Shown one piece after another: positions 1 through 64,000 of a stretch of 64,000 bases of DNA. The notes beneath the pieces were generated by a model. That model saw nothing but the letters and a program-made list of their open reading frames with translations, was not told where the DNA came from and searched no databases. The stretch lies in contig NZ_AWQS01000002.1 in the NCBI RefSeq assembly GCF_000576575.1, forward strand, positions 1-64,000, in the 5' to 3' direction. This DNA is from Intrasporangium chromatireducens Q5-1. GTDB taxonomy: Bacteria; Actinomycetota; Actinomycetes; Actinomycetales; Dermatophilaceae. The translations under genes were made by a program, and so were the position numbers. Positions within the stretch are counted from its first letter, which is position 1, and every line of letters begins with the position of its first letter.

Positions 1-145
1 CGTTCCGGATCCGGGGGCTCGCCGCGGCGCGCGCGGCCGCGTTGGGCCCGACGCCGGTCCGGACGACCGGCGGGCCACTGGGTCCTGCGCGCAGGGCGGC
101 TGCCTCCCGAGCGGACGGCGCACAGACGAGCACGGCCGTGCTCAC
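1..145 (-). CDS. hpnG: HpnG-type hopanoid phosphorylase, N-terminal fragment
   Basis: Only the first 48 codons are inside the window. A GTG start overlaps the shc stop (GTGA), and the frame stays open to the window edge. The translation begins VSTAVLVCAPSAREAAALRAG and continues with VVRTGVGPNAARAA. This matches the N-terminus of HpnG, a purine-nucleoside-phosphorylase-like enzyme that releases adenine from adenosylhopane to give ribosylhopane. Position directly after shc is the usual place for hpnG. The identification rests on a short N-terminus plus context, so the function is likely but not proven; the rest of the gene lies beyond position 1. Confidence 0.72.
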   Translation of the reverse strand, partial: MSTAVLVCAPSAREAAALRAGPSGPPVVRTGVGPNAAARAAASPRIRN

Positions 146-2088
146 GACAGGCTCCGCACGTAGCGCGCCAGCGCGCTGACCGGGAAGACGAGCCGGTAGA
201 GGTGGTAGTTGATGTAGAAGTCGCCGGGGAAGCCGGTGCCGGTGTAGTGCGGCTCGTCCCAGCCGCCGTCGGGCTGCTGGTGCTCCACGAGCCACTGCAC
301 GCCGCGCCGGACCGCGTCCGAGCCGGACTCTTCTGCGGCGAGCAGCCCGAGCAGGGCCCAGGCGGTCTGCGAGGCGGTGGAGGTGCCCCGCCCGCGCTGC
401 GACGGGTCCCGGTAGGAGCGCAGGTCCTCGCCCCAGCCGCCGTCGACGTTCTGCACCTGTTCGAGCCAGGCGGCGCCTCGCCGCACGGCCGGCTCCTGCG
501 GCTCCACCCCGACGGCGACGAGCGCGGGCAGGGCCGCCCCGGTCCCGTAGACGTGGTTGGCGCCCCAGCGCCCGAACCACGACCCGTCCGGCTCCTGGGC
601 ACGCAGCAGCCAGTCCCGGCCGGCCCGGGCGGCCGGGCTGGCGGCGCGGCCGGTCAGGCCGAGCAGCTCGACGACGTGCGCGGTGACGTCGGCGCTCGGG
701 GGATCGGTGACCGCGCCGAAGTCGCAGAACGGCAGGGCAAGGGGCAGGGTGCTGGTGTTCTCGGCGTCGAACGCGGCCCAGCCGCCGTCCCGGCACTGCA
801 TGCCCAGCACCCAGTCCGTCCCGCGCACGGCCGGGGCCGTCCCGCCAGCCCCGACCCGGTCGAGCCCGAGCACGACCTCCGCCGTGTCGTCGACGTCGGG
901 ATAGAGGTCGTTGTCGAACTCGAACGCCCAGCCGCCGGCGGCCAGGTGCGGGCGCCGCACCGCCCAGTCACCGCGCGTCGTGATCTCCTCGCGCAGCACC
1001 CAGTCGACGGCGCGGGCGACCGCGGGGTCGTCGTGCCGGAGGCCGGCGTCCCCGAGGGCGACGAGGGCGAGCGCGGTGTCCCACACGGGGGACTGGCAGG
1101 CCTCGATCCGCCGGACCGGCCCGTCGGGCGTCGGTTCCTCGACGGTGAACCGGCTCCACCCGCCCAGGCCCAGCTGCATGACCGGGTCGTCGAGGGGCCG
1201 CCCCAGGGTGCGCAGGGCCATCAGCGAGTAGACCCACGGCGGCTGGATGCCGCCCCAGGACCCGTCCGCCTCCTGGCGCTCGATGATCCAGGCCTCGGCC
1301 CGACGCAGCGCCCTGCTGCGCAGGCTGCCGGGGTGGTGCCGCTCGAAGACGCGCAGGCCCACGTCGAGCACCTGACCGAGCAGCGCCCGGCCCCGTTCCA
1401 TGGTGAGGCGGCGGTATGGCGCTGAGCCCGCCCCGCTCCCACGTGACGGGCGCGTCGGCGCCGGCTCAGCGGCATACAGCTCGGTGATGTCGAAGCCGAG
1501 GGCGGCGTGCGGACGCAACGCGCAGAGCACGGCGATCGGCACGATCGTCTGGCGTGCCCAGCAGGCGAAGTCGTGGACGGACAGGGGGACCCAGGCGGGC
1601 AGGAGGACCTGCTCGACCGGGACGGCCGGCAACCGGTCCCAGGGCCAGAGGCCGAAGAGGGCCAGCCAGATCCGGGTGAAGACGCGGGACTGCTCGAGAC
1701 CACCGAGGGCACGCACGACGTCCCGGGCCCGGACGAGGTGCGCGTCCTCGGGTCGGTCTCCGGCGAGTCGCAGGGCGAGGTAGGCCTCGACGGTCGTGGA
1801 GAGGTCGGCCGGGCCGCCATGGAAGGTCGCCCACGAGCCGTCCCCGCGCTGCTTGCTGCGGATCCACCGAGCGGTCCACTCCGTCTCCCGGTCGGTCCGG
1901 ATGCCGAGGAACTGACGCACGAGCAGGTCCTCGGCCTCGATGGTCACGTTCGTCTCGAGCTCGCCCTTCCACCATCCCTCCGGGTGCTGCAGGGCCCGGA
2001 GCCGGGCGACCGAGCGGTCGAGCGCCGAGCGGGCCGGCGACGTGCCGGGCTCGTCGGTCGTGAGGTTGCGGTCGGCTTGCATCGTCAT
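142..2088 (-). CDS. shc: squalene-hopene cyclase
   Basis: A 648-residue class II triterpene cyclase of normal family length that folds squalene into hopene at the membrane. The catalytic aspartate motif is DVDDTA, and at least five QW-type repeats are visible (QEADGSWGG, QCRDGGWAAF, QEPDGSWFGRWG, QNVDGGWGED, QQPDGGWDE). It follows the polyprenyl synthetase by 12 bp and overlaps the next gene by 4 bp, so it is translated within the hopanoid operon. The start MTMQADR is used; the internal MQADR two codons later is equally possible. The coding strand carries one copy of the dispersed 13-mer at 1465-1477, read as Tyr-Ala-Ala-Glu. Confidence 0.96.
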   Translation of the reverse strand: MTMQADRNLTTDEPGTSPARSALDRSVARLRALQHPEGWWKGELETNVTIEAEDLLVRQFLGIRTDRETEWTARWIRSKQRGDGSWATFHGGPADLSTTVEAYLALRLAGDRPEDAHLVRARDVVRALGGLEQSRVFTRIWLALFGLWPWDRLPAVPVEQVLLPAWVPLSVHDFACWARQTIVPIAVLCALRPHAALGFDITELYAAEPAPTRPSRGSGAGSAPYRRLTMERGRALLGQVLDVGLRVFERHHPGSLRSRALRRAEAWIIERQEADGSWGGIQPPWVYSLMALRTLGRPLDDPVMQLGLGGWSRFTVEEPTPDGPVRRIEACQSPVWDTALALVALGDAGLRHDDPAVARAVDWVLREEITTRGDWAVRRPHLAAGGWAFEFDNDLYPDVDDTAEVVLGLDRVGAGGTAPAVRGTDWVLGMQCRDGGWAAFDAENTSTLPLALPFCDFGAVTDPPSADVTAHVVELLGLTGRAASPAARAGRDWLLRAQEPDGSWFGRWGANHVYGTGAALPALVAVGVEPQEPAVRRGAAWLEQVQNVDGGWGEDLRSYRDPSQRGRGTSTASQTAWALLGLLAAEESGSDAVRRGVQWLVEHQQPDGGWDEPHYTGTGFPGDFYINYHLYRLVFPVSALARYVRSLS

Positions 2089-2100
2089 GCGGAAGTCCCT

Positions 2101-3114
2101 TCAGTGGTCCCGGCCGGCGAGGCGCGTCGCCATGGCGGCAAGCGGCGCCGCACGGTGCGGGTCGGGGAAGGCCTCCGCGAGCAGACGCAGGGCGGCATCG
2201 AGCTCGGCGGCGGCGCGGCGCTCGGCCCAGGTGCGGCCACCGGCCTCCTCCACGAGCTCGGCGGCCCGCGCCAGCTCGTCCTCGTCGAGCGGCGCCTCCT
2301 GGCGGTAGAGCGCGCGCAGGGCCGCGCCGGCCGCCGTGCCCGACGTGAGCGCTGCGACGATCGGTGCCGACTTCTTGCGGGAGCGCAGGTCGGACAGGAC
2401 CGGCTTGCCGGTGCGCTCCGTGGCGCCCCAGATGCCGAGCAGGTCGTCGTCGAGCTGGAAGGCGATGCCGACCCGCTCGCCGAACTCCGCCAGCGCGGCC
2501 GCCGAGCAGGCCGGGGCGTCGGCGAGCATGGGCCCGATCGAGCAGGCGCATGCGAGCAGCGCCCCGGTCTTGTCGGCCTCCATCCGCAGGCACTCCTCCA
2601 GGGCAACGTCGGGCCGGGTTTCGAAGGCGAGGTCGGCGGCCTGACCGGCGATGAGCCGCCGGGTCGTGGCGCTCAGGGCCTGGACCGCATAGCCGACCGT
2701 GGGAGAAGGAGCCTCGGCGAGGACCTCTCCCGCGAGGGCGAGCAGCGCGTCGCCGGCGAGCAGGGCCGTCGACAGGCCGAAGGCGGCCCACACCGTGGGG
2801 CGGTGGCGTCGGGACTCGTCACCGTCCATGACATCGTCGTGGACCAGGGAGAAGTTGTGCACGAGCTCGACGGCGACGGCCGCCGGGACCGCACTGAGCG
2901 GGTCACGGTTGGTCGCGGCGGTGCTGATGAGGACGAGCTCCGGACGAACGCCCTTGCCCGACAAGCCCGTCGGGACCCCATCGGCGTCCCAGAGGCCGAG
3001 GTGGTAGCCGCAGACGTGGCGCATCCGGGGGTCGAGGCGCTCGATGGAGGCGTGCAGTGCCTCACGGGTCGCCTCGCGGGCGATGGTCACGCTGTCGGTC
3101 ACGACGCTGGTCAT
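2101..3114 (-). CDS. polyprenyl diphosphate synthase (FPP/GGPP synthase type)
   Basis: A trans-isoprenyl diphosphate synthase of 337 residues, likely making the farnesyl diphosphate that HpnC and HpnD condense. Both aspartate-rich motifs are present: HDDVMDGD (DDxxD) and QLDDDLLG. The frame stays open far upstream, but the start MTSVVTDSV is preferred because its ATG overlaps the hpnE stop as ATGA, like its neighbours. Placement between hpnE and shc points to a dedicated prenyl donor for hopanoids. Product chain length cannot be read from the sequence alone, so farnesyl rather than geranylgeranyl diphosphate is inferred from context. Confidence 0.9.
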   Translation of the reverse strand: MTSVVTDSVTIAREATREALHASIERLDPRMRHVCGYHLGLWDADGVPTGLSGKGVRPELVLISTAATNRDPLSAVPAAVAVELVHNFSLVHDDVMDGDESRRHRPTVWAAFGLSTALLAGDALLALAGEVLAEAPSPTVGYAVQALSATTRRLIAGQAADLAFETRPDVALEECLRMEADKTGALLACACSIGPMLADAPACSAAALAEFGERVGIAFQLDDDLLGIWGATERTGKPVLSDLRSRKKSAPIVAALTSGTAAGAALRALYRQEAPLDEDELARAAELVEEAGGRTWAERRAAAELDAALRLLAEAFPDPHRAAPLAAMATRLAGRDH

Positions 3115-4523
3115 GACGTCACCTCCATCTGGGCTCGCGCGGGGGCGCTGACCCCGGCATCGCCGTGCTCGGTCGCGGTCATGGGGACTGACAGGAGCCG
3201 GGCCGCCGCCGCCCTGCCGCTGCGGACAGCGGCCTCGAGGGTGTCCGGCCACCCGGGGACGGTCCACGCGCCGGCCAGCGCGAGGTCCGGCCAGTGGGTC
3301 GTCGGACCGGGTCGCAGTCGTCCGGTGCCGGGGCGCTGCCTGAAGGTGGCGTGTGGCTCGCGGGTGACGAACGCCTCGAGGACGTGGGCGTGCTCGAGGC
3401 CCGGCAGGTGGCGGGCGAGCTCGGCCAGGTGCACCCGGACCAGGTCCTCCGTGCGCTCGTGGAGCGCGTCGTCGGCGGCGGAGACGGACGACACGAGGTA
3501 CTGCTCGCCACCAGCGGCGCGTCCGCTCGCCGCGGTGCGGTCGAAGACCCACTGGACGGCGCTGCCCGGGACCGCGGCGAACGGCACGGGCAGGACGGCG
3601 CGGTCGAACACGACGTGGACGTTGACGATCGGGGAGTGACCCAAGGCCTGCCAGCCCGCCGGGTCGTCGACAGCACCCGCGGGGACCAGCTGTGCGGCGT
3701 GGTCGTGGGGGACGGCCAGCACGACCGCCTCGGCCGGTAGCTCGGTCACCTGCTGGTGCCGGTCGCGGACGGCGACGACGAGCCCCCGGGCCCTGCGTTC
3801 GATGCGGACGACCTTGCTGCCCAGACGGACCCGGGCTCCTGCCGCGAGCAGCGCACTGCGTGGCGGTGCCTCGTGCAGCAGGCTGAGCGGGACCGTCGGG
3901 ATGCCGATGTCCCCGGCGTCGACCCGGTCGAGGAGACCGGTCCGGAAGACCCGGGCGGCGAGGGCGAGGGACGCCTCGTCGGGGGCGAGGTTGAGGGCGG
4001 CCGTGGTGACCAGGCCCCAGAGGCCCTCGGTCGTGGACGGGTCCTGACCGTGTCGCCGCAGCCACGTGCCGAACGCGTCGAGGTCGACGGCAGGGTCGTC
4101 CGGGTCGAGGTGCCGCAGGGCCGCGGCGGCCCTCAGGGCGGAGAGCCGGGCAGGTCCCGGCAGCGCGTCATACCGGAGCAGGGCGGCCAGCAGGTGCAGG
4201 GGTGGCGGGCCACGGTGTGACCGAGTCAGGTGGGCCCGCTCGCCGCGGGGCAGGAGCACCTCGATGTCGAGGCGGTCCTGCAGCGCGATGAGCGGGGTGA
4301 CGCCGAGGCGGTCGAGCAGGGCGAGGTAGTGCTCGTAGCAGCGCAGGACGACGTGCACTCCCGTGTCGACGGGCTGACCACGCCGTCGCCCCGACGTCGC
4401 CCGGCCGCCGAGCCTCGGGCGCGCCTCGAGCAGCGTGACCTCGCGTCCCGCGTCGGCGAGCCCGAGCGCTGCGGTGATCCCGGCGAGGCCGCCGCCGACG
4501 ACGATGACCGGCGGCGCGCTCAT
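3111..4523 (-). CDS. hpnE: hydroxysqualene dehydroxylase HpnE
   Basis: A 470-residue FAD-dependent amine-oxidase/phytoene-desaturase-like protein that reduces hydroxysqualene to squalene. The N-terminal dinucleotide-binding segment VVGGGLAGITAA and the following EARPRLGGRA are clear. It is flanked by hpnD and the prenyl synthase with ATGA overlaps on both sides, which fixes the start at the first ATG. Family and position in an hpnC-hpnD-hpnE set make the assignment strong; by sequence alone a carotenoid desaturase would be the alternative, but no carotenoid genes are nearby. Confidence 0.92.
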   Translation of the reverse strand: MSAPPVIVVGGGLAGITAALGLADAGREVTLLEARPRLGGRATSGRRRGQPVDTGVHVVLRCYEHYLALLDRLGVTPLIALQDRLDIEVLLPRGERAHLTRSHRGPPPLHLLAALLRYDALPGPARLSALRAAAALRHLDPDDPAVDLDAFGTWLRRHGQDPSTTEGLWGLVTTAALNLAPDEASLALAARVFRTGLLDRVDAGDIGIPTVPLSLLHEAPPRSALLAAGARVRLGSKVVRIERRARGLVVAVRDRHQQVTELPAEAVVLAVPHDHAAQLVPAGAVDDPAGWQALGHSPIVNVHVVFDRAVLPVPFAAVPGSAVQWVFDRTAASGRAAGGEQYLVSSVSAADDALHERTEDLVRVHLAELARHLPGLEHAHVLEAFVTREPHATFRQRPGTGRLRPGPTTHWPDLALAGAWTVPGWPDTLEAAVRSGRAAAARLLSVPMTATEHGDAGVSAPARAQMEVTS

Positions 4524-5506
4524 GCCGCACCTCGCACGATGGCGTGGACAGCCACCGACACCTTCGCCGACGTCGAGAGTGACAGCCGCTGGCCGCGGAC
4601 CGCGCTCGGCTCGGCGGCGATGCGGCCCAGGAGCCGGTGGTAGATGCCCGCCATGGCGGCGGTGCAGGCGGCGCTGCGTCGGTCCAGGAGGGGCAGCAAC
4701 GTCAGCCCCCGGGCGTACCAGGCCTCGGCCCGGCGCGCCTCGAACCGGACGAGCGCGTCGAAGTGACGGGGCGGGTCGGCGATCGCGCCGTCCAGCCCGA
4801 CGGCGAGCGTGCAGCCGAACCGGTCCAGGTCCTCCTGCGGCAGGTAGACGCGGCCCATGAGGCGGTCCTCACGGAGGTCGCGCAGGATGTTCGTCAGCTG
4901 GAGGGCGACCCCGAGGTCGTCGGCGAGCGGCTCCGCGTCGTCGAGCAGCAGCGGGTTGTAGACGCCGACCGACAGCCGGCCCACCGACCCGGCAACCTGC
5001 CGGCAGTATCCGACCACCTCCTCGAAGGTCTCGTAGCGGCGCCCCTCGACGTCGGCCAGGCAGCCGTCGACGAGGTCGTCGAAGGCATCGAGCGGGATCG
5101 GCAGCCGCTCGGCCGCGTCGGCCAGCGCAGTGAGGACCGCCCCCTCGAGCGGCGCGTCGTCCCGCGCACTCGGCGGGGAGGCGGAGGTCATGAGCGGGAC
5201 GGCGCCAGGCACGGAAGACGGGGCGGGGGACCAGTCCGGCGGGAGCGGGCCGGTGGGGAGCCGCCGCGGGTGGGCGCGTCGGCCCTCGATCGCGCCGAGA
5301 CAGGCCCGGAGCGCCTCCAGGGCACGCTCGCGCTCCGCCGCCGGGCCGTCACCGTCACCGATGTCGTCGATCCGGCGGGCGGTCGCGTAGACGGCGGAGA
5401 GGGCCTGGCGCTGCTCCCGGGGGAGCAGCCGGATCCCGTAGGAGAAGTTGTGCGCCTCGGCGCGGGTGATCTCCTCGCAGCGCTGGTAGGCAGTGGTGAC
5501 GTTCAT
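4520..5506 (-). CDS. hpnD: presqualene diphosphate synthase HpnD
   Basis: A squalene/phytoene synthase family enzyme (328 residues) that condenses two FPP to presqualene diphosphate. Aspartate-rich motifs are RRIDDIGDGD near the N-terminus and DLREDRLMGRVYLPQEDL toward the middle. An upstream in-frame ATG exists at 5536, but MNVTTAYQ is chosen because its ATG overlaps the hpnC stop (ATGA) and follows GGCGGG. The protein carries a Pro/Ser/Arg-rich stretch at roughly residues 80-120, between the first catalytic segment and the IPLDAFDDLVDG helix, that looks like an insertion compared with HpnC. Confidence 0.92.
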   Translation of the reverse strand: MNVTTAYQRCEEITRAEAHNFSYGIRLLPREQRQALSAVYATARRIDDIGDGDGPAAERERALEALRACLGAIEGRRAHPRRLPTGPLPPDWSPAPSSVPGAVPLMTSASPPSARDDAPLEGAVLTALADAAERLPIPLDAFDDLVDGCLADVEGRRYETFEEVVGYCRQVAGSVGRLSVGVYNPLLLDDAEPLADDLGVALQLTNILRDLREDRLMGRVYLPQEDLDRFGCTLAVGLDGAIADPPRHFDALVRFEARRAEAWYARGLTLLPLLDRRSAACTAAMAGIYHRLLGRIAAEPSAVRGQRLSLSTSAKVSVAVHAIVRGAA

Positions 5507-6327
5507 CCCGCCCGCCTCAGCAGGCCCTCGGCCCAAGCGGCCGCGATGTCGGACCGGGTCGGCTTCACCTGGCCCCCGAGGACGTCGTGGTCAGCGCGGC
5601 GGACCCGGCCGGCGGCGGCCCAGCCCCCGGCGACGTAGCCGGACACGGCAAGGCGGGCCCAGCCGTGCAGCGTCGACACGAGGGGGGCGCCGGCACCGAG
5701 CCAGGCCACTGCCCGTGTCGTCTCGAAGGCGACGAGCCGCCGCAGCGCGTCTCCGGCCCGCGCTGCCCCCAGGTCCTCCTCGGTCACCCCGAACCGGTCG
5801 AGGTCCTCCTTCGGCAGGTAGACCCGTCCCTCGGCGTAGTCCTCGCCGATGTCCTGCCAGTGCTCGAGGAGCTGCAGCGCGGTGCAGATCCGGTCGGACA
5901 GCTCGACCCGGTCGGGGGTCGCTGCGCCGAAGATCGTCAGGACGACCTCGCCGACCGGGTTCGCCGACAGCCGGCAGTAGTCCAGTAGCTCGGCGAAGCT
6001 CTGGTAGCGGGGGTGGTCCTGGTCGCGCAGGTTCGCTTCCACGAGGCGCAGCAGGCAGTCGGCGGGCACCCCGGCGCGGCGCACGAGGGGCCCCATGCCG
6101 GCGACCACTGGGTCCGTGACGGGCTCGCGCGCGTAGAGCCGCCGGACCTCGGCCGCGACCGCTTCGAGGGCGGCGACGCGGTCGCCGGTCAGCTCGTCGC
6201 CGAGGTCGTCGACGTAGCGGGCGTAGCGATACGTCGCGTGCAGCTCGGACCGCAGCCGCGCAGGCAGGATCCGCAACGCGACGGGGAAGTTCTCGCCGGC
6301 CTCGGCGGCTCGGACCGTAGCAGCCAT
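5503..6327 (-). CDS. hpnC: hydroxysqualene synthase HpnC
   Basis: The second squalene/phytoene synthase paralog (274 residues), which converts presqualene diphosphate to hydroxysqualene. Motifs include YARYVDDLGDE and HWQDIGEDYAEGRVYLPKEDL. It begins 8 bp after the dxs stop and overlaps hpnD by 4 bp. HpnC and HpnD are told apart here by order and by HpnC's typical N-terminus (ENFPVALRILP). Together with HpnE they form the three-enzyme bacterial squalene route used instead of a single squalene synthase. Confidence 0.92.
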   Translation of the reverse strand: MAATVRAAEAGENFPVALRILPARLRSELHATYRYARYVDDLGDELTGDRVAALEAVAAEVRRLYAREPVTDPVVAGMGPLVRRAGVPADCLLRLVEANLRDQDHPRYQSFAELLDYCRLSANPVGEVVLTIFGAATPDRVELSDRICTALQLLEHWQDIGEDYAEGRVYLPKEDLDRFGVTEEDLGAARAGDALRRLVAFETTRAVAWLGAGAPLVSTLHGWARLAVSGYVAGGWAAAGRVRRADHDVLGGQVKPTRSDIAAAWAEGLLRRAG

Positions 6328-6335
6328 GGCGGCCC

Positions 6336-8225
6336 TCAGGCGGGTCTCCGGACCCGAGCGTCCGGCTCCGCCCGGTCCCGTATGCCGCTCAGGCCGGCCG
6401 GCACGGAGAGCCGCGCCGCGACGGCGCGGGCGATGCCACTGGGATCAAGCCCGTGCTCACGCAGGATGCCGCCGCGGTCGCCGTGCGCGATGTACTCGGT
6501 TGGCAGCCCCAGCACCTCGACCGGGGTATCGACGCCGGTGTCGGCGACGGCCCGGGCGACGTGGGCGCCGACGCCGGAGGACCTCAGCCCGTCCTCGACC
6601 GTGACGACGAGGTCGTGCTCAGCCGCCAGGTCCGGCAGGGCCGGGTTGACCGGGAGCGCCCAGCGAGGGTCGACCACCGTGCAGCGGATCCCCTCGGCGA
6701 GGAGCCGGTCGGCCGCCTCGACCGCAGCGCCCGCGAGCGCTCCGACCGTCACGAGCAGGACGTCAGGGTTCGGGGGCCGGCGCAGGACGTCCATGCCGGC
6801 GACCCGGTCGAGCGCCGGGAGTGCCCCGGCCGCGGCGGCCTTCGGGAAGCGGAGGGCGGTCAGACCGGGCTGCTCCACCGCCTCGTCGAGCTCCTCGACG
6901 AGCGTGGCGGCATCCCGGGGGGCCGCGACCCGCATGCCTGGCACGCCGGCGAACAGGCTGAGGTCCCACAGGCCGTGGTGGCTGGGGCCGTCCGGGCCGG
7001 TGATGCCCGCCCGGTCGAGCACGAGCGTCACGGGCAGCCGGTGCAGACCCGCGTCGAGGAGAGTCTGGTCGAACGCGCGGTGCATGAAGGTCGAGTAGAT
7101 GGCGACGACGGGGTGCAGGCCGCCCATCGCCATACCGCTCGCGCTCACGAGGGCCTGTTGCTCCGCGATGCCGACGTCGATGCACCGCTCGGGGTGGCGC
7201 TGCGCCAGCGTGCGCAGGCCGGTGGGGCCCACCATCGCGGCGCTCACCGCCACGACGTCGGGACGCCGCTCGGCCACGGCGAGCAGCGCATCGCCGAACA
7301 CGTCGGTCCAGGTCCGGCTGGGCACGCTGCTCGGTGCGCCGGTGCGGGCGTCGACCACGCCGATGGAGTGGAGGTGGTCGGCCTCGTCGTTGACCGCGGG
7401 CAGGTAGCCGTGCCCCTTCTCGGTGCGAACGTGCACGAGGACCGGGTGGTCGCACCCTCGCGCCTGCCGCAGGGCCGTCTCCAGGGCGTCGAGGTCGTGC
7501 CCGTCGACCGGGCCGAGGTAGTCCAGGCCCATGGCCTGGAACAGGCTGACCCCGCGGGTCGCGTCACGGCCCGGCGCGACGGGTTGCGAGCCATCGCTGG
7601 CGCCGCTGCCGAGCCGCGCCACGACCGCCGGATAGCCGGCCCGGTCCACCAGGCGACGCAGGTGCTCGGGGAGTGCTCCCACCGTCGGGGCGTAGGAGCG
7701 TTCGTTGTCGTTGAGCACCACGACGATGCGCCGGCCGGACGCGCCGATGTTGTTCAGGCCCTCCCAGGCGAGGCCGCCGGTCATGGCGCCGTCCCCGATG
7801 ACGGCGACGACCGGCTGTGCTGCGCCTCGGCTCGCGAGGGCCCGGCTCAACCCGTCGGCATAGGCCAGCGCCGTCGACGCGTGGGAGTTCTCGACGAGGT
7901 CATGGGGAGACTCATGTCGCTTGGGATAGCCCGACAGCCCTCCGCTCCTGCGCAGTGAAGGGAACTGGGGCAGCCGGCCGGTCAGCAGCTTGTGGACGTA
8001 GGCCTGGTGGCCCGTGTCGAACACGATCGGGGTGCTCGGCGAGTGGAAGACCCGGTGCAGGGCGATCGTCAGCTCGACGACACCGAGGTTGGGTCCGAGG
8101 TGGCCGCCGGTCGCACAGACCGAGTCGACGAGGACCTGTCGGATCTCCTGCGCCAGCTGGACGAGGCTCTCGGAGTCGAGCTCACCGAGGTCTTCCGGGC
8201 GGTGGATTGTTGCCAGAATGGACAT
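6336..8225 (-). CDS. dxs: 1-deoxy-D-xylulose-5-phosphate synthase
   Basis: Thiamine-diphosphate enzyme (629 residues) that condenses pyruvate and glyceraldehyde 3-phosphate, the first step of the MEP isoprenoid route. Visible signatures: FDTGHQAYVHK, the ThDP motif GDGAMTGGLAWEGLNN, and DRAGITGPDGPSHHG. The open frame extends to 8321, but MSILATIHRPEDL at 8225 is preceded by GGAGCGAAGG and fits the family N-terminus. As first gene of the hopanoid operon it would raise precursor supply together with hopanoid enzymes. A copy of the 13-mer lies in its 3' end (6380-6392). Whether this is the only dxs in the genome cannot be told. Confidence 0.94.
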   Translation of the reverse strand: MSILATIHRPEDLGELDSESLVQLAQEIRQVLVDSVCATGGHLGPNLGVVELTIALHRVFHSPSTPIVFDTGHQAYVHKLLTGRLPQFPSLRRSGGLSGYPKRHESPHDLVENSHASTALAYADGLSRALASRGAAQPVVAVIGDGAMTGGLAWEGLNNIGASGRRIVVVLNDNERSYAPTVGALPEHLRRLVDRAGYPAVVARLGSGASDGSQPVAPGRDATRGVSLFQAMGLDYLGPVDGHDLDALETALRQARGCDHPVLVHVRTEKGHGYLPAVNDEADHLHSIGVVDARTGAPSSVPSRTWTDVFGDALLAVAERRPDVVAVSAAMVGPTGLRTLAQRHPERCIDVGIAEQQALVSASGMAMGGLHPVVAIYSTFMHRAFDQTLLDAGLHRLPVTLVLDRAGITGPDGPSHHGLWDLSLFAGVPGMRVAAPRDAATLVEELDEAVEQPGLTALRFPKAAAAGALPALDRVAGMDVLRRPPNPDVLLVTVGALAGAAVEAADRLLAEGIRCTVVDPRWALPVNPALPDLAAEHDLVVTVEDGLRSSGVGAHVARAVADTGVDTPVEVLGLPTEYIAHGDRGGILREHGLDPSGIARAVAARLSVPAGLSGIRDRAEPDARVRRPA

Positions 8226-8265
8226 CGTGCCTTCGCTCCGGTCACGGCCGAGGGAGGTCATGGCC

Positions 8266-8288
8266 ATTACATCGGGATGCGATCTAAT
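8266..8288. promoter_or_regulatory. candidate MarR operator upstream of dxs/hopanoid operon
   Basis: Inverted repeat with 9-nt arms ATTACATCG and CGATCTAAT around a 5-nt spacer; eight of nine arm positions pair. It lies in an AT-richer island about 41 bp before the dxs start, between marR and dxs. A separate perfect 10-bp palindrome, GGGTATACCC, is at 8293-8302. Size and symmetry fit a MarR dimer site, but binding is inferred. Confidence 0.5.
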
Positions 8289-8317
8289 TCGAGGGTATAC
8301 CCACCGGCGCCGGCAGA

Positions 8318-8797
8318 TCACTGCCCAATTCGCGTATCCGGCCCAAGGAATTTCGCTGAGAGAGTGGTGAGAAACTCCTCGGAGATGCTGAGCGTCTCCG
8401 CCGCCCGCTCGAGCTCGGCCAGGTGGGCGCTCGCAAGGCCGTCGAGCAGCTCGTGTGCCCGGTCGGTCAGCGACACCCGCACCACCCGCTGGTCACGGGG
8501 GTCACGGTCGCGGGCGACGAGGCCCAGCGCCTCGGCCCGGTTGACCAGCTCGATCGCGCTGTTGGGGCGGATGAGCAGCTCGGCCGCCAGGTCGCCGACG
8601 CTGGGTGGCGCCTCACCGACCCAGGCTCGGACCGCGAGGAGCAGGAGGTACTGCTGGGGGGTCAGCCCGGCCGTGCGGACCCGCTGCTCACTCCACTTGG
8701 TGAACTGCAGCATCGCCCGGCGGAACGTGAAGAGCATGGCGAACTGGTCACCCGTCAACGGTTCGGGACGGGTGGTGGGCTCGTCCTGGTCGCCCAT
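8318..8797 (-). CDS. MarR family transcriptional regulator
   Basis: A 159-residue winged-helix protein. The core reads LTPQQYLLLLAVRAW, then the recognition region SVGDLAAELLIRPNSAIELVNRAEALGLVARDRDPRDQR, then a C-terminal helix. The upstream in-frame ATG at 8848 is rejected for MGDQDEP at 8797, which has a strong GGAGGT site six bases before it. It sits on the same strand directly upstream of dxs with about 90 bp between, so it is a likely regulator of the hopanoid operon and perhaps of itself. Its ligand is unknown. Confidence 0.85.
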   Translation of the reverse strand: MGDQDEPTTRPEPLTGDQFAMLFTFRRAMLQFTKWSEQRVRTAGLTPQQYLLLLAVRAWVGEAPPSVGDLAAELLIRPNSAIELVNRAEALGLVARDRDPRDQRVVRVSLTDRAHELLDGLASAHLAELERAAETLSISEEFLTTLSAKFLGPDTRIGQ

Positions 8798-8817
8798 GGC
8801 CGCACCTCCGCGTGATG

Positions 8818-8829
8818 ATTCGATCGTAT
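8818..8829. promoter_or_regulatory. possible marR promoter with near-palindromic site
   Basis: ATTCGATCGTAT on the plus strand. Read on the minus strand it contains TACGAT, a plausible -10 for marR, and it shares the ATTnnATCG-like half-site seen at 8266-8288. This suggests autoregulation, but the resemblance is short. Confidence 0.3.
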
Positions 8830-8866
8830 GCCGACCCGCAGTCCCCACGACCCGGGCACAGGCTGG

Positions 8867-9244
8867 TCAGGTGCGCACGTAGGCGTCCAGCAGCCGGTTG
8901 AGCTCGGCCCCGGGATCCGCGGTGAGGCCCCCGTGGACGGGGCCCGGCTGCACGACGGTGGACCGGGGGGCGATGATCCAGCCGAAGCGCTGGCCCGGCT
9001 TGTCGAAGGTCGGCAGCCCGCGCCCACTCTCACCGCGACACAGCGCCTGGAGGCGCTCGAGGACGGCCCGGACGCCGTCAAGGTCACAGCCAGGCGCGAA
9101 GCAGCCTGCCCGCCGCTCGTCGATCTCCCAGGCGGCATCGAGAAAGCCCGCGTCCTGGCTGTAGAGGACGACGCCGACGTTGAGGAACTCCTCGCGGTCG
9201 ACGCGCGGCACGAGGCGCAGGACGACGTACTGGTAGCCGTTCAC
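8867..9244 (-). CDS. DUF3037 family protein
   Basis: A 125-residue protein starting VNGYQYVVLRLVPRVDREEFLNVGVVL, the hallmark N-terminus of DUF3037. The GTG start overlaps the stop of the HipA-like gene as GTGA, so the two are co-translated. No catalytic motif or membrane segment is visible. The family is often encoded next to a HipA-like kinase and has no established function; a role as partner or antagonist of the kinase-like neighbour is only an inference. Confidence 0.82.
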   Translation of the reverse strand: MNGYQYVVLRLVPRVDREEFLNVGVVLYSQDAGFLDAAWEIDERRAGCFAPGCDLDGVRAVLERLQALCRGESGRGLPTFDKPGQRFGWIIAPRSTVVQPGPVHGGLTADPGAELNRLLDAYVRT

Positions 9245-10011
9245 CGGTCGCCCCCGGTGGGCAGCCACGCGCGCGGGTCGGCGAGACGGGCACTCAGCAT
9301 CGACACGTATGCCGCTCGCACCGCGGATGCGTCGGTGAGCCACGGCGTCGGCTCGAGCCACTCATCGGGCACCTCGTCGACCGCCGCGACGAGGGCCGGC
9401 CGCGGGAGCAGAGCCGACAGCTCGGCGTGACGGGCGGCGACATCACCGGCGACATCCCGCAGGACGTGCCGGCTCGCGTCGAACGGTTGCGCCGCAAAGC
9501 GATCCGGGTCCGGCGCCCTGCCGGGCCAGGAGTGGTGGAAGTACAGGGCGGCGCCGTGGTCGATCGCGTAGGTCCGGCCGTGCCACACGAGCAGGTTGGG
9601 GTTGGACCAGGTGCGGTCGACGTTCGCGGTGAGGGAGTCCAGCCAGATGATCCGCTCGGCGAGCTCCCTCGGCGGCGGCAGCGCGCCGTCGTAGCCGAGC
9701 GCTCCGGGGAGGAAGTCGACCCCGAGGTTCGTGCCGATCGAGGCGGTGAGGAGGTCCTGGACCTCCTCGTCCGCCTCGTACTTGGCGATCCGCTCGTCCA
9801 GGTCGACGACGGCGAGGTCCGGGACCGGCACGTCGAGGAGCCGGGCCAGCGCAGCGACGATGACCTCCGCGACGAGGACCTTGATCCCCTGCCCCGCGCC
9901 CCGGAACTTGAGCACGTAGGTGCCGCAGTCGCTCGCCTCGACGATGCCGGGCAGCGAGCCGCCCTCCTTCAGGGGGGTGACGTAGCGAGTCGCACGGATC
10001 TGGGGAAGCAC
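9241..10011 (-). CDS. HipA-like kinase-fold protein
   Basis: A 256-residue protein with a protein-kinase-like core: a lysine strand in YVLKFRGAGQGIKVLVAEVIV, the segment IIWLDSLTANVDRTWSNPNLLVW resembling the HipA catalytic loop (D...N-R-x-x-x-N), and YAIDHGAALYF as the metal-binding Asp motif. It starts at a GTG 13 bp after the ilvA stop, with the frame open further upstream as shadow. It lacks the N-terminal HipA subdomain and so resembles the short HipA_2 type. Toxin activity is not established. A partial 13-mer copy (GTATGCCGCTC) lies at 9307-9317. Confidence 0.75.
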   Translation of the reverse strand: MLPQIRATRYVTPLKEGGSLPGIVEASDCGTYVLKFRGAGQGIKVLVAEVIVAALARLLDVPVPDLAVVDLDERIAKYEADEEVQDLLTASIGTNLGVDFLPGALGYDGALPPPRELAERIIWLDSLTANVDRTWSNPNLLVWHGRTYAIDHGAALYFHHSWPGRAPDPDRFAAQPFDASRHVLRDVAGDVAARHAELSALLPRPALVAAVDEVPDEWLEPTPWLTDASAVRAAYVSMLSARLADPRAWLPTGGDR

Positions 10012-10024
10012 GGTCTCAGTCTTC

Positions 10025-11248
10025 TCAGCCGAGCATCGGATGGAAGCCGTTGGCCTGCAGGTCGGAGATGACCGAGGCGGCATGGTCCGCGCCCTTCGTC
10101 TCGACGCGGACGCCGATCTCGACCTCGTCGATGCCGAGCGGCACGGCGGTGCGGACGTGCTCGATCTCGAGGACGTTCGCCTCGGCCTTCGCGAGGTGGT
10201 CGAGCAGTGAGGCGAGCGAGCCGGGTCGGTCGGGCACCCGCACGCGGAACTGGAGGTAGCGTCCGCCCGCTGACAGCCCGTGGCGGATGATCCGCAGCAG
10301 CAGGAGCGGGTCGATGTTCCCGCCCGAGAGGACCGCGACGATCGGTCCCTCGAAGGCACCGGCCTGCGCGTCGAGCAGGGTTGCGGCGCTTGCCGCCCCC
10401 GCCGGCTCGACGACGAGCTTGGCCCGCTCCAACAGGTAGAGGACCGCCCGGGAGAGCTCTTCCTCGGTGACCGTCCGGAAGTCGTCGACCAGGGAGCTGA
10501 TGATCGAGTAGGGCACCTCTCCGGGGCAGCCGACCGCGATCCCGTCGGCCATCGTCGCCATCTCCGCGAGCGGCACCGGGTGGCCGGCGGCGAGGGAGAG
10601 CGGATAGGCCGCTGCTCGCTCCGCCTGCACGCCGATGACGGTGACGTCTGGCCGGCGCGTCTTGACGACCGTCGTGATGCCGGCCAGCAGCCCGCCGCCA
10701 CCCGTCCCGACGATGATCGTCCGGACGTCGGGGCACTGGTCGAGGATCTCGAGCCCGCACGTGCCGGCGCCCGCAACGATGTGCGGGTGGTCGAAGGGGT
10801 GGATGAGGACCGCTCCGGTCCGGTCCTCGAACTCCTTTGCCTGCACAAGGCATTCGTCGATCGTCGTGCCGAACTGCTCGACGTGCGCACCATAGCCCCG
10901 GGTGGCCTGCAGCTTCGGCAGGGGAGCGCCGACGGGCATGAACACGGTTGCCTCCAGGCCGAGCATCTGCGCCGCGAGCGCGACGCCCTGCGCGTGGTTG
11001 CCCGCGCTGGCGCACACGACGCCGCGCGCCTTCTCCTCCTCGGTGAGCCGCGCCATCCGGTTGTAGGCCCCGCGGATCTTGAACGACCCGGCGCGCTGGA
11101 GGTTCTCGCACTTGAGGTGGGTCTCCGCACCGACGCGCTCGCTCAGACCGCGGGTGTACTCGAGCGGGGTCGGACGGACGACGCCCTCGAGCAGACGCTG
11201 GGCCGCGAGGACGTCGTCAAGGGTGACGGGCAAGGCCGGTGATGCCAT
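10025..11248 (-). CDS. ilvA: threonine ammonia-lyase with C-terminal ACT domain
   Basis: A 407-residue PLP enzyme that deaminates threonine to 2-oxobutyrate. The Schiff-base lysine is in GSFKIRGAYN, the glycine-rich phosphate loop is GTGGGG, and SAGNHAQG is conserved. A single ACT-type regulatory domain occupies about residues 325-407 (YLQFRVRVPDRPGSLASLLDHL). The one-ACT form is shorter than the two-ACT E. coli IlvA and may be biosynthetic or catabolic. The start ATG is 8 nt after a TAGGCT -10-like element. Confidence 0.92.
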   Translation of the reverse strand: MASPALPVTLDDVLAAQRLLEGVVRPTPLEYTRGLSERVGAETHLKCENLQRAGSFKIRGAYNRMARLTEEEKARGVVCASAGNHAQGVALAAQMLGLEATVFMPVGAPLPKLQATRGYGAHVEQFGTTIDECLVQAKEFEDRTGAVLIHPFDHPHIVAGAGTCGLEILDQCPDVRTIIVGTGGGGLLAGITTVVKTRRPDVTVIGVQAERAAAYPLSLAAGHPVPLAEMATMADGIAVGCPGEVPYSIISSLVDDFRTVTEEELSRAVLYLLERAKLVVEPAGAASAATLLDAQAGAFEGPIVAVLSGGNIDPLLLLRIIRHGLSAGGRYLQFRVRVPDRPGSLASLLDHLAKAEANVLEIEHVRTAVPLGIDEVEIGVRVETKGADHAASVISDLQANGFHPMLG

Positions 11249-11256
11249 GACACGTG

Positions 11257-11262
11257 AGCCTA
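11257..11262 (-). promoter_or_regulatory. -10 element of ilvA, leaderless type
   Basis: TAGGCT on the minus strand, 8 nt before the ilvA ATG; no ribosome binding site fits between them. Confidence 0.5.
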
Positions 11263-11311
11263 GTGGCGCGCCTGCTCTGCCCGTCCCAGGCCGGCCACGG
11301 CACGTCCCTCG

Positions 11312-12580
11312 TCAGGCGACCCGGCGCGCGTCCGCCCGGTCGGCGGCACGCCAAGCGGGTTGGAGCCGGGTCCCCAGCAGGATGTAGACGGCTCCCGTGA
11401 CGAGCACCGGCCAGGCCCGTAGCCCGCTGGCCGGCAGCAGCGCGGCCCCGACGCCGGCAGCGGCCACGAGCCCGCCGTTGTAGACCAGGTCGTAGGCCGA
11501 GAAGGCCCGGCCGAGAAGGGAGTCCGGCACGTGCTGCTGCATGAGTGTGTCGCAGCAGATCTTGACCGACTGGGACCCGAACGAGACGAGGGCCGCGAGC
11601 AGCGCGGTGCTCCAGAGCGTGAGCCACCAGCCGAGCCCGAGCGCGGCCGCGCCGGCGAGCGCGAGGGCGGCAGCGGCATACGGGACAGGTGACCAGCGGC
11701 CCGCCAGCCATGGTGTGACGAAGGCGGCCAGCGCGAAACCGACCGCGGAGGCGGCGGCGGCGACCCCGAACCTGAGAAAGCCGGTCCCCCCGGCGCCGGA
11801 CAATGGGCCCCTGGACAGCAGCAGCGCCTGGAGCAGGACGATGCCGAACGGCAACCGGGTGAGGAAGACGAGGGCGAGGACGAGCCAGCCGCGCACGGGC
11901 AAGGTCCGGACCATCTCGACGAACCCTCGCATGACCGCCGCCACGACCTGGCCGAGCCGTGGGCCGGCCACCTCCTGCGTCGGCCCGATGAACGGCAGCC
12001 GCGACACGACCCAGGCAGCCGTCAGGGTGCCGCCGGTGGCGACGAGCACCACGACCACGTCCGAGCCGAGGGCGTGGACGCCGGCGCCGACCGCGCCGCC
12101 GGAGGCGTAGGCGAGCGAGCCGAGGGTCGGCGCGATGGAGTTGGCCTCGACGAGCTCCTCGCGACGGACCACGTGGGGGAGTGCGGCCGAGAAGCCGGCC
12201 AGCACGAAGCGGTTGAGCGAGAACACGAGCAGGACCAGCAGGAACAGGACCGGACTGAGGGTCGCACCCGTCACGAACGCGGCCACCCCGGCGATCGCGG
12301 CCGCGCGGAGCAGCTGGCTGACAACGAGGGTCCGGCGCCGCGGCCAGCGGTCGAGCAACACCCCGACGAACGGACCGAGCGCGCTGTAGGGCAGCAGGAC
12401 GATGGCAAAGGCTGCCGCGATCGCTCGGGGGCTGGCGGCCTGCTCGGGGTTGAACAGGACATGGCTGGCGAGGGCGACCTGGAAGATGCCGTCACTGCCC
12501 TGCGACGTGACCCGGGCGGCGAAGAGCCGGCGGAAGCCGCGCAGCCGCATCAGTGACACGAGCGCGCGCAGAAAGGTCAC
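11312..12580 (-). CDS. MFS transporter
   Basis: A 422-residue integral membrane protein with about twelve hydrophobic segments. The N-terminal MRLRGFRRLFAARVTSQGSDGIFQVAL and the loop GVLLDRWPRRR (MFS motif A-like) support the major facilitator superfamily. The substrate is unknown; a multidrug or small-molecule exporter is a general guess. The frame runs upstream through the tRNA gene, so the GTG at 12580, 7 nt after a TACGCT hexamer, is taken as the start. It ends 63 bp before ilvA, without an obvious functional link. Confidence 0.85.
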   Translation of the reverse strand: MTFLRALVSLMRLRGFRRLFAARVTSQGSDGIFQVALASHVLFNPEQAASPRAIAAAFAIVLLPYSALGPFVGVLLDRWPRRRTLVVSQLLRAAAIAGVAAFVTGATLSPVLFLLVLLVFSLNRFVLAGFSAALPHVVRREELVEANSIAPTLGSLAYASGGAVGAGVHALGSDVVVVLVATGGTLTAAWVVSRLPFIGPTQEVAGPRLGQVVAAVMRGFVEMVRTLPVRGWLVLALVFLTRLPFGIVLLQALLLSRGPLSGAGGTGFLRFGVAAAASAVGFALAAFVTPWLAGRWSPVPYAAAALALAGAAALGLGWWLTLWSTALLAALVSFGSQSVKICCDTLMQQHVPDSLLGRAFSAYDLVYNGGLVAAAGVGAALLPASGLRAWPVLVTGAVYILLGTRLQPAWRAADRADARRVA

Positions 12581-12587
12581 GCCGCTC

Positions 12588-12593
12588 AGCGTA
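12588..12593 (-). promoter_or_regulatory. -10 element of the MFS gene, leaderless type
   Basis: TACGCT on the minus strand, 7 nt before the GTG start. It lies downstream of the tRNA-Leu terminator, so the MFS gene has its own promoter. Confidence 0.5.
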
Positions 12594-12629
12594 GGCCGCG
12601 TCGTCCCCTGCCCCGGAGGGGGACGAGCA

Positions 12630-12656
12630 GGCCCCCGGGACAGCATCCCGGGGGCC
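12630..12656 (-). terminator. terminator hairpin after tRNA-Leu
   Basis: A perfect 11-bp stem (GGCCCCCGGGA paired with TCCCGGGGGCC) and a 5-nt loop, beginning 6 nt beyond the 3' end of the tRNA. There is no U-tract, as is common in actinobacteria. Confidence 0.8.
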
Positions 12657-12661
12657 TTCGC

Positions 12662-12748
12662 TGGTGTCGAGGGGGGGACTTGAACCCCCACGCCCGTTAA
12701 GGGCACTAGCACCTCAAGCTAGCGCGTCTGCCATTCCGCCACCCCGAC
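12662..12748 (-). tRNA. tRNA-Leu (anticodon GAG)
   Basis: 87 nt including an encoded CCA. The acceptor stem pairs GTCGGGG with CCTCGAC (one G-U). The anticodon stem CTAGC/GCTAG holds loop TTGAGGT, giving anticodon GAG for CUC/CUU leucine codons. A long class II variable arm (TGCCCTTAACGGGCG) and a T-arm containing GTTCAAGTC are present. Confidence 0.96.
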
Positions 12749-12797
12749 AAGGTGATGAGCAGGGCTCTCGTGGGGAGCTCCCTGCGGCGAGGTGAAA

Positions 12798-12803
12798 CGT
12801 TAG
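12798..12803 (-). promoter_or_regulatory. possible -10 element of tRNA-Leu
   Basis: TAACGT on the minus strand, about 50 nt before the mature tRNA 5' end. No convincing -35 is seen. Confidence 0.3.
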
Positions 12804-12860
12804 CACGACCCCTCACCGGATCACGAACCGAGCCCGGGGGCGCGCCCGCGGTGCGCGGCA

Positions 12861-12866
12861 TACCCT
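12861..12866 (+). promoter_or_regulatory. -10 element of the M20 peptidase gene, leaderless type
   Basis: TACCCT, 7 nt before the ATG at 12874. Confidence 0.5.
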
Positions 12867-12873
12867 GTGCGAC

Positions 12874-14208
12874 ATGACGCCACCCGACGCGAAGGCCCCG
12901 ATCGCACCCGAGGACGAGGTCGTGCGGATCTGCTCCGAGCTGATCCGGATCGACTCGTCCAACTACGGCGACGGGAGCGGTCCGGGGGAGCGCGCCGCGG
13001 CCGAGTACGTGCTCGGTGAGCTCGCCGAGGTGGGCCTCGAGGCAGAGCTCTTCGAGAGCGAGCCGGGCCGCTCCACGGTCGTGCTGCGCCTCGAGGGCGC
13101 CGACCCGGCGCGCCCGGGGCTGGCCGTCCACGGCCACCTCGATGTCGTCCCGGCCAACGCCGCGGACTGGCAGGTCGACCCGTTCGGCGCGGAGCAGCGC
13201 GACGGCTGCATCTGGGGACGCGGCGCGGTCGACATGAAGGACATGGACGCGATGATGCTCGCGGCGATCCGGCACTTCGCCCGGACCGGCACCAAGCCGG
13301 CGCGCGACACGACGGTCGTCTTCTTCGCTGACGAGGAGGCGGGCGGCGTGCACGGCAGCCACTGGCTCGTCGACCACCACCCCGAGGTCTTCGACGGCGT
13401 CACCGAGGCGATCAGCGAGGTCGGCGGCTTCAGCGTCACCCTGCCGACCCCGAGCGGGCCCCGTCGCGCCTACCTGCTCCAGACGGCGGAGAAGGGCCTC
13501 GCCTGGCTCCGGCTCCGCGCCCACGGCCGGGCCGGCCACGGCTCGGTGCCCAACGACGCCAACGCCGTCGTCCGCCTCGCCGAGGCGCTCGCGCGGATCG
13601 CGGCCCACGCGTGGCCGCGCGAGTACGTCGCGTCGGTCCGCGGCCTCCTCGACGGAGTGAGCGAGCTGACCGGCATCCCGTATGGCGCTGACGAGCCGTC
13701 CGACCTGCTCGCAACCTTGGGCGGGGCGCGCGGTTTCGTGCAGGGCACGCTGCGCAACACCGTCAACGCGACGATGCTCGAGGCCGGCTACAAGCACAAC
13801 GTCATCCCGCAGAGCGCCACCGCCGCGATCGACTGCCGGTTCCTGCCCGGGCACCAGGAGGAGCTGCTCGACACGGTGCGCGAGCTCGCGGGCGAGTTCG
13901 TCGAGGTCGAGACGGTCCACCTGGACGTCGCGCTCGAGGCCCCGTGGGACGGCGACCTCGTCGAGTCCATGAAGCAGGCGCTGCTCCGGGCCGATCCGGA
14001 GGCGGCCGTGCTGCCGTACTGCCTCTCGGGGGGCACCGACAACAAGGCGCTGAGCCTGCTCGGGATCACCGGCTATGGGTTCGCGCCCCTGCGGCTGCCC
14101 GGCGACCTGGACTTCGTCGGCATGTTCCACGGCGTGGACGAGCGGGTGCCGGTCGACGGGCTGCGGCTCGGCACCCAGGTGCTGACGGACTTCCTCCGCA
14201 CCTGCTGA
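12874..14208 (+). CDS. M20 family metallopeptidase
   Basis: A 444-residue zinc-dependent amidohydrolase/dipeptidase. Metal and catalytic motifs are in place: VHGHLDVVPA (His and catalytic Asp), WGRGAVDMKDMDA (bridging Asp), FFADEEAGG (general-base Glu) and the C-terminal SGGTDNKAL. The central dimerisation (lid) domain follows GHGSVPNDANAV. It resembles actinobacterial M20 peptidases of the acetylornithine deacetylase/succinyl-diaminopimelate desuccinylase clan, but the exact substrate cannot be assigned. It is a single-gene unit with its own leaderless-type promoter. Confidence 0.9.
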   Translation: MTPPDAKAPIAPEDEVVRICSELIRIDSSNYGDGSGPGERAAAEYVLGELAEVGLEAELFESEPGRSTVVLRLEGADPARPGLAVHGHLDVVPANAADWQVDPFGAEQRDGCIWGRGAVDMKDMDAMMLAAIRHFARTGTKPARDTTVVFFADEEAGGVHGSHWLVDHHPEVFDGVTEAISEVGGFSVTLPTPSGPRRAYLLQTAEKGLAWLRLRAHGRAGHGSVPNDANAVVRLAEALARIAAHAWPREYVASVRGLLDGVSELTGIPYGADEPSDLLATLGGARGFVQGTLRNTVNATMLEAGYKHNVIPQSATAAIDCRFLPGHQEELLDTVRELAGEFVEVETVHLDVALEAPWDGDLVESMKQALLRADPEAAVLPYCLSGGTDNKALSLLGITGYGFAPLRLPGDLDFVGMFHGVDERVPVDGLRLGTQVLTDFLRTC

Positions 14209-14252
14209 GGGACCGGACCGGCCTCCGGCGGCGGTCTCCTGCTTGAGCGGCC

Positions 14253-14444
14253 TCAGGTCCGCTGGACCCGCATGATCCGGCGCCGCAGCCACATCCGCCG
14301 GATCCCCCCGACGTAGATCACCGAGCGCGCCAGCTCCCACCGGCCGTACTCGGCATGCTCCCGGACCGCCTGGCGTGCCTCTGCCTTCGACGTGTGCCGG
14401 TCGAAGGTCAGGACCCGGTACTCGTATTCGGTCAGCGTGCTCAT
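14253..14444 (-). CDS. DUF5703 family small protein
   Basis: A 63-residue basic protein (MSTLTEYEYRVLTFDR...IRRMWLRRRIMRV). The opening EYEYRVLTFDRHTSKAEARQAVREHAEYGRWEL is typical of a conserved actinobacterial small-protein family (DUF5703). No function is known. The longer open frame upstream is antisense to the lipoprotein gene and is rejected. It is convergent with the M20 gene, 44 bp away. Confidence 0.75.
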   Translation of the reverse strand: MSTLTEYEYRVLTFDRHTSKAEARQAVREHAEYGRWELARSVIYVGGIRRMWLRRRIMRVQRT

Positions 14445-14451
14445 CCCGGCC

Positions 14452-14457
14452 ATTGTG
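14452..14457 (-). promoter_or_regulatory. extended -10 of the DUF5703 gene
   Basis: CACAAT on the minus strand preceded by TGC, 7 nt before the ATG. The surrounding 16-mer TGCCACAATGGCCGGG recurs exactly before the DivIVA-like gene (44261-44276). Confidence 0.45.
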
Positions 14458-14465
14458 GCACTGCG

Positions 14466-14495
14466 TTGGCTCCGGCAGGACCTGACACATAGGGT
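14466..14495 (+). promoter_or_regulatory. promoter of the lipoprotein gene
   Basis: TTGGCT (14466-14471) and TAGGGT (14490-14495) are separated by 18 bp. The implied leader of about 65 nt ends in AAGGAGGG before the ATG. Confidence 0.5.
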
Positions 14496-14564
14496 TGCCG
14501 CGTCGCGTCCGTCGGGTGCGACGTGGCGTTCGCCGACGCCGCTCACCCAAGGAGGGCCCAGACC

Positions 14565-15377
14565 ATGACCACCCGTCTTCGCCGTGCCGCCGCCTGCCTC
14601 GCCGTGCCCGCCGTCCTGCTCGTCGGGGCGTGTGGCACGAGCACGACCCCCACGGCCAGCTCCAGCGGGACCTCCGGCACCGCGTCGGTGCAGGCGAGCG
14701 GCGGCGCGACCGCCACCTCCGCCGACCCGACGAGCGGCGGTGCGACGGCCGGCGCCCACACCGACAAGGCGTCCTTCGTGTCGGCGATGAAGGCCGGCAT
14801 GGCCGATGTGTCGAGCGCGCACGTGTCGATGCAGCTCGAGGGACAGGGCCAGAAGGTGTCGATGTCGGGCGTGACGAAGGTCGACTCCACGGACCCGGCC
14901 ATGCAGCTGACGATGACCATGGCCGGGATGGACATCGACCTGATCGTCCTCGACGGCAAGGTGTACGTGAAGGGCATCCCCGGCGCTGCGGCCGAGGGCA
15001 AGTGGGCGCAGTTCGACAAGGACAGCGTCGTCGCCAAGAGCATGCTCGAGTCCGCCTCGGGCGCCGACCCGACGCGGATGTTCGACGACTTCGAGAAGGC
15101 CCTGACCGACGTGAAGTACGACGGACCGGAGACTGTCGACGGGGAGCAGCTGCAGAAGTACTCCGTCAAGCTCGACACGACCAAGGTCGCGACGGGCGAC
15201 GCGACCTCGCTGCCGAAGTCGGTCGACTACGACGTGTGGCTCGACGCCAAGGACCGGATGCGCAAGGTGACCTTCGACCTGGCCGGAGTCAAGGCCGACA
15301 TGCGGATGGACAAGTATGGCGAACCCCTTGACATCAAGGCGCCCCCGGCCTCGCAGGTCGTCAAGGGCCAGGGCTGA
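14565..15377 (+). CDS. secreted lipoprotein, LppX/LprG-like fold suspected
   Basis: A 270-residue lipoprotein. The signal peptide MTTRLRRAAACLAVPAVLLVGAC ends at Cys23, followed by a Ser/Thr/Ala-rich linker to about residue 65. The mature domain (KASFVSAMKAGMADVSSAHVSMQL ... VDYDVWLDAKDRMRKVTFDL) has the alternating strand pattern of LppX/LprAFG or DUF6612-type lipoproteins, which bind hydrophobic ligands. The start is fixed by AAGGAGGG nine bases upstream. Ligand binding is inferred from fold resemblance only. It is one of several lipoproteins in the window and has no obvious operon partner. Confidence 0.75.
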   Translation: MTTRLRRAAACLAVPAVLLVGACGTSTTPTASSSGTSGTASVQASGGATATSADPTSGGATAGAHTDKASFVSAMKAGMADVSSAHVSMQLEGQGQKVSMSGVTKVDSTDPAMQLTMTMAGMDIDLIVLDGKVYVKGIPGAAAEGKWAQFDKDSVVAKSMLESASGADPTRMFDDFEKALTDVKYDGPETVDGEQLQKYSVKLDTTKVATGDATSLPKSVDYDVWLDAKDRMRKVTFDLAGVKADMRMDKYGEPLDIKAPPASQVVKGQG

Positions 15378-15433
15378 GTGGACTGCGCCGGGACTGAGCG
15401 GCCAAACCGGTTTGCACCGGTCACCCCGTCCAC

Positions 15434-15439
15434 TACGGT
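15434..15439 (+). promoter_or_regulatory. -10 element of the acidic-tail gene, leaderless type
   Basis: TACGGT, 6 nt before the ATG at 15446. Confidence 0.45.
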
Positions 15440-15445
15440 CAAGAC

Positions 15446-15826
15446 ATGAGCGACGCGCGCGCTGCCCTGGAGCAACTCATCGCAGCACTCGAGCGCCACT
15501 ACGAGGCGGCCAACTCGAGCCGGGACCCCGACCACCCCATGGTGATCGCAGCTGCCCAGGACCTCGCGGAGGCGTTCGACGACTACGACGAGGCGCTCTT
15601 CGACGCCACTGAGGTGGCCACGCCGCTCGCGGTCTACGGCGAGGACCTCGACATGGAGGAGGACGACTCCGACGACACCGGGGTCTACGCCGGTCTCGAC
15701 TCCGACGACTACGACTCGGAGGACGACGAGTCCGACGACGATGAGGACGCCGACGATGAGGACGGCGACGACGACGAGGACGACGACGAGGACTACGACT
15801 TCGACGAGGACGACGAAGAGGAGTAG
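15446..15826 (+). CDS. hypothetical protein with highly acidic C-terminal tail
   Basis: A 126-residue protein in two parts. Residues 1-62 form a helical head (ALEQLIAALERHYEAANSS...AQDLAEAFDDYDEALFDATEVATPL). Residues 66-126 are almost entirely Asp/Glu with scattered Tyr, Ser and Gly, ending DEDDEEE. The predicted charge is extremely negative. I do not recognise a characterised family. Acidic tails of this type act elsewhere as nucleic-acid mimics, RNA-polymerase-binding tails or metal/cation buffers; none of these can be assigned. Codon use (GAC/GAG) matches the genome. Confidence 0.7.
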   Translation: MSDARAALEQLIAALERHYEAANSSRDPDHPMVIAAAQDLAEAFDDYDEALFDATEVATPLAVYGEDLDMEEDDSDDTGVYAGLDSDDYDSEDDESDDDEDADDEDGDDDEDDDEDYDFDEDDEEE

Positions 15827-15842
15827 CCGCCCGCCGTCGGGG

Positions 15843-16781
15843 TCAGCCCGACACGTCCTCGAGCGCGACCACGATCTGCTCCGGAAGGACGAGGTCCTGG
15901 CTGGCGAGGGCCGTGCGGAGCTGCCCGAGCGTGCGCACCCCGACGATCGGCGCCGTCACGCCGGGCCGGTCCCGCACCCAGGCGAGCGCAACCTCCGTCG
16001 GCGACACGTCCAGGCCCTTGGCCGCGATCACCACTCCCTCGGCGATCCGGGCGCTGCGCTCGTCGAGGAAGCGCTCAGCGAAGCGGGGGAAGTCGGCGGA
16101 CGCCGCCCGCGACCCGGACGGGATGCCCCTGCGGTACTTCCCTGTCAGCACGCCACGAGCGAGAGGGGACCAGGCGAGCAGCCCGAAGCCCAGCGCAGCG
16201 GCAGCGGGCGCGATCTCGGACTCGGCTGAGCGGCATACGAGCGAGTACTCGACCTCGTTGGCCACCAACGGCACCCGGGCCTGCTCGAGGAGGCTCACCG
16301 CACGCGCGGACTGCCAGCCCGAGTAGTTCGAGACGCCGACATAGCGGGCGCGTCCGGTCGTGACGGCCCACTCGAGGGCCGACAGCGTCTCGGCGAGCGG
16401 GGTCTCGTCGGACCACGTGTGCGCCAGCCAGACGTCGACGTGGTCGGTGCCGAGCCGGGCGAGCGAGGCGTCGAGCTGGGTCATCAGCGCCCGTCGTGAC
16501 ACGTCGACGCGGCGTTGGCCGCCGGCACGGGAGATGCCGGCCTTTGTGCAGACCACGACGTCCTCGCGGCTGACCGTCTCGCGCAGGACCGTCCCGAGGA
16601 TCGTCTCCGCCGCACCGCCTCCGTAGCCGAAGGCGGTGTCGATGAGCGTGCCCCCGCCGTCGACGAAGGCACGCACGTGCTCGGACGCCTCGTGGACGTC
16701 GACGGCGTTGCCCCACGTCATGGTGCCGAGGGCGAGGCTGGAGACGGAGAGCCCGGACTGGCCGAGCCGACGGTGTTGCAT
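15843..16781 (-). CDS. aldo/keto reductase
   Basis: A 312-residue NADPH-dependent oxidoreductase with the (beta/alpha)8 AKR pattern: RRLGQSGLSVSSLALGTMTWG at the N-terminus, the catalytic set Asp-Tyr-Lys-His in IDTAFGYGGG, VVCTKAG and VWLAHTW, and the cofactor segment WSPLARGVLTGKY. The closest well-known group is the YajO/Tas-like AKRs. The substrate is unknown. The start at 16781 is 8 nt after TACCGT. A 13-mer copy lies inside (16226-16238), read as Val-Cys-Arg-Ser-Ala. It is convergent with the acidic-tail gene, 16 bp apart. Confidence 0.9.
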   Translation of the reverse strand: MQHRRLGQSGLSVSSLALGTMTWGNAVDVHEASEHVRAFVDGGGTLIDTAFGYGGGAAETILGTVLRETVSREDVVVCTKAGISRAGGQRRVDVSRRALMTQLDASLARLGTDHVDVWLAHTWSDETPLAETLSALEWAVTTGRARYVGVSNYSGWQSARAVSLLEQARVPLVANEVEYSLVCRSAESEIAPAAAALGFGLLAWSPLARGVLTGKYRRGIPSGSRAASADFPRFAERFLDERSARIAEGVVIAAKGLDVSPTEVALAWVRDRPGVTAPIVGVRTLGQLRTALASQDLVLPEQIVVALEDVSG

Positions 16782-16789
16782 GAGACCGC

Positions 16790-16795
16790 ACGGTA
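16790..16795 (-). promoter_or_regulatory. -10 element of the aldo/keto reductase gene, leaderless type
   Basis: TACCGT on the minus strand, 8 nt before the ATG at 16781. Confidence 0.45.
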
Positions 16796-16885
16796 GTGGA
16801 CGCGCCGTTGGGGCTGCGCCGAACCGGCGCTCCGGACCTCGCTCCTTCGTCGCTCGGGTCCGCACACCTTGGCTCAGCCGCCCGA

Positions 16886-16891
16886 TACCCT
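16886..16891 (+). promoter_or_regulatory. -10 element of the LLM oxidoreductase gene, leaderless type
   Basis: TACCCT, 7 nt before the ATG at 16899; same hexamer and spacing as the M20 gene. Confidence 0.5.
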
Positions 16892-16898
16892 CGGGCCC

Positions 16899-17957
16899 AT
16901 GCGACTTGGCCTCAACCTCGGCTACTGGGGACCCGGCAGCGCCCCCACCGACCTCATCGAGAACGCCGTTCTCGCCGACCAGCTGGGCTTCGACAGCGTG
17001 TGGGCCGCGGAGGCGTACGGCTCCGACGCGGTCTCCGTCCTCGCCTGGGTCGGCGCCCGGACCGAGCGGGTCAAGCTCGGCAGCGCGGTGCTGCAGATCC
17101 CGGCGCGGACCCCCGCGATGACGGCGATGACGGCCGCCACCCTCGACACCCTCTCCGGCGGCCGGTTCCAGCTCGGCCTCGGCGTGTCGGGCCCGCAGGT
17201 CAGCGAGGGCTGGCACGGCGTGCGCTTCGAGGCGCCCTTGGCGCGCACCCGCGAGTACGTCGACATCGTCCGGATGGCGCTGGGCCGGCAGACCGTCGAG
17301 CACGAGGGCCGCTTCTGGAGCCTCCCGCTGCCGGACGGGCCGGGCAAGGCGCTGCGGCTCACGATCCGCGAGCACCGCCCCGACCTGCCGATCTACCTGG
17401 CCGCCGTCGGCCCGAAGAACCTCGAGCTGACCGGGGAGATCGCCGACGGGTGGCTCGCCATCTTCTTCAGCCCGGAGCACTCCGGTGACCTGCTCGCCGC
17501 GATCGAGAAGGGCCGTCGGGCGTCCGGGCGAGCCGCCACGGACGCCCCGCTGACCGGCTTCGACGTCGTGGCCACGGCCCCCGTCGTGCTGCACGACGAC
17601 GTCGAGCGGGCCGCCGACGTGGTGCGGCCGTACTGCGCGCTCTACATCGGCGGGATGGGCTCCCGGGACAAGAACTTTTACAACCAGCTGGCCTGCCGCA
17701 TGGGCTACGAGGAGGAGGCGGCCCGGATCCAGGACCTCTTCCTGGCCGGGCAGCACCGCGAGGCGGCCGCGGCCGTGCCGTTCGAGTTCATCGACGAGAC
17801 CGCCCTCATCGGGCCGGCGGCCCGCGTCGCGCAGCGGATCGGCCGCTACGCCGACGCGGGGGTGACGACGCTCGCGCTGTCGCCGCAGGCAGCCAACGGC
17901 GAGGGCCAACGCGCCGTGCTGCGGGCGGTGGCCGAGATGGTGCCGGCCAGCGACTAG
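16899..17957 (+). CDS. LLM class F420-dependent oxidoreductase
   Basis: A 352-residue luciferase-like monooxygenase-fold protein. N-terminal MRLGLNLGYWGPGS, AEAYGSDAVSVLAWVGARTERVKLGSAVLQIPARTPAMTAMTAATLD and GRFQLGLGVSGPQVSEGWHGVRF are typical of the F420-dependent actinobacterial branch (mer/TIGR03559-like). Catalyses hydride transfer with F420 or FMN on an unknown substrate. The ATG at 16899 is preferred over an upstream in-frame ATG because of promoter spacing and the family N-terminus. The TAG stop also begins a TAGGCT hexamer ahead of uppP. Confidence 0.88.
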   Translation: MRLGLNLGYWGPGSAPTDLIENAVLADQLGFDSVWAAEAYGSDAVSVLAWVGARTERVKLGSAVLQIPARTPAMTAMTAATLDTLSGGRFQLGLGVSGPQVSEGWHGVRFEAPLARTREYVDIVRMALGRQTVEHEGRFWSLPLPDGPGKALRLTIREHRPDLPIYLAAVGPKNLELTGEIADGWLAIFFSPEHSGDLLAAIEKGRRASGRAATDAPLTGFDVVATAPVVLHDDVERAADVVRPYCALYIGGMGSRDKNFYNQLACRMGYEEEAARIQDLFLAGQHREAAAAVPFEFIDETALIGPAARVAQRIGRYADAGVTTLALSPQAANGEGQRAVLRAVAEMVPASD

Positions 17958-17960
17958 GCT
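17955..17960 (+). promoter_or_regulatory. possible uppP -10 element overlapping a stop codon
   Basis: TAGGCT; its first three bases are the stop codon of the LLM gene. The implied leader to the uppP GTG is about 70 nt. Confidence 0.35.
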
Positions 17961-18035
17961 TCCGGACTGGCCCGCCCGCTCACCCGTGCCGCGGCCGCCA
18001 TCCACGACACCGACGACGGACCTGCGGAGTGACCT

Positions 18036-18896
18036 GTGTCTGACCTCAGCTACCTCGATGCGATCATCCTCGGCATCGTCGAGGGCCTGACGGAGTACCT
18101 GCCGGTCTCCTCGACCGGCCACCTGACGATCACCGAGAAGCTGCTCGGCCTGCAGGTCGACGACCCCGCGGTGACCGCCTACACCGCGATCATCCAGCTG
18201 GGCGCGATCCTCGCGACGCTGATCTACTTCCTCAAGGACATCGTCCGGTTCGCCGGAGCCTGGTTCCGGGGCCTCGGCAACGCGGAGGCCCGCCAGGACC
18301 CGGACTACGGGCTCGCGTGGGCCGTGATCATCGGCTCCATCCCGCTCGGCATCGTCGGCTACCTCGCCAAGGACCTCATCACCGGTGGCCTGCGCAGCCT
18401 GTGGGTCGTGGCCATTGCGCTCGTCCTCTGGTCGGTCGTCATGGTGGTCGCTGAACGGATGCACACCAGGTTCGACCGACGAGGAGTCGTGCGCGGTGAG
18501 GGCACCGTCACGCCGCTCGACGGCCTCGTCATCGGCCTGCTCCAGTGCTTCTCGCTCATCCCGGGTGTCTCACGCTCCGGTGCCACGATCTCGGCGGGCC
18601 TGGCCCGGGGGCTAGACCGGGTGACCGCGACGCGGCTCAGCTTCTTCCTCGCGATTCCGGCCCTCACGGCGGCCGGGCTGTTCGAAGCGGTGCAGGAGCG
18701 CCACCAGCTGGCCGCCTTCGGGGCCGGCCAGATGCTCGTCGGCCTCGTCATCGCCTTCGTCGTGGCCTACGCCTCGATCGCGTGGCTGCTGCGCTTCGTC
18801 GCGAGCAACAGCCTGCTCGCGTTCGTCTGGTACCGGGTGCTGCTCGGCGTCGTGCTCGCCGTCGTCCTCGGCGTCGGCTGGATGACCGCCACGTGA
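18036..18896 (+). CDS. uppP: undecaprenyl-diphosphate phosphatase
   Basis: A 286-residue polytopic membrane enzyme that recycles undecaprenyl diphosphate to the monophosphate carrier for peptidoglycan and other wall polymers. The two signature motifs are EGLTEYLPVSSTGHL near the N-terminus and GVSRSGATISAGLARG in the middle, with about eight hydrophobic helices. The start is a GTG (VSDLSYLDAI); no strong ribosome site is seen. The gene is convergent with corA. Bacitracin resistance is a known consequence of high UppP activity in this family. Confidence 0.95.
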   Translation: MSDLSYLDAIILGIVEGLTEYLPVSSTGHLTITEKLLGLQVDDPAVTAYTAIIQLGAILATLIYFLKDIVRFAGAWFRGLGNAEARQDPDYGLAWAVIIGSIPLGIVGYLAKDLITGGLRSLWVVAIALVLWSVVMVVAERMHTRFDRRGVVRGEGTVTPLDGLVIGLLQCFSLIPGVSRSGATISAGLARGLDRVTATRLSFFLAIPALTAAGLFEAVQERHQLAAFGAGQMLVGLVIAFVVAYASIAWLLRFVASNSLLAFVWYRVLLGVVLAVVLGVGWMTAT

Positions 18897-18905
18897 CGTC
18901 CGCCG

Positions 18906-18925
18906 GCGGCGCTCGTGGGCGCCGC
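18906..18925. terminator. candidate bidirectional terminator
   Basis: A 7-bp perfect stem (GCGGCGC with GCGCCGC, loop TCGTGG) in the 34-bp gap between the convergent uppP and corA genes. There is no U-tract. Confidence 0.45.
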
Positions 18926-18930
18926 GCCGC

Positions 18931-19932
18931 TCAGAGCCAGCCGGACCGCTTGAACATCCGGTAGAGGCTGAAGCAGATCCCCGCCATGACGGCGAGCACG
19001 ACGAAGTAGCCGAAGTAGACCTCCCGGCCGCCCACGTCGAGGCTCCACTCGAGCTCCGGGATGGTGTGGAAGTTCATCCCGTAGATGCCGGCGATGAGCG
19101 TCGGGACCGCCGCCATGGCGACCCACGCCGAGATCTTGCGCATGTCCTCGTTCTGCTTGACCGACACCCCGGCCAGGTGGGCGCTCAGCACGTCCGTCAG
19201 CAGCCGGTCGTAGGCGTCGACGTGGTCCCCGACCTGACGCAGGTGGTCCTCGATGTCGCGGAACTGGTGGCGCAGGTCCGTCTCCAGGGCGCGGCCCTGC
19301 CCGCGGGTCATGAACTCCTGCAGCGCCTCGGCGAGCGGCCCGTCCGCCCGGCGGAACTCCAGCACCTCGCGCTTGAGCCGGTAGATCACGTTGGCGTCGC
19401 CGCCCGCCGGGCTGCCGAAGACGTCCCGCTCGATCTCCTCGAGGTCCTGCTGGATCTCCCGGTCGACGCTCCGGTAGTTGTCGACGACGGAGTCCATCAC
19501 GGCGTGCAGGACGCCCATGGTCTCGAAGCGCAGCCGGCCGGGGTCGTGCTCGAGCGCCTGCCGCACCCCGGCGAGCGGGTTGCCCTCGCCCCGGCGGACC
19601 GTCACGACGAACCGCTCGCCGATGAACAGCATCAGCTCGCCCGTCTCGATGTCGCTCGTCCGGTCGATGTAGCGCAGCGTCTTCAGCACGACGAAGAGGG
19701 ACGACTCGTACTGCTCGATCTTGGCCCGCTGGTGGCCCTTGATCGCGTCCTCCACCGCGAGCGGGTGCAGGTGCAGCTGCCGGTTGACGAGGCCGAACTC
19801 CTCGTCGGTCGGGTCCTTCAGGCCGATCCAGAGGAAGCCGTCCTCGCCGTCGCTCAGACGCTCGAGCTCGTCATGCAGGTCGGCGCACGGGTGGCGGCGC
19901 CCGTCCCGGTAGATGGCCTGGTCCACGATCAC
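18931..19932 (-). CDS. corA: CorA family magnesium/cobalt transporter
   Basis: A 333-residue CorA-type channel for divalent cations. It has a long acidic/helical cytoplasmic domain and two C-terminal membrane helices, with the selectivity motif YGMNFHTIPELEW between them and the basic tail MFKRSGWL. The GTG start (VIVDQAIYRD) follows GAGGTGGGGG. Length and topology are normal. Mg2+ is the likely substrate; Co2+ or Ni2+ are possible. Confidence 0.94.
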   Translation of the reverse strand: MIVDQAIYRDGRRHPCADLHDELERLSDGEDGFLWIGLKDPTDEEFGLVNRQLHLHPLAVEDAIKGHQRAKIEQYESSLFVVLKTLRYIDRTSDIETGELMLFIGERFVVTVRRGEGNPLAGVRQALEHDPGRLRFETMGVLHAVMDSVVDNYRSVDREIQQDLEEIERDVFGSPAGGDANVIYRLKREVLEFRRADGPLAEALQEFMTRGQGRALETDLRHQFRDIEDHLRQVGDHVDAYDRLLTDVLSAHLAGVSVKQNEDMRKISAWVAMAAVPTLIAGIYGMNFHTIPELEWSLDVGGREVYFGYFVVLAVMAGICFSLYRMFKRSGWL

Positions 19933-19974
19933 ACCCCCACCTCACCATGGATCGCGCCGCGCTGCGCGCAGTCC

Positions 19975-19987
19975 GTATGCCGCTCAG
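19975..19987 (+). repeat. dispersed 13-mer copy, intergenic
   Basis: Exact GTATGCCGCTCAG between the divergent corA and histidine phosphatase genes, 15 bp before the latter's -10 hexamer. Confidence 0.8.
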
Positions 19988-20001
19988 CCCGCCGGGGTGT
20001 C

Positions 20002-20007
20002 TACGCT
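20002..20007 (+). promoter_or_regulatory. -10 element of the histidine phosphatase gene, leaderless type
   Basis: TACGCT, 6 nt before the GTG at 20014. Confidence 0.45.
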
Positions 20008-20013
20008 GGCCGG

Positions 20014-20733
20014 GTGCCCACAGTCCTCTTCGTCCGTCATGGCCGGTCGAGCGCCAACACGGCCGGCACGCTCGCGGGGTGGATGCCGGGCGTGTTCCTC
20101 GACGAGACGGGGGAGGGGCAGGCCGACGAGGTCGGCAAACGCATCTCCGCCGCCGGGATCGACGTGAGACGCATCGTCAGCTCCCCCCTCGACCGGTGCG
20201 TGCAGACCGGCGACCGCATTGCCGCCGTCCTCGGGCCCGTCGGCCGCAGCGTCCACGAGGGGCTGGGGGAGTGCCGCTACGGGGCGTGGACGGGTCGTCC
20301 CCTCGCCGAGCTCGCCCGCGACGAGCTGTGGAAGGTCGTCCAGGACCGACCGAGCGAGGCCGCGTTCCCCAGCTCAGCGGCATACGAGGGGGAGTCGCTC
20401 GCGCAGATGCAGGCGCGCGCGCTCCGCGCGGTGCGCGAGACCGACGAGCGCGTCGCGAACGACCACGGCGCCCACGCGGTCTGGGTCGCCATCTCGCACG
20501 GCGACGTCATCAAGTCGATCCTCGCCCACGCGGTCGGCGCGCGCCTCGACGACTTCCAGCGGATCCAGGTCGACCCGGGCTCGGTCAGCGTCGTGCACTT
20601 CACGAGCCGTCGCCCGCTCGTCCTGCGGATCAACGACACCGGCGGCGACCTCAGCGGCCTGCGCCCGCCGGCTCCGACAGGTGGCCAGGAGGGCGACGCG
20701 GTCGTCGGCGGCGGCGCCGGCACCGTCGGATAG
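20014..20733 (+). CDS. histidine phosphatase family protein (MSMEG_4193-type)
   Basis: A 239-residue phosphoglycerate-mutase-like protein with the catalytic LFVRHGRSSAN motif near the N-terminus, SSPLDRCVQTGDRI, and the second histidine in WVAISHGDVIKSIL. This subfamily (MSMEG_4193, 'putative phosphomutase') is the first gene of a conserved actinobacterial cluster with DUF3090, SCO1664-type and mshC genes, as here. The substrate is unknown; conservation next to mshC hints at mycothiol or inositol-phosphate metabolism. A 13-mer copy (20373-20385) encodes Ser-Ala-Ala-Tyr. The Gly-rich C-terminal tail is likely disordered. Confidence 0.88.
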   Translation: MPTVLFVRHGRSSANTAGTLAGWMPGVFLDETGEGQADEVGKRISAAGIDVRRIVSSPLDRCVQTGDRIAAVLGPVGRSVHEGLGECRYGAWTGRPLAELARDELWKVVQDRPSEAAFPSSAAYEGESLAQMQARALRAVRETDERVANDHGAHAVWVAISHGDVIKSILAHAVGARLDDFQRIQVDPGSVSVVHFTSRRPLVLRINDTGGDLSGLRPPAPTGGQEGDAVVGGGAGTVG

Positions 20734-20736
20734 GGT
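20731..20736 (+). promoter_or_regulatory. -10 element of the DUF3090 gene overlapping upstream stop codon
   Basis: TAGGGT, 7 nt before the ATG; its TAG is the stop codon of the histidine phosphatase gene. Confidence 0.5.
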
Positions 20737-20743
20737 CGAATCC

Positions 20744-21289
20744 ATGACGCTGCACGAGTTCGACCCCGCGCTGCGTTTCGTCGCGGGGACCGTCGGTCCC
20801 GCGGGGCAGCGAGCCTTCTACCTGCAGGCGACGGACGGCTCGCAGCTCGTCACGGTGGGCGTGGAGAAGCAGCAGGTCGAGATCCTCGCCGACCGCGTCA
20901 ACGACGTCCTCGACCAGCTCGCTCCGGCGGAGGCGGCCGAGCCCGGCCAGCCAGGCGGGGCGGCGGAGGACTCGGAGCCGCTCATCACGCCGTTCGACGA
21001 GGACTGGCGGGTGCAGACCCTCGCGCTGTCCTGGGACGACGACCGGCACCTGATCGTCATCGAGTGCCACGACCACGACCCCGACGACTTCCCCGACGAC
21101 GACGCGGGCGCCGCGACCGGCCTCGACCGCAACACCCTCCGCGTGACGCTGGCACCGCCGGACGCCCGGGCCTTCGCCCGCCGCAGCACCGCCCTCGTCG
21201 CAGCCGGACGGCCCCCGTGCCCGTTCTGCGGCGGCCCGTTGGACGCCGGCGGGCACATCTGCCCCCGGGCCAATGGCTACAAGCGCTGA
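20744..21289 (+). CDS. DUF3090 family protein
   Basis: A 181-residue protein of unknown function. The N-terminal MTLHEFDPALRFVAGTVGPAGQRAFYLQA and the C-terminal treble-clef-like cysteine pattern PPCPFCGGPLDAGGHICPRANG (three Cys plus a His, possibly binding zinc) are the family hallmarks. A variable acidic loop lies at about residues 108-120. Its end overlaps the SCO1664-family gene by 17 bp, so the two are translationally coupled and probably act together. No catalytic residues stand out. Confidence 0.88.
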   Translation: MTLHEFDPALRFVAGTVGPAGQRAFYLQATDGSQLVTVGVEKQQVEILADRVNDVLDQLAPAEAAEPGQPGGAAEDSEPLITPFDEDWRVQTLALSWDDDRHLIVIECHDHDPDDFPDDDAGAATGLDRNTLRVTLAPPDARAFARRSTALVAAGRPPCPFCGGPLDAGGHICPRANGYKR

Positions 21290-22097
21290 GGCCGGCGGTC
21301 ACGGGCTGCCCCCGCAGGTCGAGCCTGACCTGACCGGCGAGCTGGAGGTCGTCGGCCGCATCTCGCAGTCCTCGAACATGGCACTGCTGTGCCGCCTCGC
21401 CGGCAGCGACCGGCACGTCATCTACAAGCCCGTCCGGGGCGAGCGGCCGCTGTGGGACTTCCCCGACGGCACCCTGGCGGGTCGCGAGGTGGCGGCCCAC
21501 CTCGTGTCGCGGCTCGGTGGCTGGGACCTGGTCCCGCCGACGGTCCTCCGGGAGGGCCCGCTCGGGCCCGGCTCGGTGCAGTTGTGGATCGGGGACCCCT
21601 TCGACCCGGTCGCCGACGACGCCGTCGTCGACCTCGTGCCGGCGGGGCGGGTGCCACCGGGCTGGCTCGAGGTGTTCGATAGCGAGACCGCGAGCGGTCA
21701 GGACGTGACGGTCGTGCACGCGGACCTGCCGGACGTCCGGTCGCTGGCCGTGCTCGACGCGGTGATGAACAACTCGGACCGCAAGGGGTCGCACTGCCTG
21801 CGCGACGAGGCCGGCCGGTTGTGGGCCATCGACCACGGAGTGTGCTTCCACGCCTCGCCGAAGCTGCGCACCGTCCTCTGGGGCTGGGCCGGGGCGCCGC
21901 TGCCGGAGGGCGAGATCGATCGGCTGGGGCGGCTGCTCGATGCCCTCGACCAGGATGCCGTCGGCACCGCGCTCGAGGTGCTGCTGCCGGAGGACGACGT
22001 GGCCGCCCTCGCCCAGCGCACCCGTGCCCTGCTGCGCAGCCGGCGGCACCCGCTGCCGGCCCCCGGATGGCCCTCGGTGCCGTGGCCGCCGCTCTGA
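21273..22097 (+). CDS. SCO1664 family protein, kinase-like fold
   Basis: A 274-residue protein related to phosphatidylinositol-3/4-kinase-like and HipA-like folds. Lysine strand HVIYKPVRGERPLWDFPDGTLAGREVAAHLVS, the catalytic-loop-like LDAVMNNSDRKGSHCL (D...N-D-R-K) and the metal-binding LWAIDHGVCF fit an ATP-dependent kinase. The family is conserved beside DUF3090 and mshC in actinobacteria, but no substrate is established. The start overlaps DUF3090 without a clear ribosome site, so re-initiation is likely. Compare the HipA-like gene at 9241-10011, which has the same motif spacing. Confidence 0.83.
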   Translation: MATSAEAGGHGLPPQVEPDLTGELEVVGRISQSSNMALLCRLAGSDRHVIYKPVRGERPLWDFPDGTLAGREVAAHLVSRLGGWDLVPPTVLREGPLGPGSVQLWIGDPFDPVADDAVVDLVPAGRVPPGWLEVFDSETASGQDVTVVHADLPDVRSLAVLDAVMNNSDRKGSHCLRDEAGRLWAIDHGVCFHASPKLRTVLWGWAGAPLPEGEIDRLGRLLDALDQDAVGTALEVLLPEDDVAALAQRTRALLRSRRHPLPAPGWPSVPWPPL

Positions 22098-22106
22098 CGC
22101 CCGCAC

Positions 22107-22141
22107 GATCGACAGCACGACCCTCGCGATCGAGAGCACAG
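22107..22141 (+). repeat. short direct repeat upstream of mshC
   Basis: GATCGACAGCACGA (22107-22120) and GATCGAGAGCACAG (22128-22141), 21 bp apart, in the 138-bp gap between the SCO1664-type gene and mshC. Two helical turns of spacing would suit a regulator, but nothing more supports it. Confidence 0.4.
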
Positions 22142-22222
22142 CTCTACCGAGGAAGGGATCACCCGTTCCAGGCCAGGCGGCAGACCGGCTCGAGCTGGGA
22201 CAGGGCATGCGGCCACGGCAGA

Positions 22223-22228
22223 TAGGCT
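22223..22228 (+). promoter_or_regulatory. -10 element of mshC, leaderless type
   Basis: TAGGCT, 7 nt before the GTG at 22236. Confidence 0.45.
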
Positions 22229-22235
22229 GCCCCGC

Positions 22236-23492
22236 GTGAAGTCGTGGCCCATCCCGAGCATCCCGGACCTACCCGGCCGCGCGCCCCGCGTCGTCGTCCA
22301 CGACACCGCCAGCGGCGCCAAGGTGCCGGCGGCTGCGGGCGAGAGGGCAACTCTCTACGTCTGTGGCATCACTCCGTATGACGCGACGCACATGGGACAC
22401 GCCGCGACCTATGTCACCTTCGACCTGCTCGGGCGGGTGCTGCGCGACTCGGGCGTCGCGGTGACCTTCGTGCAGAACATCACCGACATCGACGACCCGC
22501 TGCTCGAGCGCGCCGAGCGCGACGGGATCGACTGGCGCGACCTCGCCGTGCGCGAGATCGACCTCTTCCGTGAGGACATGACGGCACTGGCCGTCATCCC
22601 TCCCGATGCCTACCTGGGCGCCGTGGAGAGCATCCCGAGCTTCGTCGGCCCGATCGAGACGCTTGTTGCCCGGGGTGCGGCCTATCCCGTGCCGGCGGAC
22701 GACGCGCGCCTCGAGGGCGCGGTGGACTACTACTTCGACGTGACGAGCGACCCGTCCTTCGGGTCGGTCGGGCACTACGACGAGGCGACGATGCTCGCCC
22801 TCTCGGCCGAGCGCGGGGGCGACCCCGACCGCCCCGGCAAGCGCGGACCCCTCGACCCGCTCCTCTGGCGGGCGGCGCGGCTCAATGAGCCGGAGTGGGA
22901 GGGCGGCTCGCTCGGACCCGGGCGCCCCGGCTGGCACATCGAGTGCGCCTGCATCGCGCTCAACCGCCTCGGGATCCCGATCGACGTCCAGGGTGGTGGC
23001 ACCGACCTGATCTTCCCGCACCACGAGATGAGCGCGTCACACGCCAAGGTGCTCGCCGAGACTCCCACCTTCGCCGGCGCCTACGTCCACCAGGGCATGG
23101 TTGGTCTCGACGGCGAGAAGATGAGCAAGTCGAAGGGCAACCTCGTCCTCGTGTCGGGACTGCGCCGGGCCGGCGTCGACCCGATGGCGATCCGCCTCGC
23201 GCTCCTCGACCACCACCACACCGAGGACTGGATGTGGACCGACGAGGGGCTCTCCCGCGCGGTGCAGCGCCTGGAGCGCTGGCGGCAGGCGCTGCTCGCG
23301 GACCGTGGACCGGACCCGGACCAGGCCATCGACGACGTCCGGGCTGCCCTCGCGGACGACCTCGACAGCCCACGGGCGCTCGCCGCCGTGGACCGGTGGG
23401 CCTGCCAGGCGCTGACCCGCGGTGGGGTCGACCCTGAGGCTCCGGGCCAGGTGCGGGCCGCCGTCGACGCCCTGCTCGGGATCCGGCTCTAG
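22236..23492 (+). CDS. mshC: cysteine:glucosaminyl-inositol ligase MshC (mycothiol synthesis)
   Basis: A 418-residue cysteinyl-tRNA-synthetase homologue that couples cysteine to GlcN-inositol in an ATP-dependent step of mycothiol synthesis. Class I motifs are [15 protein letters not shown] (HIGH-like) and KMSKSKGN. Zinc ligands are expected at the Cys in [10 protein letters not shown] and in [10 protein letters not shown] plus the following His. It is shorter than CysRS and lacks its anticodon-binding C-terminus, which separates the two. The start is a GTG ([14 protein letters not shown]). Its presence is strong evidence for an actinobacterial host. Confidence 0.95.
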
Positions 23493-23514
23493 GCCGCTCT
23501 CTCCCAGCAGCGAA

Positions 23515-23590
23515 GCCCGCCGGGACCGGACCGTGGTCGAGTTCCGGTGGTGCCTGCGGGGTCGGTGCCCGCCGGGATCGGACCGTGGTC
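23515..23590 (+). repeat. imperfect direct repeat, 52-bp period
   Basis: A 24-bp unit at 23515-23538 recurs at 23567-23590 with one mismatch (C to T), and similarity continues partly into both flanks. It lies in the 184-bp gap between convergent mshC and PAC2 genes. A weaker third resemblance is at about 24658-24682. Confidence 0.7.
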
Positions 23591-23651
23591 CACTCCTGGT
23601 GCCGCTCAGGGCACCCGCGACAGCGGCGGGGAGCCTGCGCCGGGGAGCCGG

Positions 23652-23664
23652 CTGAGCGGCATAC
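23652..23664 (-). repeat. dispersed 13-mer copy, intergenic
   Basis: Exact GTATGCCGCTCAG on the minus strand, just beyond the stop codon of the PAC2 gene. Confidence 0.8.
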
Positions 23665-23676
23665 GGAACTGCGGCG

Positions 23677-24528
23677 TCAGCGACCCGACTCGTCGTCGCG
23701 ACCGCGCAGGTAGCGCTCGAACTCGCGCGCGATCGCGTCACCGCTCGCCTCCGGCAGCTCGGCGGTGTCCTGCGCCTCCTCGAGGGACTGGACGTACTCG
23801 GCCACCTCGTCGTCGGTCTGGGCCAGCTCGTCGACGCCTCGCTCCCAGGCCTGGGCGCTCTCCTCGAGGTCACCGTGCGAGACCCGCATGCCGAGCAGCG
23901 ACTCGACCCGCTTGACCAGGCTGAGCGTCGCCTTCGGGGACGGCGCGGCACCGGCATAGTGGGGGACCGCCGCCCACGCGGACAGCGACGGCAGGTCGAG
24001 CTGGCCCGCCATGTGCGTCAACACCCCGACGATGCCGGTCGGCCCCTCGTAGCGGCTTGACTCGACGTCGTAGCGCTCTCGCACCGAGTCGTCCTCGGCC
24101 GTCGCCGTCACCGGGATGGGACGGGTGTGGGGCACCTCGGCGAGCAGGGCGCCGATCGTCACGATCGCCTCCACCCCGAGCTGGTCGGCCAGCTCGAGCA
24201 GCTCGACACAGAAGGCGCGCCACCGCATCGACGGCTCGATGCCCTGCACGAGCACCACGTCGTGGTCGAAACCGGTCCCGGTCGCAACAAGTATGCGGGT
24301 CGTCGGCCACGACAGCACCCGCGCGCCGTCCTCAGTGACGACGCGTGGCCGGTTCACCTGGAAGTCGTAGTAGTCCTCGGGGTCGAAGGCGGCGATGACC
24401 TCCGCGTCCCACACCTCGGCGAGATGACGCACCGTGGCGGTCGCCGCCTCCCCGGCGTCGTTCCACCCCTCGAAGGCCGCGATGAGGATCGGATCATGCA
24501 GCTCCGGAAGCTCCTCGAACTCGAGCAC
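23677..24528 (-). CDS. PAC2 family protein
   Basis: A 283-residue member of the PAC2 (proteasome assembly chaperone 2-like) family: LHDPILIAAFEGWNDAGEAATATVRHL, then LVQGIEPSMRWRAFC and VTIGALLAEVPHTRPIPVTA. Actinobacterial PAC2 proteins are conserved near mshC and metH but their role is not established; a link to the Pup-proteasome is suggested by homology only. The GTG start follows AAGGAG at good spacing. The last 70 residues are acidic and helical. Confidence 0.88.
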   Translation of the reverse strand: MLEFEELPELHDPILIAAFEGWNDAGEAATATVRHLAEVWDAEVIAAFDPEDYYDFQVNRPRVVTEDGARVLSWPTTRILVATGTGFDHDVVLVQGIEPSMRWRAFCVELLELADQLGVEAIVTIGALLAEVPHTRPIPVTATAEDDSVRERYDVESSRYEGPTGIVGVLTHMAGQLDLPSLSAWAAVPHYAGAAPSPKATLSLVKRVESLLGMRVSHGDLEESAQAWERGVDELAQTDDEVAEYVQSLEEAQDTAELPEASGDAIAREFERYLRGRDDESGR

Positions 24529-24707
24529 CTGGTCTCCTTGACGATGGTCGTGGCCGTGGTTCGCACCACGTCTCCAGCCTATGCCGGTACCCGCTGGTCC
24601 ACCGGAGGTCGCCCCTCGTGTCCCCGCCGTGTCCTGCGGCGTCCCGGGACGTCCGGTGCCCGCCGCCCGGCCCGTGGTCCGACGCCGGGACGACGGCGCC
24701 GGTTTCG

Positions 24708-24713
24708 TAGAAT
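24708..24713 (+). promoter_or_regulatory. possible metH -10 element
   Basis: TAGAAT with about 48 nt of leader to the TTG start. The 239-bp PAC2-metH gap shows no B12-box or SAM-aptamer pattern that I can recognise. Confidence 0.4.
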
Positions 24714-24767
24714 CAGACGTTCCCCCGTTGTCATCCGCTGCCCCGGGCAGCGCAGAGAGGAGCTCCG

Positions 24768-28553
<3,786 letters not shown>

Positions 28554-28555
28554 CC

Positions 28556-29245
28556 GTGGACCGCAGGAACCTCCCGGCCGCGGTGCTGTGGGACATGGAC
28601 GGCACCCTCGTCGACACCGAGCCATACTGGATGCGGGCCGAGCACGAGCTGGTCGAAGAGCACGGAGGAGTGTGGACACACGAGGACGCGCAGTCGCTGG
28701 TGGGGAACGCCCTCGAGGTGTCGGCCGGGATCATCCTGGAACGGACCGGCCTGTCACTCACCGTCGACCAGGTCGTGCACGCCCTCCTCGGCCGGGTCAT
28801 CGAGCAGGTGCGGGTCGAGGTGCCGTGGCGACCCGGGGCACGCGAGCTGCTGCGCGACCTCAAGCGGGTCGGGGTGCCCTCGGTGCTCGTCACGATGTCG
28901 TGGCGCCCCCTCGCGGACACGGTGGTGGGCAACCTGCCGCACGGCGCGTTCCGCGGCATGGTGACCGGCGACCAGGTGCACCGCGGCAAGCCGGATCCGG
29001 AGCCCTACCTCACCGCCGCTCGGCTGCTCGACGTGCCCCCTGCGGCCTGCGTCGCCCTGGAGGACTCCCCAGCGGGCGTCCGGTCGGCCACCGCGGCCGG
29101 GGTGCCCACGGTCGCGATCCCGCACGTGGTGCCGGTCCCGGAGATGGCCGGAGCGGTCCAGGTCGAGACCCTGGCCGGCATCGGTCCGGCCGACCTGCTG
29201 CCCCTCGTCGAGAGAGCCGTTCCCACGGAGGCCTCCGCGCCGTAG
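28556..29245 (+). CDS. HAD family hydrolase
   Basis: A 229-residue haloacid-dehalogenase-type phosphatase of the beta-phosphoglucomutase-like subgroup. Motif I is LWDMDGTLVDTEPYW, motif II is LVTMSW, motif III lies in HRGKPDPEPYL, and motif IV in CVALEDSPAGVRSA. The GTG start is 2 bp after the metH stop, so it is co-transcribed; this pairing recurs in actinobacteria. The substrate is unknown (a sugar phosphate or damaged metabolite is possible). Its TAG stop opens the TAGGGT hexamer of the next gene. Confidence 0.88.
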   Translation: MDRRNLPAAVLWDMDGTLVDTEPYWMRAEHELVEEHGGVWTHEDAQSLVGNALEVSAGIILERTGLSLTVDQVVHALLGRVIEQVRVEVPWRPGARELLRDLKRVGVPSVLVTMSWRPLADTVVGNLPHGAFRGMVTGDQVHRGKPDPEPYLTAARLLDVPPAACVALEDSPAGVRSATAAGVPTVAIPHVVPVPEMAGAVQVETLAGIGPADLLPLVERAVPTEASAP

Positions 29246-29248
29246 GGT
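29243..29248 (+). promoter_or_regulatory. -10 element of mmsA overlapping upstream stop codon
   Basis: TAGGGT, 7 nt before the ATG at 29256; the TAG is the HAD gene's stop codon. Confidence 0.5.
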
Positions 29249-29255
29249 CGGCGGC

Positions 29256-30752
29256 ATGAGCGCCATCACGTCGATCGACCACTGGATCTCCGGCTCACGC
29301 ACGGCCGGCGCGTCAGGCCGCAGCGCACCCGTCTTCGACCCCGCTACGGGGCAGCAGACCGGTGCCGTGGCACTCGCGTCGGCCGGTGAGGTCGACGCCG
29401 CGGTCAAGAGCGCAGCCGCGGCGGCGCGGGAGTGGCGCACGAGCTCGCTGTCCACTCGCGCGGCGGTCCTCTTCGCGTTCCGGGAGCTGCTCCATGCGCA
29501 CACCGACGAGCTCGCCGCCATCATCACCGCCGAGCACGGCAAGGTCCGCTCGGACGCAGCCGGCGAGGTCGCGCGCGGCCTCGAGAACGTCGAGTTCGCG
29601 ACCGGCATCCCGGCGCTGCTCAAGGGCGGCTACTCGGAGCAGGCCTCGACAGGAGTCGACGTCTACAGCATCCGGCAGCCGCTCGGCGTCGTCGCCGGCA
29701 TCACCCCGTTCAACTTCCCGGTGATGGTCCCGCTGTGGATGTGCGCGAACGCGATTGCGTGCGGCAACGCGTTCATCCTCAAGCCGAGCGAGAAGGACCC
29801 GTCGGCCGCACTGCGGCTCGCCGAGCTGTGGCAGCAGGCCGGCCTGCCGGACGGTGTCTTCACCGTCGTTCAGGGCGACCGCGAGGCCGTGGAGTCCCTC
29901 CTCGAGCACCCGGACGTCGCTGCCGTCAGCTTTGTCGGGTCCACCCCGATCGCCAAGCACATCTACGAACGGGCGACGGCTGCCGGCAAGCGCGTCCAGG
30001 CGCTCGGTGGCGCCAAGAACCATGCCCTCGTCCTCCCGGACGCCGACCTCGACCTCGCGGCCGACGCGATCGTGTCGGCTGCCTACGGCTCCGCCGGAGA
30101 GCGCTGTATGGCGCTGTCCGTGGCCGTCGCAGTGGGGGACGTCGGCGACGACCTCGTGTCGGCCCTCGCCAAGCGGCTGCCCGCACTGCGGATCGGTCCG
30201 GGCGCCGAGCCCGGCACCGACATGGGGCCGCTCGTCACACGTGAGCACCGCGACCGGGTGGCCGGCTACGTCGCGGAGGGCGCCGACGCCGGCGCCACGG
30301 TCGTCAGTGACGGCCGGACGGCGGACGTGCCAGCGGACGGGTTCTTCCTCGGCACCACCCTGCTCGACCACGTGACGCCCGACATGACGGTCTACCGGGA
30401 CGAGATCTTCGGCCCGGTCCTGTCCGTCGTGCGCGTCGCGACCTTCGAGGAGGGTCTGGCCCTGGTCAATGCCAACCCCTACGCCAACGGCACGGCGATC
30501 TTCACGCGCGACGGGGGAGCGGCTCGCCGGTTCCGCAGTGAGGTCGAGGTCGGCATGGTGGGCATCAACGTGCCGATCCCCGTGCCGGTCGCCTACTACT
30601 CCTTCGGGGGCTGGAAGGACTCGCTCTTCGGCGACACGCACATGTACGGCCCCGAGGGGGTCAGCTTCTACACGCGCGGGAAGGTCGTCACCGAGCGGTG
30701 GCCCGACCCGGCGACGTCGAGCGTCGACCTCGGCTTCCCGCGCACCCGCTGA
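29256..30752 (+). CDS. mmsA: CoA-acylating methylmalonate-semialdehyde dehydrogenase
   Basis: A 498-residue aldehyde dehydrogenase superfamily enzyme that oxidises methylmalonate or malonate semialdehyde to propionyl- or acetyl-CoA. The nucleophile is the Cys in GSAGERCMALSVAV, a context specific to this CoA-dependent subgroup; ITPFNFPVMVPLWM and FILKPSEKDP are also typical. It pairs with a class III aminotransferase 48 bp downstream, which suggests beta-alanine, 3-aminoisobutyrate or valine breakdown. Confidence 0.93.
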   Translation: MSAITSIDHWISGSRTAGASGRSAPVFDPATGQQTGAVALASAGEVDAAVKSAAAAAREWRTSSLSTRAAVLFAFRELLHAHTDELAAIITAEHGKVRSDAAGEVARGLENVEFATGIPALLKGGYSEQASTGVDVYSIRQPLGVVAGITPFNFPVMVPLWMCANAIACGNAFILKPSEKDPSAALRLAELWQQAGLPDGVFTVVQGDREAVESLLEHPDVAAVSFVGSTPIAKHIYERATAAGKRVQALGGAKNHALVLPDADLDLAADAIVSAAYGSAGERCMALSVAVAVGDVGDDLVSALAKRLPALRIGPGAEPGTDMGPLVTREHRDRVAGYVAEGADAGATVVSDGRTADVPADGFFLGTTLLDHVTPDMTVYRDEIFGPVLSVVRVATFEEGLALVNANPYANGTAIFTRDGGAARRFRSEVEVGMVGINVPIPVPVAYYSFGGWKDSLFGDTHMYGPEGVSFYTRGKVVTERWPDPATSSVDLGFPRTR

Positions 30753-30800
30753 GGGCCCGGACACCAACCCACCCGAGCATCGAGGAAGGCAGGTCCTGAC

Positions 30801-32186
30801 GTGACGGACATGCACAGCCACCACAGCACCGCCGAACGGATCGACGCCATGACCGCGGAGGAGGTGCGCTCGCTCGACCGGGCTCACGTGCTGCACTCCT
30901 GGTCCGCGCAGGACCTCATCGACCCGCTGCCGATCGCCGGTGCCGAGGGATCGTACTTCTGGGACTACAGCGGCAAGCGCTACCTCGACTTCAGCTCGCA
31001 GCTGGTCAACGTCAACATCGGCTACCAGCACCCGAAGGTCGTTGCCGCCATCCAGGAGCAGGCGGCCCGGCTCACGACCATCCAGCCGTCCTTCGCCAAC
31101 GACGCACGCAGCCAGGCCGCCCGGCTCATCGCTGAGGTCGCGCCCAACGGGCTCGACACCGTCTTCTTCACCAACGGGGGTGCCGAGGCGATCGAGAACG
31201 CCGTCCGGATGGCGCGGCTGCACACCGGGCGGGGCAAGGTGCTCGCCGCGTACCGGAGCTACCACGGCGCCACCGCCGGCGCGATCACGCTGACCGGAGA
31301 CCCGCGCCGTTGGGCCTCGGAGCCGAGCGCCCCCGGCGTGGTGCACTTCTGGGGGCCCTACCTCTACCGGTCGGCCTTCCACGCCGAGGACGAGGAGCAG
31401 GAGCGCGACCGAGCGCTGCAGCACCTGCGCGACACGCTGATGGTCGAGGGCCCGCACACGGTGGCGGCTATCCTGCTCGAGACCGTCGTCGGCACGAACG
31501 GGATTCTCGTCCCACCGGACGGCTACCTGCAGGGCGTCCGGGAGATCTGTGACGAGCACGGGATCCTCCTCATCGCCGACGAGGTGATGGCCGGGTTCGG
31601 CCGGTGCGGCGAGTGGTTCGCCGTGGACCGGTGGGGCGTGACGCCCGACCTCATCACCTTCGCCAAAGGGGTCAACTCCGGCTACGTGCCGCTCGGCGGG
31701 GTCGTCCTGTCGGATGCCGTCCGGGCGTCCTTCGCGACCACGCCGTATCCCGGCGGGCTCACCTACTCGGGCCACCCCCTGGCCTGTGCCTCCGCCGTCG
31801 CCTCCATCCAGGCCTTCCACGAGGAGGGCATCGTCGGGCACGCGCGCCGGCTCGGCGAGGAGGTCATCGGTCCGGGCCTGGCCAAGCTGGCAACCAGGCA
31901 CGCCAGCGTCGGCGAGGTGCGCGGCCTGGGTGTCTTCTGGGCGATCGAGCTGGTCCGGGACCGGGCCACCCGTGAGCCCCTCGTGCCCTTCAACGCCGGC
32001 GGCGAGGCGGCCGCCCCCATGGTGGCGGTCGCCGCGGCGTGCAAGGAGCGCGGCCTCTGGCCCATGACGAACATGAACCGTGTGCACGTCGTCCCGCCGT
32101 GCACGACACGTCGCGACGAGGCCGAGGAGGGCCTGGCGATCCTCGACCAGGCCCTCGAGGTGGCAGACCGCTTCGTGGTCGGCTGA
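30801..32186 (+). CDS. class III omega-amino acid aminotransferase
   Basis: A 461-residue PLP-dependent aminotransferase. Key segments are FFTNGGAEAIENAVRMAR, YRSYHGATAGAITLTGD, the Asp in LIADEVMAGFGR and the Schiff-base Lys in LITFAKGVNSGYVPLGGV. Together with mmsA it could convert beta-alanine or a related omega-amino acid to its semialdehyde and on to an acyl-CoA; taurine or putrescine are alternatives. The GTG start follows GAGGAAGGCAGG. No regulator is adjacent. Confidence 0.9.
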   Translation: MTDMHSHHSTAERIDAMTAEEVRSLDRAHVLHSWSAQDLIDPLPIAGAEGSYFWDYSGKRYLDFSSQLVNVNIGYQHPKVVAAIQEQAARLTTIQPSFANDARSQAARLIAEVAPNGLDTVFFTNGGAEAIENAVRMARLHTGRGKVLAAYRSYHGATAGAITLTGDPRRWASEPSAPGVVHFWGPYLYRSAFHAEDEEQERDRALQHLRDTLMVEGPHTVAAILLETVVGTNGILVPPDGYLQGVREICDEHGILLIADEVMAGFGRCGEWFAVDRWGVTPDLITFAKGVNSGYVPLGGVVLSDAVRASFATTPYPGGLTYSGHPLACASAVASIQAFHEEGIVGHARRLGEEVIGPGLAKLATRHASVGEVRGLGVFWAIELVRDRATREPLVPFNAGGEAAAPMVAVAAACKERGLWPMTNMNRVHVVPPCTTRRDEAEEGLAILDQALEVADRFVVG

Positions 32187-32214
32187 GTCGGCTCTCCGTC
32201 GCTGCGCCTGCTGG

Positions 32215-32230
32215 CGTCGTCCGCACGACG
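32215..32230. terminator. weak hairpin between convergent genes
   Basis: CGTCGT and ACGACG pair over a 4-nt loop in the 74-bp gap between the aminotransferase and the nuclease gene. A partial 13-mer (GTATGCCGCTC, 32236-32246) follows. Confidence 0.3.
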
Positions 32231-32260
32231 AGCCGGTATGCCGCTCCGCCTCCGCGTCGC

Positions 32261-33100
32261 TCAGTCGACGACGACAACGGCTCCTGAGCCGGCGGGGTCG
32301 ACGGCCAGGACCGCGGCATCGTCTGGCAGCGGCGGTGGCGTGCCACCCCACGCGGGGCAGAGCGACCGGTGCTCGCACCAGTCGCAGAGGCGGCTCGGAC
32401 TCGGGCGCCAGTCGCCCGTCGCGGCGGCGCGCTCGATCGCGGCCCAGAGGGCGCGCACCTTGCGCTCCACGCCGAGCAGGTCCTGCTCGTCGGGGGCGTA
32501 GCGCACCACCTCACCGTTGCCCAGGTAGACCAGCTGCAGCAGCCGAGGGATCTCACCGCGCAGACGCCACAGCACCAGGGCATAGAACTTCATCTGGAAC
32601 AGCGCCTTGGCCTCGAAACGCTCCGAGGGTGACCGACCGGTCTTGTAGTCGACGACGCGCATCGCCCCGTCCGGCGCCACGTCGAGCCGGTCGACGTAGC
32701 CACGCAGGACGAGCCCGTCGAGGTCGGTCTCGACGTAGAGCTCGCGCTCGGCCGGCTCGAGCCGGGTCGGGTCCTCGAGCCCGAACCACGTCTCGAGGAG
32801 CGCGCCCGCGCCCTCGAACCACTCGTCGGTGCGGCCGTCGTGCTCGGCCAGCAGGTCGAGCATGTCCGGCTCCTCGGTCACGAGCCGCTCCCACTCCTGG
32901 GGCACGAGACCCAGCGCCGCCTCGAGCGTGCGATCGGCCATCGGCAGGTCGAAGAGCCGCTCCAGCACCGCGTGCACGAGGGTGCCCCGCGCCGTCGCCG
33001 GAGTGGGCGGGGAGGGAAGCTTGTCGATGACGCGGAAGCGGTAGAGCATCGGACAGGTCATGAAGTCCGACGCCCGGCTGGGTGACAGGGCTGCGACCAT
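32261..33100 (-). CDS. RecB-like PD-(D/E)XK family nuclease
   Basis: A 279-residue standalone Cas4/RecB-type nuclease domain. N-terminal LSPSRASDFMTCPMLYRFRVIDKLP and GTLVHAVLERLFDLP, then the catalytic core VLRGYVDRLDVAPDGAMRVVDYKTGRSP (Asp, then Asp-Tyr-Lys) and QMKFYALVL. Four cysteines (one near the N-terminus; CDWCEHRSLC near the C-terminus) fit the 4Fe-4S cluster of AddB/Cas4 relatives. No cas genes or CRISPR array are nearby, so a role in DNA repair is more likely. The start is 6 nt after TACAGT. Confidence 0.87.
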   Translation of the reverse strand: MVAALSPSRASDFMTCPMLYRFRVIDKLPSPPTPATARGTLVHAVLERLFDLPMADRTLEAALGLVPQEWERLVTEEPDMLDLLAEHDGRTDEWFEGAGALLETWFGLEDPTRLEPAERELYVETDLDGLVLRGYVDRLDVAPDGAMRVVDYKTGRSPSERFEAKALFQMKFYALVLWRLRGEIPRLLQLVYLGNGEVVRYAPDEQDLLGVERKVRALWAAIERAAATGDWRPSPSRLCDWCEHRSLCPAWGGTPPPLPDDAAVLAVDPAGSGAVVVVD

Positions 33101-33106
33101 GCGCCG

Positions 33107-33112
33107 ACTGTA
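33107..33112 (-). promoter_or_regulatory. -10 element of the RecB-like nuclease gene, leaderless type
   Basis: TACAGT on the minus strand, 6 nt before the ATG at 33100. Confidence 0.45.
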
Positions 33113-33157
33113 CGACGCGCCTCCGACAGCGTGTGCCGACACCCTAGGAGGGTGCCG

Positions 33158-33163
33158 TAGTGT
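33158..33163 (+). promoter_or_regulatory. -10 element of the site-2 protease gene, leaderless type
   Basis: TAGTGT, 7 nt before the ATG at 33171. Confidence 0.45.
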
Positions 33164-33170
33164 CCCACCC

Positions 33171-34328
33171 ATGAGCACACCCGCGGGCGCGAGCCGGTCG
33201 CCGTACGGCTGGCGGATGGGTTCCCTGGGAGGCACTCCGGTCTTCCTCGGCCGCTCCTGGCCGATCATCGCGATCATCATCGTCGCCGTCTTCGGACCGC
33301 GACTCGGCGCGGTCGGCCGCAGCCCTGCCTACGGGTATGTCGTCGCGCTCGGCTACGCGCTGCTGCTGCTCGTCTCGGTCCTCGTGCACGAGACCGCCCA
33401 CGCCCTCGCCGCACGGTGGAGCGGGCACCCGGTCGACCGCATCGTGGCGGACGTCTGGGGCGGCCACACGGTCTATGACGCGACGCGGTCCCGCCCGGGT
33501 GCGACGGCGCTGATCGCGGTGGTCGGCCCCGTGGCGAACCTGGTTCTGGCCGGCGTCGGCTACGTCGCGCTGCCCTTCGTCACCGGCGACACGGCCCAGC
33601 TCCTGCTCAGCGTCGTCACCTGGGCGAACCTGCTCGTGGGACTGTTCAACCTGCTGCCGGGACTGCCCCTCGACGGTGGCCAGATCGTCAGCGCGCTCGT
33701 CTGGAAGGCGACCGGCAGCAAGGGGACCGGGCTCGTCGCCGCCGGCTGGCTCGGCCGGCTGCTCGCCGCGGGTGCTGTCGTCTACATCGTCGGCGTGCCC
33801 CTGCTCCAGGGCCGCCAACCCGACCTGACGACGCTGCTCTGGACCGTGCTCATCGGCGTCTTCCTCTGGAAGGGCGCCTCCGACGCGATCCGGTCCGGCC
33901 ACATCCACGAGGCGACGGCGGGCCCGGTCGACCCCGTCCTCGACCCGGCTCTGCTCGTGCCGAGCTCGAACACCGTCGAGGAGGCGGTCCGCACCGCGTC
34001 CGCCGGCGGTCGGCCGGTCGTCATCGTCGGCACCGACGCCACCGGCTGGCCCGTCGGCGTCGTGCCCGGCTCGGCGATCTCCGAGATCCCCGAGGCGCGC
34101 CGCTCCGCGACGACGGTGTCCGCGGCACTGCAGACGGAACGCCCCGACTGGGTCGTCGCGCTGCCGAGCGACGCGGTGCTCACCGACCTCGTGAGGGTCA
34201 TGGGGGAGCGGTCGCTGCCGGTGGCCGTGGTCATCGATGAGGCGACCCGCGGCGTGCGGGGCGTGGCCCGCGCCGAGCGGATCAACGAGGTCGTGGGCGC
34301 CGAGCTCGCCCGGCGCGGCCGTCGCTGA
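33171..34328 (+). CDS. M50 family site-2 protease
   Basis: A 385-residue membrane metalloprotease. The zinc motif HETAH (His73, Glu74, His77) follows a hydrophobic helix, and LLPGLPLDGGQIVSAL supplies the distal Asp-Gly. Five or six membrane segments are followed by a soluble C-terminus (about 255-385) resembling a CBS pair (VVPGSAISEIPE...VLTDLVRVMGERSLPVAVVIDE). Such proteases cut transmembrane anti-sigma factors or other substrates; none is encoded nearby. The ATG at 33171 replaces a longer frame that overlaps the nuclease gene. Confidence 0.88.
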   Translation: MSTPAGASRSPYGWRMGSLGGTPVFLGRSWPIIAIIIVAVFGPRLGAVGRSPAYGYVVALGYALLLLVSVLVHETAHALAARWSGHPVDRIVADVWGGHTVYDATRSRPGATALIAVVGPVANLVLAGVGYVALPFVTGDTAQLLLSVVTWANLLVGLFNLLPGLPLDGGQIVSALVWKATGSKGTGLVAAGWLGRLLAAGAVVYIVGVPLLQGRQPDLTTLLWTVLIGVFLWKGASDAIRSGHIHEATAGPVDPVLDPALLVPSSNTVEEAVRTASAGGRPVVIVGTDATGWPVGVVPGSAISEIPEARRSATTVSAALQTERPDWVVALPSDAVLTDLVRVMGERSLPVAVVIDEATRGVRGVARAERINEVVGAELARRGRR

Positions 34329-34454
34329 CGCCGTCCACACCCCCACAGCGGTAGGGCGGATCGTCCCCAGGTCGAGGCCGCGGCCTGTGCTTCGGCGACC
34401 GTCTGGCCGACGCTGGTCCCGAGCCCGACGGACGGGCCGGGAAGGACTGGGGTG

Positions 34455-34850
34455 ATGACGGCTGCAGCGAGGAGCGAGACGGTGGCGGCAGAGCCGACGC
34501 CGCGCAACGAGGTCATCCTGTGGGGCCGGCTGCCGGCACCCCCCGAGGAGCGCGAGCTGCCCAGCGGCGACGCCATTGCCGTCCTGCGGGTCGTCATCCC
34601 GCGCCGGCCCGGGCCGAGGCGCTCCGAGGCGGCACAGGCCTCCCGGCAGAAGGTGGACACCATCGATGTGGTCTGCTGGTCGGCCCGGACCCGACGGACC
34701 GCCCGCGGCCTGCAGGAGGGCGACTGGATCGAGGTCGAGGGCGCACTCCGGCGCCGGTTCTTCGCCGGAGCCGGTGGCCGCCAGAGCCGCTACGAGGTCG
34801 AGGCGGCCGTGCTGCGCCGGCTGGTCAGGGGCGGCCCGCGTGCCACCTAG
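34455..34850 (+). CDS. SSB-like OB-fold protein
   Basis: A 131-residue protein with a single-strand-binding-like OB domain: NEVILWGRLPAPPEERELPSGDAIAVLRVVIPRR, then KVDTIDVVCWSARTRRTARGLQEGDWIEVEGALRRRFF. Strand order fits SSB, but the acidic C-terminal tail of true SSB is missing; the protein ends RRLVRGGPRAT. It is therefore likely an accessory paralog. Starts GTG 34452 and ATG 34455 are adjacent (GTGATG) after AAGGA; the ATG is used. Its TAG stop begins the trmI -10 hexamer. Confidence 0.75.
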   Translation: MTAAARSETVAAEPTPRNEVILWGRLPAPPEERELPSGDAIAVLRVVIPRRPGPRRSEAAQASRQKVDTIDVVCWSARTRRTARGLQEGDWIEVEGALRRRFFAGAGGRQSRYEVEAAVLRRLVRGGPRAT

Positions 34851-34853
34851 ACT
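34848..34853 (+). promoter_or_regulatory. -10 element of trmI overlapping upstream stop codon
   Basis: TAGACT, 8 nt before the ATG at 34862; the TAG is the SSB-like gene's stop codon. Confidence 0.45.
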
Positions 34854-34861
34854 CTGCTGCC

Positions 34862-35962
34862 ATGACGAGCCCCGCGACGCCGGCACCCGAAGCGCACCCG
34901 CACCACCGCCGTGGGTTGTTCGAGACCGGGGAACGGATCCAGCTGACCGACCCGAGGGGACGCCTGCACACCATCACCCTCGAGCCGGGCCGCGAGTTCC
35001 ACACCCACCGCGGCTACCTGCGGCACGACGACCTCATCGGCCGTCCGGACGGGTCGGTCGTGACGAACACCGCTGGCATCGAGTACCTCGCCCTGCGGCC
35101 GCTGCTGTCCGACTACGTCATGTCGATGCCCCGCGGCGCCGCGGTCGTCTACCCCAAGGACGCCGGACAGATCGTCCAGATGGCGGACATCTTCCCGGGT
35201 GCCGTCGTCGTCGAGGCGGGGGTCGGCTCCGGGGCACTGTCGATGTCGCTGCTGCGGGCCATCGGTGAGTCGGGGCGGCTGCACAGCTTCGAGCGGCGCG
35301 AGGACTTCGCCGAGATCGCCAAGGCCAACGCCCGGGCGTTCTTCGCCGGTGACCACCCCGCGTGGTCGGTGCACCTCGGCGACCTCGTCGACCGCCTGCC
35401 GGAGGAGGTCGAGCAGAGCAGCGTGGACCGCGTCGTGCTCGACATGCTCGCGCCATGGGAGTGCCTCGACGTCGTGGCCGATGCGCTCATCCCGGGCGGG
35501 GTACTGATCTGTTATGTCGCGACGACGACCCAGCTCAGCAGGGTGGCCGAGGGGATTCGGGCCCACGGGGGCTTCACCGAGCCGACCGCATGGGAGTCGA
35601 TCGTGCGCGGTTGGCACCTCGAGGGTCTCGCGGTCCGGCCCCAGCACCGAATGCACGGACACACCGGGTTCCTCATCTCGACCCGACGCCTGGCGCCTGG
35701 GGTCACCCCGCCCGAGCGCAAGCGCCGGCCCGCCAAGGGGTCGCGCCCTGAGGCGGCCGGCGCCGGCAGCTCCGACGACCGGCTGGGCATTGACGACGGC
35801 ATCGCCGACGGCACCGAGTCGGAGCTCACCGGGGAGAGCACCGCGGCGTCGGGAGGCTTCGACGACACGGAGTGGACGCCGGAGGCTCTCGGCGAGCGAG
35901 TCAAGTCCGACAAGCGGATTCGGCGGCTCCGACGCTCACTCACCGGGACGTCCGACGGATAG
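34862..35962 (+). CDS. trmI: tRNA (adenine-58-N1)-methyltransferase TrmI
   Basis: A 366-residue SAM-dependent enzyme that methylates A58 in the T-loop of tRNA. The SAM motif is VVVEAGVGSGALSMSLLRAIG, with RGAAVVYPKDAGQIVQMADIFPG before it and DRVVLDMLAPWE as the catalytic Asp motif. A charged, low-complexity C-terminal extension (about 285-366) goes beyond the usual catalytic unit. In actinobacteria trmI stands directly ahead of the proteasome ATPase gene, as here (54 bp away). Confidence 0.93.
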   Translation: MTSPATPAPEAHPHHRRGLFETGERIQLTDPRGRLHTITLEPGREFHTHRGYLRHDDLIGRPDGSVVTNTAGIEYLALRPLLSDYVMSMPRGAAVVYPKDAGQIVQMADIFPGAVVVEAGVGSGALSMSLLRAIGESGRLHSFERREDFAEIAKANARAFFAGDHPAWSVHLGDLVDRLPEEVEQSSVDRVVLDMLAPWECLDVVADALIPGGVLICYVATTTQLSRVAEGIRAHGGFTEPTAWESIVRGWHLEGLAVRPQHRMHGHTGFLISTRRLAPGVTPPERKRRPAKGSRPEAAGAGSSDDRLGIDDGIADGTESELTGESTAASGGFDDTEWTPEALGERVKSDKRIRRLRRSLTGTSDG

Positions 35963-35976
35963 TCGCCGTGGCGAGT

Positions 35977-35982
35977 TAGGGT
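35977..35982 (+). promoter_or_regulatory. possible mpa -10 element
   Basis: TAGGGT with about 34 nt to the ATG, leaving room for the AGGAGG site used by mpa. Confidence 0.4.
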
Positions 35983-36016
35983 CGAAGTGTCAGGCAGCGC
36001 GGACCAGGAGGCCGAC

Positions 36017-37759
36017 ATGACCGACGAGACCCGAGGAATGCCACCCGGTGCGCCGGGTGACCGAGACCGGGAGGCCCTGCAGTCCGAGGTGCACGGCATC
36101 CGCCGTGGCTCCTCCGGAGCCGACCGCGCCCGCGAGCTCGAGGTGCGGCTGAACCACCTGCAGACCTCCCTGACCACCCTTTCCACGCAGAACGAGCGGC
36201 TGGTGCGCACGCTCAAGGAGGCGCGGGAGCAGATCGTCACCCTCAAGAAGGAGGTCGACCGGCTCGCCCAGCCGCCCAGCACCTTCGGGCTCATCGTCGA
36301 CGTCGAGGAGGACGGCACCGCCGACATCCTCACCGGGGGCCGCAAGATGCGGGTCGCGGTGAGCCCCTCGGTCGACGCGCAGGAGCTCGGCCCGGGGCGG
36401 GAGGTCATGCTCAACGAGGCGCTCAACGTCGTGTCGGTGCACGGCTACGAGCGCGTCGGTGAGGTCGTCACCGTCAAGGAGAAGCTGTCCGACGGCCGGC
36501 TCGTCGTCGTGACCCACGGCGACGAGGAGCGGGTCTGCCGGCCCGCCGAGACGCTGCGGGGCGAACGCGTCCGTGTCGGCGACGCCCTGACCCTCGACCC
36601 GCGCAGCAACTTTGCCTACGAGGTCATCCCCAAGCTCGAGGTCGAGGAGCTCGTTCTCGAGGAGGTGCCCAACGTCGCCTACGAGGACATCGGCGGCCTG
36701 ACCGGGCAGATCGAGCAGATCCGCGACGCCGTCGAGCTGCCCTTCTTGCACCCCGAGCTGTTCCGCGAGCACGCGCTCAAGCCGCCCAAGGGGGTGCTGC
36801 TCTACGGCCCACCGGGATGCGGCAAGACGCTGATCGCCAAGGCGGTGGCGGCCTCGCTCGCCCGCCAGGTGGCCCAGCGCGAGGGCTCCGACCCGGCTGA
36901 GCGCAAGAGCTACTTCCTCAACATCAAGGGCCCCGAGCTGCTCAACAAGTACGTCGGTGAGACCGAGCGGCACATCCGCCTCATCTTCCAGCGGGCGCGT
37001 GAGAAGGCGTCCGAGGGAACGCCGGTCGTCGTCTTCTTCGACGAGATGGACTCGCTGTTCCGCACCCGGGGCTCGGGCATCTCGAGCGACGTCGAGACGA
37101 CGATCGTGCCGCAGCTGCTTGCCGAGATCGACGGCGTCGAGCGGCTCGACAACGTCATCGTCATCGGTGCCTCCAACCGCGAGGACATGATCGACCCGGC
37201 CATCCTGCGACCCGGCCGGCTGGACGCCAAGATCAAGATCGAGCGGCCCGACGCCGAGGCGGCACGCGACATCTTCAGCAAGTACCTCACAACCGACCTG
37301 CCGCTGCACGAGCACGACCTGTCCGAGCACCAGGGCGACCGCGGTGAGACGGTCGAGGACATGATCACGGCGGCGGTCGAGCGGATGTACTCCGAGGTCG
37401 AGGACAACCGCTTCCTCGAGGTCACCTACTCAGGCGGCGACAAGGAGATCCTCTACTTCAAGGACTTCAACTCCGGTGCGATGATCCAGAACATCGTCGA
37501 CCGCGCGAAGAAGCTCGCGATCAAGGACTACCTCACCACCGGCCAGAAGGGCATCCGCGTCGAGCACGTGCTCACGAGCTGCGTCGACGAGTTCAAGGAG
37601 AACGAGGACCTGCCCAACACGACCAACCCCGACGACTGGGCGCGGATCTCCGGCAAGAAGGGCGAGCGGATCGTCTACATCCGCACCCTCATCAAGGGCA
37701 AGGACGGCAGCTCGCCCGGGCGGTCGATCTCGACGGCCAACACGGGCCAGTACCTCTGA
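36017..37759 (+). CDS. mpa: proteasome-associated AAA ATPase (Mpa/ARC)
   Basis: A 580-residue hexameric unfoldase that binds pupylated proteins and feeds them to the 20S core. In order: coiled coil (about 37-90) that captures Pup, two OB-type domains (about 90-215), and one AAA domain with Walker A GPPGCGKT and Walker [12 protein letters not shown]. The protein ends GQYL, the C-terminal docking motif for the proteasome alpha ring. The ATG after AGGAGG is preferred to the GTG at 35987. Confidence 0.97.
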
Positions 37760-37774
37760 CCCGACGACCAGAGG

Positions 37775-37838
37775 GTATGCCGCTCAGCCGGCCCCGCGCG
37801 GAGGCTCCGTCGCCCGCGGGGCGGGCTCAGCGGCATAC
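37775..37838. repeat. inverted pair of dispersed 13-mers
   Basis: GTATGCCGCTCAG (37775-37787, plus) and GTATGCCGCTGAG (37826-37838, minus) face each other 38 bp apart beyond the mpa stop. The second copy codes for Tyr-Ala-Ala-Glu in the convergent gene. The arms could pair imperfectly and serve as a terminator. Confidence 0.6.
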
Positions 37839-38206
37839 CGGCTGCGGCGCCAACCGGCGAGGGCCCGCCAGCCGAGCAGCAGCACGGCGAGCGTGACCGA
37901 CGCGACGATGACGAACGGCCAGGCCGTGCCCTCGCCGGCCGCGCGGCGCAGCACCATGCCGGCGACGAGGGTCGCGAACCAGACGGTCACCCCGGGGCCG
38001 GTCGCGACCGGCCAGCGGCCGCGCATGGCGCGCACGACGAGCCAGCCGACGAGCGTGCCGACGAGGAACGGCCACGCGGTCAGCAGGGCGCCGAGGACGG
38101 GGTTGGCCTCCTGGTGCGAGGCCCGGCCGATGGCGGCGAAGACGATGACGAGGAACAGGTCGAGCAGCAGCCCGACGACCGGTCGGGGAGTGGCGCGTCG
38201 GCTCAT
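37784..38206 (-). CDS. DUF3054 family membrane protein
   Basis: A 140-residue protein with four predicted membrane helices: VGLLLDLFLVIVFAAIGRASH, GALLTAWPFLVGTLVGWLVV, GVTVWFATLVAGMVLRRA and FVIVASVTLAVLLLGWRAL. The layout matches DUF3054, a small integral membrane family of unknown function. Its ATG overlaps the Prs-like gene stop (ATGA), so it is co-translated with it. No charged or polar residues suggest a pore or catalytic site. Confidence 0.8.
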   Translation of the reverse strand: MSRRATPRPVVGLLLDLFLVIVFAAIGRASHQEANPVLGALLTAWPFLVGTLVGWLVVRAMRGRWPVATGPGVTVWFATLVAGMVLRRAAGEGTAWPFVIVASVTLAVLLLGWRALAGWRRSRYAAEPAPRATEPPRGAG

Positions 38207-39201
38207 ACGGTCGTCTCGAACGGCAGCCGCGCCTGCGGTGGGGCGTAGGCGGGGTCGACGCCCTCGAACAGGGACGAGACCGAGCGGCCGTGGTGGATCC
38301 GGCTGATCGCCTCGGCGAACAGCTGCGCGACCGAGATCGTGCGCAGCTCCGGCCAGTCCGCCGGCCGCGGCACCGTGTCGGTGGTGACGACCTCGGTGAC
38401 CCACGGGTGTCCCCGGAGCCGCTCGACGGCCTTGCCGGCGAACAGGCCGTGCGTGCAGACGACCGAGGCACCGGTGGCTCCCTCGTCGCGGAGCCGGTCG
38501 ATGAGCTCGACCATGGAGCCACCGGTCGCGATCTCGTCGTCGAGGATGATCGCCCGGCGACCTCGGACGTCGCCGACGATGGAGTCGATGATGACCCGGT
38601 CGTCGGCCACCCGCTGCTTCGCGCCGGCGGCGACCGGCAGGCCGAGCAGCCGGGCGAACAACGTGGCGACCTTCGCGTTGCCGAGGTCGGGGCTCACGAC
38701 GATCGAGTCACGCAGGTCGGTGCCGCGGAAGTGGTCGGCCAGGACGCCGATCGCCGTCAGGTGGTCGACGGGCATCGAGAAGAAGCCGTGCACCTGCGGT
38801 GCGTGCAACGCCATGGTGAGCACCCGGTCCGCGCCAGCGGTCTTGATGAGGTCGGCGACGAGCCGTCCCCCGAGCGAGATGCGCGAGGCGTCCTTCTTGT
38901 CCGAGCGGGCATAGGCGTAGTGCGGCATGACGACCGTGATCTGTCCGGCGGACGCGCCCCGGGCGGCGTCGATCATGAGGAGCAGCTCCATGAGGTGCTC
39001 CTGCGTCGGGGGGACGAGCGGCTGGATCAGGTAGACGTCCTGCTTGCGGCAGTTCGCCAGCAGCTGCGCCTGGAGGCAGTCGTTGCTGAAGCGCTTGATC
39101 TCGACCGGGGACAGCCGCACCCCGAGGTGGCTGCAGATGCGCCTGGCCAGATCCATGTGAGCCGAACCGCTGAAGACCACGACGTCGTTCACCGCAGGCA
39201 T
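38203..39201 (-). CDS. divergent ribose-phosphate diphosphokinase (PRPP synthetase) paralog
   Basis: A 332-residue member of the PRPP synthetase family. It keeps the general fold (VVMPHYAYARSDKKDASRISLGGRLVADLIKTAGADRVLTMALHAPQVHGFF) and a PRPP loop (ILDDEIATGGSM). Key segments deviate from standard Prs: RFSNDCLQAQ where RFSDGE-type is usual, and DEIATGG instead of D-x-x-D/x-TGG. It may be a low-activity or differently regulated enzyme; a housekeeping prs probably lies elsewhere. It sits on the opposite strand between mpa and dop. Confidence 0.83.
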   Translation of the reverse strand: MPAVNDVVVFSGSAHMDLARRICSHLGVRLSPVEIKRFSNDCLQAQLLANCRKQDVYLIQPLVPPTQEHLMELLLMIDAARGASAGQITVVMPHYAYARSDKKDASRISLGGRLVADLIKTAGADRVLTMALHAPQVHGFFSMPVDHLTAIGVLADHFRGTDLRDSIVVSPDLGNAKVATLFARLLGLPVAAGAKQRVADDRVIIDSIVGDVRGRRAIILDDEIATGGSMVELIDRLRDEGATGASVVCTHGLFAGKAVERLRGHPWVTEVVTTDTVPRPADWPELRTISVAQLFAEAISRIHHGRSVSSLFEGVDPAYAPPQARLPFETTV

Positions 39202-39222
39202 CCTCTCGACGGGGACGGCATG

Positions 39223-39228
39223 ACCCTA
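39223..39228 (-). promoter_or_regulatory. possible -10 element of the Prs-like gene
   Basis: TAGGGT on the minus strand, about 21 nt before the ATG, with GAGAGG between. Confidence 0.4.
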
Positions 39229-39286
39229 CTGGAGCCCGCCGTGTCATGTCTGTGCGGGCGCTGGGGGCCTCGGCGCCTGCTCCGGT

Positions 39287-39292
39287 TATCGT
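39287..39292 (+). promoter_or_regulatory. -10 element of dop, leaderless type
   Basis: TATCGT, 7 nt before the ATG at 39300. Confidence 0.45.
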
Positions 39293-39299
39293 CGTGGCC

Positions 39300-40820
39300 A
39301 TGACGGTTCGTCGCATCATGGGCATCGAGACCGAGTACGGCATCTCCGTGCCGGGCGACCCGCTCGCCAACCCGATGTTCCTGTCCGGGCAGGTGGTCAG
39401 CGTCTACGCCGCGGCCCACGGCATCCGGTCGAACCAGTCGAGCTGGGACTACGCCTACGAGGACCCACTACGCGACGCGCGCGGATGGCAGATGAGCCGT
39501 GCCGACGCCGAGGACAGCCAGCTGACCGACTCCGAGGACCCCAGCCTCGCCAATGTCGTGCTGCCCAACGGGGCCCGCTACTACGTCGACCACGCCCACC
39601 CGGAGTACAGCTCGCCCGAGGTGACGACCCCGCTCGACGCCGTCGTGTGGGACCGGGCCGGCGACGCCATCGCCCTCGAGTCGGTCCGGCTGCTCGCGGA
39701 CCGACCGGACCACCAACAGGTCAACCTGTACAAGAACAACACCGACGGCAAGGGCCAGTCCTACGGTGCGCACGAGAACTACCTCATGCCGCGGCGCACA
39801 CCGTTTCCCGAGATCGTCCGGCACCTCATCCCGTTCTTCGTGACCAGGCAGGTCATCTGCGGTGCCGGCCGCGTCGGGCTCGGCGTCGACTCGAGGACCC
39901 CCGGCTACCAGATCTCGCAACGAGCCGACTTCTTCGAGACGGAGGTCGGGCTCGAGACGACGCTCAAGCGTCCGATCATCAACACCCGGGACGAGCCGCA
40001 CGCGGTCGCGGACCGGTTCCGCCGGTTGCACGTCATCATCGGCGACGCGAACCAGCTCGACGTCGCGACCCTGCTCAAGCTCGGCACGACCTCGCTCGTG
40101 CTCGGCATGATCGAGACCGGACACCTCGACGAGCCCCTGTCCATCCGACGCCCAGTCGGCGCGCTGCAGGCGGTCTCGCACGACCCCTCCCTCACGGCGA
40201 AGCTGGAGCTGCTCGACGGACGCGAGATGACGGCGCTCGACGTGCAGTGGGCCTACCTCGAGGCGGCCCGCACCTGGCTCGACAGCCGGGCCGACGACCC
40301 GACCCCCGAGGCGACCGAGCAGGTCATGTCCCTCTGGGAGGACGTGCTGACCCGGCTCGGCCGCGACGTCATGTCCTGCGCCGCCGATCTCGACTGGGTG
40401 GCCAAGCTCCAGCTACTCGAGGGCTACCGCAACCGGGACGGTCTCGCCTGGGACGACCACCGGCTGGCCGCCATCGACATCCAGTGGGCCGACGTGCGTC
40501 CTGAGAAGGGGCTGGCGCACCGACTGCAGGAGCGCGGACGCACCCGGCGGCTCGTCTCGGCCGAGCAGGTCAAGGCCGCCCAAGCGCTGCCGCCCGAGGA
40601 CACCCGCGCCTGGTTCCGGGGCACGTGCGTGCGTCGGTTCGCCCCCAACATCTTCTCGGCGAGCTGGGACTCGGTCGTCTTCGACGTTCCGGGGCATGCC
40701 AGCCTGCAGCGCGTGCCGATCCTCGAGCCGGAACGCGGCACGCGCGCCCAGGTGGGAGACCTGCTCGACCAGAGCTCCGACGTGCGAGCGCTTCTGGCCG
40801 GACTCGCCGCCCCTGAGTAA
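39300..40820 (+). CDS. dop: Pup deamidase/depupylase Dop
   Basis: A 506-residue carboxylate-amine-ligase-fold enzyme that converts Pup's C-terminal Gln to Glu and removes Pup from substrates. It opens MTVRRIMGIETEYGI (nucleotide/metal Glu), contains the Dop-specific loop around SSWDYAYEDPLRDARGW, and has the catalytic Asp97 in [41 protein letters not shown] is shared with PafA. The loop separates Dop from PafA, which lacks it. Deamidase activity is needed here because the adjacent pup gene ends in Gln. Confidence 0.97.
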   Translation: MTVRRIMGIETEYGISVPGDPLANPMFLSGQVVSVYAAAHGIRSNQSSWDYAYEDPLRDARGWQMSRADAEDSQLTDSEDPSLANVVLPNGARYYVDHAHPEYSSPEVTTPLDAVVWDRAGDAIALESVRLLADRPDHQQVNLYKNNTDGKGQSYGAHENYLMPRRTPFPEIVRHLIPFFVTRQVICGAGRVGLGVDSRTPGYQISQRADFFETEVGLETTLKRPIINTRDEPHAVADRFRRLHVIIGDANQLDVATLLKLGTTSLVLGMIETGHLDEPLSIRRPVGALQAVSHDPSLTAKLELLDGREMTALDVQWAYLEAARTWLDSRADDPTPEATEQVMSLWEDVLTRLGRDVMSCAADLDWVAKLQLLEGYRNRDGLAWDDHRLAAIDIQWADVRPEKGLAHRLQERGRTRRLVSAEQVKAAQALPPEDTRAWFRGTCVRRFAPNIFSASWDSVVFDVPGHASLQRVPILEPERGTRAQVGDLLDQSSDVRALLAGLAAPE

Positions 40821-40937
40821 CCGTTGGTCCACCCTCACCTGCGGGATCAAGATGATGGTCCCGGTAATACTCCTGATCCGTTCTGACACCGAGGCCGATT
40901 CCTGCGAGTCCGCTGATGCCCACTGAGCGCGACGGGT

Positions 40938-40943
40938 TAGGGT
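40938..40943 (+). promoter_or_regulatory. possible pup-prcBA promoter -10
   Basis: TAGGGT in the 159-bp dop-pup gap, with about 36 nt to the pup ATG and a GAGGAGGT ribosome site. An alternative AT-rich hexamer, TAATAC, is at about 40865. Confidence 0.4.
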
Positions 40944-40979
40944 CGAGGTAGTGATTCGCCCCAGTCTGAGGAGGTAGTC

Positions 40980-41186
40980 ATGGCCGCACAGGAGCACGCC
41001 AAGCCACAACGTCGTGAGGACGACCCGGCAGACGCGCCGGAGGCCCCGCCCGCAGCGCCGGCAGGCGCCGCCGTGAAGGAGGGCCTCGGCGACGACATCG
41101 ACTCGGTCCTCGACGAGATCGACGGCGTCCTCGAGTCCAACGCGGAGGAGTTCGTGCGCGGATTCGTCCAGAAGGGCGGCCAGTGA
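40980..41186 (+). CDS. pup: prokaryotic ubiquitin-like protein Pup
   Basis: A 68-residue intrinsically disordered modifier. The C-terminal half ([25 protein letters not shown]) is the conserved Mpa-binding helix and tail. It ends Gly-Gly-Gln, so Dop must deamidate it before PafA can attach it to lysines. The N-terminal half is Pro/Ala-rich and unusually variable. An excellent GAGGAGGT site precedes the ATG. The stop overlaps the prcB start (GTGA), linking modifier and protease expression. Confidence 0.98.
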
Positions 41187-42016
41187 GCGGCCGGCCCGAG
41201 CCGCGGGCCCACCGTCTCGACGACGTCTACCTCAGCGCTGGAACCTCGTCCTTCACCGACTTCCTCGCCTCCTACCGCCCGGAGCTGCTTCCCTCCGGGC
41301 GGTCGCTGCCCCCGACGGCGAGCCTGGAGGCGCCACACGGGACGACGATCGTCTCGCTGCTCCATCAGGGTGGCGTCATCATGGCCGGTGACCGCCGGGC
41401 GACGATGGGCAACCTCATCGCGAACCGGGACATGCAGAAGGTTTTCGCTGCCGACGGCTACTCGGCCGTCGGGATCGCGGGCACCGCGGGCCTGGCCGTC
41501 GAGCTCGTTCGGCTCTACCAGGTGGAGCTGGAGCACTACGAGAAGATCGAGGGCATGATCATGTCCCTCGAGGGCAAGGCGAACCGGCTGGCCTCGATGA
41601 TCCGTGGCAACCTCGGCCTCGCGATGCAAGGTCTCGCCGTCGTGCCCGTCTATGCCGGCTACGACCTCGAGACGGACAGCGGCCGGATCTACTCCTACGA
41701 CGTGACCGGTGGGTGCTACACCGAGGGTGGCCACCACAGCACCGGTTCCGGCTCGCTCTTCGCCCGTGGCGCCCTGAAGAAGCTGTGGCGGCCGGGGCTG
41801 TCCGAGGAGCGCGGCATCGAGGTCGCCATCGAGGCGCTCTACGACGCCGCCGACGACGACTCGGCGACCGGCGGCCCCGACCTCGGCCGGCAGATCTGGC
41901 CGAGCGTCGCGGTCGTGGACGCCTCCGGCGTGCGGTTCATCGGTGACGACATCCTGCAGGGCGTCGTCGAGTCGATCGTCGCCGCGCGTCGCGACAACCC
42001 GGGGGGTGCCCGATGA
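41183..42016 (+). CDS. prcB: 20S proteasome beta subunit
   Basis: A 277-residue proprotein. Autocleavage is expected between Gly53 and Thr54 ([11 protein letters not shown]), exposing the catalytic N-terminal threonine; [11 protein letters not shown] supplies conserved Asp and Arg residues and [11 protein letters not shown] follows. It forms the inner rings of the core particle with PrcA. A GTG start overlaps pup, and the end overlaps prcA (ATGA), so pup-prcB-prcA are translationally coupled. Confidence 0.98.
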
Positions 42017-42810
42017 GCATGCCGTTCTACGTTCCGCCCGAGCAGATCATGAAGGACCGGGCGGACTTTGCGCGCAAGGGCATTGCCCGGGGCCGGTCCG
42101 TCGTCGTGCTGGGCTATGACAAGGGCATCGCCTTCGTCGCGGAGAACCCGTCCAGCGCGCTGCACAAGGTGTCCGAGATCTATGACCGGATCGCCTTCGC
42201 GGCGGTCGGTCGCTACAACGAGTTCGAGAGCCTTCGGGTTGCCGGCATCCGCTACGCGGACGTCCGGGGCTACTCCTACGACCGCACCGACGTCACCGCG
42301 CGGGCCCTGGCCAACACGTATGCCCAGACCCTCGGCGCCATCTTCGTCCAGGAGAGCAAGCCGTTCGAGATCGAGATCGTCGTTGCCGAGGTGGGGCAGC
42401 GGCCCGAGGACGACCAGATCTTCCGGCTCACCTATGACGGGTCGGTCGCCGACGAGCGCGGCTACGTCGCGATGGGGGGCGCGAGCGACCAGGCCGAGGA
42501 GCACCTGGCGGCGAACTGGCGTCCCGGTCTCTCCCTCGCCGAGGCGCTCCGGGTCGCCGTGAACGTCCTGGGTGCGGCACCGAACGGGGACGGCGGCGAG
42601 CGTCGTGACCTGACAGCGGACCAGCTCGAAGTGGCGGTGCTCGACCGGGAGCGCCCACGGCGCAGCTTCCGGCGCATCCAGGGCGCCCTGCTCGAACGGC
42701 TGCTCAACACCTCCGACCCGACGAGCCAGGCCCCGTCCACCGACGAGCGGCACCCCGGGCATCCCGAGGTCCTGACCGGCGAGGACGACCCCCTGGCCGG
42801 GCCGGTCTGA
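42013..42810 (+). CDS. prcA: 20S proteasome alpha subunit
   Basis: A 265-residue alpha-ring subunit that gates the core and receives the C-terminal tail of Mpa. The N-terminus [27 protein letters not shown] is the conserved gating and H0 region. It lacks a catalytic threonine, as expected. A Pro/Ser-rich C-terminal tail extends past about residue 235. A strong terminator follows 25 bp after the stop, closing the pup-prcBA unit. Confidence 0.97.
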
Positions 42811-42834
42811 GACCCTCCCGATCCGGACGACAGC

Positions 42835-42864
42835 AGGAGCGGGCCCCCGTCGGGGCCCGCTCCT
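42835..42864. terminator. terminator after prcA
   Basis: A perfect 13-bp stem (AGGAGCGGGCCCC with GGGGCCCGCTCCT) and a CGTC loop, between convergent prcA and the DivIVA-like gene; it could serve both. Confidence 0.85.
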
Positions 42865-42886
42865 GTTGGCTGTGGCGAACGCGTCG

Positions 42887-44221
42887 TCAGCGCTGGTTGG
42901 CCGAGGCCTTGGACCCGGTCTGCCGGGCCTTGCCCTCACCCTGCTGCGGTTGCTCCTGCTGACCACCCTTGCCGGCTGGCTTCTCCTCCGCGGCGGCCGG
43001 ACCAGGACGCTGCTGGCCGGCGGGCTGGGCGCCTCCGCCGTCCTGACCGGCGCGCTGCGGCCGAGAGCCCTGGGGCGTAGAGCCCTGCTGTCCGGAGCCC
43101 TGCTGTCCGGAGCCCTGCTGTCCGGAAGCCTGCTGGCCAGGACCAGGCTGGCCCGAGCCCTGCGGACGAGCGCCCTCCTGCCCGGAGGCCGGCTGAGCTG
43201 CACCCGGCCGGCCACCCTGCGGTGCCTGCCGCGCCTGCTGGCCCTGTGCCGGTCCGCCGGGCGCGCCCGACCCCCGCTGCTGCTGGGGCGCCGGCGTCTC
43301 CTCCGGGACGATGCCCGTGCCGAGCGAGGCGAGCATCTGTCGCAGGTTGGTCAGCTGGGCACTGATGCTGTCGCGCTGGGCCATCGCGGCCGCGAGCTCG
43401 CGGTCGCTCTCCTCACGCACCCGGGAGGCGTGGTCGCGGGCCTCGGAGACGATCTCGTCGGCCTCGGCCTGGGCCTTCTCGAGCAGCGCCTTCGCCCGGT
43501 GGCGGGCCTCGGTCGTCTCGTGCTCCGAGCGGGCCGCGAGCTGCTTGGCGCGCTCGGCGATCTCGATGAGGGCCGCCTCCTCGGTCTCCCGGCGAGCGGC
43601 GAACTCCTGCGCCGCGCGCTCACGACGCTCGGCCAGGCTCGTCTCGAGCTCCGCCGTCGCCGACGACGCCTTGGCCCGCTGGGCCTCGTACTCTGCCGCC
43701 GCCTCCTGGCGGTGGGCCGCGGCGACGCCCTGTGCCTCGACGACGACCTGCTGGGCCTCACGCTGGGCCTGGGCGATGATCCGGGCCGCGTCCTCGTCCG
43801 CCCGGGCGCGAGCCTCAGCCGCATAGGCGGTCGTCGAGGCCTTCAGCTCGGTCGCGGCCTTCGTCGCCCGCTCCCGCAGGGCGTCGGCGTCCGCCTGGGC
43901 CTTGCTGCGCAGCTCGGCCGCCTCGGTCTCGGCGAGGGCCAGCATCTTGCCGATGCGCTCACCGAAGTCGGTGTAGCTGGGTGCCGCAGAGGCCACGGAC
44001 GCGGAGCGCTTGAGCTCGACCATGGTGCGGGCCTGCTGCGACAGCTGGGTGCGTAGGTCGGCGAGGGCGGCGTTGAGGCGGGTCAGCTCGACGCTGCGCT
44101 CCGATGCGTCCTTCTTCGCCGCGGTGAGGGTGCGGTTCTGCGCCTCGATGAACTCGTCCACCTCCGCGGGCTCGTATCCGCGCCGGGACAACTTGAAGCT
44201 GGGTCTGTCGATCATGGCCAT
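42887..44221 (-). CDS. DivIVA-domain coiled-coil protein with Gln/Gly-rich tail
   Basis: A 444-residue protein in three parts. Residues 1-60 resemble the DivIVA/Wag31 N-terminal membrane-curvature domain (SFKLSRRGYEPAEVDEFIEAQNR). A long Ala/Glu/Arg-rich coiled coil runs to about residue 290. A disordered tail to the C-terminus is rich in Gly, Gln, Pro and Ser, with tandem SGQQG units. It probably acts as a polar or cell-wall-associated scaffold; it is not the main wag31, which normally sits by ftsZ. Starts at 44221 (MAM) and 44215 (MID) are both possible. Confidence 0.8.
   Translation of the reverse strand: MAMIDRPSFKLSRRGYEPAEVDEFIEAQNRTLTAAKKDASERSVELTRLNAALADLRTQLSQQARTMVELKRSASVASAAPSYTDFGERIGKMLALAETEAAELRSKAQADADALRERATKAATELKASTTAYAAEARARADEDAARIIAQAQREAQQVVVEAQGVAAAHRQEAAAEYEAQRAKASSATAELETSLAERRERAAQEFAARRETEEAALIEIAERAKQLAARSEHETTEARHRAKALLEKAQAEADEIVSEARDHASRVREESDRELAAAMAQRDSISAQLTNLRQMLASLGTGIVPEETPAPQQQRGSGAPGGPAQGQQARQAPQGGRPGAAQPASGQEGARPQGSGQPGPGQQASGQQGSGQQGSGQQGSTPQGSRPQRAGQDGGGAQPAGQQRPGPAAAEEKPAGKGGQQEQPQQGEGKARQTGSKASANQR
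43081..43140 (-). repeat. 15-bp tandem repeat in the DivIVA-like gene
   Basis: The unit AGCCCTGCTGTCCGG (plus strand) occurs about three times plus a degenerate fourth, encoding repeats of Ser-Gly-Gln-Gln-Gly. Such arrays can change copy number by slippage in frame. Confidence 0.85.
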
Positions 44222-44267
44222 CCAATGAGCAGGGGTGAGAGGGAGCGGCCGGCAGGCCGCCCCGGCC

Positions 44268-44273
44268 ATTGTG
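44268..44273 (-). promoter_or_regulatory. extended -10 of the DivIVA-like gene
   Basis: CACAAT on the minus strand after TGC, inside the 16-mer TGCCACAATGGCCGGG that also precedes the DUF5703 gene. About 46 nt before the start codon. Confidence 0.4.
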
Positions 44274-44315
44274 GCAAAGATCGGCGGCCCCGTCGCAGGA
44301 GGTCAGGACAGCGTC

Positions 44316-44355
44316 AGGTAGGCCGCTCAGCGGGCTCACGCTGAGCGGCATACCT
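44316..44355 (-). terminator. long hairpin terminator of the ABC importer operon, built from 13-mers
   Basis: Seventeen-nt arms with one mismatch and a 6-nt loop. The right arm contains an exact dispersed 13-mer (44341-44353) and the left arm a one-mismatch copy. It lies 27 bp past the last permease gene. Confidence 0.75.
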
Positions 44356-44382
44356 CCTGCTGTGGCGCGGGGTGCGAGCGCC

Positions 44383-45342
44383 TCAGTGCAGGCGCACGCG
44401 GGGGTCGAGAACGGCGTAGAACGCGTCGACGACGATGTTTGCGACGACGACGGCCGCCGAGGCGAACAGGACGATCCCGATGATGACCGGAAGGTCCTGC
44501 TGGTTGATCGCGTCGATCGCCGTCTTGCCCAGCCCGGGCAGGCTGAAGACGGTCTCCGTCACGACGACACCGCCGAGGAGCGAGCCGACGTCGATGCCGA
44601 ACTGGGTCACGATCGGCGTCAGGGCAGCCCGCAGGGCGTGGCGCAGCACGACCCGCCGCTCACCGACGCCCTTGGAGCGGGCGGTGCGGACGTAGTCCTC
44701 CCCGAGGACGTCGAGCATCGACGCCCGGGTGAGGCGCGTGTAGGTCGCGGCCGAGACGAGGGCGAGGGTGAACCACGGCAGGACCATGTGGATGAACCAG
44801 TCGTAGAGCCCACCGGTGAACGGCGCGTAGCCACCCGCGGGGAACACCGCCGATCCCGCCAGCGTCAGCCGGAAGTAGAGGAAGTAGAGCAGCAGCAGCC
44901 CGAGCAGGAACGTCGGCATCGAGTAGAAGAACAGCGCGAAGGCGGTCATCCCCCGGTCGACGAAGGAGCGGGGCCGGATCGCCGAGACGACGCCGTTGAA
45001 GACACCGAGCACGAGCCAGATGATCGCCCCGGGGATCACGACCGACAGGGTGATCGGCAGCGCGCCCGCGATCAGGTCCGTGACCGGCACCCCGTGGTAG
45101 TAGTCGAAGCCGAGGTCGCCCCGCACGGCCTTGCCGACGAAGTCGAGGTACTGCTTCCACACCGGCTGGTCGAGACCCAGCCGGTGCGAGATGAGCGCGA
45201 CGACGTCGGGCGTGGCCTGGCGCCCGGCGAGGGTGCGGGCCACGTTGTTGGGGGCGATGAAGAACAGGGCGAACACCGCGACGGTGATCAGCCACATGAC
45301 GAGGACACCGAGCGCGAGCCGGCGCACGAGGAATCGCAGCAT
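44383..45342 (-). CDS. peptide-type ABC transporter permease (DppB-like)
   Basis: A 319-residue inner-membrane permease of the DppB/OppB type. It begins MLRFLVRRLALGVLVMWLITVAVFALF, has six helices and carries the EAA-like loop VRTARSKGVGERRVVLRHALRAAL that contacts the ATPases. Followed by LPVIIGIVLFASAAVVVANIVVDAFYAVLDPR, typical of the family. It is the last gene of the five-gene importer operon. Substrate is likely a peptide but nickel or sugars are possible for this fold. Confidence 0.9.
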   Translation of the reverse strand: MLRFLVRRLALGVLVMWLITVAVFALFFIAPNNVARTLAGRQATPDVVALISHRLGLDQPVWKQYLDFVGKAVRGDLGFDYYHGVPVTDLIAGALPITLSVVIPGAIIWLVLGVFNGVVSAIRPRSFVDRGMTAFALFFYSMPTFLLGLLLLYFLYFRLTLAGSAVFPAGGYAPFTGGLYDWFIHMVLPWFTLALVSAATYTRLTRASMLDVLGEDYVRTARSKGVGERRVVLRHALRAALTPIVTQFGIDVGSLLGGVVVTETVFSLPGLGKTAIDAINQQDLPVIIGIVLFASAAVVVANIVVDAFYAVLDPRVRLH

Positions 45343-45352
45343 GGTCCAGCTC

Positions 45353-46345
45353 CTATCCGGCGAACATTCGGTCGCTGCGCGGGTCGAACGCGTCCCGCAC
45401 GCCGTCACCGAAGAGGTTGAAGGCCAAGGTCGTGATGAGCAGCGCTGCGCCGGGGAACACGACGAACCACCACGCGACGGTGTAGTAGTTCTGCGACTCG
45501 CTGATCATCCCGCCCCAGTCGGCAGTGGGCGGGGGCAAGCCCAGGCCGAGGAAGGACAGCGTCGCCTCGACGACGATGACCACGGGAATCAGCAGCGACG
45601 CGTAGACGATGACCGGCGCGAGCACGTTCGGCAGGATGTCGACGAACATGATCCGGGAGTTCGTCGCGCCGAGCGAGCGTGCGGCCTCGACGAACTCGCG
45701 CTCCCGGAGCGAGAGCACCTGCCCCCGCACGATCCTCGCGACGGACGCCCAGCTGAAGAAGCCGATGACGAGGATGGTCACGAGCAGGCTCGGACCGGTG
45801 ATCGACACGAGCGCGACCGCGACGAGGAGGAACGGCACGGACAGGATGACGTCGACGAGGCGGGCCAGGATCGTGTCGACGATCCCGCCGAGGAAGCCCG
45901 CGGCGAGGCCGACGATGACGCCGATGACGACCGTCAGGGCCGTGGCGACCACTCCGACGAGGAGCGAGATCCGGGCACCGTAGGCGATCCGCACGAAGAT
46001 GTCGCGACCCAGGTCGTCGGTCCCGAGCCAGAAGGTGCTGTTGGGGCCGATCGGCAGGCCGTCCGGGCTGAGCCCGGCCTGGCGGTACTGCTCGTTGACC
46101 GGGTGCCCCGTGATGGTCGTCGCGAGCGGTGCGAAGACCGCCCCGAGGATGACGAGCACGATGACCCCGAGCGAGATCATCGCGACCTTGTCCCGTCGCA
46201 GCCGTTGCCAGGCGAGCAACCAGGGGCTGCGCCCCTCGATCCGCTTCTCGGCGACCGGCTCGGTGGTCGTCGGTTGTCCCTCTCCGGTGAGGACGGACTC
46301 TGTCTCCTCCGTGCGCGGGCTCTCGCCGGGCATCGAGTTGGCCAT
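45353..46345 (-). CDS. peptide-type ABC transporter permease (DppC-like)
   Basis: A 330-residue DppC/OppC-type permease. An Asp/Glu/Thr-rich N-terminal tail precedes WQRLRRDKVAMISLGVIVLVILGAVF. FWLGTDDLGRDIFVRIAYGARISL and the EAA loop EFVEAARSLGATNSRIMFVDILPN are diagnostic, as is the C-terminal SFLGLGLPPPTADWGGMI. It forms the heterodimeric channel with the downstream permease, whose gene begins 10 bp further on. Confidence 0.91.
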   Translation of the reverse strand: MANSMPGESPRTEETESVLTGEGQPTTTEPVAEKRIEGRSPWLLAWQRLRRDKVAMISLGVIVLVILGAVFAPLATTITGHPVNEQYRQAGLSPDGLPIGPNSTFWLGTDDLGRDIFVRIAYGARISLLVGVVATALTVVIGVIVGLAAGFLGGIVDTILARLVDVILSVPFLLVAVALVSITGPSLLVTILVIGFFSWASVARIVRGQVLSLREREFVEAARSLGATNSRIMFVDILPNVLAPVIVYASLLIPVVIVVEATLSFLGLGLPPPTADWGGMISESQNYYTVAWWFVVFPGAALLITTLAFNLFGDGVRDAFDPRSDRMFAG

Positions 46346-46350
46346 CGTCG

Positions 46351-47439
46351 TCAGCTCCTCTCGGTGAGCGGCGCGCCGCCCTCGGTCGTGTCGTCGGCGA
46401 CGATCTCGGAGTCCTCGATGTGGGGGACCGCGAGCGCGAGGTCCTCGCCGACCGCGAGCGGGTGCAGGCAGGCGGTGCGGTGGGTGGGCGGGTCGTCGAA
46501 GACCGGTTCCAGCGGCGGATCCGTCACCACACAGTCATGCTGCGCCTTCGGGCACCGGGTATGGAAGCGGCAGCCGGTCGGTGGGTTCGTCGGGGACGGC
46601 AGGTCGCCGACGAGGACGATCCGCTCCCGGCTGTCCGCGACGTCCGGGTCGGGTAGTGGCAGCGCCGACAGCAGCGCCCGGCTGTAGGGGTGCCGGGTCG
46701 TCCCGAAGAGGTCGTCAGCGGTCGACACCTCGGCGATCTTGCCGAGGTACATGACGGCGATCCGGTCACTCACGTGCCGCACCACGGACAGGTCGTGTGA
46801 GATGAAGACGTAGGTCAGCCCGAAGTCGTCCTGCAGGTCGATGAGCAGGTTGATGATCTGGGCCTGGATGGAGACGTCGAGGGCCGACACGGGCTCGTCA
46901 CAGATGACGAGCTTGGGGCGGAGCGCGAGCGCCCGGGCGACGCCGATGCGCTGGCGCTGGCCACCCGAGAACTCCGCCGGGAAGCGGTTGTAGTGCTCAG
47001 GGTTGAGCCCGACCGTCTCCATCAGGTCCTGGACCTTGGTCTTGATCTCCTTGCGCGAGCCGATGCCGTGGATCGTGAAGGGGTCACCGATGATCGACCC
47101 GACGCGTCGGCGCGGGTTCAGCGACCCGTACGGGTCCTGGAAGATCATCTGGATGTCCCGCCGGACCGGGCGCAGGTCCCCGCGGGAGAGGTTGCTGATG
47201 TCCTTCCCCTGAAACCACACCTTGCCCGAGGTCAGGGGATAGAGGCGGGCGATGCAGCGGGCCAGCGTCGACTTGCCACAGCCGGTCTCACCGACGAGGC
47301 CGACCGTCTCGCCGGGCATGACCTCCAGACTGACGCCGTCGACCGCGTGGACGACGGCGTGCTCTCGGTCGAACAGGCTCGAGGAGCGGACTGGAAACGT
47401 CTTGACGACGTCCTCGACGCGCAGGAGCGGGTCGCTCAT
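46351..47439 (-). CDS. peptide-type ABC transporter ATP-binding protein (DppF-like)
   Basis: A 362-residue ATPase. Walker [10 protein letters not shown], signature [15 protein letters not shown], Walker [13 protein letters not shown] and the C-terminal oligopeptide-transporter region [17 protein letters not shown]. The cysteines there belong to the extra C-terminal module of Dpp/Opp ATPases. The start ATG overlaps the DppD-like stop (ATGA), rejecting the ATG at 47448. Confidence 0.92.
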
Positions 47440-48485
47440 GCGGACCACTCCTCCGGCTCGGCGGCCTGGGCCTGGGCATCGGTCTCGTCCGCGTGCTCAC
47501 GGTCGAGGTGGCGCATCTCCCGGTTGCTCGAGAGCCAGCACGAGGACAGGTGGGTCGGGTCGTCGTAGACCTCCGCCAGAGGGGGGGTCTCCTTCCAACA
47601 GAGGTCGAACGCGTAGCGACAGCGCGGCGCGAACGGACACCCGGCGGGCAACGAGATGAGAGATGGCGGTGCACCCGCGATCGGGGTCAGCCGCGCACCG
47701 ATGTCGCCCTGGGCCGGCAGGGAGGCGAGCAGGCCCTCGGTGTAGGGGTGGTGGTGGTCGTAGAAGATGGTGCGCCGGGCGCCCTTCTCCATGACCGCCC
47801 CGGCGTACATGACGACCACCTCGTCGGACATCTCGGCGACGACGCCGAGGTCGTGGGTGATCAGGATGATGGCGGTGCCGTACTGCTCCTGCAGGTTGCG
47901 CATCACCTCGAGCACCTGCGCCTGCACCGTGACGTCGAGCGCCGTCGTGGGCTCGTCGGCGATGAGCAGGTCGGGGTCGAGGGCCATCGCCATGGCGATC
48001 ATGACGCGTTGGCGCATGCCGCCGGAGAACTGGTGTGGGTAGTCGTCGATCCGGCTCTCGGCCCGTGGGATGCCCACGAGCGAGAGCAGGTGGGCCGCGC
48101 GCTGCCGCGCGGCCGCCGTGGAGATCCGGTGGTCGTGCGCCCTGATCATCTCGACGATCTGCCACCCGACCTTGTAGTACGGGTGCAGGCTCGAGAGCGG
48201 ATCCTGGAAGATCATCCCGATCCGGTTGCCCCGGATCTTCTGGAGCACCTTCGTCGAGGCCCCGATGAGCTCGGTGTCGTCGAACCGGGCGGAGCCAGAG
48301 ATCCGGGCGCCCCGGGTCAGGCCGGTGATCGTCTGCGTCGCGACGCTCTTGCCGGAGCCGGACTCTCCGACGATGGCGAGCGTGGTGCCACGCTCGACAT
48401 CGAAGGAGAGTCCGCGCACGGCCTCGACGACTCCGTCCGGGGTGTTGAAGGCGACCCGCAGGTCTCGCACCTCAAGTAGAGCCAT
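47436..48485 (-). CDS. peptide-type ABC transporter ATP-binding protein (DppD-like)
   Basis: A 349-residue ATPase. Walker [10 protein letters not shown], signature [15 protein letters not shown], Walker [13 protein letters not shown] and the H-loop [13 protein letters not shown]. The C-terminal [14 protein letters not shown] motif is again typical of peptide importers. It pairs with the DppF-like subunit for asymmetric ATP hydrolysis. It begins 21 bp after the binding-protein gene. Confidence 0.92.
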
Positions 48486-48506
48486 CGTTTGTGCCTGTCC
48501 TTCCGG

Positions 48507-50324
48507 TCAGCCGCCCTGCTTGTCCGCGGACAGCCAGACGTTCGTCGGGTCGAAGTTCTGCATGGCCGGGACATAGACCGCGCCGTGCACCTGGGCCGCG
48601 TGGTAGTTGGCCTGCTTCGGGTTGGTGATCGGGAAGAACGGAGCGTCGGCCATGACCTGCTTGTCGGCCGCTGCCCACAGGGTGCGGGCCTCGTCCTCGG
48701 TCTTGGCGTTGGCGCCCTTCTTGATCGCGTCGTTCGTCGTCGGGTTGTCGTAGAGCCCGAAGTTGCTGCCGACCGGCGGGAACGATGCCTTGCCCGAGAA
48801 CAGCGGGTTGAAGAACGACAGCGCCGCGTTGCCGTACCAGTCAGCGCCCCAGCCGGCGACCGCGAGGTCCCAGACGCCGCGCTTGGCGACGGACGGCACC
48901 TGAAGGTACTTCGTGTAGAAGTCGGCGTTCGGTGAGGGCACGCCCTCGACCTTGAAGCCGGCCTTGGACAGGTCCTGCTGCGCGGTCTGGAACGTCTTGC
49001 TGCTGCCCTCGGACGAGTTGCGGTAGAGCATCTTGACCGTCAGCCCGTTCGGGAAACCGGCGTCGGCGAGCATCTGCTTCGCCTTCGCGGCGTCGTACGG
49101 GTAGAGGTCGAAGTTCTGCTCACCACCGACGATGTTCGACGGCAGGACGTGGCTGAGCGGGTCGTTCAGCTTCGGGCCGCCCAGCACCTGGATGATGTTG
49201 TTGCGGTTGAGCGCGTAGGACAGGGCCTGACGCACCTTGACGTTGCCCATCGCGCCGTTGTTGTTCGGCGACGCCGTGTTGAACACGATGTACGGGTTGC
49301 TCGACGCCGAGGGACCGATGTTGAGGTTGGGGTCCTTCTTGGCGATGAGGGCGGGCAGCTGCGACGGCGGCGGGAAGTTGTCGAACTCCATGTCCGCACT
49401 CGCGCTACCGGTCTGCAGCTGCTGCTGCGTCGAGTCCTGCGTGACCGTCTCGTTGATGACGATCTTGTCGACGTAGGCCTTGTGGACGGGGTCGCTGGCC
49501 GCGTCCCAGGCCGGGTTGCGCGAGAAGGTGATGTTCTTCGTCGGGCTGTAGCTGTCGATCTTGTACGGTCCGTCCGAGATGGTGTGCTGGCCGAGCTCTG
49601 GGCTGGCCGGGAGGTACTGGTCGTACTCCTTCGGCGCAGCGGAGAAGGCCGGCAGCGTCAGCATGTCGGTGAAGTACGCCGCTGGGTGAGTCAGCGTGAA
49701 CTCGAGCGTGAGGTCGTCCTTGGCCACCACGCCGGGCAGGTCCGTCTTGTTGATGTAGTCGGCCACGCCCTTGGCCGACTTGTCCGAGATCTTGGCGAAG
49801 CCGTCACAGAACTGGGTCATGCCCTTGATGAGGTCCTCGTAGTCCGGGAGGCCACCGAAGGGCTGGACCGGGTTGCAGGTCCGCTTGACGCCGCGGACGA
49901 AGTCCGCCGCTGTGACCTGGCGAGCCGGCTGGGTGTCCCACTTGACGCCGTTGCGGATCTTGATCGTGTAGGTCAGGCCGTCGGCGCTGATCCCGTTGCC
50001 CTGCGTCGGCAGCGACTCCGCGATGTCGGGCACCGACTTGGTCGTCTGACCCTCGACTGCCGGGTAGGTGAACAGCTGCCGGCTCCAGATCCTCGCGGCG
50101 AGGTAGCCGATGCTGTAGTACGTGATGTTCGGGTCCATGTAGTCGACGTCGCCCGAACCCAGCATGTTCAGCGTGCCGCCCTTGACGGCCTGGGCGGAGC
50201 CCCCGCCGCCGCCGGTCGACCCGCCGCTCGGAGTGCTGGGCGACCCGCCGCACGCCGCCAGGCCGACCAGGCTCAGCGTCGAGGCAGCAGCGACGAGCGC
50301 GACCCGTCTTGTCCTGCTTGTCAT
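48507..50324 (-). CDS. solute-binding lipoprotein of the ABC importer (family 5)
   Basis: A 605-residue lipid-anchored binding protein. The signal MTSRTRRVALVAAASTLSLVGLAAC is cut before Cys25, then a Gly/Ser-rich linker leads to an SBP_bac_5 domain (LTYTIKIRNGVKWDTQPARQVTAADFVRGVKRTC...). Extra cysteines in the mature region could form a disulphide. The first gene of the operon, it starts after AAGGAG. It delivers oligopeptides or similar solutes to the membrane channel. Divergent from the two-component regulator, with shared upstream sequence. Confidence 0.92.
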   Translation of the reverse strand: MTSRTRRVALVAAASTLSLVGLAACGGSPSTPSGGSTGGGGGSAQAVKGGTLNMLGSGDVDYMDPNITYYSIGYLAARIWSRQLFTYPAVEGQTTKSVPDIAESLPTQGNGISADGLTYTIKIRNGVKWDTQPARQVTAADFVRGVKRTCNPVQPFGGLPDYEDLIKGMTQFCDGFAKISDKSAKGVADYINKTDLPGVVAKDDLTLEFTLTHPAAYFTDMLTLPAFSAAPKEYDQYLPASPELGQHTISDGPYKIDSYSPTKNITFSRNPAWDAASDPVHKAYVDKIVINETVTQDSTQQQLQTGSASADMEFDNFPPPSQLPALIAKKDPNLNIGPSASSNPYIVFNTASPNNNGAMGNVKVRQALSYALNRNNIIQVLGGPKLNDPLSHVLPSNIVGGEQNFDLYPYDAAKAKQMLADAGFPNGLTVKMLYRNSSEGSSKTFQTAQQDLSKAGFKVEGVPSPNADFYTKYLQVPSVAKRGVWDLAVAGWGADWYGNAALSFFNPLFSGKASFPPVGSNFGLYDNPTTNDAIKKGANAKTEDEARTLWAAADKQVMADAPFFPITNPKQANYHAAQVHGAVYVPAMQNFDPTNVWLSADKQGG

Positions 50325-50439
50325 GTCACTCTCCTTCGAGACCATGTCTCGTGGGACTCCGGACCGGGATCGGCCGGCCTCGGTCTTGCGGCTGTCACGC
50401 TAGGCACCCGGATGCGCCTCGGGCCGGGACTGGCGGGAG

Positions 50440-50472
50440 GTGTCACGGGAGTGTCATGTGAGCGTCATGTAC
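50440..50472 (+). promoter_or_regulatory. three 11-bp direct repeats, candidate OmpR-type operator
   Basis: GTGTCACGGGA, GTGTCATGTGA and GCGTCATGTAC lie head-to-tail without gaps (consensus GYGTCAYG). The 11-bp period suits tandem binding by an OmpR/PhoB-family regulator, and such a regulator is encoded 76 bp downstream. The site lies in the 224-bp divergent gap shared with the ABC importer operon. Confidence 0.6.
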
Positions 50473-50548
50473 CACGCGTGTGTGTGACATTTTCATGACG
50501 GCGGTGAGTCCAGCCGGCCCCCAGCGCGCGTCCAGCAAAGAGAGCAGA

Positions 50549-51241
50549 ATGTGGGGTGTGACGCGCCAGCTGCTTCTCGTCGAGGACGACTCCAGGGTGC
50601 GTCGCGTGCTGCGCATGGCCCTCGAGGACGAGGGGTTCCACGTCACCGAGGCTGCGGACGGCTCCCAGTGCCTGTCGGCGATGCGGGAGCACTCCCCGGA
50701 CGTCGTGCTCCTCGACGTCATGCTGCCGGACCGCGATGGCTTCTCGGTGTGCCGTGAGATCCGCAAGGACAGTGACGTCCCCGTCATCATGGTCACGGCC
50801 CGCACCGACAGCCACGACGTCGTCGCGGGCCTCGAGGCCGGGGCGGACGACTACGTCACGAAGCCGCTCGTCTCCAAGGAGCTGGCGGCACGGATCCGGG
50901 CCCTGCTGCGCCGGGCCGAGCCTTCGCTGGAGCAGCATCGCAAGCGGCTCGGCTTCGGCGACCTCAGCATCGGCCTCGACGACGGTGTGGTGCTGCGCGG
51001 CGACGAGGAGCTGGCCCTGACCCGCACCGAGTTCCGGCTCCTCGCCGAGCTGGCCATGGCGGACGGCGGGATCTGCAGCCGGGAGCACCTGCTCGACCGG
51101 GTCTGGGGCTACGGCTACTTCGGCGACAGCCGCATCGTCGACGTCCACATCCGGCGCCTGCGGGTCAAGGTCGAACGCGACCCTGCCAACCCGCGCCACG
51201 TCGTCACGGCCAGGGGACTCGGCTACCGGCTGGTGGGGTAG
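50549..51241 (+). CDS. OmpR/PhoB-family response regulator
   Basis: A 230-residue regulator. The receiver domain has acidic LVEDDSRVRR, the phospho-acceptor Asp56 in VVLLDVMLPD, Thr in IMVTART and Lys in DYVTKPL. The C-terminal winged helix ends IVDVHIRRLRVKVERDPANPRHVVTARGLGYRLVG. The start is taken as ATG 50549 (MWGVTRQLL); GTG 50558 is an alternative, and the longer frame from 50480 lacks family similarity. The histidine kinase follows immediately. Confidence 0.92.
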   Translation: MWGVTRQLLLVEDDSRVRRVLRMALEDEGFHVTEAADGSQCLSAMREHSPDVVLLDVMLPDRDGFSVCREIRKDSDVPVIMVTARTDSHDVVAGLEAGADDYVTKPLVSKELAARIRALLRRAEPSLEQHRKRLGFGDLSIGLDDGVVLRGDEELALTRTEFRLLAELAMADGGICSREHLLDRVWGYGYFGDSRIVDVHIRRLRVKVERDPANPRHVVTARGLGYRLVG

Positions 51242-52627
51242 GTGCGCCGGCGCGAGGCTCGACTTCGGACGCCGAGTGGCCGCCGCCTCGGCCTGCGCGA
51301 TCGGGTCTCCATCGCGTTCGGCCTGCTCGCCCTCGCCCTGTCGGCGCTGCTGTCCCTCATCGCCTGGGGCGTCGTGTCGCAGTACCTGGTGGGGGAGCGC
51401 CAGTCGGCGGCACTGGCCCAGGCGGACCTGCACCGCTCGCTGCTGGCGACGGGCATCGTGCAGCGCAAGGAGTCGGTCGCCCTCCTGCTGAACGGCCTGC
51501 CGACGAACGGGGCGACCGGCGCGACGGCGGTCGTGGGCGGTCGCTGGTATGCGACGTCGCCCCGGGTGCAGCCGGCGACCCTGCCGAACGAGCTGATCGC
51601 CGAGGCGATCGCGGGGGAGACTGCGACGCAGCGGATCCGGCTCGAGGGCGGGCTCTACCTCGCCGTCGGCATCCCGCTGGCCCAGAGCGACGACGCCTTC
51701 TTCGAGGTCTTCCCCATGGACGAGACCGAGGAGACGCTGCGCACCCTGTCGTGGGTCCTGAGCGGGACCGCGGCCGCCACGACCGTCCTCGGCGCCGCGT
51801 TCGGTCGGGTGGCGAGCGGCATCTCGCTCCGGCCGCTCAATGAGCTGAACGCGGCGGCCGCGGCGGTGGCCGGCGGTCAGCTCGACGCGCGGCTGCCCAC
51901 GGGGGACGACCCCGACCTCACGCCCCTTGCCCTCTCCTTCAACCGGACCGTCGGCGAGCTGCAGCACCGCGTCATGGCCGATGCACGGTTCGCCGTCGAC
52001 GTCGGTCACGAGCTGCGCACGCCGCTCACGACGATGCTCAACTCGATGCAGGTCATCAAGAACCGCGAGGACCGGCTCCCGCCGGAGCTGCGGGAGCCGC
52101 TCGAGCTGCTCGAGAGCGACCTGGAACGCTTCCGCGCGCTCGTCGTGGACCTGCTCGAGATCTCGCGCCACGACGCCGGGGAGCAGCTGGTCCTCGCGCC
52201 GGCGGCGATCGGCCGGCTCGTGCGCCTCGCCGCGGACACCGCCGCCGGCCGCCCGGTCACGACGATCGACGAGAGCGCCCGGCACGTGACGCTCTCGGTC
52301 GACAAGCGGCGGCTCGAGCGGGCCATCGTCAACCTCGTCAACAACGCGGAGACCCATGGGGGAGGCTGCACCGGCGTCACGGTGCGGATGGAGGACCACC
52401 ACGTCGCCATCGAGGTCGACGACAAGGGGCCGGGCGTGCCGGCCGAACGACGCGCCCTCGTGTTCGACCGCTTCGCCCGAGGGAGCGGCACGACGAGCGG
52501 CGGCGTCGGTCTCGGGCTCGCCATCGCCCGCCGGCACATCGCCGCGCACGGCGGCACGGTCCGCGCCGAGGAGTGCCCGGGAGGAGGTGCCCGCTTTGTC
52601 ATCAGCCTGCCCCTCGCGCGGCCCTGA
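51242..52627 (+). CDS. two-component sensor histidine kinase
   Basis: A 461-residue kinase. A cytoplasmic basic N-terminus is followed by a membrane helix (FGLLALALSALLSLIAWGVV), an extracytoplasmic sensor of about 110 residues, a second helix (LSGTAAATTVLGAAF), HAMP, then the H-box FAVDVGHELRTPLTTM with His256. N-box (IVNLVNNAETHGGG), D-box and G-box (GVGLGLAIARRH) are intact. It resembles MtrB- or CseC-type actinobacterial kinases. The GTG start abuts the regulator's TAG stop. The signal sensed is unknown. Confidence 0.92.
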   Translation: MRRREARLRTPSGRRLGLRDRVSIAFGLLALALSALLSLIAWGVVSQYLVGERQSAALAQADLHRSLLATGIVQRKESVALLLNGLPTNGATGATAVVGGRWYATSPRVQPATLPNELIAEAIAGETATQRIRLEGGLYLAVGIPLAQSDDAFFEVFPMDETEETLRTLSWVLSGTAAATTVLGAAFGRVASGISLRPLNELNAAAAAVAGGQLDARLPTGDDPDLTPLALSFNRTVGELQHRVMADARFAVDVGHELRTPLTTMLNSMQVIKNREDRLPPELREPLELLESDLERFRALVVDLLEISRHDAGEQLVLAPAAIGRLVRLAADTAAGRPVTTIDESARHVTLSVDKRRLERAIVNLVNNAETHGGGCTGVTVRMEDHHVAIEVDDKGPGVPAERRALVFDRFARGSGTTSGGVGLGLAIARRHIAAHGGTVRAEECPGGGARFVISLPLARP

Positions 52628-53210
52628 GGACCGGCGCCCCTCGCGCGCGACGCGTCGGCTGCTGCCGTATGCCGTGTGCCTCCTCCTGCTCGCCGGCTGC
52701 GGGATCGGCCCGCAGACCGATCCCGTCGTCGTCAGCATCCCGCCGCAGACCGCCATCTCGGTGCCGACGACCGTCGTGTCCGGGGTGCCGCTCAGCGTGC
52801 AGGTGTATCTCCTCGAGGGCTCGCACCTGTTCCGCGTGACCCGCACGGTGCCACCGGGGCCGGGGATGCAGCCGACCCTGTCGGCCATCTCCGCCCCGAT
52901 CTCGCCGGACGAGCGGTCACAGGGACTGCGCACTGCCCTGCCGCCGTCGGTGCGCCCACTGCGGGGGTCGATCACCGGCGGTGACATCGCGAGGATCGAG
53001 GTCCCGCCGGGGTTCGACCGGCTCCCGGTGCAGGAGCAGATCAACGCGCTCGGGCAGCTGGTCTTCACCGTCACGGCCGACACCCTCGCCACCGGCGTGC
53101 AGCTCGTCGAGGACGACAAGCCGGTCGCGGTGCCGGATGCGAGTGGGCAGCTGCAGGACCGCCCGGTGACGCGGGAGGACTACGCGGTGCTCGCGCCGCG
53201 CGCCAGCTAG
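52596..53210 (+). CDS. GerMN-domain lipoprotein
   Basis: A lipoprotein of about 204 residues whose hydrophobic signal (LLPYAVCLLLLAGC) ends at Cys35 from the proposed TTG start; GTG 52587 is an alternative. GGAGGAGG lies well placed within the end of the kinase gene, which it overlaps by 32 bp. The mature part (VPLSVQVYLLEGSHLFRVTRTVPP ... EQINALGQLVFTVTA) fits a GerMN domain like that in LpqB, a lipoprotein that modulates MtrAB. It may adjust signalling by the upstream kinase. Confidence 0.75.
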   Translation: MSSACPSRGPEDRRPSRATRRLLPYAVCLLLLAGCGIGPQTDPVVVSIPPQTAISVPTTVVSGVPLSVQVYLLEGSHLFRVTRTVPPGPGMQPTLSAISAPISPDERSQGLRTALPPSVRPLRGSITGGDIARIEVPPGFDRLPVQEQINALGQLVFTVTADTLATGVQLVEDDKPVAVPDASGQLQDRPVTREDYAVLAPRAS

Positions 53211-53236
53211 CAGGGCTCGCGAGGGCGCTTCGGGGG

Positions 53237-54238
53237 TCAGGGGAGCCGGGCGATGAGGGCGAGCTCGTCGCGCCGGTCCAGGCCGGCCCCCCGGCGGGGG
53301 CGGTCGAGGCCGAGTTGCCTCTCCCAGGCGGCGGCGTCCTGGACCACGACGTCGAGCGTGCGGTGGGTGAGGCCGTCGCGGGCCGCCGCCTCCCCGCTGC
53401 GGTCCATGAAGGCGGACCACTCGGGGTCCGCGATCCAGAGGGGGAGGGAGCGCGGGCCCATGAACTCCTCGACGCCCGCGGAGCGGAGCACCTCGTCGGA
53501 CGCGGGCACCGTCCGGCCGGTGAAGCCGGCGCGGCTTCCCGAGGCCTCGAGCACGTCGCCGAGGGAAGCGGCCGGTCCCACCGCGTTGCGGACTCCACAG
53601 ACGCCCTCGAGCCCCGCGGCGACGAGCCACTGCGCGAGGTCCTCGACGTGCACCCACTGGACCGGACGGTCCCGCCGCTCAGGGGCGAGGACGGGGGAGC
53701 CGTCCTGGCCGGCGAGGGCGAACCGCCCCGGCCAGTAGCCGAACCGGTCGCTCCGGTCACCGCGACCGACGATGAGGCCGGCCCGCGCGACGAGCACGTC
53801 GTCGCCGCGCTCCGAGCGCACCGCGTCCTCGCAGGCCACCTTGCCCTCGCCATACTCCTCGGGGGCCGCGAAGTCGCCCGTCACGGCTGGCAGCGTGGCG
53901 GCCGACTCGTCGGCGCCCGGCTCGTCGTGCCGGGCGTAGACCGACGCCGAGCTGACGAACACCCACCGCCGCGCGGAGGCGCCGAGGGCACGGACGGCTC
54001 CACGCGCGTGCACCGGCTGGCGAGCGAGGTCCACGACAAGGTCCCATTCGACGGGAGGGAGCACAGCGGCATACACCTGATCGTCGTCACGGTCCCCACG
54101 CAGCAGGCGTGCGCCGTCGGGGACCGAGCCACTCGCTCCGCGGGCGAGACAGGTGACCTCGTGACCCGCGTCGTGGGCGACGCGGGCGACCGCACCGCCG
54201 AGCCAGGAGGTGCCGCCGAGGACGAGGACACGAGTCAT
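53237..54238 (-). CDS. NAD-dependent epimerase/dehydratase family protein
   Basis: A 333-residue extended-SDR-like protein. Dinucleotide motif MTRVLVLGGTSWLGGAVARVA, VFVSSASVYA with the catalytic Ser, and EEYGEGKVACEDAV with the Tyr-x-x-x-Lys pair. Such proteins act on nucleotide sugars or reduce small carbonyls; the group here resembles uncharacterised 'reductases' near other actinobacterial loci. It is convergent with the GerMN lipoprotein gene and divergent from pafA. A partial 13-mer copy (AGCGGCATAC) is at 54065-54074. Confidence 0.8.
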   Translation of the reverse strand: MTRVLVLGGTSWLGGAVARVAHDAGHEVTCLARGASGSVPDGARLLRGDRDDDQVYAAVLPPVEWDLVVDLARQPVHARGAVRALGASARRWVFVSSASVYARHDEPGADESAATLPAVTGDFAAPEEYGEGKVACEDAVRSERGDDVLVARAGLIVGRGDRSDRFGYWPGRFALAGQDGSPVLAPERRDRPVQWVHVEDLAQWLVAAGLEGVCGVRNAVGPAASLGDVLEASGSRAGFTGRTVPASDEVLRSAGVEEFMGPRSLPLWIADPEWSAFMDRSGEAAARDGLTHRTLDVVVQDAAAWERQLGLDRPRRGAGLDRRDELALIARLP

Positions 54239-54306
54239 GCGGCCCAGCAGACCACGACGAGCCGCGCCGGGGAAGGATGTTCGCGGCGGGCGCATCGTCA
54301 GCAACC

Positions 54307-54312
54307 TAGAGT
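54307..54312 (+). promoter_or_regulatory. -10 element of pafA, leaderless type
   Basis: TAGAGT, 6 nt before the ATG at 54319. Confidence 0.5.
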
Positions 54313-54318
54313 GGATTC

Positions 54319-55713
54319 ATGGACCGGCGGATCTTCGGGATCGAGAACGAGTACGGCGTCACGTGCACGACGCGCGGTCAGCGCCGGCTCACGCCCGACG
54401 AGGTGGCCCGCTACCTCTTCCGCAAGGTGGTCGCCTGGGGGCGGTCGAGCAACGTCTTCCTCGGCAACGGCGCCCGGCTCTACCTCGACGTCGGCTCGCA
54501 TCCCGAGTACGCCACCGCGGAGTGCGACTCGGTGCGTGAGCTGGTCATTCAGGACAAGGCGGGGGAGCGGATCCTGGAGGGGCTCGTCGAGGACGCCCAG
54601 CTGCGCCTGCAGGACGACGGCGTGGAGGGCGAGATCTTCGTCTTCAAGAACAACACCGACTCGGCCGGCAACTCGTACGGCTGCCACGAGAACTACCTCT
54701 ACAGCCGGTCCGGCGACTTCCAGCGGGTGTCGGACATGTTCATCCCGTTCCTCATCAGTCGCCAGATCACGTCGGGCGCGGGCAAGGTCGTCGCGACCCC
54801 GCACGGTGCCACCTTCGCCGTGAGCCAGCGCGCCGACCACATCTGGGAGGGCGTGTCCTCCGCCACGACGCGGTCCCGGCCGATCATCAATACCCGGGAC
54901 GAGCCGCACGCCGACGCGGAGAAGTATCGGCGGCTGCACGTCATCGTCGGTGACTCGAACATGTCCGAGACGACGAGCCTGCTCAAGATGGGCTCGGCCG
55001 ATCTGGTCCTGCGGATGATCGAGGCGGGGATCGTGATGCGGGACCTCACCCTCGAGAACCCGATCCGCGCCATCCGCACCATGAGCCATGACATCACCGG
55101 CCGAGCGACCGTGCGGCTCGCGAACGGCCGGGAGATGTCCGCGCTCGACATGCAGCGCGAGTACCACGACAAGGCAGCCGACTTCGTCGACCGCGAGGGC
55201 ATCGTCTCCGACGACGTCAAGCACGTCCTCGACCTGTGGGGCCGGGCGCTCGACGCCATCGGTGCCGGCGACCTCGACGCGGTCGGCACCGAGATCGACT
55301 GGGTCATCAAGCACCAGCTCATCGAGCGCTACCGCGCCAAGCACGGGCTCGAGCTGTCCGACCCGCGGATCCTGCAGATCGACCTCGCCTACCACGACAT
55401 CAACCGCCGGCGCGGCCTGTTCAACCTGCTCCAGCGGCACGGTCGGACGGCGCGGGTGGCGAGCGACGTCGAGATCTTCGAGGCGAAGGTGCGCCCGCCC
55501 CAGACGACGCGTGCCAAGCTCCGGGGCGACTTCATCCGCGCCGCGCAGGCGCACAGCCGCGACTTCACGGTCGACTGGGTCCACCTCAAGCTCAACGACC
55601 AGGCGCAGCGCACGGTCCTCTGCAAGGACCCGTTCCGGGCGGTCGACGAGCGGGTCGAGCGCCTGATGGAGTCGATCGAGCGCTCGTCGCCGCCCCGGCA
55701 CCGGCCGCTCTGA
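54319..55713 (+). CDS. pafA: Pup-protein ligase PafA
   Basis: A 464-residue ligase that links deamidated Pup (Glu) to substrate lysines using ATP. Nucleotide-binding [15 protein letters not shown], catalytic Asp57 in [30 protein letters not shown], and [29 protein letters not shown]. It lacks the Dop-specific loop, distinguishing it from dop at 39300. It is normally next to prcA; here about 11.5 kb of other genes separate them. Confidence 0.98.
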
Positions 55714-55795
55714 GGGCGCCACCTCGCGTCGAGCCATTCATGGGTTCGGGGGTTACAGTGGCGACGCTCTGCCCCCTATCCTCCTGAGGTCCTCC

Positions 55796-56821
55796 GTGCG
55801 TCTCACCCGTCCCGCGCTGGCGATCGCCGCCGCGCTCGGCCTGTCCCTTCTCGCCGCGTGCGGCTCGACCAACCCGAGCCCGGGTGCCACGTCGACGGCG
55901 GCCCAGAGCGGTGCCGCCGGTGCCACGAGTGCCGCCTCGACGCCGCTGCCCGGCGCGGTCGGCATCGACGCAGTCTCCGCCACCGGTCCGGTCGACTTCA
56001 CCACCGCCCCCAAGGTCGAGTTCGCCAAGAAGCCGGTCTCGACGAGCACCGTCACGTCCAAGGCCCTCGTCAAGGGCAGTGGCCCCGCGTCGACCGCCAA
56101 GGACACCGTCGTCGTGCGCGCGCAGATCTTCAACGGAACGACCGGCAAGCTCGTCGACAACGGCTACGACCAGGGCCGCGGCGCGGAGGGGTTCCGCCTC
56201 GGGCGCACCGACCTGATCAAGGGGTTCGCCAAGGGCCTCACCGGGGTCCAGAAGGGTGAGCGCATCGCCTTCACCATCCCGCCGAGCGAGGCCTTCGGCA
56301 GCGCCGGCAACCAGAACATCGGGATCGGCGCCAACGACACGATCGTCGTCGTCGCGGACGTCAAGGACGTCCACACGGCGCTGACCGAGGTGACCGGCAC
56401 CCAGGCCCCGAGCCCCGCCGGGATGCCGAAGGTCGACTTCCCCAAGGGTCCGACCCAGGCTCCCACCGTCACCATCCCGAAGACCGCCGCCCCGAAGAAG
56501 ACCGAGCAGGCGACCCTCGTCGAGGGCACCGGGCCGACGGTCGAGAAGGGCCAGACGATCACCGCGCAGTACCACGGGGTCCTCTGGAAGGACGGCTCCG
56601 TGTTCGACTCGTCGTGGCAGCGCGGCGAGCCCGCCGACTTCCCGATCGGCGTCGGCGCGGTCATCCCCGGCTGGGACAAGACCCTGGTCGGCAAGAAGGT
56701 CGGCAGCCGCGTGCTCCTCGTCATCCCCCCGGCCGACGGCTACGGCTCGCAGGGCATGGGCGACAAGATCTCGGGTACGGACACGCTCGTCTTCGTCGTC
56801 GACATCCTCGACGCGTACTGA
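55796..56821 (+). CDS. tandem FKBP-type peptidyl-prolyl isomerase lipoprotein
   Basis: A 341-residue secreted lipoprotein; the signal ends at Cys22 (LSLLAAC), followed by an Ala/Ser/Thr linker. Two FKBP domains follow. The first (about 80-195) keeps GERIAFTIPPSEAFG but has degenerate active-site positions. The second (about 235-341) is canonical: YHGVLWKDGSVFDSSWQRGEPADFPIGVGAVIPGWDKTLVG and IPPADGYG. It likely folds exported proteins outside the membrane. GTG start. A cytoplasmic FKBP follows 55 bp later. Confidence 0.9.
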   Translation: MRLTRPALAIAAALGLSLLAACGSTNPSPGATSTAAQSGAAGATSAASTPLPGAVGIDAVSATGPVDFTTAPKVEFAKKPVSTSTVTSKALVKGSGPASTAKDTVVVRAQIFNGTTGKLVDNGYDQGRGAEGFRLGRTDLIKGFAKGLTGVQKGERIAFTIPPSEAFGSAGNQNIGIGANDTIVVVADVKDVHTALTEVTGTQAPSPAGMPKVDFPKGPTQAPTVTIPKTAAPKKTEQATLVEGTGPTVEKGQTITAQYHGVLWKDGSVFDSSWQRGEPADFPIGVGAVIPGWDKTLVGKKVGSRVLLVIPPADGYGSQGMGDKISGTDTLVFVVDILDAY

Positions 56822-56876
56822 CCGACGTCCGACCACGACACGCCGCAGCGACACGCGACACGGAAGCAGGAGCAGC

Positions 56877-57263
56877 ATGGCACTCGACCCCAACCGCACG
56901 AAGCCCGAGATCGACTTCCCGGAGGGCGACGCCCCGACCGACCTCGTCATCGAGGACCTCATCGTCGGCGACGGCACCGAGGCGAAGGCCGGTGACACCG
57001 TGAGCGCCCACTACGTCGGCGTGTCGCACTCGAGCGGGGAGGAGTTCGACTCCTCCTGGGGCCGCGGCCAACCGCTCGAGTTCCGGCTCGGCGTCGGCAT
57101 GGTCATCCCCGGCTGGGACCGGGGGATCGAGGGGATGAAGGTCGGCGGCCGCCGCAAGCTCACCATCCCGCCGCAGCTCGCCTACGGCGACCGGGGCGCC
57201 GGCGGCGCGATCGGCCCGGGCGAGACCCTGATCTTCGTCGTCGACCTCGATGACGTGCGGTAG
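56877..57263 (+). CDS. FKBP-type peptidyl-prolyl cis-trans isomerase
   Basis: A 128-residue cytoplasmic single-domain FKBP. The fold is complete: VSAHYVGVSHSSGEEFDSSWGRGQPLEFRLGVGMVIPGWDRGIEGMKVGGRRKLTIPPQLAYGDRG, ending IFVVDLDDVR. Active-site aromatic residues are present. A GGAAGCAGGAGCAGC stretch provides the ribosome site. It is convergent with DUF3866, 3 bp apart. Assistance to protein folding, possibly proteasome-related, is inferred from location only. Confidence 0.94.
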   Translation: MALDPNRTKPEIDFPEGDAPTDLVIEDLIVGDGTEAKAGDTVSAHYVGVSHSSGEEFDSSWGRGQPLEFRLGVGMVIPGWDRGIEGMKVGGRRKLTIPPQLAYGDRGAGGAIGPGETLIFVVDLDDVR

Positions 57264-57266
57264 GTC

Positions 57267-58376
57267 TCAGGTCCCAGGCTCCTCCAGGAGCAACCGGGCG
57301 GCGAACCGCCCCGCGACGGCCGAGGCGAGGAAGCTCGCCCGGTCGTCGTCGTGTCCCCGCCCCATCGTCGAGAGCCGCACCGGGCTCTCGCGCAACGCGG
57401 CGTCCAGGCCGTCGCAGCTGACGTCATACGGGCTGAGCCGTCCGCCGCTGCCCTCACAGAGGGCGCGCGCCTCGGCGCGCACTCGCTGACCGAACGGCCC
57501 GGGCAGGAGCGGCACGGGCACGTCGGCGGGCACGAGCGCGACGCGGCCGTATGCCGTTGAGCTGTGGTGTGACAGGCCCCGGTGCCTCTGGCGGGGGTCG
57601 GCCTCCGAGACGCGAAGGGCGCACACCGGGCGGCCGTGCAGCACCCCGGCGGCGTTGACCGCCTCTCCCGCCGAGGTGCCGGAGAACCCCCACCGGGTGC
57701 CGGTCCCGAGGTTGCCCGGACCCTGGGTCACCACGACGAGGTCGGCCCCGACGACGTGGCGGGCAGCCAGCAGCCCGGTGTGGACGTTGACGGCCTCGAG
57801 GTCCCCGCCGTAGGCCTGCCCCACGGTGACGGACGCGGCGAGCCAGCCGGCGTCGCGCAGCCCGGCCACGGTGCGGGAGAAGGCGATCGGCAGCGCGCCA
57901 CCGTCGGTCATGACGTAGGCGACCCGCAGGTCGGGGGCGGTCTCGTGGACACCGGCGAGGACCGCGGGGAGGGCGGAGTGCAGGTCGGCGACCACGACCG
58001 GCAGGCCGGCGAGGTCGTCCGCCTCGGCGAGCGCGGCGTGGTGCTCGCTGTCCTGCTCGTCGACCCCGAGAACCATCGTCTGGCTCGGCGTGTAGCGCGC
58101 CTTGACCAGGTGTCCCGGCACGGCCCGGACATCGGCCAGCGGCTCGGGCAGGTCGTCGGGAGCCGCCACGATGATCGCGAGGCCCCCCGTGCCGAGGCCC
58201 CGCTCAAGCGCCGTCGTGTTGAGCAGCACTCGGGTGCCCGGCGCGAGCTCGCCGACGACATCGACGTAGCCGAGCGCCCGGACGGTCTCACCGGAAGGCA
58301 GCTGGGCGGCATACTCCCTCGAGCCCGCCCAGCCGGAGCGAGTCGCCACGATGACAGCCGAACGCCACTGGATCAT
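57267..58376 (-). CDS. DUF3866 family protein
   Basis: A 369-residue protein with no known biochemical role. Segments TRVLLNTTALERGLGTGGLAIIV, ARYTPSQTMVLGVDEQDS, LVVVTQGPGNLGTGTRWGFSG and RQRHRGLSHHSSTAYGRVAL characterise DUF3866, which is conserved near proteasome/paf genes in some actinobacteria. Histidine- and glycine-rich loops suggest metal or phosphate binding. The start MIQWRSAV is 6 nt after TACATT. It is divergent from pafB, with 33 bp between start codons. Confidence 0.82.
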   Translation of the reverse strand: MIQWRSAVIVATRSGWAGSREYAAQLPSGETVRALGYVDVVGELAPGTRVLLNTTALERGLGTGGLAIIVAAPDDLPEPLADVRAVPGHLVKARYTPSQTMVLGVDEQDSEHHAALAEADDLAGLPVVVADLHSALPAVLAGVHETAPDLRVAYVMTDGGALPIAFSRTVAGLRDAGWLAASVTVGQAYGGDLEAVNVHTGLLAARHVVGADLVVVTQGPGNLGTGTRWGFSGTSAGEAVNAAGVLHGRPVCALRVSEADPRQRHRGLSHHSSTAYGRVALVPADVPVPLLPGPFGQRVRAEARALCEGSGGRLSPYDVSCDGLDAALRESPVRLSTMGRGHDDDRASFLASAVAGRFAARLLLEEPGT

Positions 58377-58382
58377 GCGGTG

Positions 58383-58388
58383 AATGTA
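58383..58388 (-). promoter_or_regulatory. -10 element of the DUF3866 gene, leaderless type
   Basis: TACATT on the minus strand, 6 nt before the ATG; its -35 zone would overlap the pafB -10 region. Confidence 0.45.
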
Positions 58389-58397
58389 CCGACCGGA

Positions 58398-58403
58398 TAG
58401 GTT
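58398..58403 (+). promoter_or_regulatory. -10 element of pafB, leaderless type
   Basis: TAGGTT, 6 nt before the ATG at 58410; its -35 zone would overlap the DUF3866 start codon. Confidence 0.45.
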
Positions 58404-58409
58404 GACGCC

Positions 58410-59393
58410 ATGAGCCCAGCGTCGCCGTCTGCCGAGAAGACCGAGCGGTTGCTCAACCTCATCCTCGCGCTCAAGTCGGCCCGGCGGCCCGTGTCCAAGC
58501 AGCGGCTGCGCCAGTCGATCGACGACTACCGCACCGCCTCCTCCGACGAGGCCTTTGACCGGATGTTCGAGCGGGACAAGGACGACCTGCGCGAACTCGG
58601 CATCCAGGTCCGGGCCACCGTGCTCGACCCGTTCTTCGACGACGAGGTGGGCTACCGGATCGACTCGTCGGAGACGACACTGCCGGCCATCTCGTTCGAG
58701 CCCGACGAGCTCGTGGCCCTCGCGCTCGCGGCGCGGGCGTGGTCCGGTGCCAGCATCAGCGGGTCGGCCGCGGCCGCGCTGCGCAAGCTCCGGCTCGGGG
58801 GAGTGGAGGTAGACGAGGCGATCCCCGCCGGCGTCGAGCCCCGCATCCGCACCAAGGAGCCGGCCTTCGACGCGGTCCACGCCGCCGTGCTGGCCCGACA
58901 GCCGATCACGTTCGACTACCGGCGCGCTGACGGCACGGTCTCGACGCGGCACGTCCGGCCGTGGGCGCTGAAGAGCTGGCGGGGCCGGTGGTACCTCGCG
59001 GCCCACGACGTCGACCGAGGCGAGCGCCGCGCGTTCCGGCTGAGCCGGGTCGTCGGGCCGGTGCGGAGGAAGGGCAGGGCCGGCTCCTACGAGGTCCCGG
59101 CGGACGCCGTGGTGGACCTCGACCTCGGCGGGCCCGACAGCGAGGCGGAGCGCGGCACGGCCGTGGTGCGGATCCGCCGCGGCACCGGACACAGCCTGCG
59201 CCGGCAGGCGCTGCGCGAGGCACGGGTGGGCGAGGACTGGATCGAGCTGGAGGTGCCCTGGGTGCGCGGACGGACGGAGCGGGACGTGGCGGCACTCGGG
59301 TCTGCGGCGCTGGCCGTCAGCCCGGACGAGCTCGTCGAGACGGTCCGCACCGCGCTCGCGGGTGCGGCCCGTGCCCATGGAGGTGCCGCCTGA
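58410..59393 (+). CDS. pafB: PafB, WYL-domain transcriptional regulator
   Basis: A 327-residue winged-helix plus WYL-domain regulator. The N-terminal HTH is ERLLNLILALKSARRPVSKQRLRQSI; the WYL core is ITFDYRRADG...RHVRPWALKSWRGRWYLAAHDVDRGERRAFRLSRV. With PafC it forms a heteromeric activator of the SOS-independent DNA damage response in mycobacteria. It overlaps pafC by 1 bp (TGATG). Placement after pafA is conserved in actinobacteria. Confidence 0.95.
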   Translation: MSPASPSAEKTERLLNLILALKSARRPVSKQRLRQSIDDYRTASSDEAFDRMFERDKDDLRELGIQVRATVLDPFFDDEVGYRIDSSETTLPAISFEPDELVALALAARAWSGASISGSAAAALRKLRLGGVEVDEAIPAGVEPRIRTKEPAFDAVHAAVLARQPITFDYRRADGTVSTRHVRPWALKSWRGRWYLAAHDVDRGERRAFRLSRVVGPVRRKGRAGSYEVPADAVVDLDLGGPDSEAERGTAVVRIRRGTGHSLRRQALREARVGEDWIELEVPWVRGRTERDVAALGSAALAVSPDELVETVRTALAGAARAHGGAA

Positions 59394-60385
59394 TGGCCGC
59401 AGCGAGGCCCGCGCCCGAGACGGCGACCCAGCGGCTGCAGCGGCTCCTGTCGCTGGTGCCGTGGCTGCTGCAGCACCCGGGGGTGTCCGTCGCCGAGGCA
59501 GCGGCCGAGTTCGGCGTGACCGAGCAGCAGATCGACGACGACCTCAACCTCCTGTTCGTCTGCGGCACGCCGGGCGGCACCCACGCGGAGCTGATCGACG
59601 CGCAGTGGGAGGACGGGCACATCTACCTGTCCAACGCCGACGACATCGCCGCGCCCATGCGGCTGACCCGGGACGAGGCCGTGACGCTGACGGCGGGGCT
59701 GCACGCGCTCGTCGCCTCGCTCGTGCAGCCCGACGTCGTGGAGCGGACCCTGGCGAAGCTGCGCAGCGCCAGCCTCGAGGTCGACGGCCCGACCCTCGAC
59801 CTTGACATCGACGACGGCCGGCAGCACCCGGCGATGGAGCCGATCCGGGAGGCACTCTCGGGCAGGCGGCGCCTGCACCTGACCTACTGGGTGCCGTCGC
59901 GGGACGAGTCGACCGAACGCGACGTCGACCCGATGCGCGTGCTCAACCTCGACGGGCACTGGTACCTCGAGGGGTGGTGCCACCGCGCCCTCGGCGTCCG
60001 GCTGTTCCGCCTCGACCGGATCGAGTCAGCGATCGTCCTCGAGGCCGACGGGACCCCGCCGGAGGGCGCCCGGCCGCGGAACCTCGAGGTCGACGTCTTC
60101 GTGCCCGGCGAGGACGACCTGACCGTCGTCATCGAGGCCGAGCCCGACTCGGCGTGGATCGGCGACTACTACCCGACGGAGTCCGTCGCGCATCGTGACG
60201 ACGGGAGCGTCCTGATCACGATGAAGGTCGCCGACCCTGCGCTCGTGCAACGCCTCATGCTCCAGCTCGGCGGCTCCGCGCGGGTCGTCGAGCCGGCCGA
60301 CCTGGCCGAGCGGATCGCCGACGAGGCGCGCGCGGCCCTGCTTGCCTACGAGGGGCCGCCCTCGGTCTCAGGAGCCCCTGACTGA
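59393..60385 (+). CDS. pafC: PafC, WYL-domain transcriptional regulator
   Basis: A 330-residue partner of PafB. HTH segment LVPWLLQHPGVSVAEAAAEFGVTEQQIDDDLNLLFVCG, then a WYL domain: LHLTYWVPSRDESTERDVDPMRVLNLDGHWYLEGWCHRALGVRLFRLDRI. The WCX tail follows. Coupled to pafB at the stop/start. Probably needs single-stranded DNA as effector, as shown for mycobacterial PafBC; that is family knowledge, not visible here. Confidence 0.95.
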   Translation: MAAARPAPETATQRLQRLLSLVPWLLQHPGVSVAEAAAEFGVTEQQIDDDLNLLFVCGTPGGTHAELIDAQWEDGHIYLSNADDIAAPMRLTRDEAVTLTAGLHALVASLVQPDVVERTLAKLRSASLEVDGPTLDLDIDDGRQHPAMEPIREALSGRRRLHLTYWVPSRDESTERDVDPMRVLNLDGHWYLEGWCHRALGVRLFRLDRIESAIVLEADGTPPEGARPRNLEVDVFVPGEDDLTVVIEAEPDSAWIGDYYPTESVAHRDDGSVLITMKVADPALVQRLMLQLGGSARVVEPADLAERIADEARAALLAYEGPPSVSGAPD

Positions 60386-60412
60386 GCACGTACGCCTGTC
60401 CGGATCGGCACG

Positions 60413-60418
60413 TACACT
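60413..60418 (+). promoter_or_regulatory. possible tatA -10 element
   Basis: TACACT in the pafC-tatA gap, with about 63 nt to the tatA ATG and GAGGAGACG as ribosome site. Confidence 0.4.
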
Positions 60419-60481
60419 GGCAGGCGCAGCACCGCATTGCCCCGGCGTCGTCGTCGGGCCCAGACGTCTGAGGAGACGACC

Positions 60482-60778
60482 ATGGCCGGCTTGGGAGCCC
60501 CAGAGCTCATCGTCATCGCGATCGTTGTCATCGCCCTGTTCGGGTGGAAGAAGCTGCCCGACATCGCCCGCAGCGTCGGGCGCTCGGCCCGCGTCTTCAA
60601 GTCCGAGGTCGAGGAGATGAAGAAGGACGGCCCGGTCTCCCAGAAGACGGTCCAGGGTGACGTCATCTCCAAGGATGCCGAGCGCCGTGCCGCCGAGGAG
60701 CGGGCCGCCGAGGCCGAGCGCAAGGCGGCCGAGGCGCGGGCCGAGGTCGAGCGGCTCCGCGGGGACACGACCGTCTGA
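60482..60778 (+). CDS. tatA: Sec-independent translocase subunit TatA
   Basis: A 98-residue TatA/E-type protein: a short membrane helix (ELIVIAIVVIALFGWKKLPD) with the FGxxKLP hinge, an amphipathic helix, and a charged Ala/Glu/Arg tail (about 65-95) predicted to be helical. It oligomerises to let folded twin-arginine substrates cross the membrane with TatC. The tail is longer in heptads than minimal TatA proteins. Confidence 0.95.
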   Translation: MAGLGAPELIVIAIVVIALFGWKKLPDIARSVGRSARVFKSEVEEMKKDGPVSQKTVQGDVISKDAERRAAEERAAEAERKAAEARAEVERLRGDTTV

Positions 60779-60779
60779 G

Positions 60780-60792
60780 CTGAGCGGCATAC
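60780..60792 (-). repeat. dispersed 13-mer copy, intergenic
   Basis: Exact GTATGCCGCTCAG on the minus strand, one base after the tatA stop codon and before tatC. Confidence 0.8.
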
Positions 60793-60824
60793 CGTCCCGT
60801 CCTCTTGTGAACTGAAGGTCGCCC

Positions 60825-61628
60825 GTGCTGCGCAAACGCAACCCCGAGGGGCGGATGTCCCTCGCCGAGCACCTCCGCGAGCTGCGCAACCGGATCATGA
60901 TCGCGGCGGGCGCGATCCTCGTGGGCGCAATCGTCGGGTGGATCTACTACGACACGATCATCGGCCGGCTGCTGAAGCCGCTCAAGGACGTCGCCGCCCA
61001 GCGCGGTGACCAGGGCCTGGTCAACATCAACTTCGGCGGGATGACCGACCCCTTCGCGACGAAGATCACCGTCTCCCTCTTCACCGGGCTCATCCTCACC
61101 TCGCCGGTCTGGCTGCTGCAGATCTGGGGCTTCATCGTCCCCGGACTGACGAAGAAGGAGAAGCGGATCGCCCGCCTCTTCACCGTGGCCGCCGTGCCGC
61201 TCTTCCTCGCCGGCTGCTACTCCGCGTTCGTCATGGTGCCCAAGGCCGTCTCGGTCCTGCTCGACTTCACCCCGAGCGGCGCCTTCAACCTGCAGGAGGG
61301 GACGGCCTACCTCAACTTCGTCCTGAAGTTCATCCTCGCCTTCGGGTGCGCGTTCCTGCTGCCGGTCTTCCTCGTCGCGCTCAACCTCGCCGGTGTCCTG
61401 CCCGCCCGCACCATGCTCAAGGCATGGCGGCCCGCCGTCATGATCATCTTCATCTTCGCGGCCGTCATGACGCCGACTCCGGACGCCTACACGATGATCG
61501 TGCTGGCCACGCCGATGATCGTGCTCTTCTTCGCCTCGGTGGGCCTCGCCTTCTTCTTCGACCGGCGCCGCGAGCAGAACAAGCCGGACTGGCTCGACGT
61601 CCCCGACGACCAGGCGTCGGCCCTGTAG
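60825..61628 (+). CDS. tatC: Sec-independent translocase subunit TatC
   Basis: A 267-residue receptor for twin-arginine signal peptides with six membrane helices. N-terminal motif MSLAEHLRELRNR, TDPFATKITVSLFTGLILTSPVWLLQIWGFIVPGLTKKEKR and the late FVLKFILAFGCAFLLPVF are highly conserved. GTG start. A short basic tail follows the last helix. Gene order pafB-pafC-tatA-tatC is a common actinobacterial arrangement. TAG stop doubles as the dgk -10 start. Confidence 0.97.
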   Translation: MLRKRNPEGRMSLAEHLRELRNRIMIAAGAILVGAIVGWIYYDTIIGRLLKPLKDVAAQRGDQGLVNINFGGMTDPFATKITVSLFTGLILTSPVWLLQIWGFIVPGLTKKEKRIARLFTVAAVPLFLAGCYSAFVMVPKAVSVLLDFTPSGAFNLQEGTAYLNFVLKFILAFGCAFLLPVFLVALNLAGVLPARTMLKAWRPAVMIIFIFAAVMTPTPDAYTMIVLATPMIVLFFASVGLAFFFDRRREQNKPDWLDVPDDQASAL

Positions 61629-61631
61629 CGT
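61626..61631 (+). promoter_or_regulatory. -10 element of the lipid kinase gene overlapping upstream stop codon
   Basis: TAGCGT, 6 nt before the GTG at 61638; the TAG is the tatC stop codon. Confidence 0.45.
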
Positions 61632-61637
61632 TCGGCT

Positions 61638-62624
61638 GTGTCCGAAGCGTCTGCACCGACCGACGGGGCCGACGCCGTCGTGTCGCACTCCGAGCCCAGT
61701 GCTGCGGGCGACGAGTCACCCGAGCACGTGGCCCTTGTGGTCAACCCGACCTCCGGCAAGGGGATGGGGCGCGTCGCGGGGGAGCGCACGCTCCGGCTGC
61801 TGCGCGAGGCGGGCTACCGCGTCACGGACGCCACGGGGCACACGCTGGCCGAGGCGCGTCGCCGGGCCGAGGACGCGATCGAGGCGGGTGCCGGCACGGT
61901 GTGTGTCGTCGGCGGGGACGGCATGGCGCACCTCGGCATCAACCTGACGGCGGGCCGAGCGGTCCACCTGGCCGTCGTCGCCGCCGGCACCGGCAACGAC
62001 TTCGCCCGCAACCTCGGCCTGCCCGTCCGCGACCCCGAGGGGGCCGTGCGGCTGATCCGCGAGGGACGGACCCGCCGGGTCGATGCCGGGCGGGTCGAGA
62101 CCGCCGAGGGCAAGCGCTGGTTCGGGGGAGTGCTCGGCGCGGGCTTCGACGCCGTCGTCACCGCGCGGGCGGCTCGGATGAGCTGGCCCCGGGGACAGAT
62201 GCGCTACAACCTCGCGGTGCTGCGCGAGCTGCCGGTGTTCCGCCCCATCCCGTATGCCATCGAGTGTGACGGCGAACGGGTCGAGACCCGCGCCATGCTC
62301 GTGGCGGTCGCGAACACCGCGTCCTTCGGTGGCGGGATGCGGATCTGTCCGGAGGCGAGCCCGACGGACGGGCTGTTGGACGTGCTGATCCTCCACGCGA
62401 TCTCGATCCCCGGGTTCCTCAGGGTGTTCCCCTCCGTCTACTCCGGCTCCCACGTGGGCCACCCGCGCGTTGAGATCCGGCGCGCCGCGCGGGTACGTCT
62501 GGAGGCGGCCGGCGTCCCGACGCAGGCCGATGGTGAACCGTTTGCCCCGTTGCCCCTGGAGGTGGAGAACGTGCCGGGCGCCCTCACGGTCCTCGCGCCG
62601 ACCTCGCCGGGACGGCCGCGATGA
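61638..62624 (+). CDS. diacylglycerol/lipid kinase family protein
   Basis: A 328-residue DagK/YegS-like kinase: ALVVNPTSGKGMGRVAGERTL (nucleotide-binding), VCVVGGDGMAHLGINLTAG (GGDG motif) and AGTGNDFARNLG. The substrate could be diacylglycerol, sphingoid or polyprenol lipid. The usual GGDGT has Met for Thr here (GGDGMAH), which occurs in some actinobacterial members. The first 30 residues are disordered. Its stop overlaps the helicase start (ATGA). Confidence 0.9.
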   Translation: MSEASAPTDGADAVVSHSEPSAAGDESPEHVALVVNPTSGKGMGRVAGERTLRLLREAGYRVTDATGHTLAEARRRAEDAIEAGAGTVCVVGGDGMAHLGINLTAGRAVHLAVVAAGTGNDFARNLGLPVRDPEGAVRLIREGRTRRVDAGRVETAEGKRWFGGVLGAGFDAVVTARAARMSWPRGQMRYNLAVLRELPVFRPIPYAIECDGERVETRAMLVAVANTASFGGGMRICPEASPTDGLLDVLILHAISIPGFLRVFPSVYSGSHVGHPRVEIRRAARVRLEAAGVPTQADGEPFAPLPLEVENVPGALTVLAPTSPGRPR

Positions 62625-64000
62625 TGCCGTCCGCCTGGCCGCAGCTCGCCGAGTTCGCCGCCCAGCTCGACTTCCCACTCGACGACTTCCAGGTCGAGGC
62701 CTGCCGCGCCGTCGAGGATGACCGCGGGGTGCTCGTCGCCGCCCCGACCGGTGCCGGCAAGACGGTCGTCGGCGAGTTCGCCGTCCACCTCGCCCTGCAG
62801 CAGGGCCGCAAGGCGTTCTACACGACGCCGATCAAGGCCTTGTCGAACCAGAAGTACAACGACCTGGTGCGCCGCTACGGCCCCGAACGTGTCGGGCTGC
62901 TCACGGGCGACGCGTCGATCAACGGCGAGGCTCCTGTCGTCGTCATGACCACCGAGGTGCTGCGCAACATGATGTATGCCGGCTCGAGCACCCTCACGGG
63001 GCTCGGCTGGGTCGTCATGGACGAGGTCCACTACCTGGCCGACCGGTTCCGGGGAGCGGTGTGGGAGGAGGTCATCATCCATCTGCCCCCCGACGTCAGG
63101 GTCGTGTCGCTGTCGGCGACGGTCTCGAACGCCGAGGAGTTCGGCGCGTGGCTCGGCGAGGTACGGGGCGAGACGGAGGTGATCGTCTCGGAGCACCGGC
63201 CGGTGCCGCTGTGGCAGCACATGATGGTCGGCCAGACCCTGTTCGACCTCTTCGTCGAGGAGTCGACCGGCGACGGCGGCGAGGCTCGGGTCAACCCGGA
63301 CCTGCTCCAGAGCATCCGGGCCGTCGACGGCCGCGGCAGCTGGGACTCGCACTGGTCGGCCGGGCCCTCGCGCCACGGCCGGGCGCAGGCCAACGGCGGT
63401 GGTCGGGGCGAGGTGCACCGCAACTCCCGTGGAGACGGCAGAGGGCGCGGTGACGACGGCGGCCGTGGCGGCCGTGGCAGGAGCCGCGGCGACGCCGGGA
63501 GTCGCGGGCAGGGACGCGGTCGCGGACGGGACGACTACGGCTACGGGGCTTCGGGCCGCTCCCGGGGTCCGGGTGGCGGCGACGGCGGCCGTGGCTTCGC
63601 CCGAGGGAGCCGCCCCGGCGGGGGCGCGACGCGGGTCGAGGTCATCAACCGGCTCGAGCGCGACGGCCTGCTGCCCGCCATCACGTTCATCTTCAGCCGC
63701 GCGGCCTGTGATGCCGCGGTGGCCCAGCTGCTGGCGAGCGGCAGGCGTCTGGTGCCGGAGGCCGAGGGTGAGCGCAACCGCCGCCTCGTCGAGGAACGCG
63801 TGCAGTCGCTGCCCGACGAGGACCTCGGGATCCTCGGCTACTGGGAGTTCGTCGAAGGCCTGTCGCGCGGCTTCGCAGCCCACCACGCGGGCATGCTGCC
63901 CACCTTCCGGGAGATCGTCGAGGAGCTCTTCACGGCGGGCCGGATCCGAGCCGTCTTTGCGACCGAGACGTTGGCGTTGGGGATCAACATGCCGGCGCGC
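62621..64000 (+). CDS. Ski2-like DEAD/DEAH-box helicase, N-terminal part
   Basis: At least 460 residues; the gene runs off the window. Walker A APTGAGKTVVGEFAVHLAL, TTPIKALSNQKYNDL, DEVHYL (motif II), SLSATVSN (motif III) and the second RecA domain AITFIFSRAACDAAV and FATETLALGINMPAR. This matches HelY-type RNA helicases next to tatAC in actinobacteria. An unusual Gly/Arg-rich insert (about residues 248-336) separates the two RecA domains, with many RG and RGR units. ATG 62621 and 62624 are both usable. Confidence 0.9.
   Translation, partial: MMPSAWPQLAEFAAQLDFPLDDFQVEACRAVEDDRGVLVAAPTGAGKTVVGEFAVHLALQQGRKAFYTTPIKALSNQKYNDLVRRYGPERVGLLTGDASINGEAPVVVMTTEVLRNMMYAGSSTLTGLGWVVMDEVHYLADRFRGAVWEEVIIHLPPDVRVVSLSATVSNAEEFGAWLGEVRGETEVIVSEHRPVPLWQHMMVGQTLFDLFVEESTGDGGEARVNPDLLQSIRAVDGRGSWDSHWSAGPSRHGRAQANGGGRGEVHRNSRGDGRGRGDDGGRGGRGRSRGDAGSRGQGRGRGRDDYGYGASGRSRGPGGGDGGRGFARGSRPGGGATRVEVINRLERDGLLPAITFIFSRAACDAAVAQLLASGRRLVPEAEGERNRRLVEERVQSLPDEDLGILGYWEFVEGLSRGFAAHHAGMLPTFREIVEELFTAGRIRAVFATETLALGINMPAR

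Follow-up and report, generated by a model that had tools for sequence, protein, structure and literature searches.

A palindrome between marR and a second dxs gene is a probable MarR operator of the hopanoid gene cluster in Intrasporangium

Introduction

Classical MarR operators are inverted repeats of 16–20 bp that lie over the −35 and −10 elements (summarised in PMC5401885, PMC7432914). The nearest precedent for the regulator described here is CrtR of Corynebacterium glutamicum, a MarR-type repressor of the carotenoid operon that is released by GGPP (PMC5401885, PMC7432914). CrtR and its actinobacterial orthologs apparently use a single binding site for the operon and their own gene and have a small regulon (PMC5401885, PMC7432914, PMC6739363). 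Our searches returned no dedicated transcriptional switch for actinomycete hopanoid genes and no report of MarR control of hopanoid genes, the latter, from a search of the accessible papers, being weak evidence of novelty.

The locus studied here lies in a window of 64,000 nucleotides, i.e., the whole stretch of DNA that was analysed, in which a marR gene is followed by a palindrome (O1), a dxs gene and a run of hopanoid (hpn) genes. Like CrtR, the window MarR belongs to the MarR type, and its gene lies beside an isoprenoid operon. The CrtR site, however, is centred on TTAA (PMC5401885, PMC7432914), whereas the centre of O1 is GGATG, and crtR is divergent from crtE, whereas marR is co-directional with the dxs-hpn run. 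The two proteins also differ in the number of residues before the HTH (~72 in CrtR, ~44 in the window MarR), and CrtR acts on carotenoid genes with GGPP as its ligand, in contrast to the dxs-hpn genes proposed as the target here. The site motif without a central TTAA and the gene orientation thus rule out the window MarR as CrtR. With classical MarR operators O1 shares two-fold symmetry, a place beside the regulator gene and a presumed location in the target promoter region, but its visible symmetry extends over 23 bp around a 5-bp spacer. The original prediction described joint control of dxs and hopanoid assembly by one MarR switch as not a standard arrangement. For hopanoid genes this description holds up within the literature searched, although CrtR already provides a known MarR switch on an isoprenoid operon.

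Results

The features of the locus are listed in Table 1. The genes hpnC, hpnD, hpnE and shc occur together, as in a hopanoid operon, with HpnD just under its profile threshold. From dxs to shc, neighbouring genes touch or leave almost no gap, so that a single operon is likely. Two observations support a dxs start at 8225: an RBS-like GGAGCGAAGG ahead of it, which is kept in the congener (G050, an Intrasporangium sp. MAG and the sole other genome of the genus compared), and an indel in that genome that disrupts the reading frame farther upstream. The window genome also has a housekeeping dxs at a different location (contig C127), which is 52% identical to the cluster copy. Two dxs copies are also present in the congener, in G708 (from a different order) and in G165 (same order, different family).

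Table 1. Coordinates of the features in the 64-kb window
Feature	Position	Strand	Basis
Proposed MarR operator O1, ATTACATCG-GGATG-CGATCTAAT	8266..8288	.	Inverted repeat, congener identity, rank by relatives' matrix
Weak second candidate operator O2, ATCGTATGCCGAC	8823..8835	.	Core 7/8; relatives' matrix
marR, proposed local regulator, 159 aa	8318..8797	-	Pfam MarR_2; clade with dxs-linked MarRs
dxs, second (cluster) copy, 1-deoxy-D-xylulose-5-phosphate synthase, 629 aa	6336..8225	-	TIGR00204 above cut-off
hpnC	5503..6327	-	TIGR03464 above cut-off
hpnD	4520..5506	-	Best match TIGR03465, slightly below cut-off
hpnE	3111..4523	-	TIGR03467 above cut-off
Polyprenyl (probably farnesyl) diphosphate synthase	2101..3084 (start codon provisional)	-	PF00348
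shc, squalene-hopene cyclase	142..2088	-	TIGR01507 above cut-off

The regulator matches PF12802 (MarR_2) at 35.6 bits against a cut-off of 27, which assigns it a MarR winged-helix domain; MarR chains in the PDB are matched by the profile as well. An AlphaFold model computed from two sequences, of low confidence with a mean pLDDT of only 62, places helices at 16–42, 47–58, 67–75 and 81–90, two strands, and helices at 112–136 and 140–151, an order that fits the helix-helix-HTH-wing-helix arrangement. No other protein of the same genome matches the window MarR at E<=1e-10, making it the best candidate binder of O1. Relatives of the window MarR were not found on plasmids. The same strand carries, immediately upstream of marR, a DUF3037 gene and a HipA-like kinase region (window 8867–9259 and upstream), and the DUF3037 gene is kept at this place in the congener.

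The marR-dxs gap is 92 bp long (8226–8317) and contains O1, 29 bp past marR and 40 bp ahead of the dxs start. The palindrome, its coordinates and its single arm mismatch proved exactly as predicted (8/9 positions complementary, spacer 5 bp), and the gene coordinates confirmed its location just downstream of marR and ahead of dxs on the same strand. The description of its surroundings as the AT-richest part of the region holds only approximately, since by 60-bp steps a segment at the 3' end of marR is richer in AT (53% GC at 8320–8379 vs 57% at 8260–8319). As a bare inverted repeat O1 is unremarkable and not significant: with 9-bp arms, at most one mismatch and a spacer of 0–12, ~12% of simulated intergenic regions of the same composition hold a repeat this good. 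Within the window, O1 is the only AT-rich-armed inverted repeat of such quality. Its core, ATCG-N5-CGAT (8271–8283), occurs once in the 64 kb, and a strict pattern search of its own genome allowing up to three mismatches returned no further copies of O1.

The gene order is the same in the congener, whose MarR and Dxs share 79% and 77% identity, respectively, with those of the window. A block of 22 bp, CATTACATCGGGATGCGATCTA, is identical between the window and this genome, an exact conservation that comes from one genome pair only. The intergenic flanks differ, and the stretch between the site and marR is diverged with gaps; the other conserved stretch in the intergenic region is the RBS-like sequence ahead of dxs.

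To obtain a motif independently of the window, upstream regions of related marR genes (40–50% identity) were collected from the family, order and class, and 4-mer dyads were counted de novo in 35 of these regions; the set contained neither the window genus nor the two syntenic genomes. The dyad TCGT-N3-ACGA was present in 14/35 regions (expected 0.18) and ATCG-N5-CGAT in 10/35 (expected 0.22), while the highest count for any dyad across 200 shuffled sets was 7. Both dyads describe a single palindrome, (T)ATCGTNNNACGAT(A), read in two registers. A matrix was then built from 18 relatives' sites picked by the de novo dyads with the window excluded; an earlier matrix had used sites picked by the window's own core, and the dyad-based repeat gave the same outcome. 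By this relatives' matrix, O1 (at 8267) ranks first in the 64 kb with 18.5 bits, the runner-up reaching 5.2, and a score at this level has P ~0.001 in simulated intergenic sequence (all P values use first-order Markov nulls). O1 is a two-fold symmetric site beside the regulator gene that shares its core ATCG-N5-CGAT exactly with the sites of related MarRs. The inner bases beside the core are T/A in the relatives (ATCGT/ACGAT) vs G/G in the window, and the recognition-helix segment is RPNS in the window MarR vs mostly RHHS in the relatives. The relatives' MarRs (L004–L014, L031, L034, L035, L116, L124–L132) thus resemble the window MarR in identity and core, but their palindrome precedes their own marR gene rather than dxs, and unlike the window none of these loci showed a neighbouring dxs or hpn gene within the stretches that were read.

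The second candidate, O2, lies 25 bp ahead of the marR start and overlaps a TANNNT-like TACGAT. Its matrix match (8819–8839, 5.2 bits) is the second or third best in the 64 kb (P ~0.02), and it is poorly kept in the congener (core 6/8).

Among the hpnC loci read, a marR-dxs pair heads the cluster in the window genome (G000), the congener and G708. In G165, a cluster-type dxs (the best match, 65%) and a related marR (~50%) share one contig and are split by an apparently inserted gene pair. Other actinomycete hopanoid clusters (e.g., L074–L104) have the order hpnC-hpnD-hpnE-(prenyltransferase)-shc as in the window, but without the marR and dxs head. In G708, CTCG-GACCG-CGAC lies between marR and dxs (7.6 bits, P 0.006, relatives' matrix). 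In G165, dxs is preceded at 50–75 bp by two matches, CTATCG-CCACC-CGACG and TTCTATCG-GCAGC-CGAT, the best scoring 11.0 bits (P 0.002, same matrix). The matches in these two genomes are degenerate compared with O1, and the exact site is found in two genomes only. As controls, 25 hpnC upstream regions from clusters lacking marR gave a best score of 5.4 bits, most being negative, and the highest score in housekeeping dxs regions was 3.4. The expectation that the palindrome is conserved along with marR-dxs synteny was thus borne out exactly at the genus level, but at ~50% MarR identity the similarity is limited to the core. A similar palindrome in G165, AATACATAGGGGCGCTATGTAAT (L143:1501–1523), comes after purA and another gene; it lies 8 bp from a contig end, too close for interpretation, and was left out of the evidence. 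By eye, the pair inserted between marR and dxs in G165 (L146:1336–2890) resembles a DUF2384/RES toxin-antitoxin pair.

In the MarR tree, the four proteins linked to dxs group together as a single clade (support 98/98), in which the MarR of G708, from outside the order, is closer to the window MarR than that of G165 from the same order (98/75). This pattern fits transfer of marR along with the cluster, without proving it. Apart from the window genome, HpnC was detected at E<=1e-30 in 2/396 sampled genomes of the order and in 73/297 genomes of the class. The hopanoid cluster at 142–8225 is therefore found in a lineage whose order mostly does not have it, a patchy distribution that suggests gain by transfer or patchy retention.

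Discussion

Sequence comparison supports the reading of O1 as a MarR operator through its identity in the congener, the core shared with relatives, the first rank by matrix and the weaker matches in G165 and G708. We consider it probable that O1 is the main operator of the MarR encoded immediately upstream and that it controls dxs-hpn.

Exact conservation of a 22-bp block ahead of a gene is compatible with regulatory elements of any kind, and O1 might instead be the operator of another regulator or an element of the dxs promoter, with MarR acting elsewhere. The inner bases of O1, which are unlike the relatives' consensus, would agree with this, as would the failure to locate a promoter: no sigma-70-type promoter was recognised in 8150–8950. 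Both congeners have a SigB-like GGGTA[TC] upstream; it was rejected as a promoter because no matching −35 was seen. However, the core and spacing of O1 are those of the motif that the de novo count gave for the relatives' marR upstream regions, O1 outranks every other position of the 64 kb by the relatives' matrix, and a TANNNT-type −10 is absent from both strands of the conserved block. This explanation is accordingly unlikely, although it is the strongest of the alternatives.

Lying on the transcribed strand with a co-directional gene on either side, the inverted repeat could also act as RNA, as a weak terminator, an attenuator or a leader structure. Yet the stem is AT-rich with a mismatch, there is no T tract and no terminator-like site, no Rfam match was obtained at E<=1, and the one arm change in the congener is uncompensated, so that a hairpin function appears very improbable. 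That O1 is a functionless chance repeat is equally hard to credit, despite the frequency of such repeats in simulated sequence, given its exact conservation in the congener amid diverged flanks and its match to an independently derived motif.

If O1 is the MarR operator, the MarR dimer would place one recognition helix on each ATCG half, the half-sites being about one helical turn apart. The bound dimer may block dxs-hpn transcription, a sign of control assumed from the family, and release of MarR from O1 would come through a ligand, for which an isoprenoid or a signal of membrane stress is plausible; upon release, precursor supply and hopanoid assembly would rise together. The weaker O2 over the marR promoter could add mild autoregulation. 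Because the cluster dxs is a second copy, such a switch would add precursor flux for hopanoids and leave the housekeeping supply untouched. A single-site regulator would then couple precursor supply through the second dxs to hopanoid assembly. The switch appears to be of an ordinary kind, but in a place for which the searchable literature gave no description. More speculatively, marR-dxs-hpn may be a mobile cassette with its own MarR clade, dedicated to sensing a metabolite of the isoprenoid or hopanoid pathway and to setting the second dxs and hopanoid assembly via O1 as a direct feedback or feed-forward switch, a proposal we hold only tentatively and consider less likely than not.

The comparison would also yield a candidate operator motif for a MarR subfamily widespread in Actinomycetes. 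No description of the relatives' palindrome was found in a search of the accessible literature. Members of this subfamily carry a clear candidate operator, (T)ATCGTNNNACGAT(A), upstream of their own gene (L004, L005, L008, L009, L011, L012, L013, L031, L035, L116, L124, L125, L128–L132), in several of these genomes as two tandem copies. Several of the related marR genes (L034 and L125 regions) appear, from their translated flanks read by eye, to be divergent from a ClC-type chloride channel-like gene.

Follow-up and report, generated by a model that had tools for sequence, protein, structure and literature searches.

The locus analysed here raises the question of which regulator reads a short run of direct repeats lying between two divergent operons, and which of the operons is controlled from it. 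The window, that is, the whole stretch of DNA that was analysed, comprises 64,000 nt of Intrasporangium chromatireducens Q5-1 (GCF_000576575.1, NZ_AWQS01000002.1, positions 1-64,000, forward strand). A preliminary description had noted three contiguous 11-mers at 50440-50472, had related their 11 bp spacing to the OmpR family, to which it assigned the neighboring regulator, and had proposed that the two-component system controls both itself and the divergent peptide importer.

Gene content of the locus

The operon on the minus strand encodes a complete Opp/Dpp-type peptide ABC importer, with a family-5 binding protein, two oligo_HPY ATPases and two BPD permeases (Table 1). By sequence, the best solved relatives are a peptide-binding protein, an oligopeptide-binding protein of the clavulanate cluster and YliB. 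None of the importer proteins reaches an equivalog cut-off, so the substrate is not settled by these matches.

Table 1. Coordinates of the genes, half-sites and putative promoter elements in the window
Feature	Position	Strand	Basis and remarks
Importer permease, OppB/DppB-like	44383..45408	-	family models
Importer permease, OppC/DppC-like	45353..46345	-	family models
Importer ATPase, OppF/DppF-like	46351..47448	-	family models
Importer ATPase, OppD/DppD-like	47436..48485	-	family models
Family-5 substrate-binding lipoprotein	48507..50345	-	PF00496; start possibly 50324
Putative importer -10, TAGCGT	50397..50402	-	conserved TAGG block in orthologous gaps
Triplet of half-sites, GTCAC-n6-GTCAT-n6-GTCAT	50442..50468	+	window sequence; conserved in orthologous gaps
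Convergent half-site pair, GTCAT-n6-GTCAC	50484..50499	-	runs 50499-50484, back toward the triplet
Putative regulator-operon -10, CAGAAT	50545..50550	+	by eye; 7 bp before the GTG start
OmpR/PhoB-family response regulator	50558..51241	+	PF00072, PF00486 (each above cut-off); GTG start inferred by comparison with orthologs
Sensor histidine kinase (HAMP, HisKA, HATPase_c)	51242..52627	+	domain matches
Small lipoprotein, GerMN (Germane) domain	52620..53210	+	PF10646, 25.7 bits, cut-off 23; start codon uncertain

The assignment of the regulator to the OmpR family is borne out by its receiver and winged-helix Trans_reg_C domains. Its best NCBIfam relative is MtrA (NF040689), which it matches with 266.1 bits against a cut-off of 300; it also scores below the cut-offs of the PhoB equivalog (TIGR02154; 217.7 against 296.2 bits) and the CseB equivalog (NF041733; 250.5 against 350 bits), and no AfsQ1 model is among the NCBIfam matches listed for it. 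Judged by score, the regulator falls outside the MtrA, PhoB and CseB equivalog families. The kinase gives a similar picture, with MtrB as its best NCBIfam relative at 211 bits against a cut-off of 450. The recognition helix of the regulator, VDVHIRRLR, is identical to that of E. coli PhoB, and would be in keeping with half-sites of the form TGTCAT/C. The second-best regulator match listed in the genome of the window is 45% identical, and most genomes of the family hold an MtrA-like match of about 50-53%; in this draft of 660 contigs, the mtrA gene may be absent or split.

Two further features lie elsewhere in the window. At 43065-43195, 15/30-bp tandem repeats fall within a coding region, where they encode the glutamine/glycine-rich tail of a coiled-coil protein that we named DivIVA-like by eye. 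A gene at 54319-55713 encodes PafA, the ligase for the Pup protein (729.8 bits, which exceeds the cut-off), and the organism therefore has part of the actinobacterial Pup-proteasome pathway.

A phased array of half-sites on both strands

The three 11-mers were found exactly where they had been placed. Their plus-strand half-sites occupy 50442-46, 50453-57 and 50464-68, with a period of exactly 11 bp. The triplet had been described correctly, but the array as a whole had been under-described, since a convergent pair on the minus strand (GTCAT-GAAAAT-GTCAC, with the spacer GAAAAT) had been overlooked. This pair is conserved about as well as the triplet, and the linker from the third plus-strand half-site to it is 20 bp.

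The motif GYGTCAYG, suggested earlier as a means of defining the regulon, occurs 22 times in the window against 22.7 expected; at this chance frequency it is too weak for such a search and we rejected its use alone; what stands out is only the phased array. The window contains five exact GTCAY-n6-GTCAY pairs, against 0.59 +/- 0.75 expected, a count that none of 100 shuffles reached, and three of the five fall in the importer-regulator gap. The exact triplet has two copies in the 4.8-Mb genome, and the same pattern written backwards has none. A generic tandem-repeat scan gives the array a score of only 37-38 among 76 rows. The plus strand also has two terminator-like matches, one at 50464-50488 and one at 50473-50486, the first of which overlaps half-sites of both arrays.

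Conservation of the array and its geometry

In a survey of 186 genomes of the family, 18 had a regulator match at E <= 1e-85 and the same number had a close binding protein at E <= 1e-120; 16 genomes had both. Wherever a regulator ortholog had at least 70% identity the importer gene lay alongside it (20/20). The 20 distinct gaps with both genes come from those 16 family genomes (one of them Pedococcus bigeumensis), two Kribbella, one Mumia and one Nocardioides. Two loci were left out before the counts were made: L031, which is the same locus as the P. bigeumensis locus L045, and L223, whose gap is identical to that of L048.

Between the genome of the window and that of its congener, the half-site bases are identical at 25 of 25 positions and the other bases of the module at 15 of 33. 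Summed over the 20 gaps, the score of the module of three plus-strand and two minus-strand half-sites (3+2) is 430, compared with 295.6 +/- 5.0 in 200 shuffles (maximum 306). Because the half-site had been derived from the genome of the window and its congener, we repeated the spacing scan, without preset geometry, on the other 18 gaps. Here two plus-strand half-sites were spaced at a lag of 22 in 16/18 gaps and two minus-strand half-sites at a lag of 11 in 15/18, the average lag being seen in about 3/18; the top lags between a plus-strand and a minus-strand half-site were 31 (12/18), 20 (11/18), 53 (9/18) and 42 (9/18). These top lags are those predicted by an 11/11/20/11 layout. The lag of 11 on the plus strand is weaker (9/18), because the middle half-site often takes a GCAA-like form. 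The earlier suggestion that the spacing fits OmpR-family direct repeats thus holds, with half-sites about 11 bp apart near a target promoter and the 3+2 geometry recurring in orthologous gaps of other genera. Three gaps (L003, L005 and L032) keep the triplet with no clear convergent pair, and one of the 20 (L049) has no convincing module. In three gaps of one genus (L219, L220 and L222, from G391, G355 and G263), extra GTCAT/GTCAC half-sites occur close to the regulator start, in addition to the 3+2 layout, and the array seems to be extended there.

A conserved ACGCTAGG-like block in the gaps was read on the minus strand as the importer -10, which would place the start of importer transcription near 50390. 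The first half-site lies 40-42 bp from this putative -10 in 16 of the 20 gaps; in the two gaps from Kribbella the distance is 29 bp, shorter by about one helical turn, and in two of the 20 the block was not found. The interval between the array and the regulator start ranges from 33 to 84 bp over the gaps. A fixed distance on the importer side and a varying one on the regulator side point to tight coupling of the array to the importer promoter. On the regulator side, a GATACT-like box was seen by eye just upstream of the aligned start codon in many orthologs, which suggests that the regulator transcript may be leaderless. A promoter scan of 50300-50600 returned no sigma-70-type site, and both -10 elements are therefore placed by conservation and position, as judged by eye.

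Loci with only one of the two partners

Genomes in which importer or regulator stands without the other serve as natural controls. Drawing on searches of the family and of the class as well as on the named loci, we compared 25 distinct gaps with an adjacent regulator with nine upstream regions of related binding-protein genes that have none (three in the family and six in the class, the binding proteins of the latter being only 55-59% identical). Eight of the nine controls come from eight genomes, in which the best match to the regulator shows 59% identity; the remaining one is an additional copy in a genome (G070) that has a normal importer-regulator pair elsewhere. The mean module score is 21.1 with the regulator and 15.3 without it (p = 6e-6), and at least one 11-bp pair is present in 23/25 and 4/9 regions, respectively (p = 0.007), both p values being uncorrected for phylogeny. 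The four controls with one loose 11-bp pair are three importer genes from a different family (f32) and one gene in G204.

The reverse case is represented by two family genomes (L041 and L042) with a regulator 64-66% identical and no importer gene. No array was found upstream of these regulators, and their recognition helix is VDVHVSRLR instead of VDVH[IV]RRLR. Among 25 more distant regulators (57-66% identity) without an importer gene, the 300 bp upstream contain a pair with a score of 9 or 10 out of 10 in five cases (L051, L055, L064, L065 and L068). Four of these loci (L051, L055, L064 and L068, at 59-62% identity, from Blastococcus, Geodermatophilus and a Jiangellaceae bin) carry a GTCAY-n6-GTCAY-like pair upstream, and no target was identified among their neighboring genes.

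Occurrence of the array elsewhere in the genomes

A rigid 58-bp pattern, consisting of the outer plus-strand half-sites, a linker of 20 and both minus-strand half-sites with up to two mismatches, gave 11 rows in 26 genomes. Nine of these are in the importer gap (seven genomes), and the two elsewhere both have two mismatches. The full module, at least in the form with a linker of 20 that this pattern finds, therefore looks private to the importer-regulator promoter. A pattern built on the common ortholog form gave 27 matches in 30 genomes, of which 16 have the gene pair and 14 do not: the eight matches that have no more than one mismatch all fall in the importer-regulator gap, as do two of the 19 with two mismatches, the other 17 being elsewhere.

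Looser three-unit GTCAY arrays with at most one mismatch gave four rows in the genome of the window and seven in that of the congener, compared with none for the controls. The only other exact triplet of the genome (L044 1501-1527; G000:C68:17924-17950) lies just upstream of DUF47-like and Pit-type phosphate transporter genes, named by eye from their translation. This triplet may be a PhoP-type box.

Proposed mechanism and alternatives

The anatomy of the array, its conservation, its fixed geometry relative to the putative importer -10 and its association with the regulator gene are direct observations. From these we consider it probable that the array is the operator of the adjacent OmpR/PhoB-family regulator and serves to activate the divergent importer, and perhaps the regulator's own gene as well. 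The kinase, perhaps together with the GerMN lipoprotein, would sense an envelope or nutrient signal and phosphorylate the regulator. Once phosphorylated, this PhoB/MtrA-like regulator would bind the 11-bp-phased GTCAY half-sites head-to-tail, as phased dimers; the three plus-strand and the two minus-strand half-sites would all lie on roughly the same face of the helix. From its rigid position upstream of the -35 region, the bound regulator would activate the peptide-importer operon. As the convergent pair lies on the side of the regulator's own promoter, self-control is likely. In this scheme we infer binding, phosphorylation, the direction of control, the signal and the substrate.

The two halves of the original proposal fare differently. 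Control of the importer appears well supported by the conserved geometry, the fixed distance to the -10 and the finding that the array is weaker or missing at importer genes with no adjacent regulator. Self-control is plausible but weaker, and appears moderately supported: the convergent pair speaks for it and the varying distance to the regulator start against it.

Several observations count against the operator reading: four of the nine controls keep a loose pair, a few gaps have no clear convergent pair or no convincing module, looser GTCAY arrays occur elsewhere, and other regulators use the same type of site. A global regulator such as MtrA, PhoP, AfsQ1 or GlnR might bind the array, the neighboring two-component system not being its reader or only sharing it. 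Sites of MtrA and AfsQ1 are described as GTnAC-like repeats that share the period of 11 bp (PMC6988585, PMC13189361), MtrA of S. coelicolor is reported to activate the oligopeptide permease bldK, yet without shifting a bldKA probe (PMC5650626), the second exact triplet precedes the DUF47-Pit operon, and the f32 importer genes have a loose pair with no regulator beside them. We regard this as rather unlikely, since MtrA-like genes occur widely in the family and importer genes that lack the adjacent regulator nevertheless have a weak module or none. It is also unlikely, if slightly less so, that the regulator binds as a repressor, its occupancy shutting both the importer and its own gene until a signal lifts repression. 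Arrays between two promoters could loop or exclude polymerase, and some regulators of this class, such as PhoP, are reported both to activate and to repress (PMC6988585); on the other side, the half-sites keep a constant distance and phase ahead of the importer -35 region, and the promoter has no recognisable -35, which would be more typical of activation.

A short tandem repeat of chance or mutational origin, with no regulatory role, could account for the modest tandem-repeat score and for the frequency of the single motif. This we rejected as very improbable, given the excess of pairs over shuffles, the spacings kept across genera, and the conservation of half-sites but not of spacers.

A more elaborate arrangement is conceivable, though doubtful. 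Regulator, kinase and GerMN lipoprotein would form a private three-component system whose sole full operator in the genome is this module, near-two-fold-symmetric and with five or six half-sites. The two regulator arrays, head-to-head and kept 20-22 bp apart, would form one DNA-bound assembly that sets both promoters together, and the binding protein would possibly act as a co-sensor feeding back on the kinase. In its simpler form, the operator reading turns a repeat noticed by eye into a testable conserved operator with a predicted regulator, half-site, spacing and target, and suggests a likely job, peptide uptake, for an actinobacterial two-component system that we could not place in a named family. 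The mirrored 3+2 layout with its nearly fixed linker would also offer a clean system for studying cooperation of OmpR-family dimers across a divergent promoter.

Comparison with known systems

The control site is of a well-supported but ordinary bacterial type. Among the partial accounts that our literature search covered, none was recognised as describing this two-component system next to an importer of peptides. The pho box of E. coli PhoB is described as direct-repeat units of 11 nt with a CTGTCAT core (PMC4415409), and the system here shares with it the repeat length, the core and the identical recognition-helix stretch; it differs in a regulator that scores below the PhoB cut-off, in a peptide importer as target, in GC-rich spacers and in a second, convergent array. 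PhoP of Mycobacterium tuberculosis, which is described as binding as tandem dimers to direct repeats of 7-bp motifs with a strict 4-bp spacer (PMC4832192), is alike in its use of direct repeats, and unlike in recognition sequence and regulon.

The Streptomyces AfsQ1/Q2 system resembles the locus in gene order, with a regulator-kinase-lipoprotein operon (the AfsQ3 lipoprotein being encoded in the AfsQ1/Q2 operon; PMC9739842) and a divergent target gene. AfsQ1 is described as binding GTnAC-n6-GTnAC sites, with sigQ divergent, and reportedly has no direct control of its own operon (PMC6988585). Here the divergent gene encodes an importer rather than SigQ, and the last base is T in two of the three plus-strand half-sites. 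The MtrAB-LpqB system is alike in that MtrA and MtrB are the best NCBIfam relatives of regulator and kinase, in its GTnAC-like direct repeats and in its link to peptide uptake through bldK. It is unlike in that both proteins fall below the cut-offs (266/300 and 211/450 bits), in the helix (VDVHIRRLR here, VNVHVQRLR in MtrA) and in the presence of separate MtrA-like genes in genomes of the family. By analogy, the array may work in the way that PhoB, AfsQ1 or MtrA operators do.
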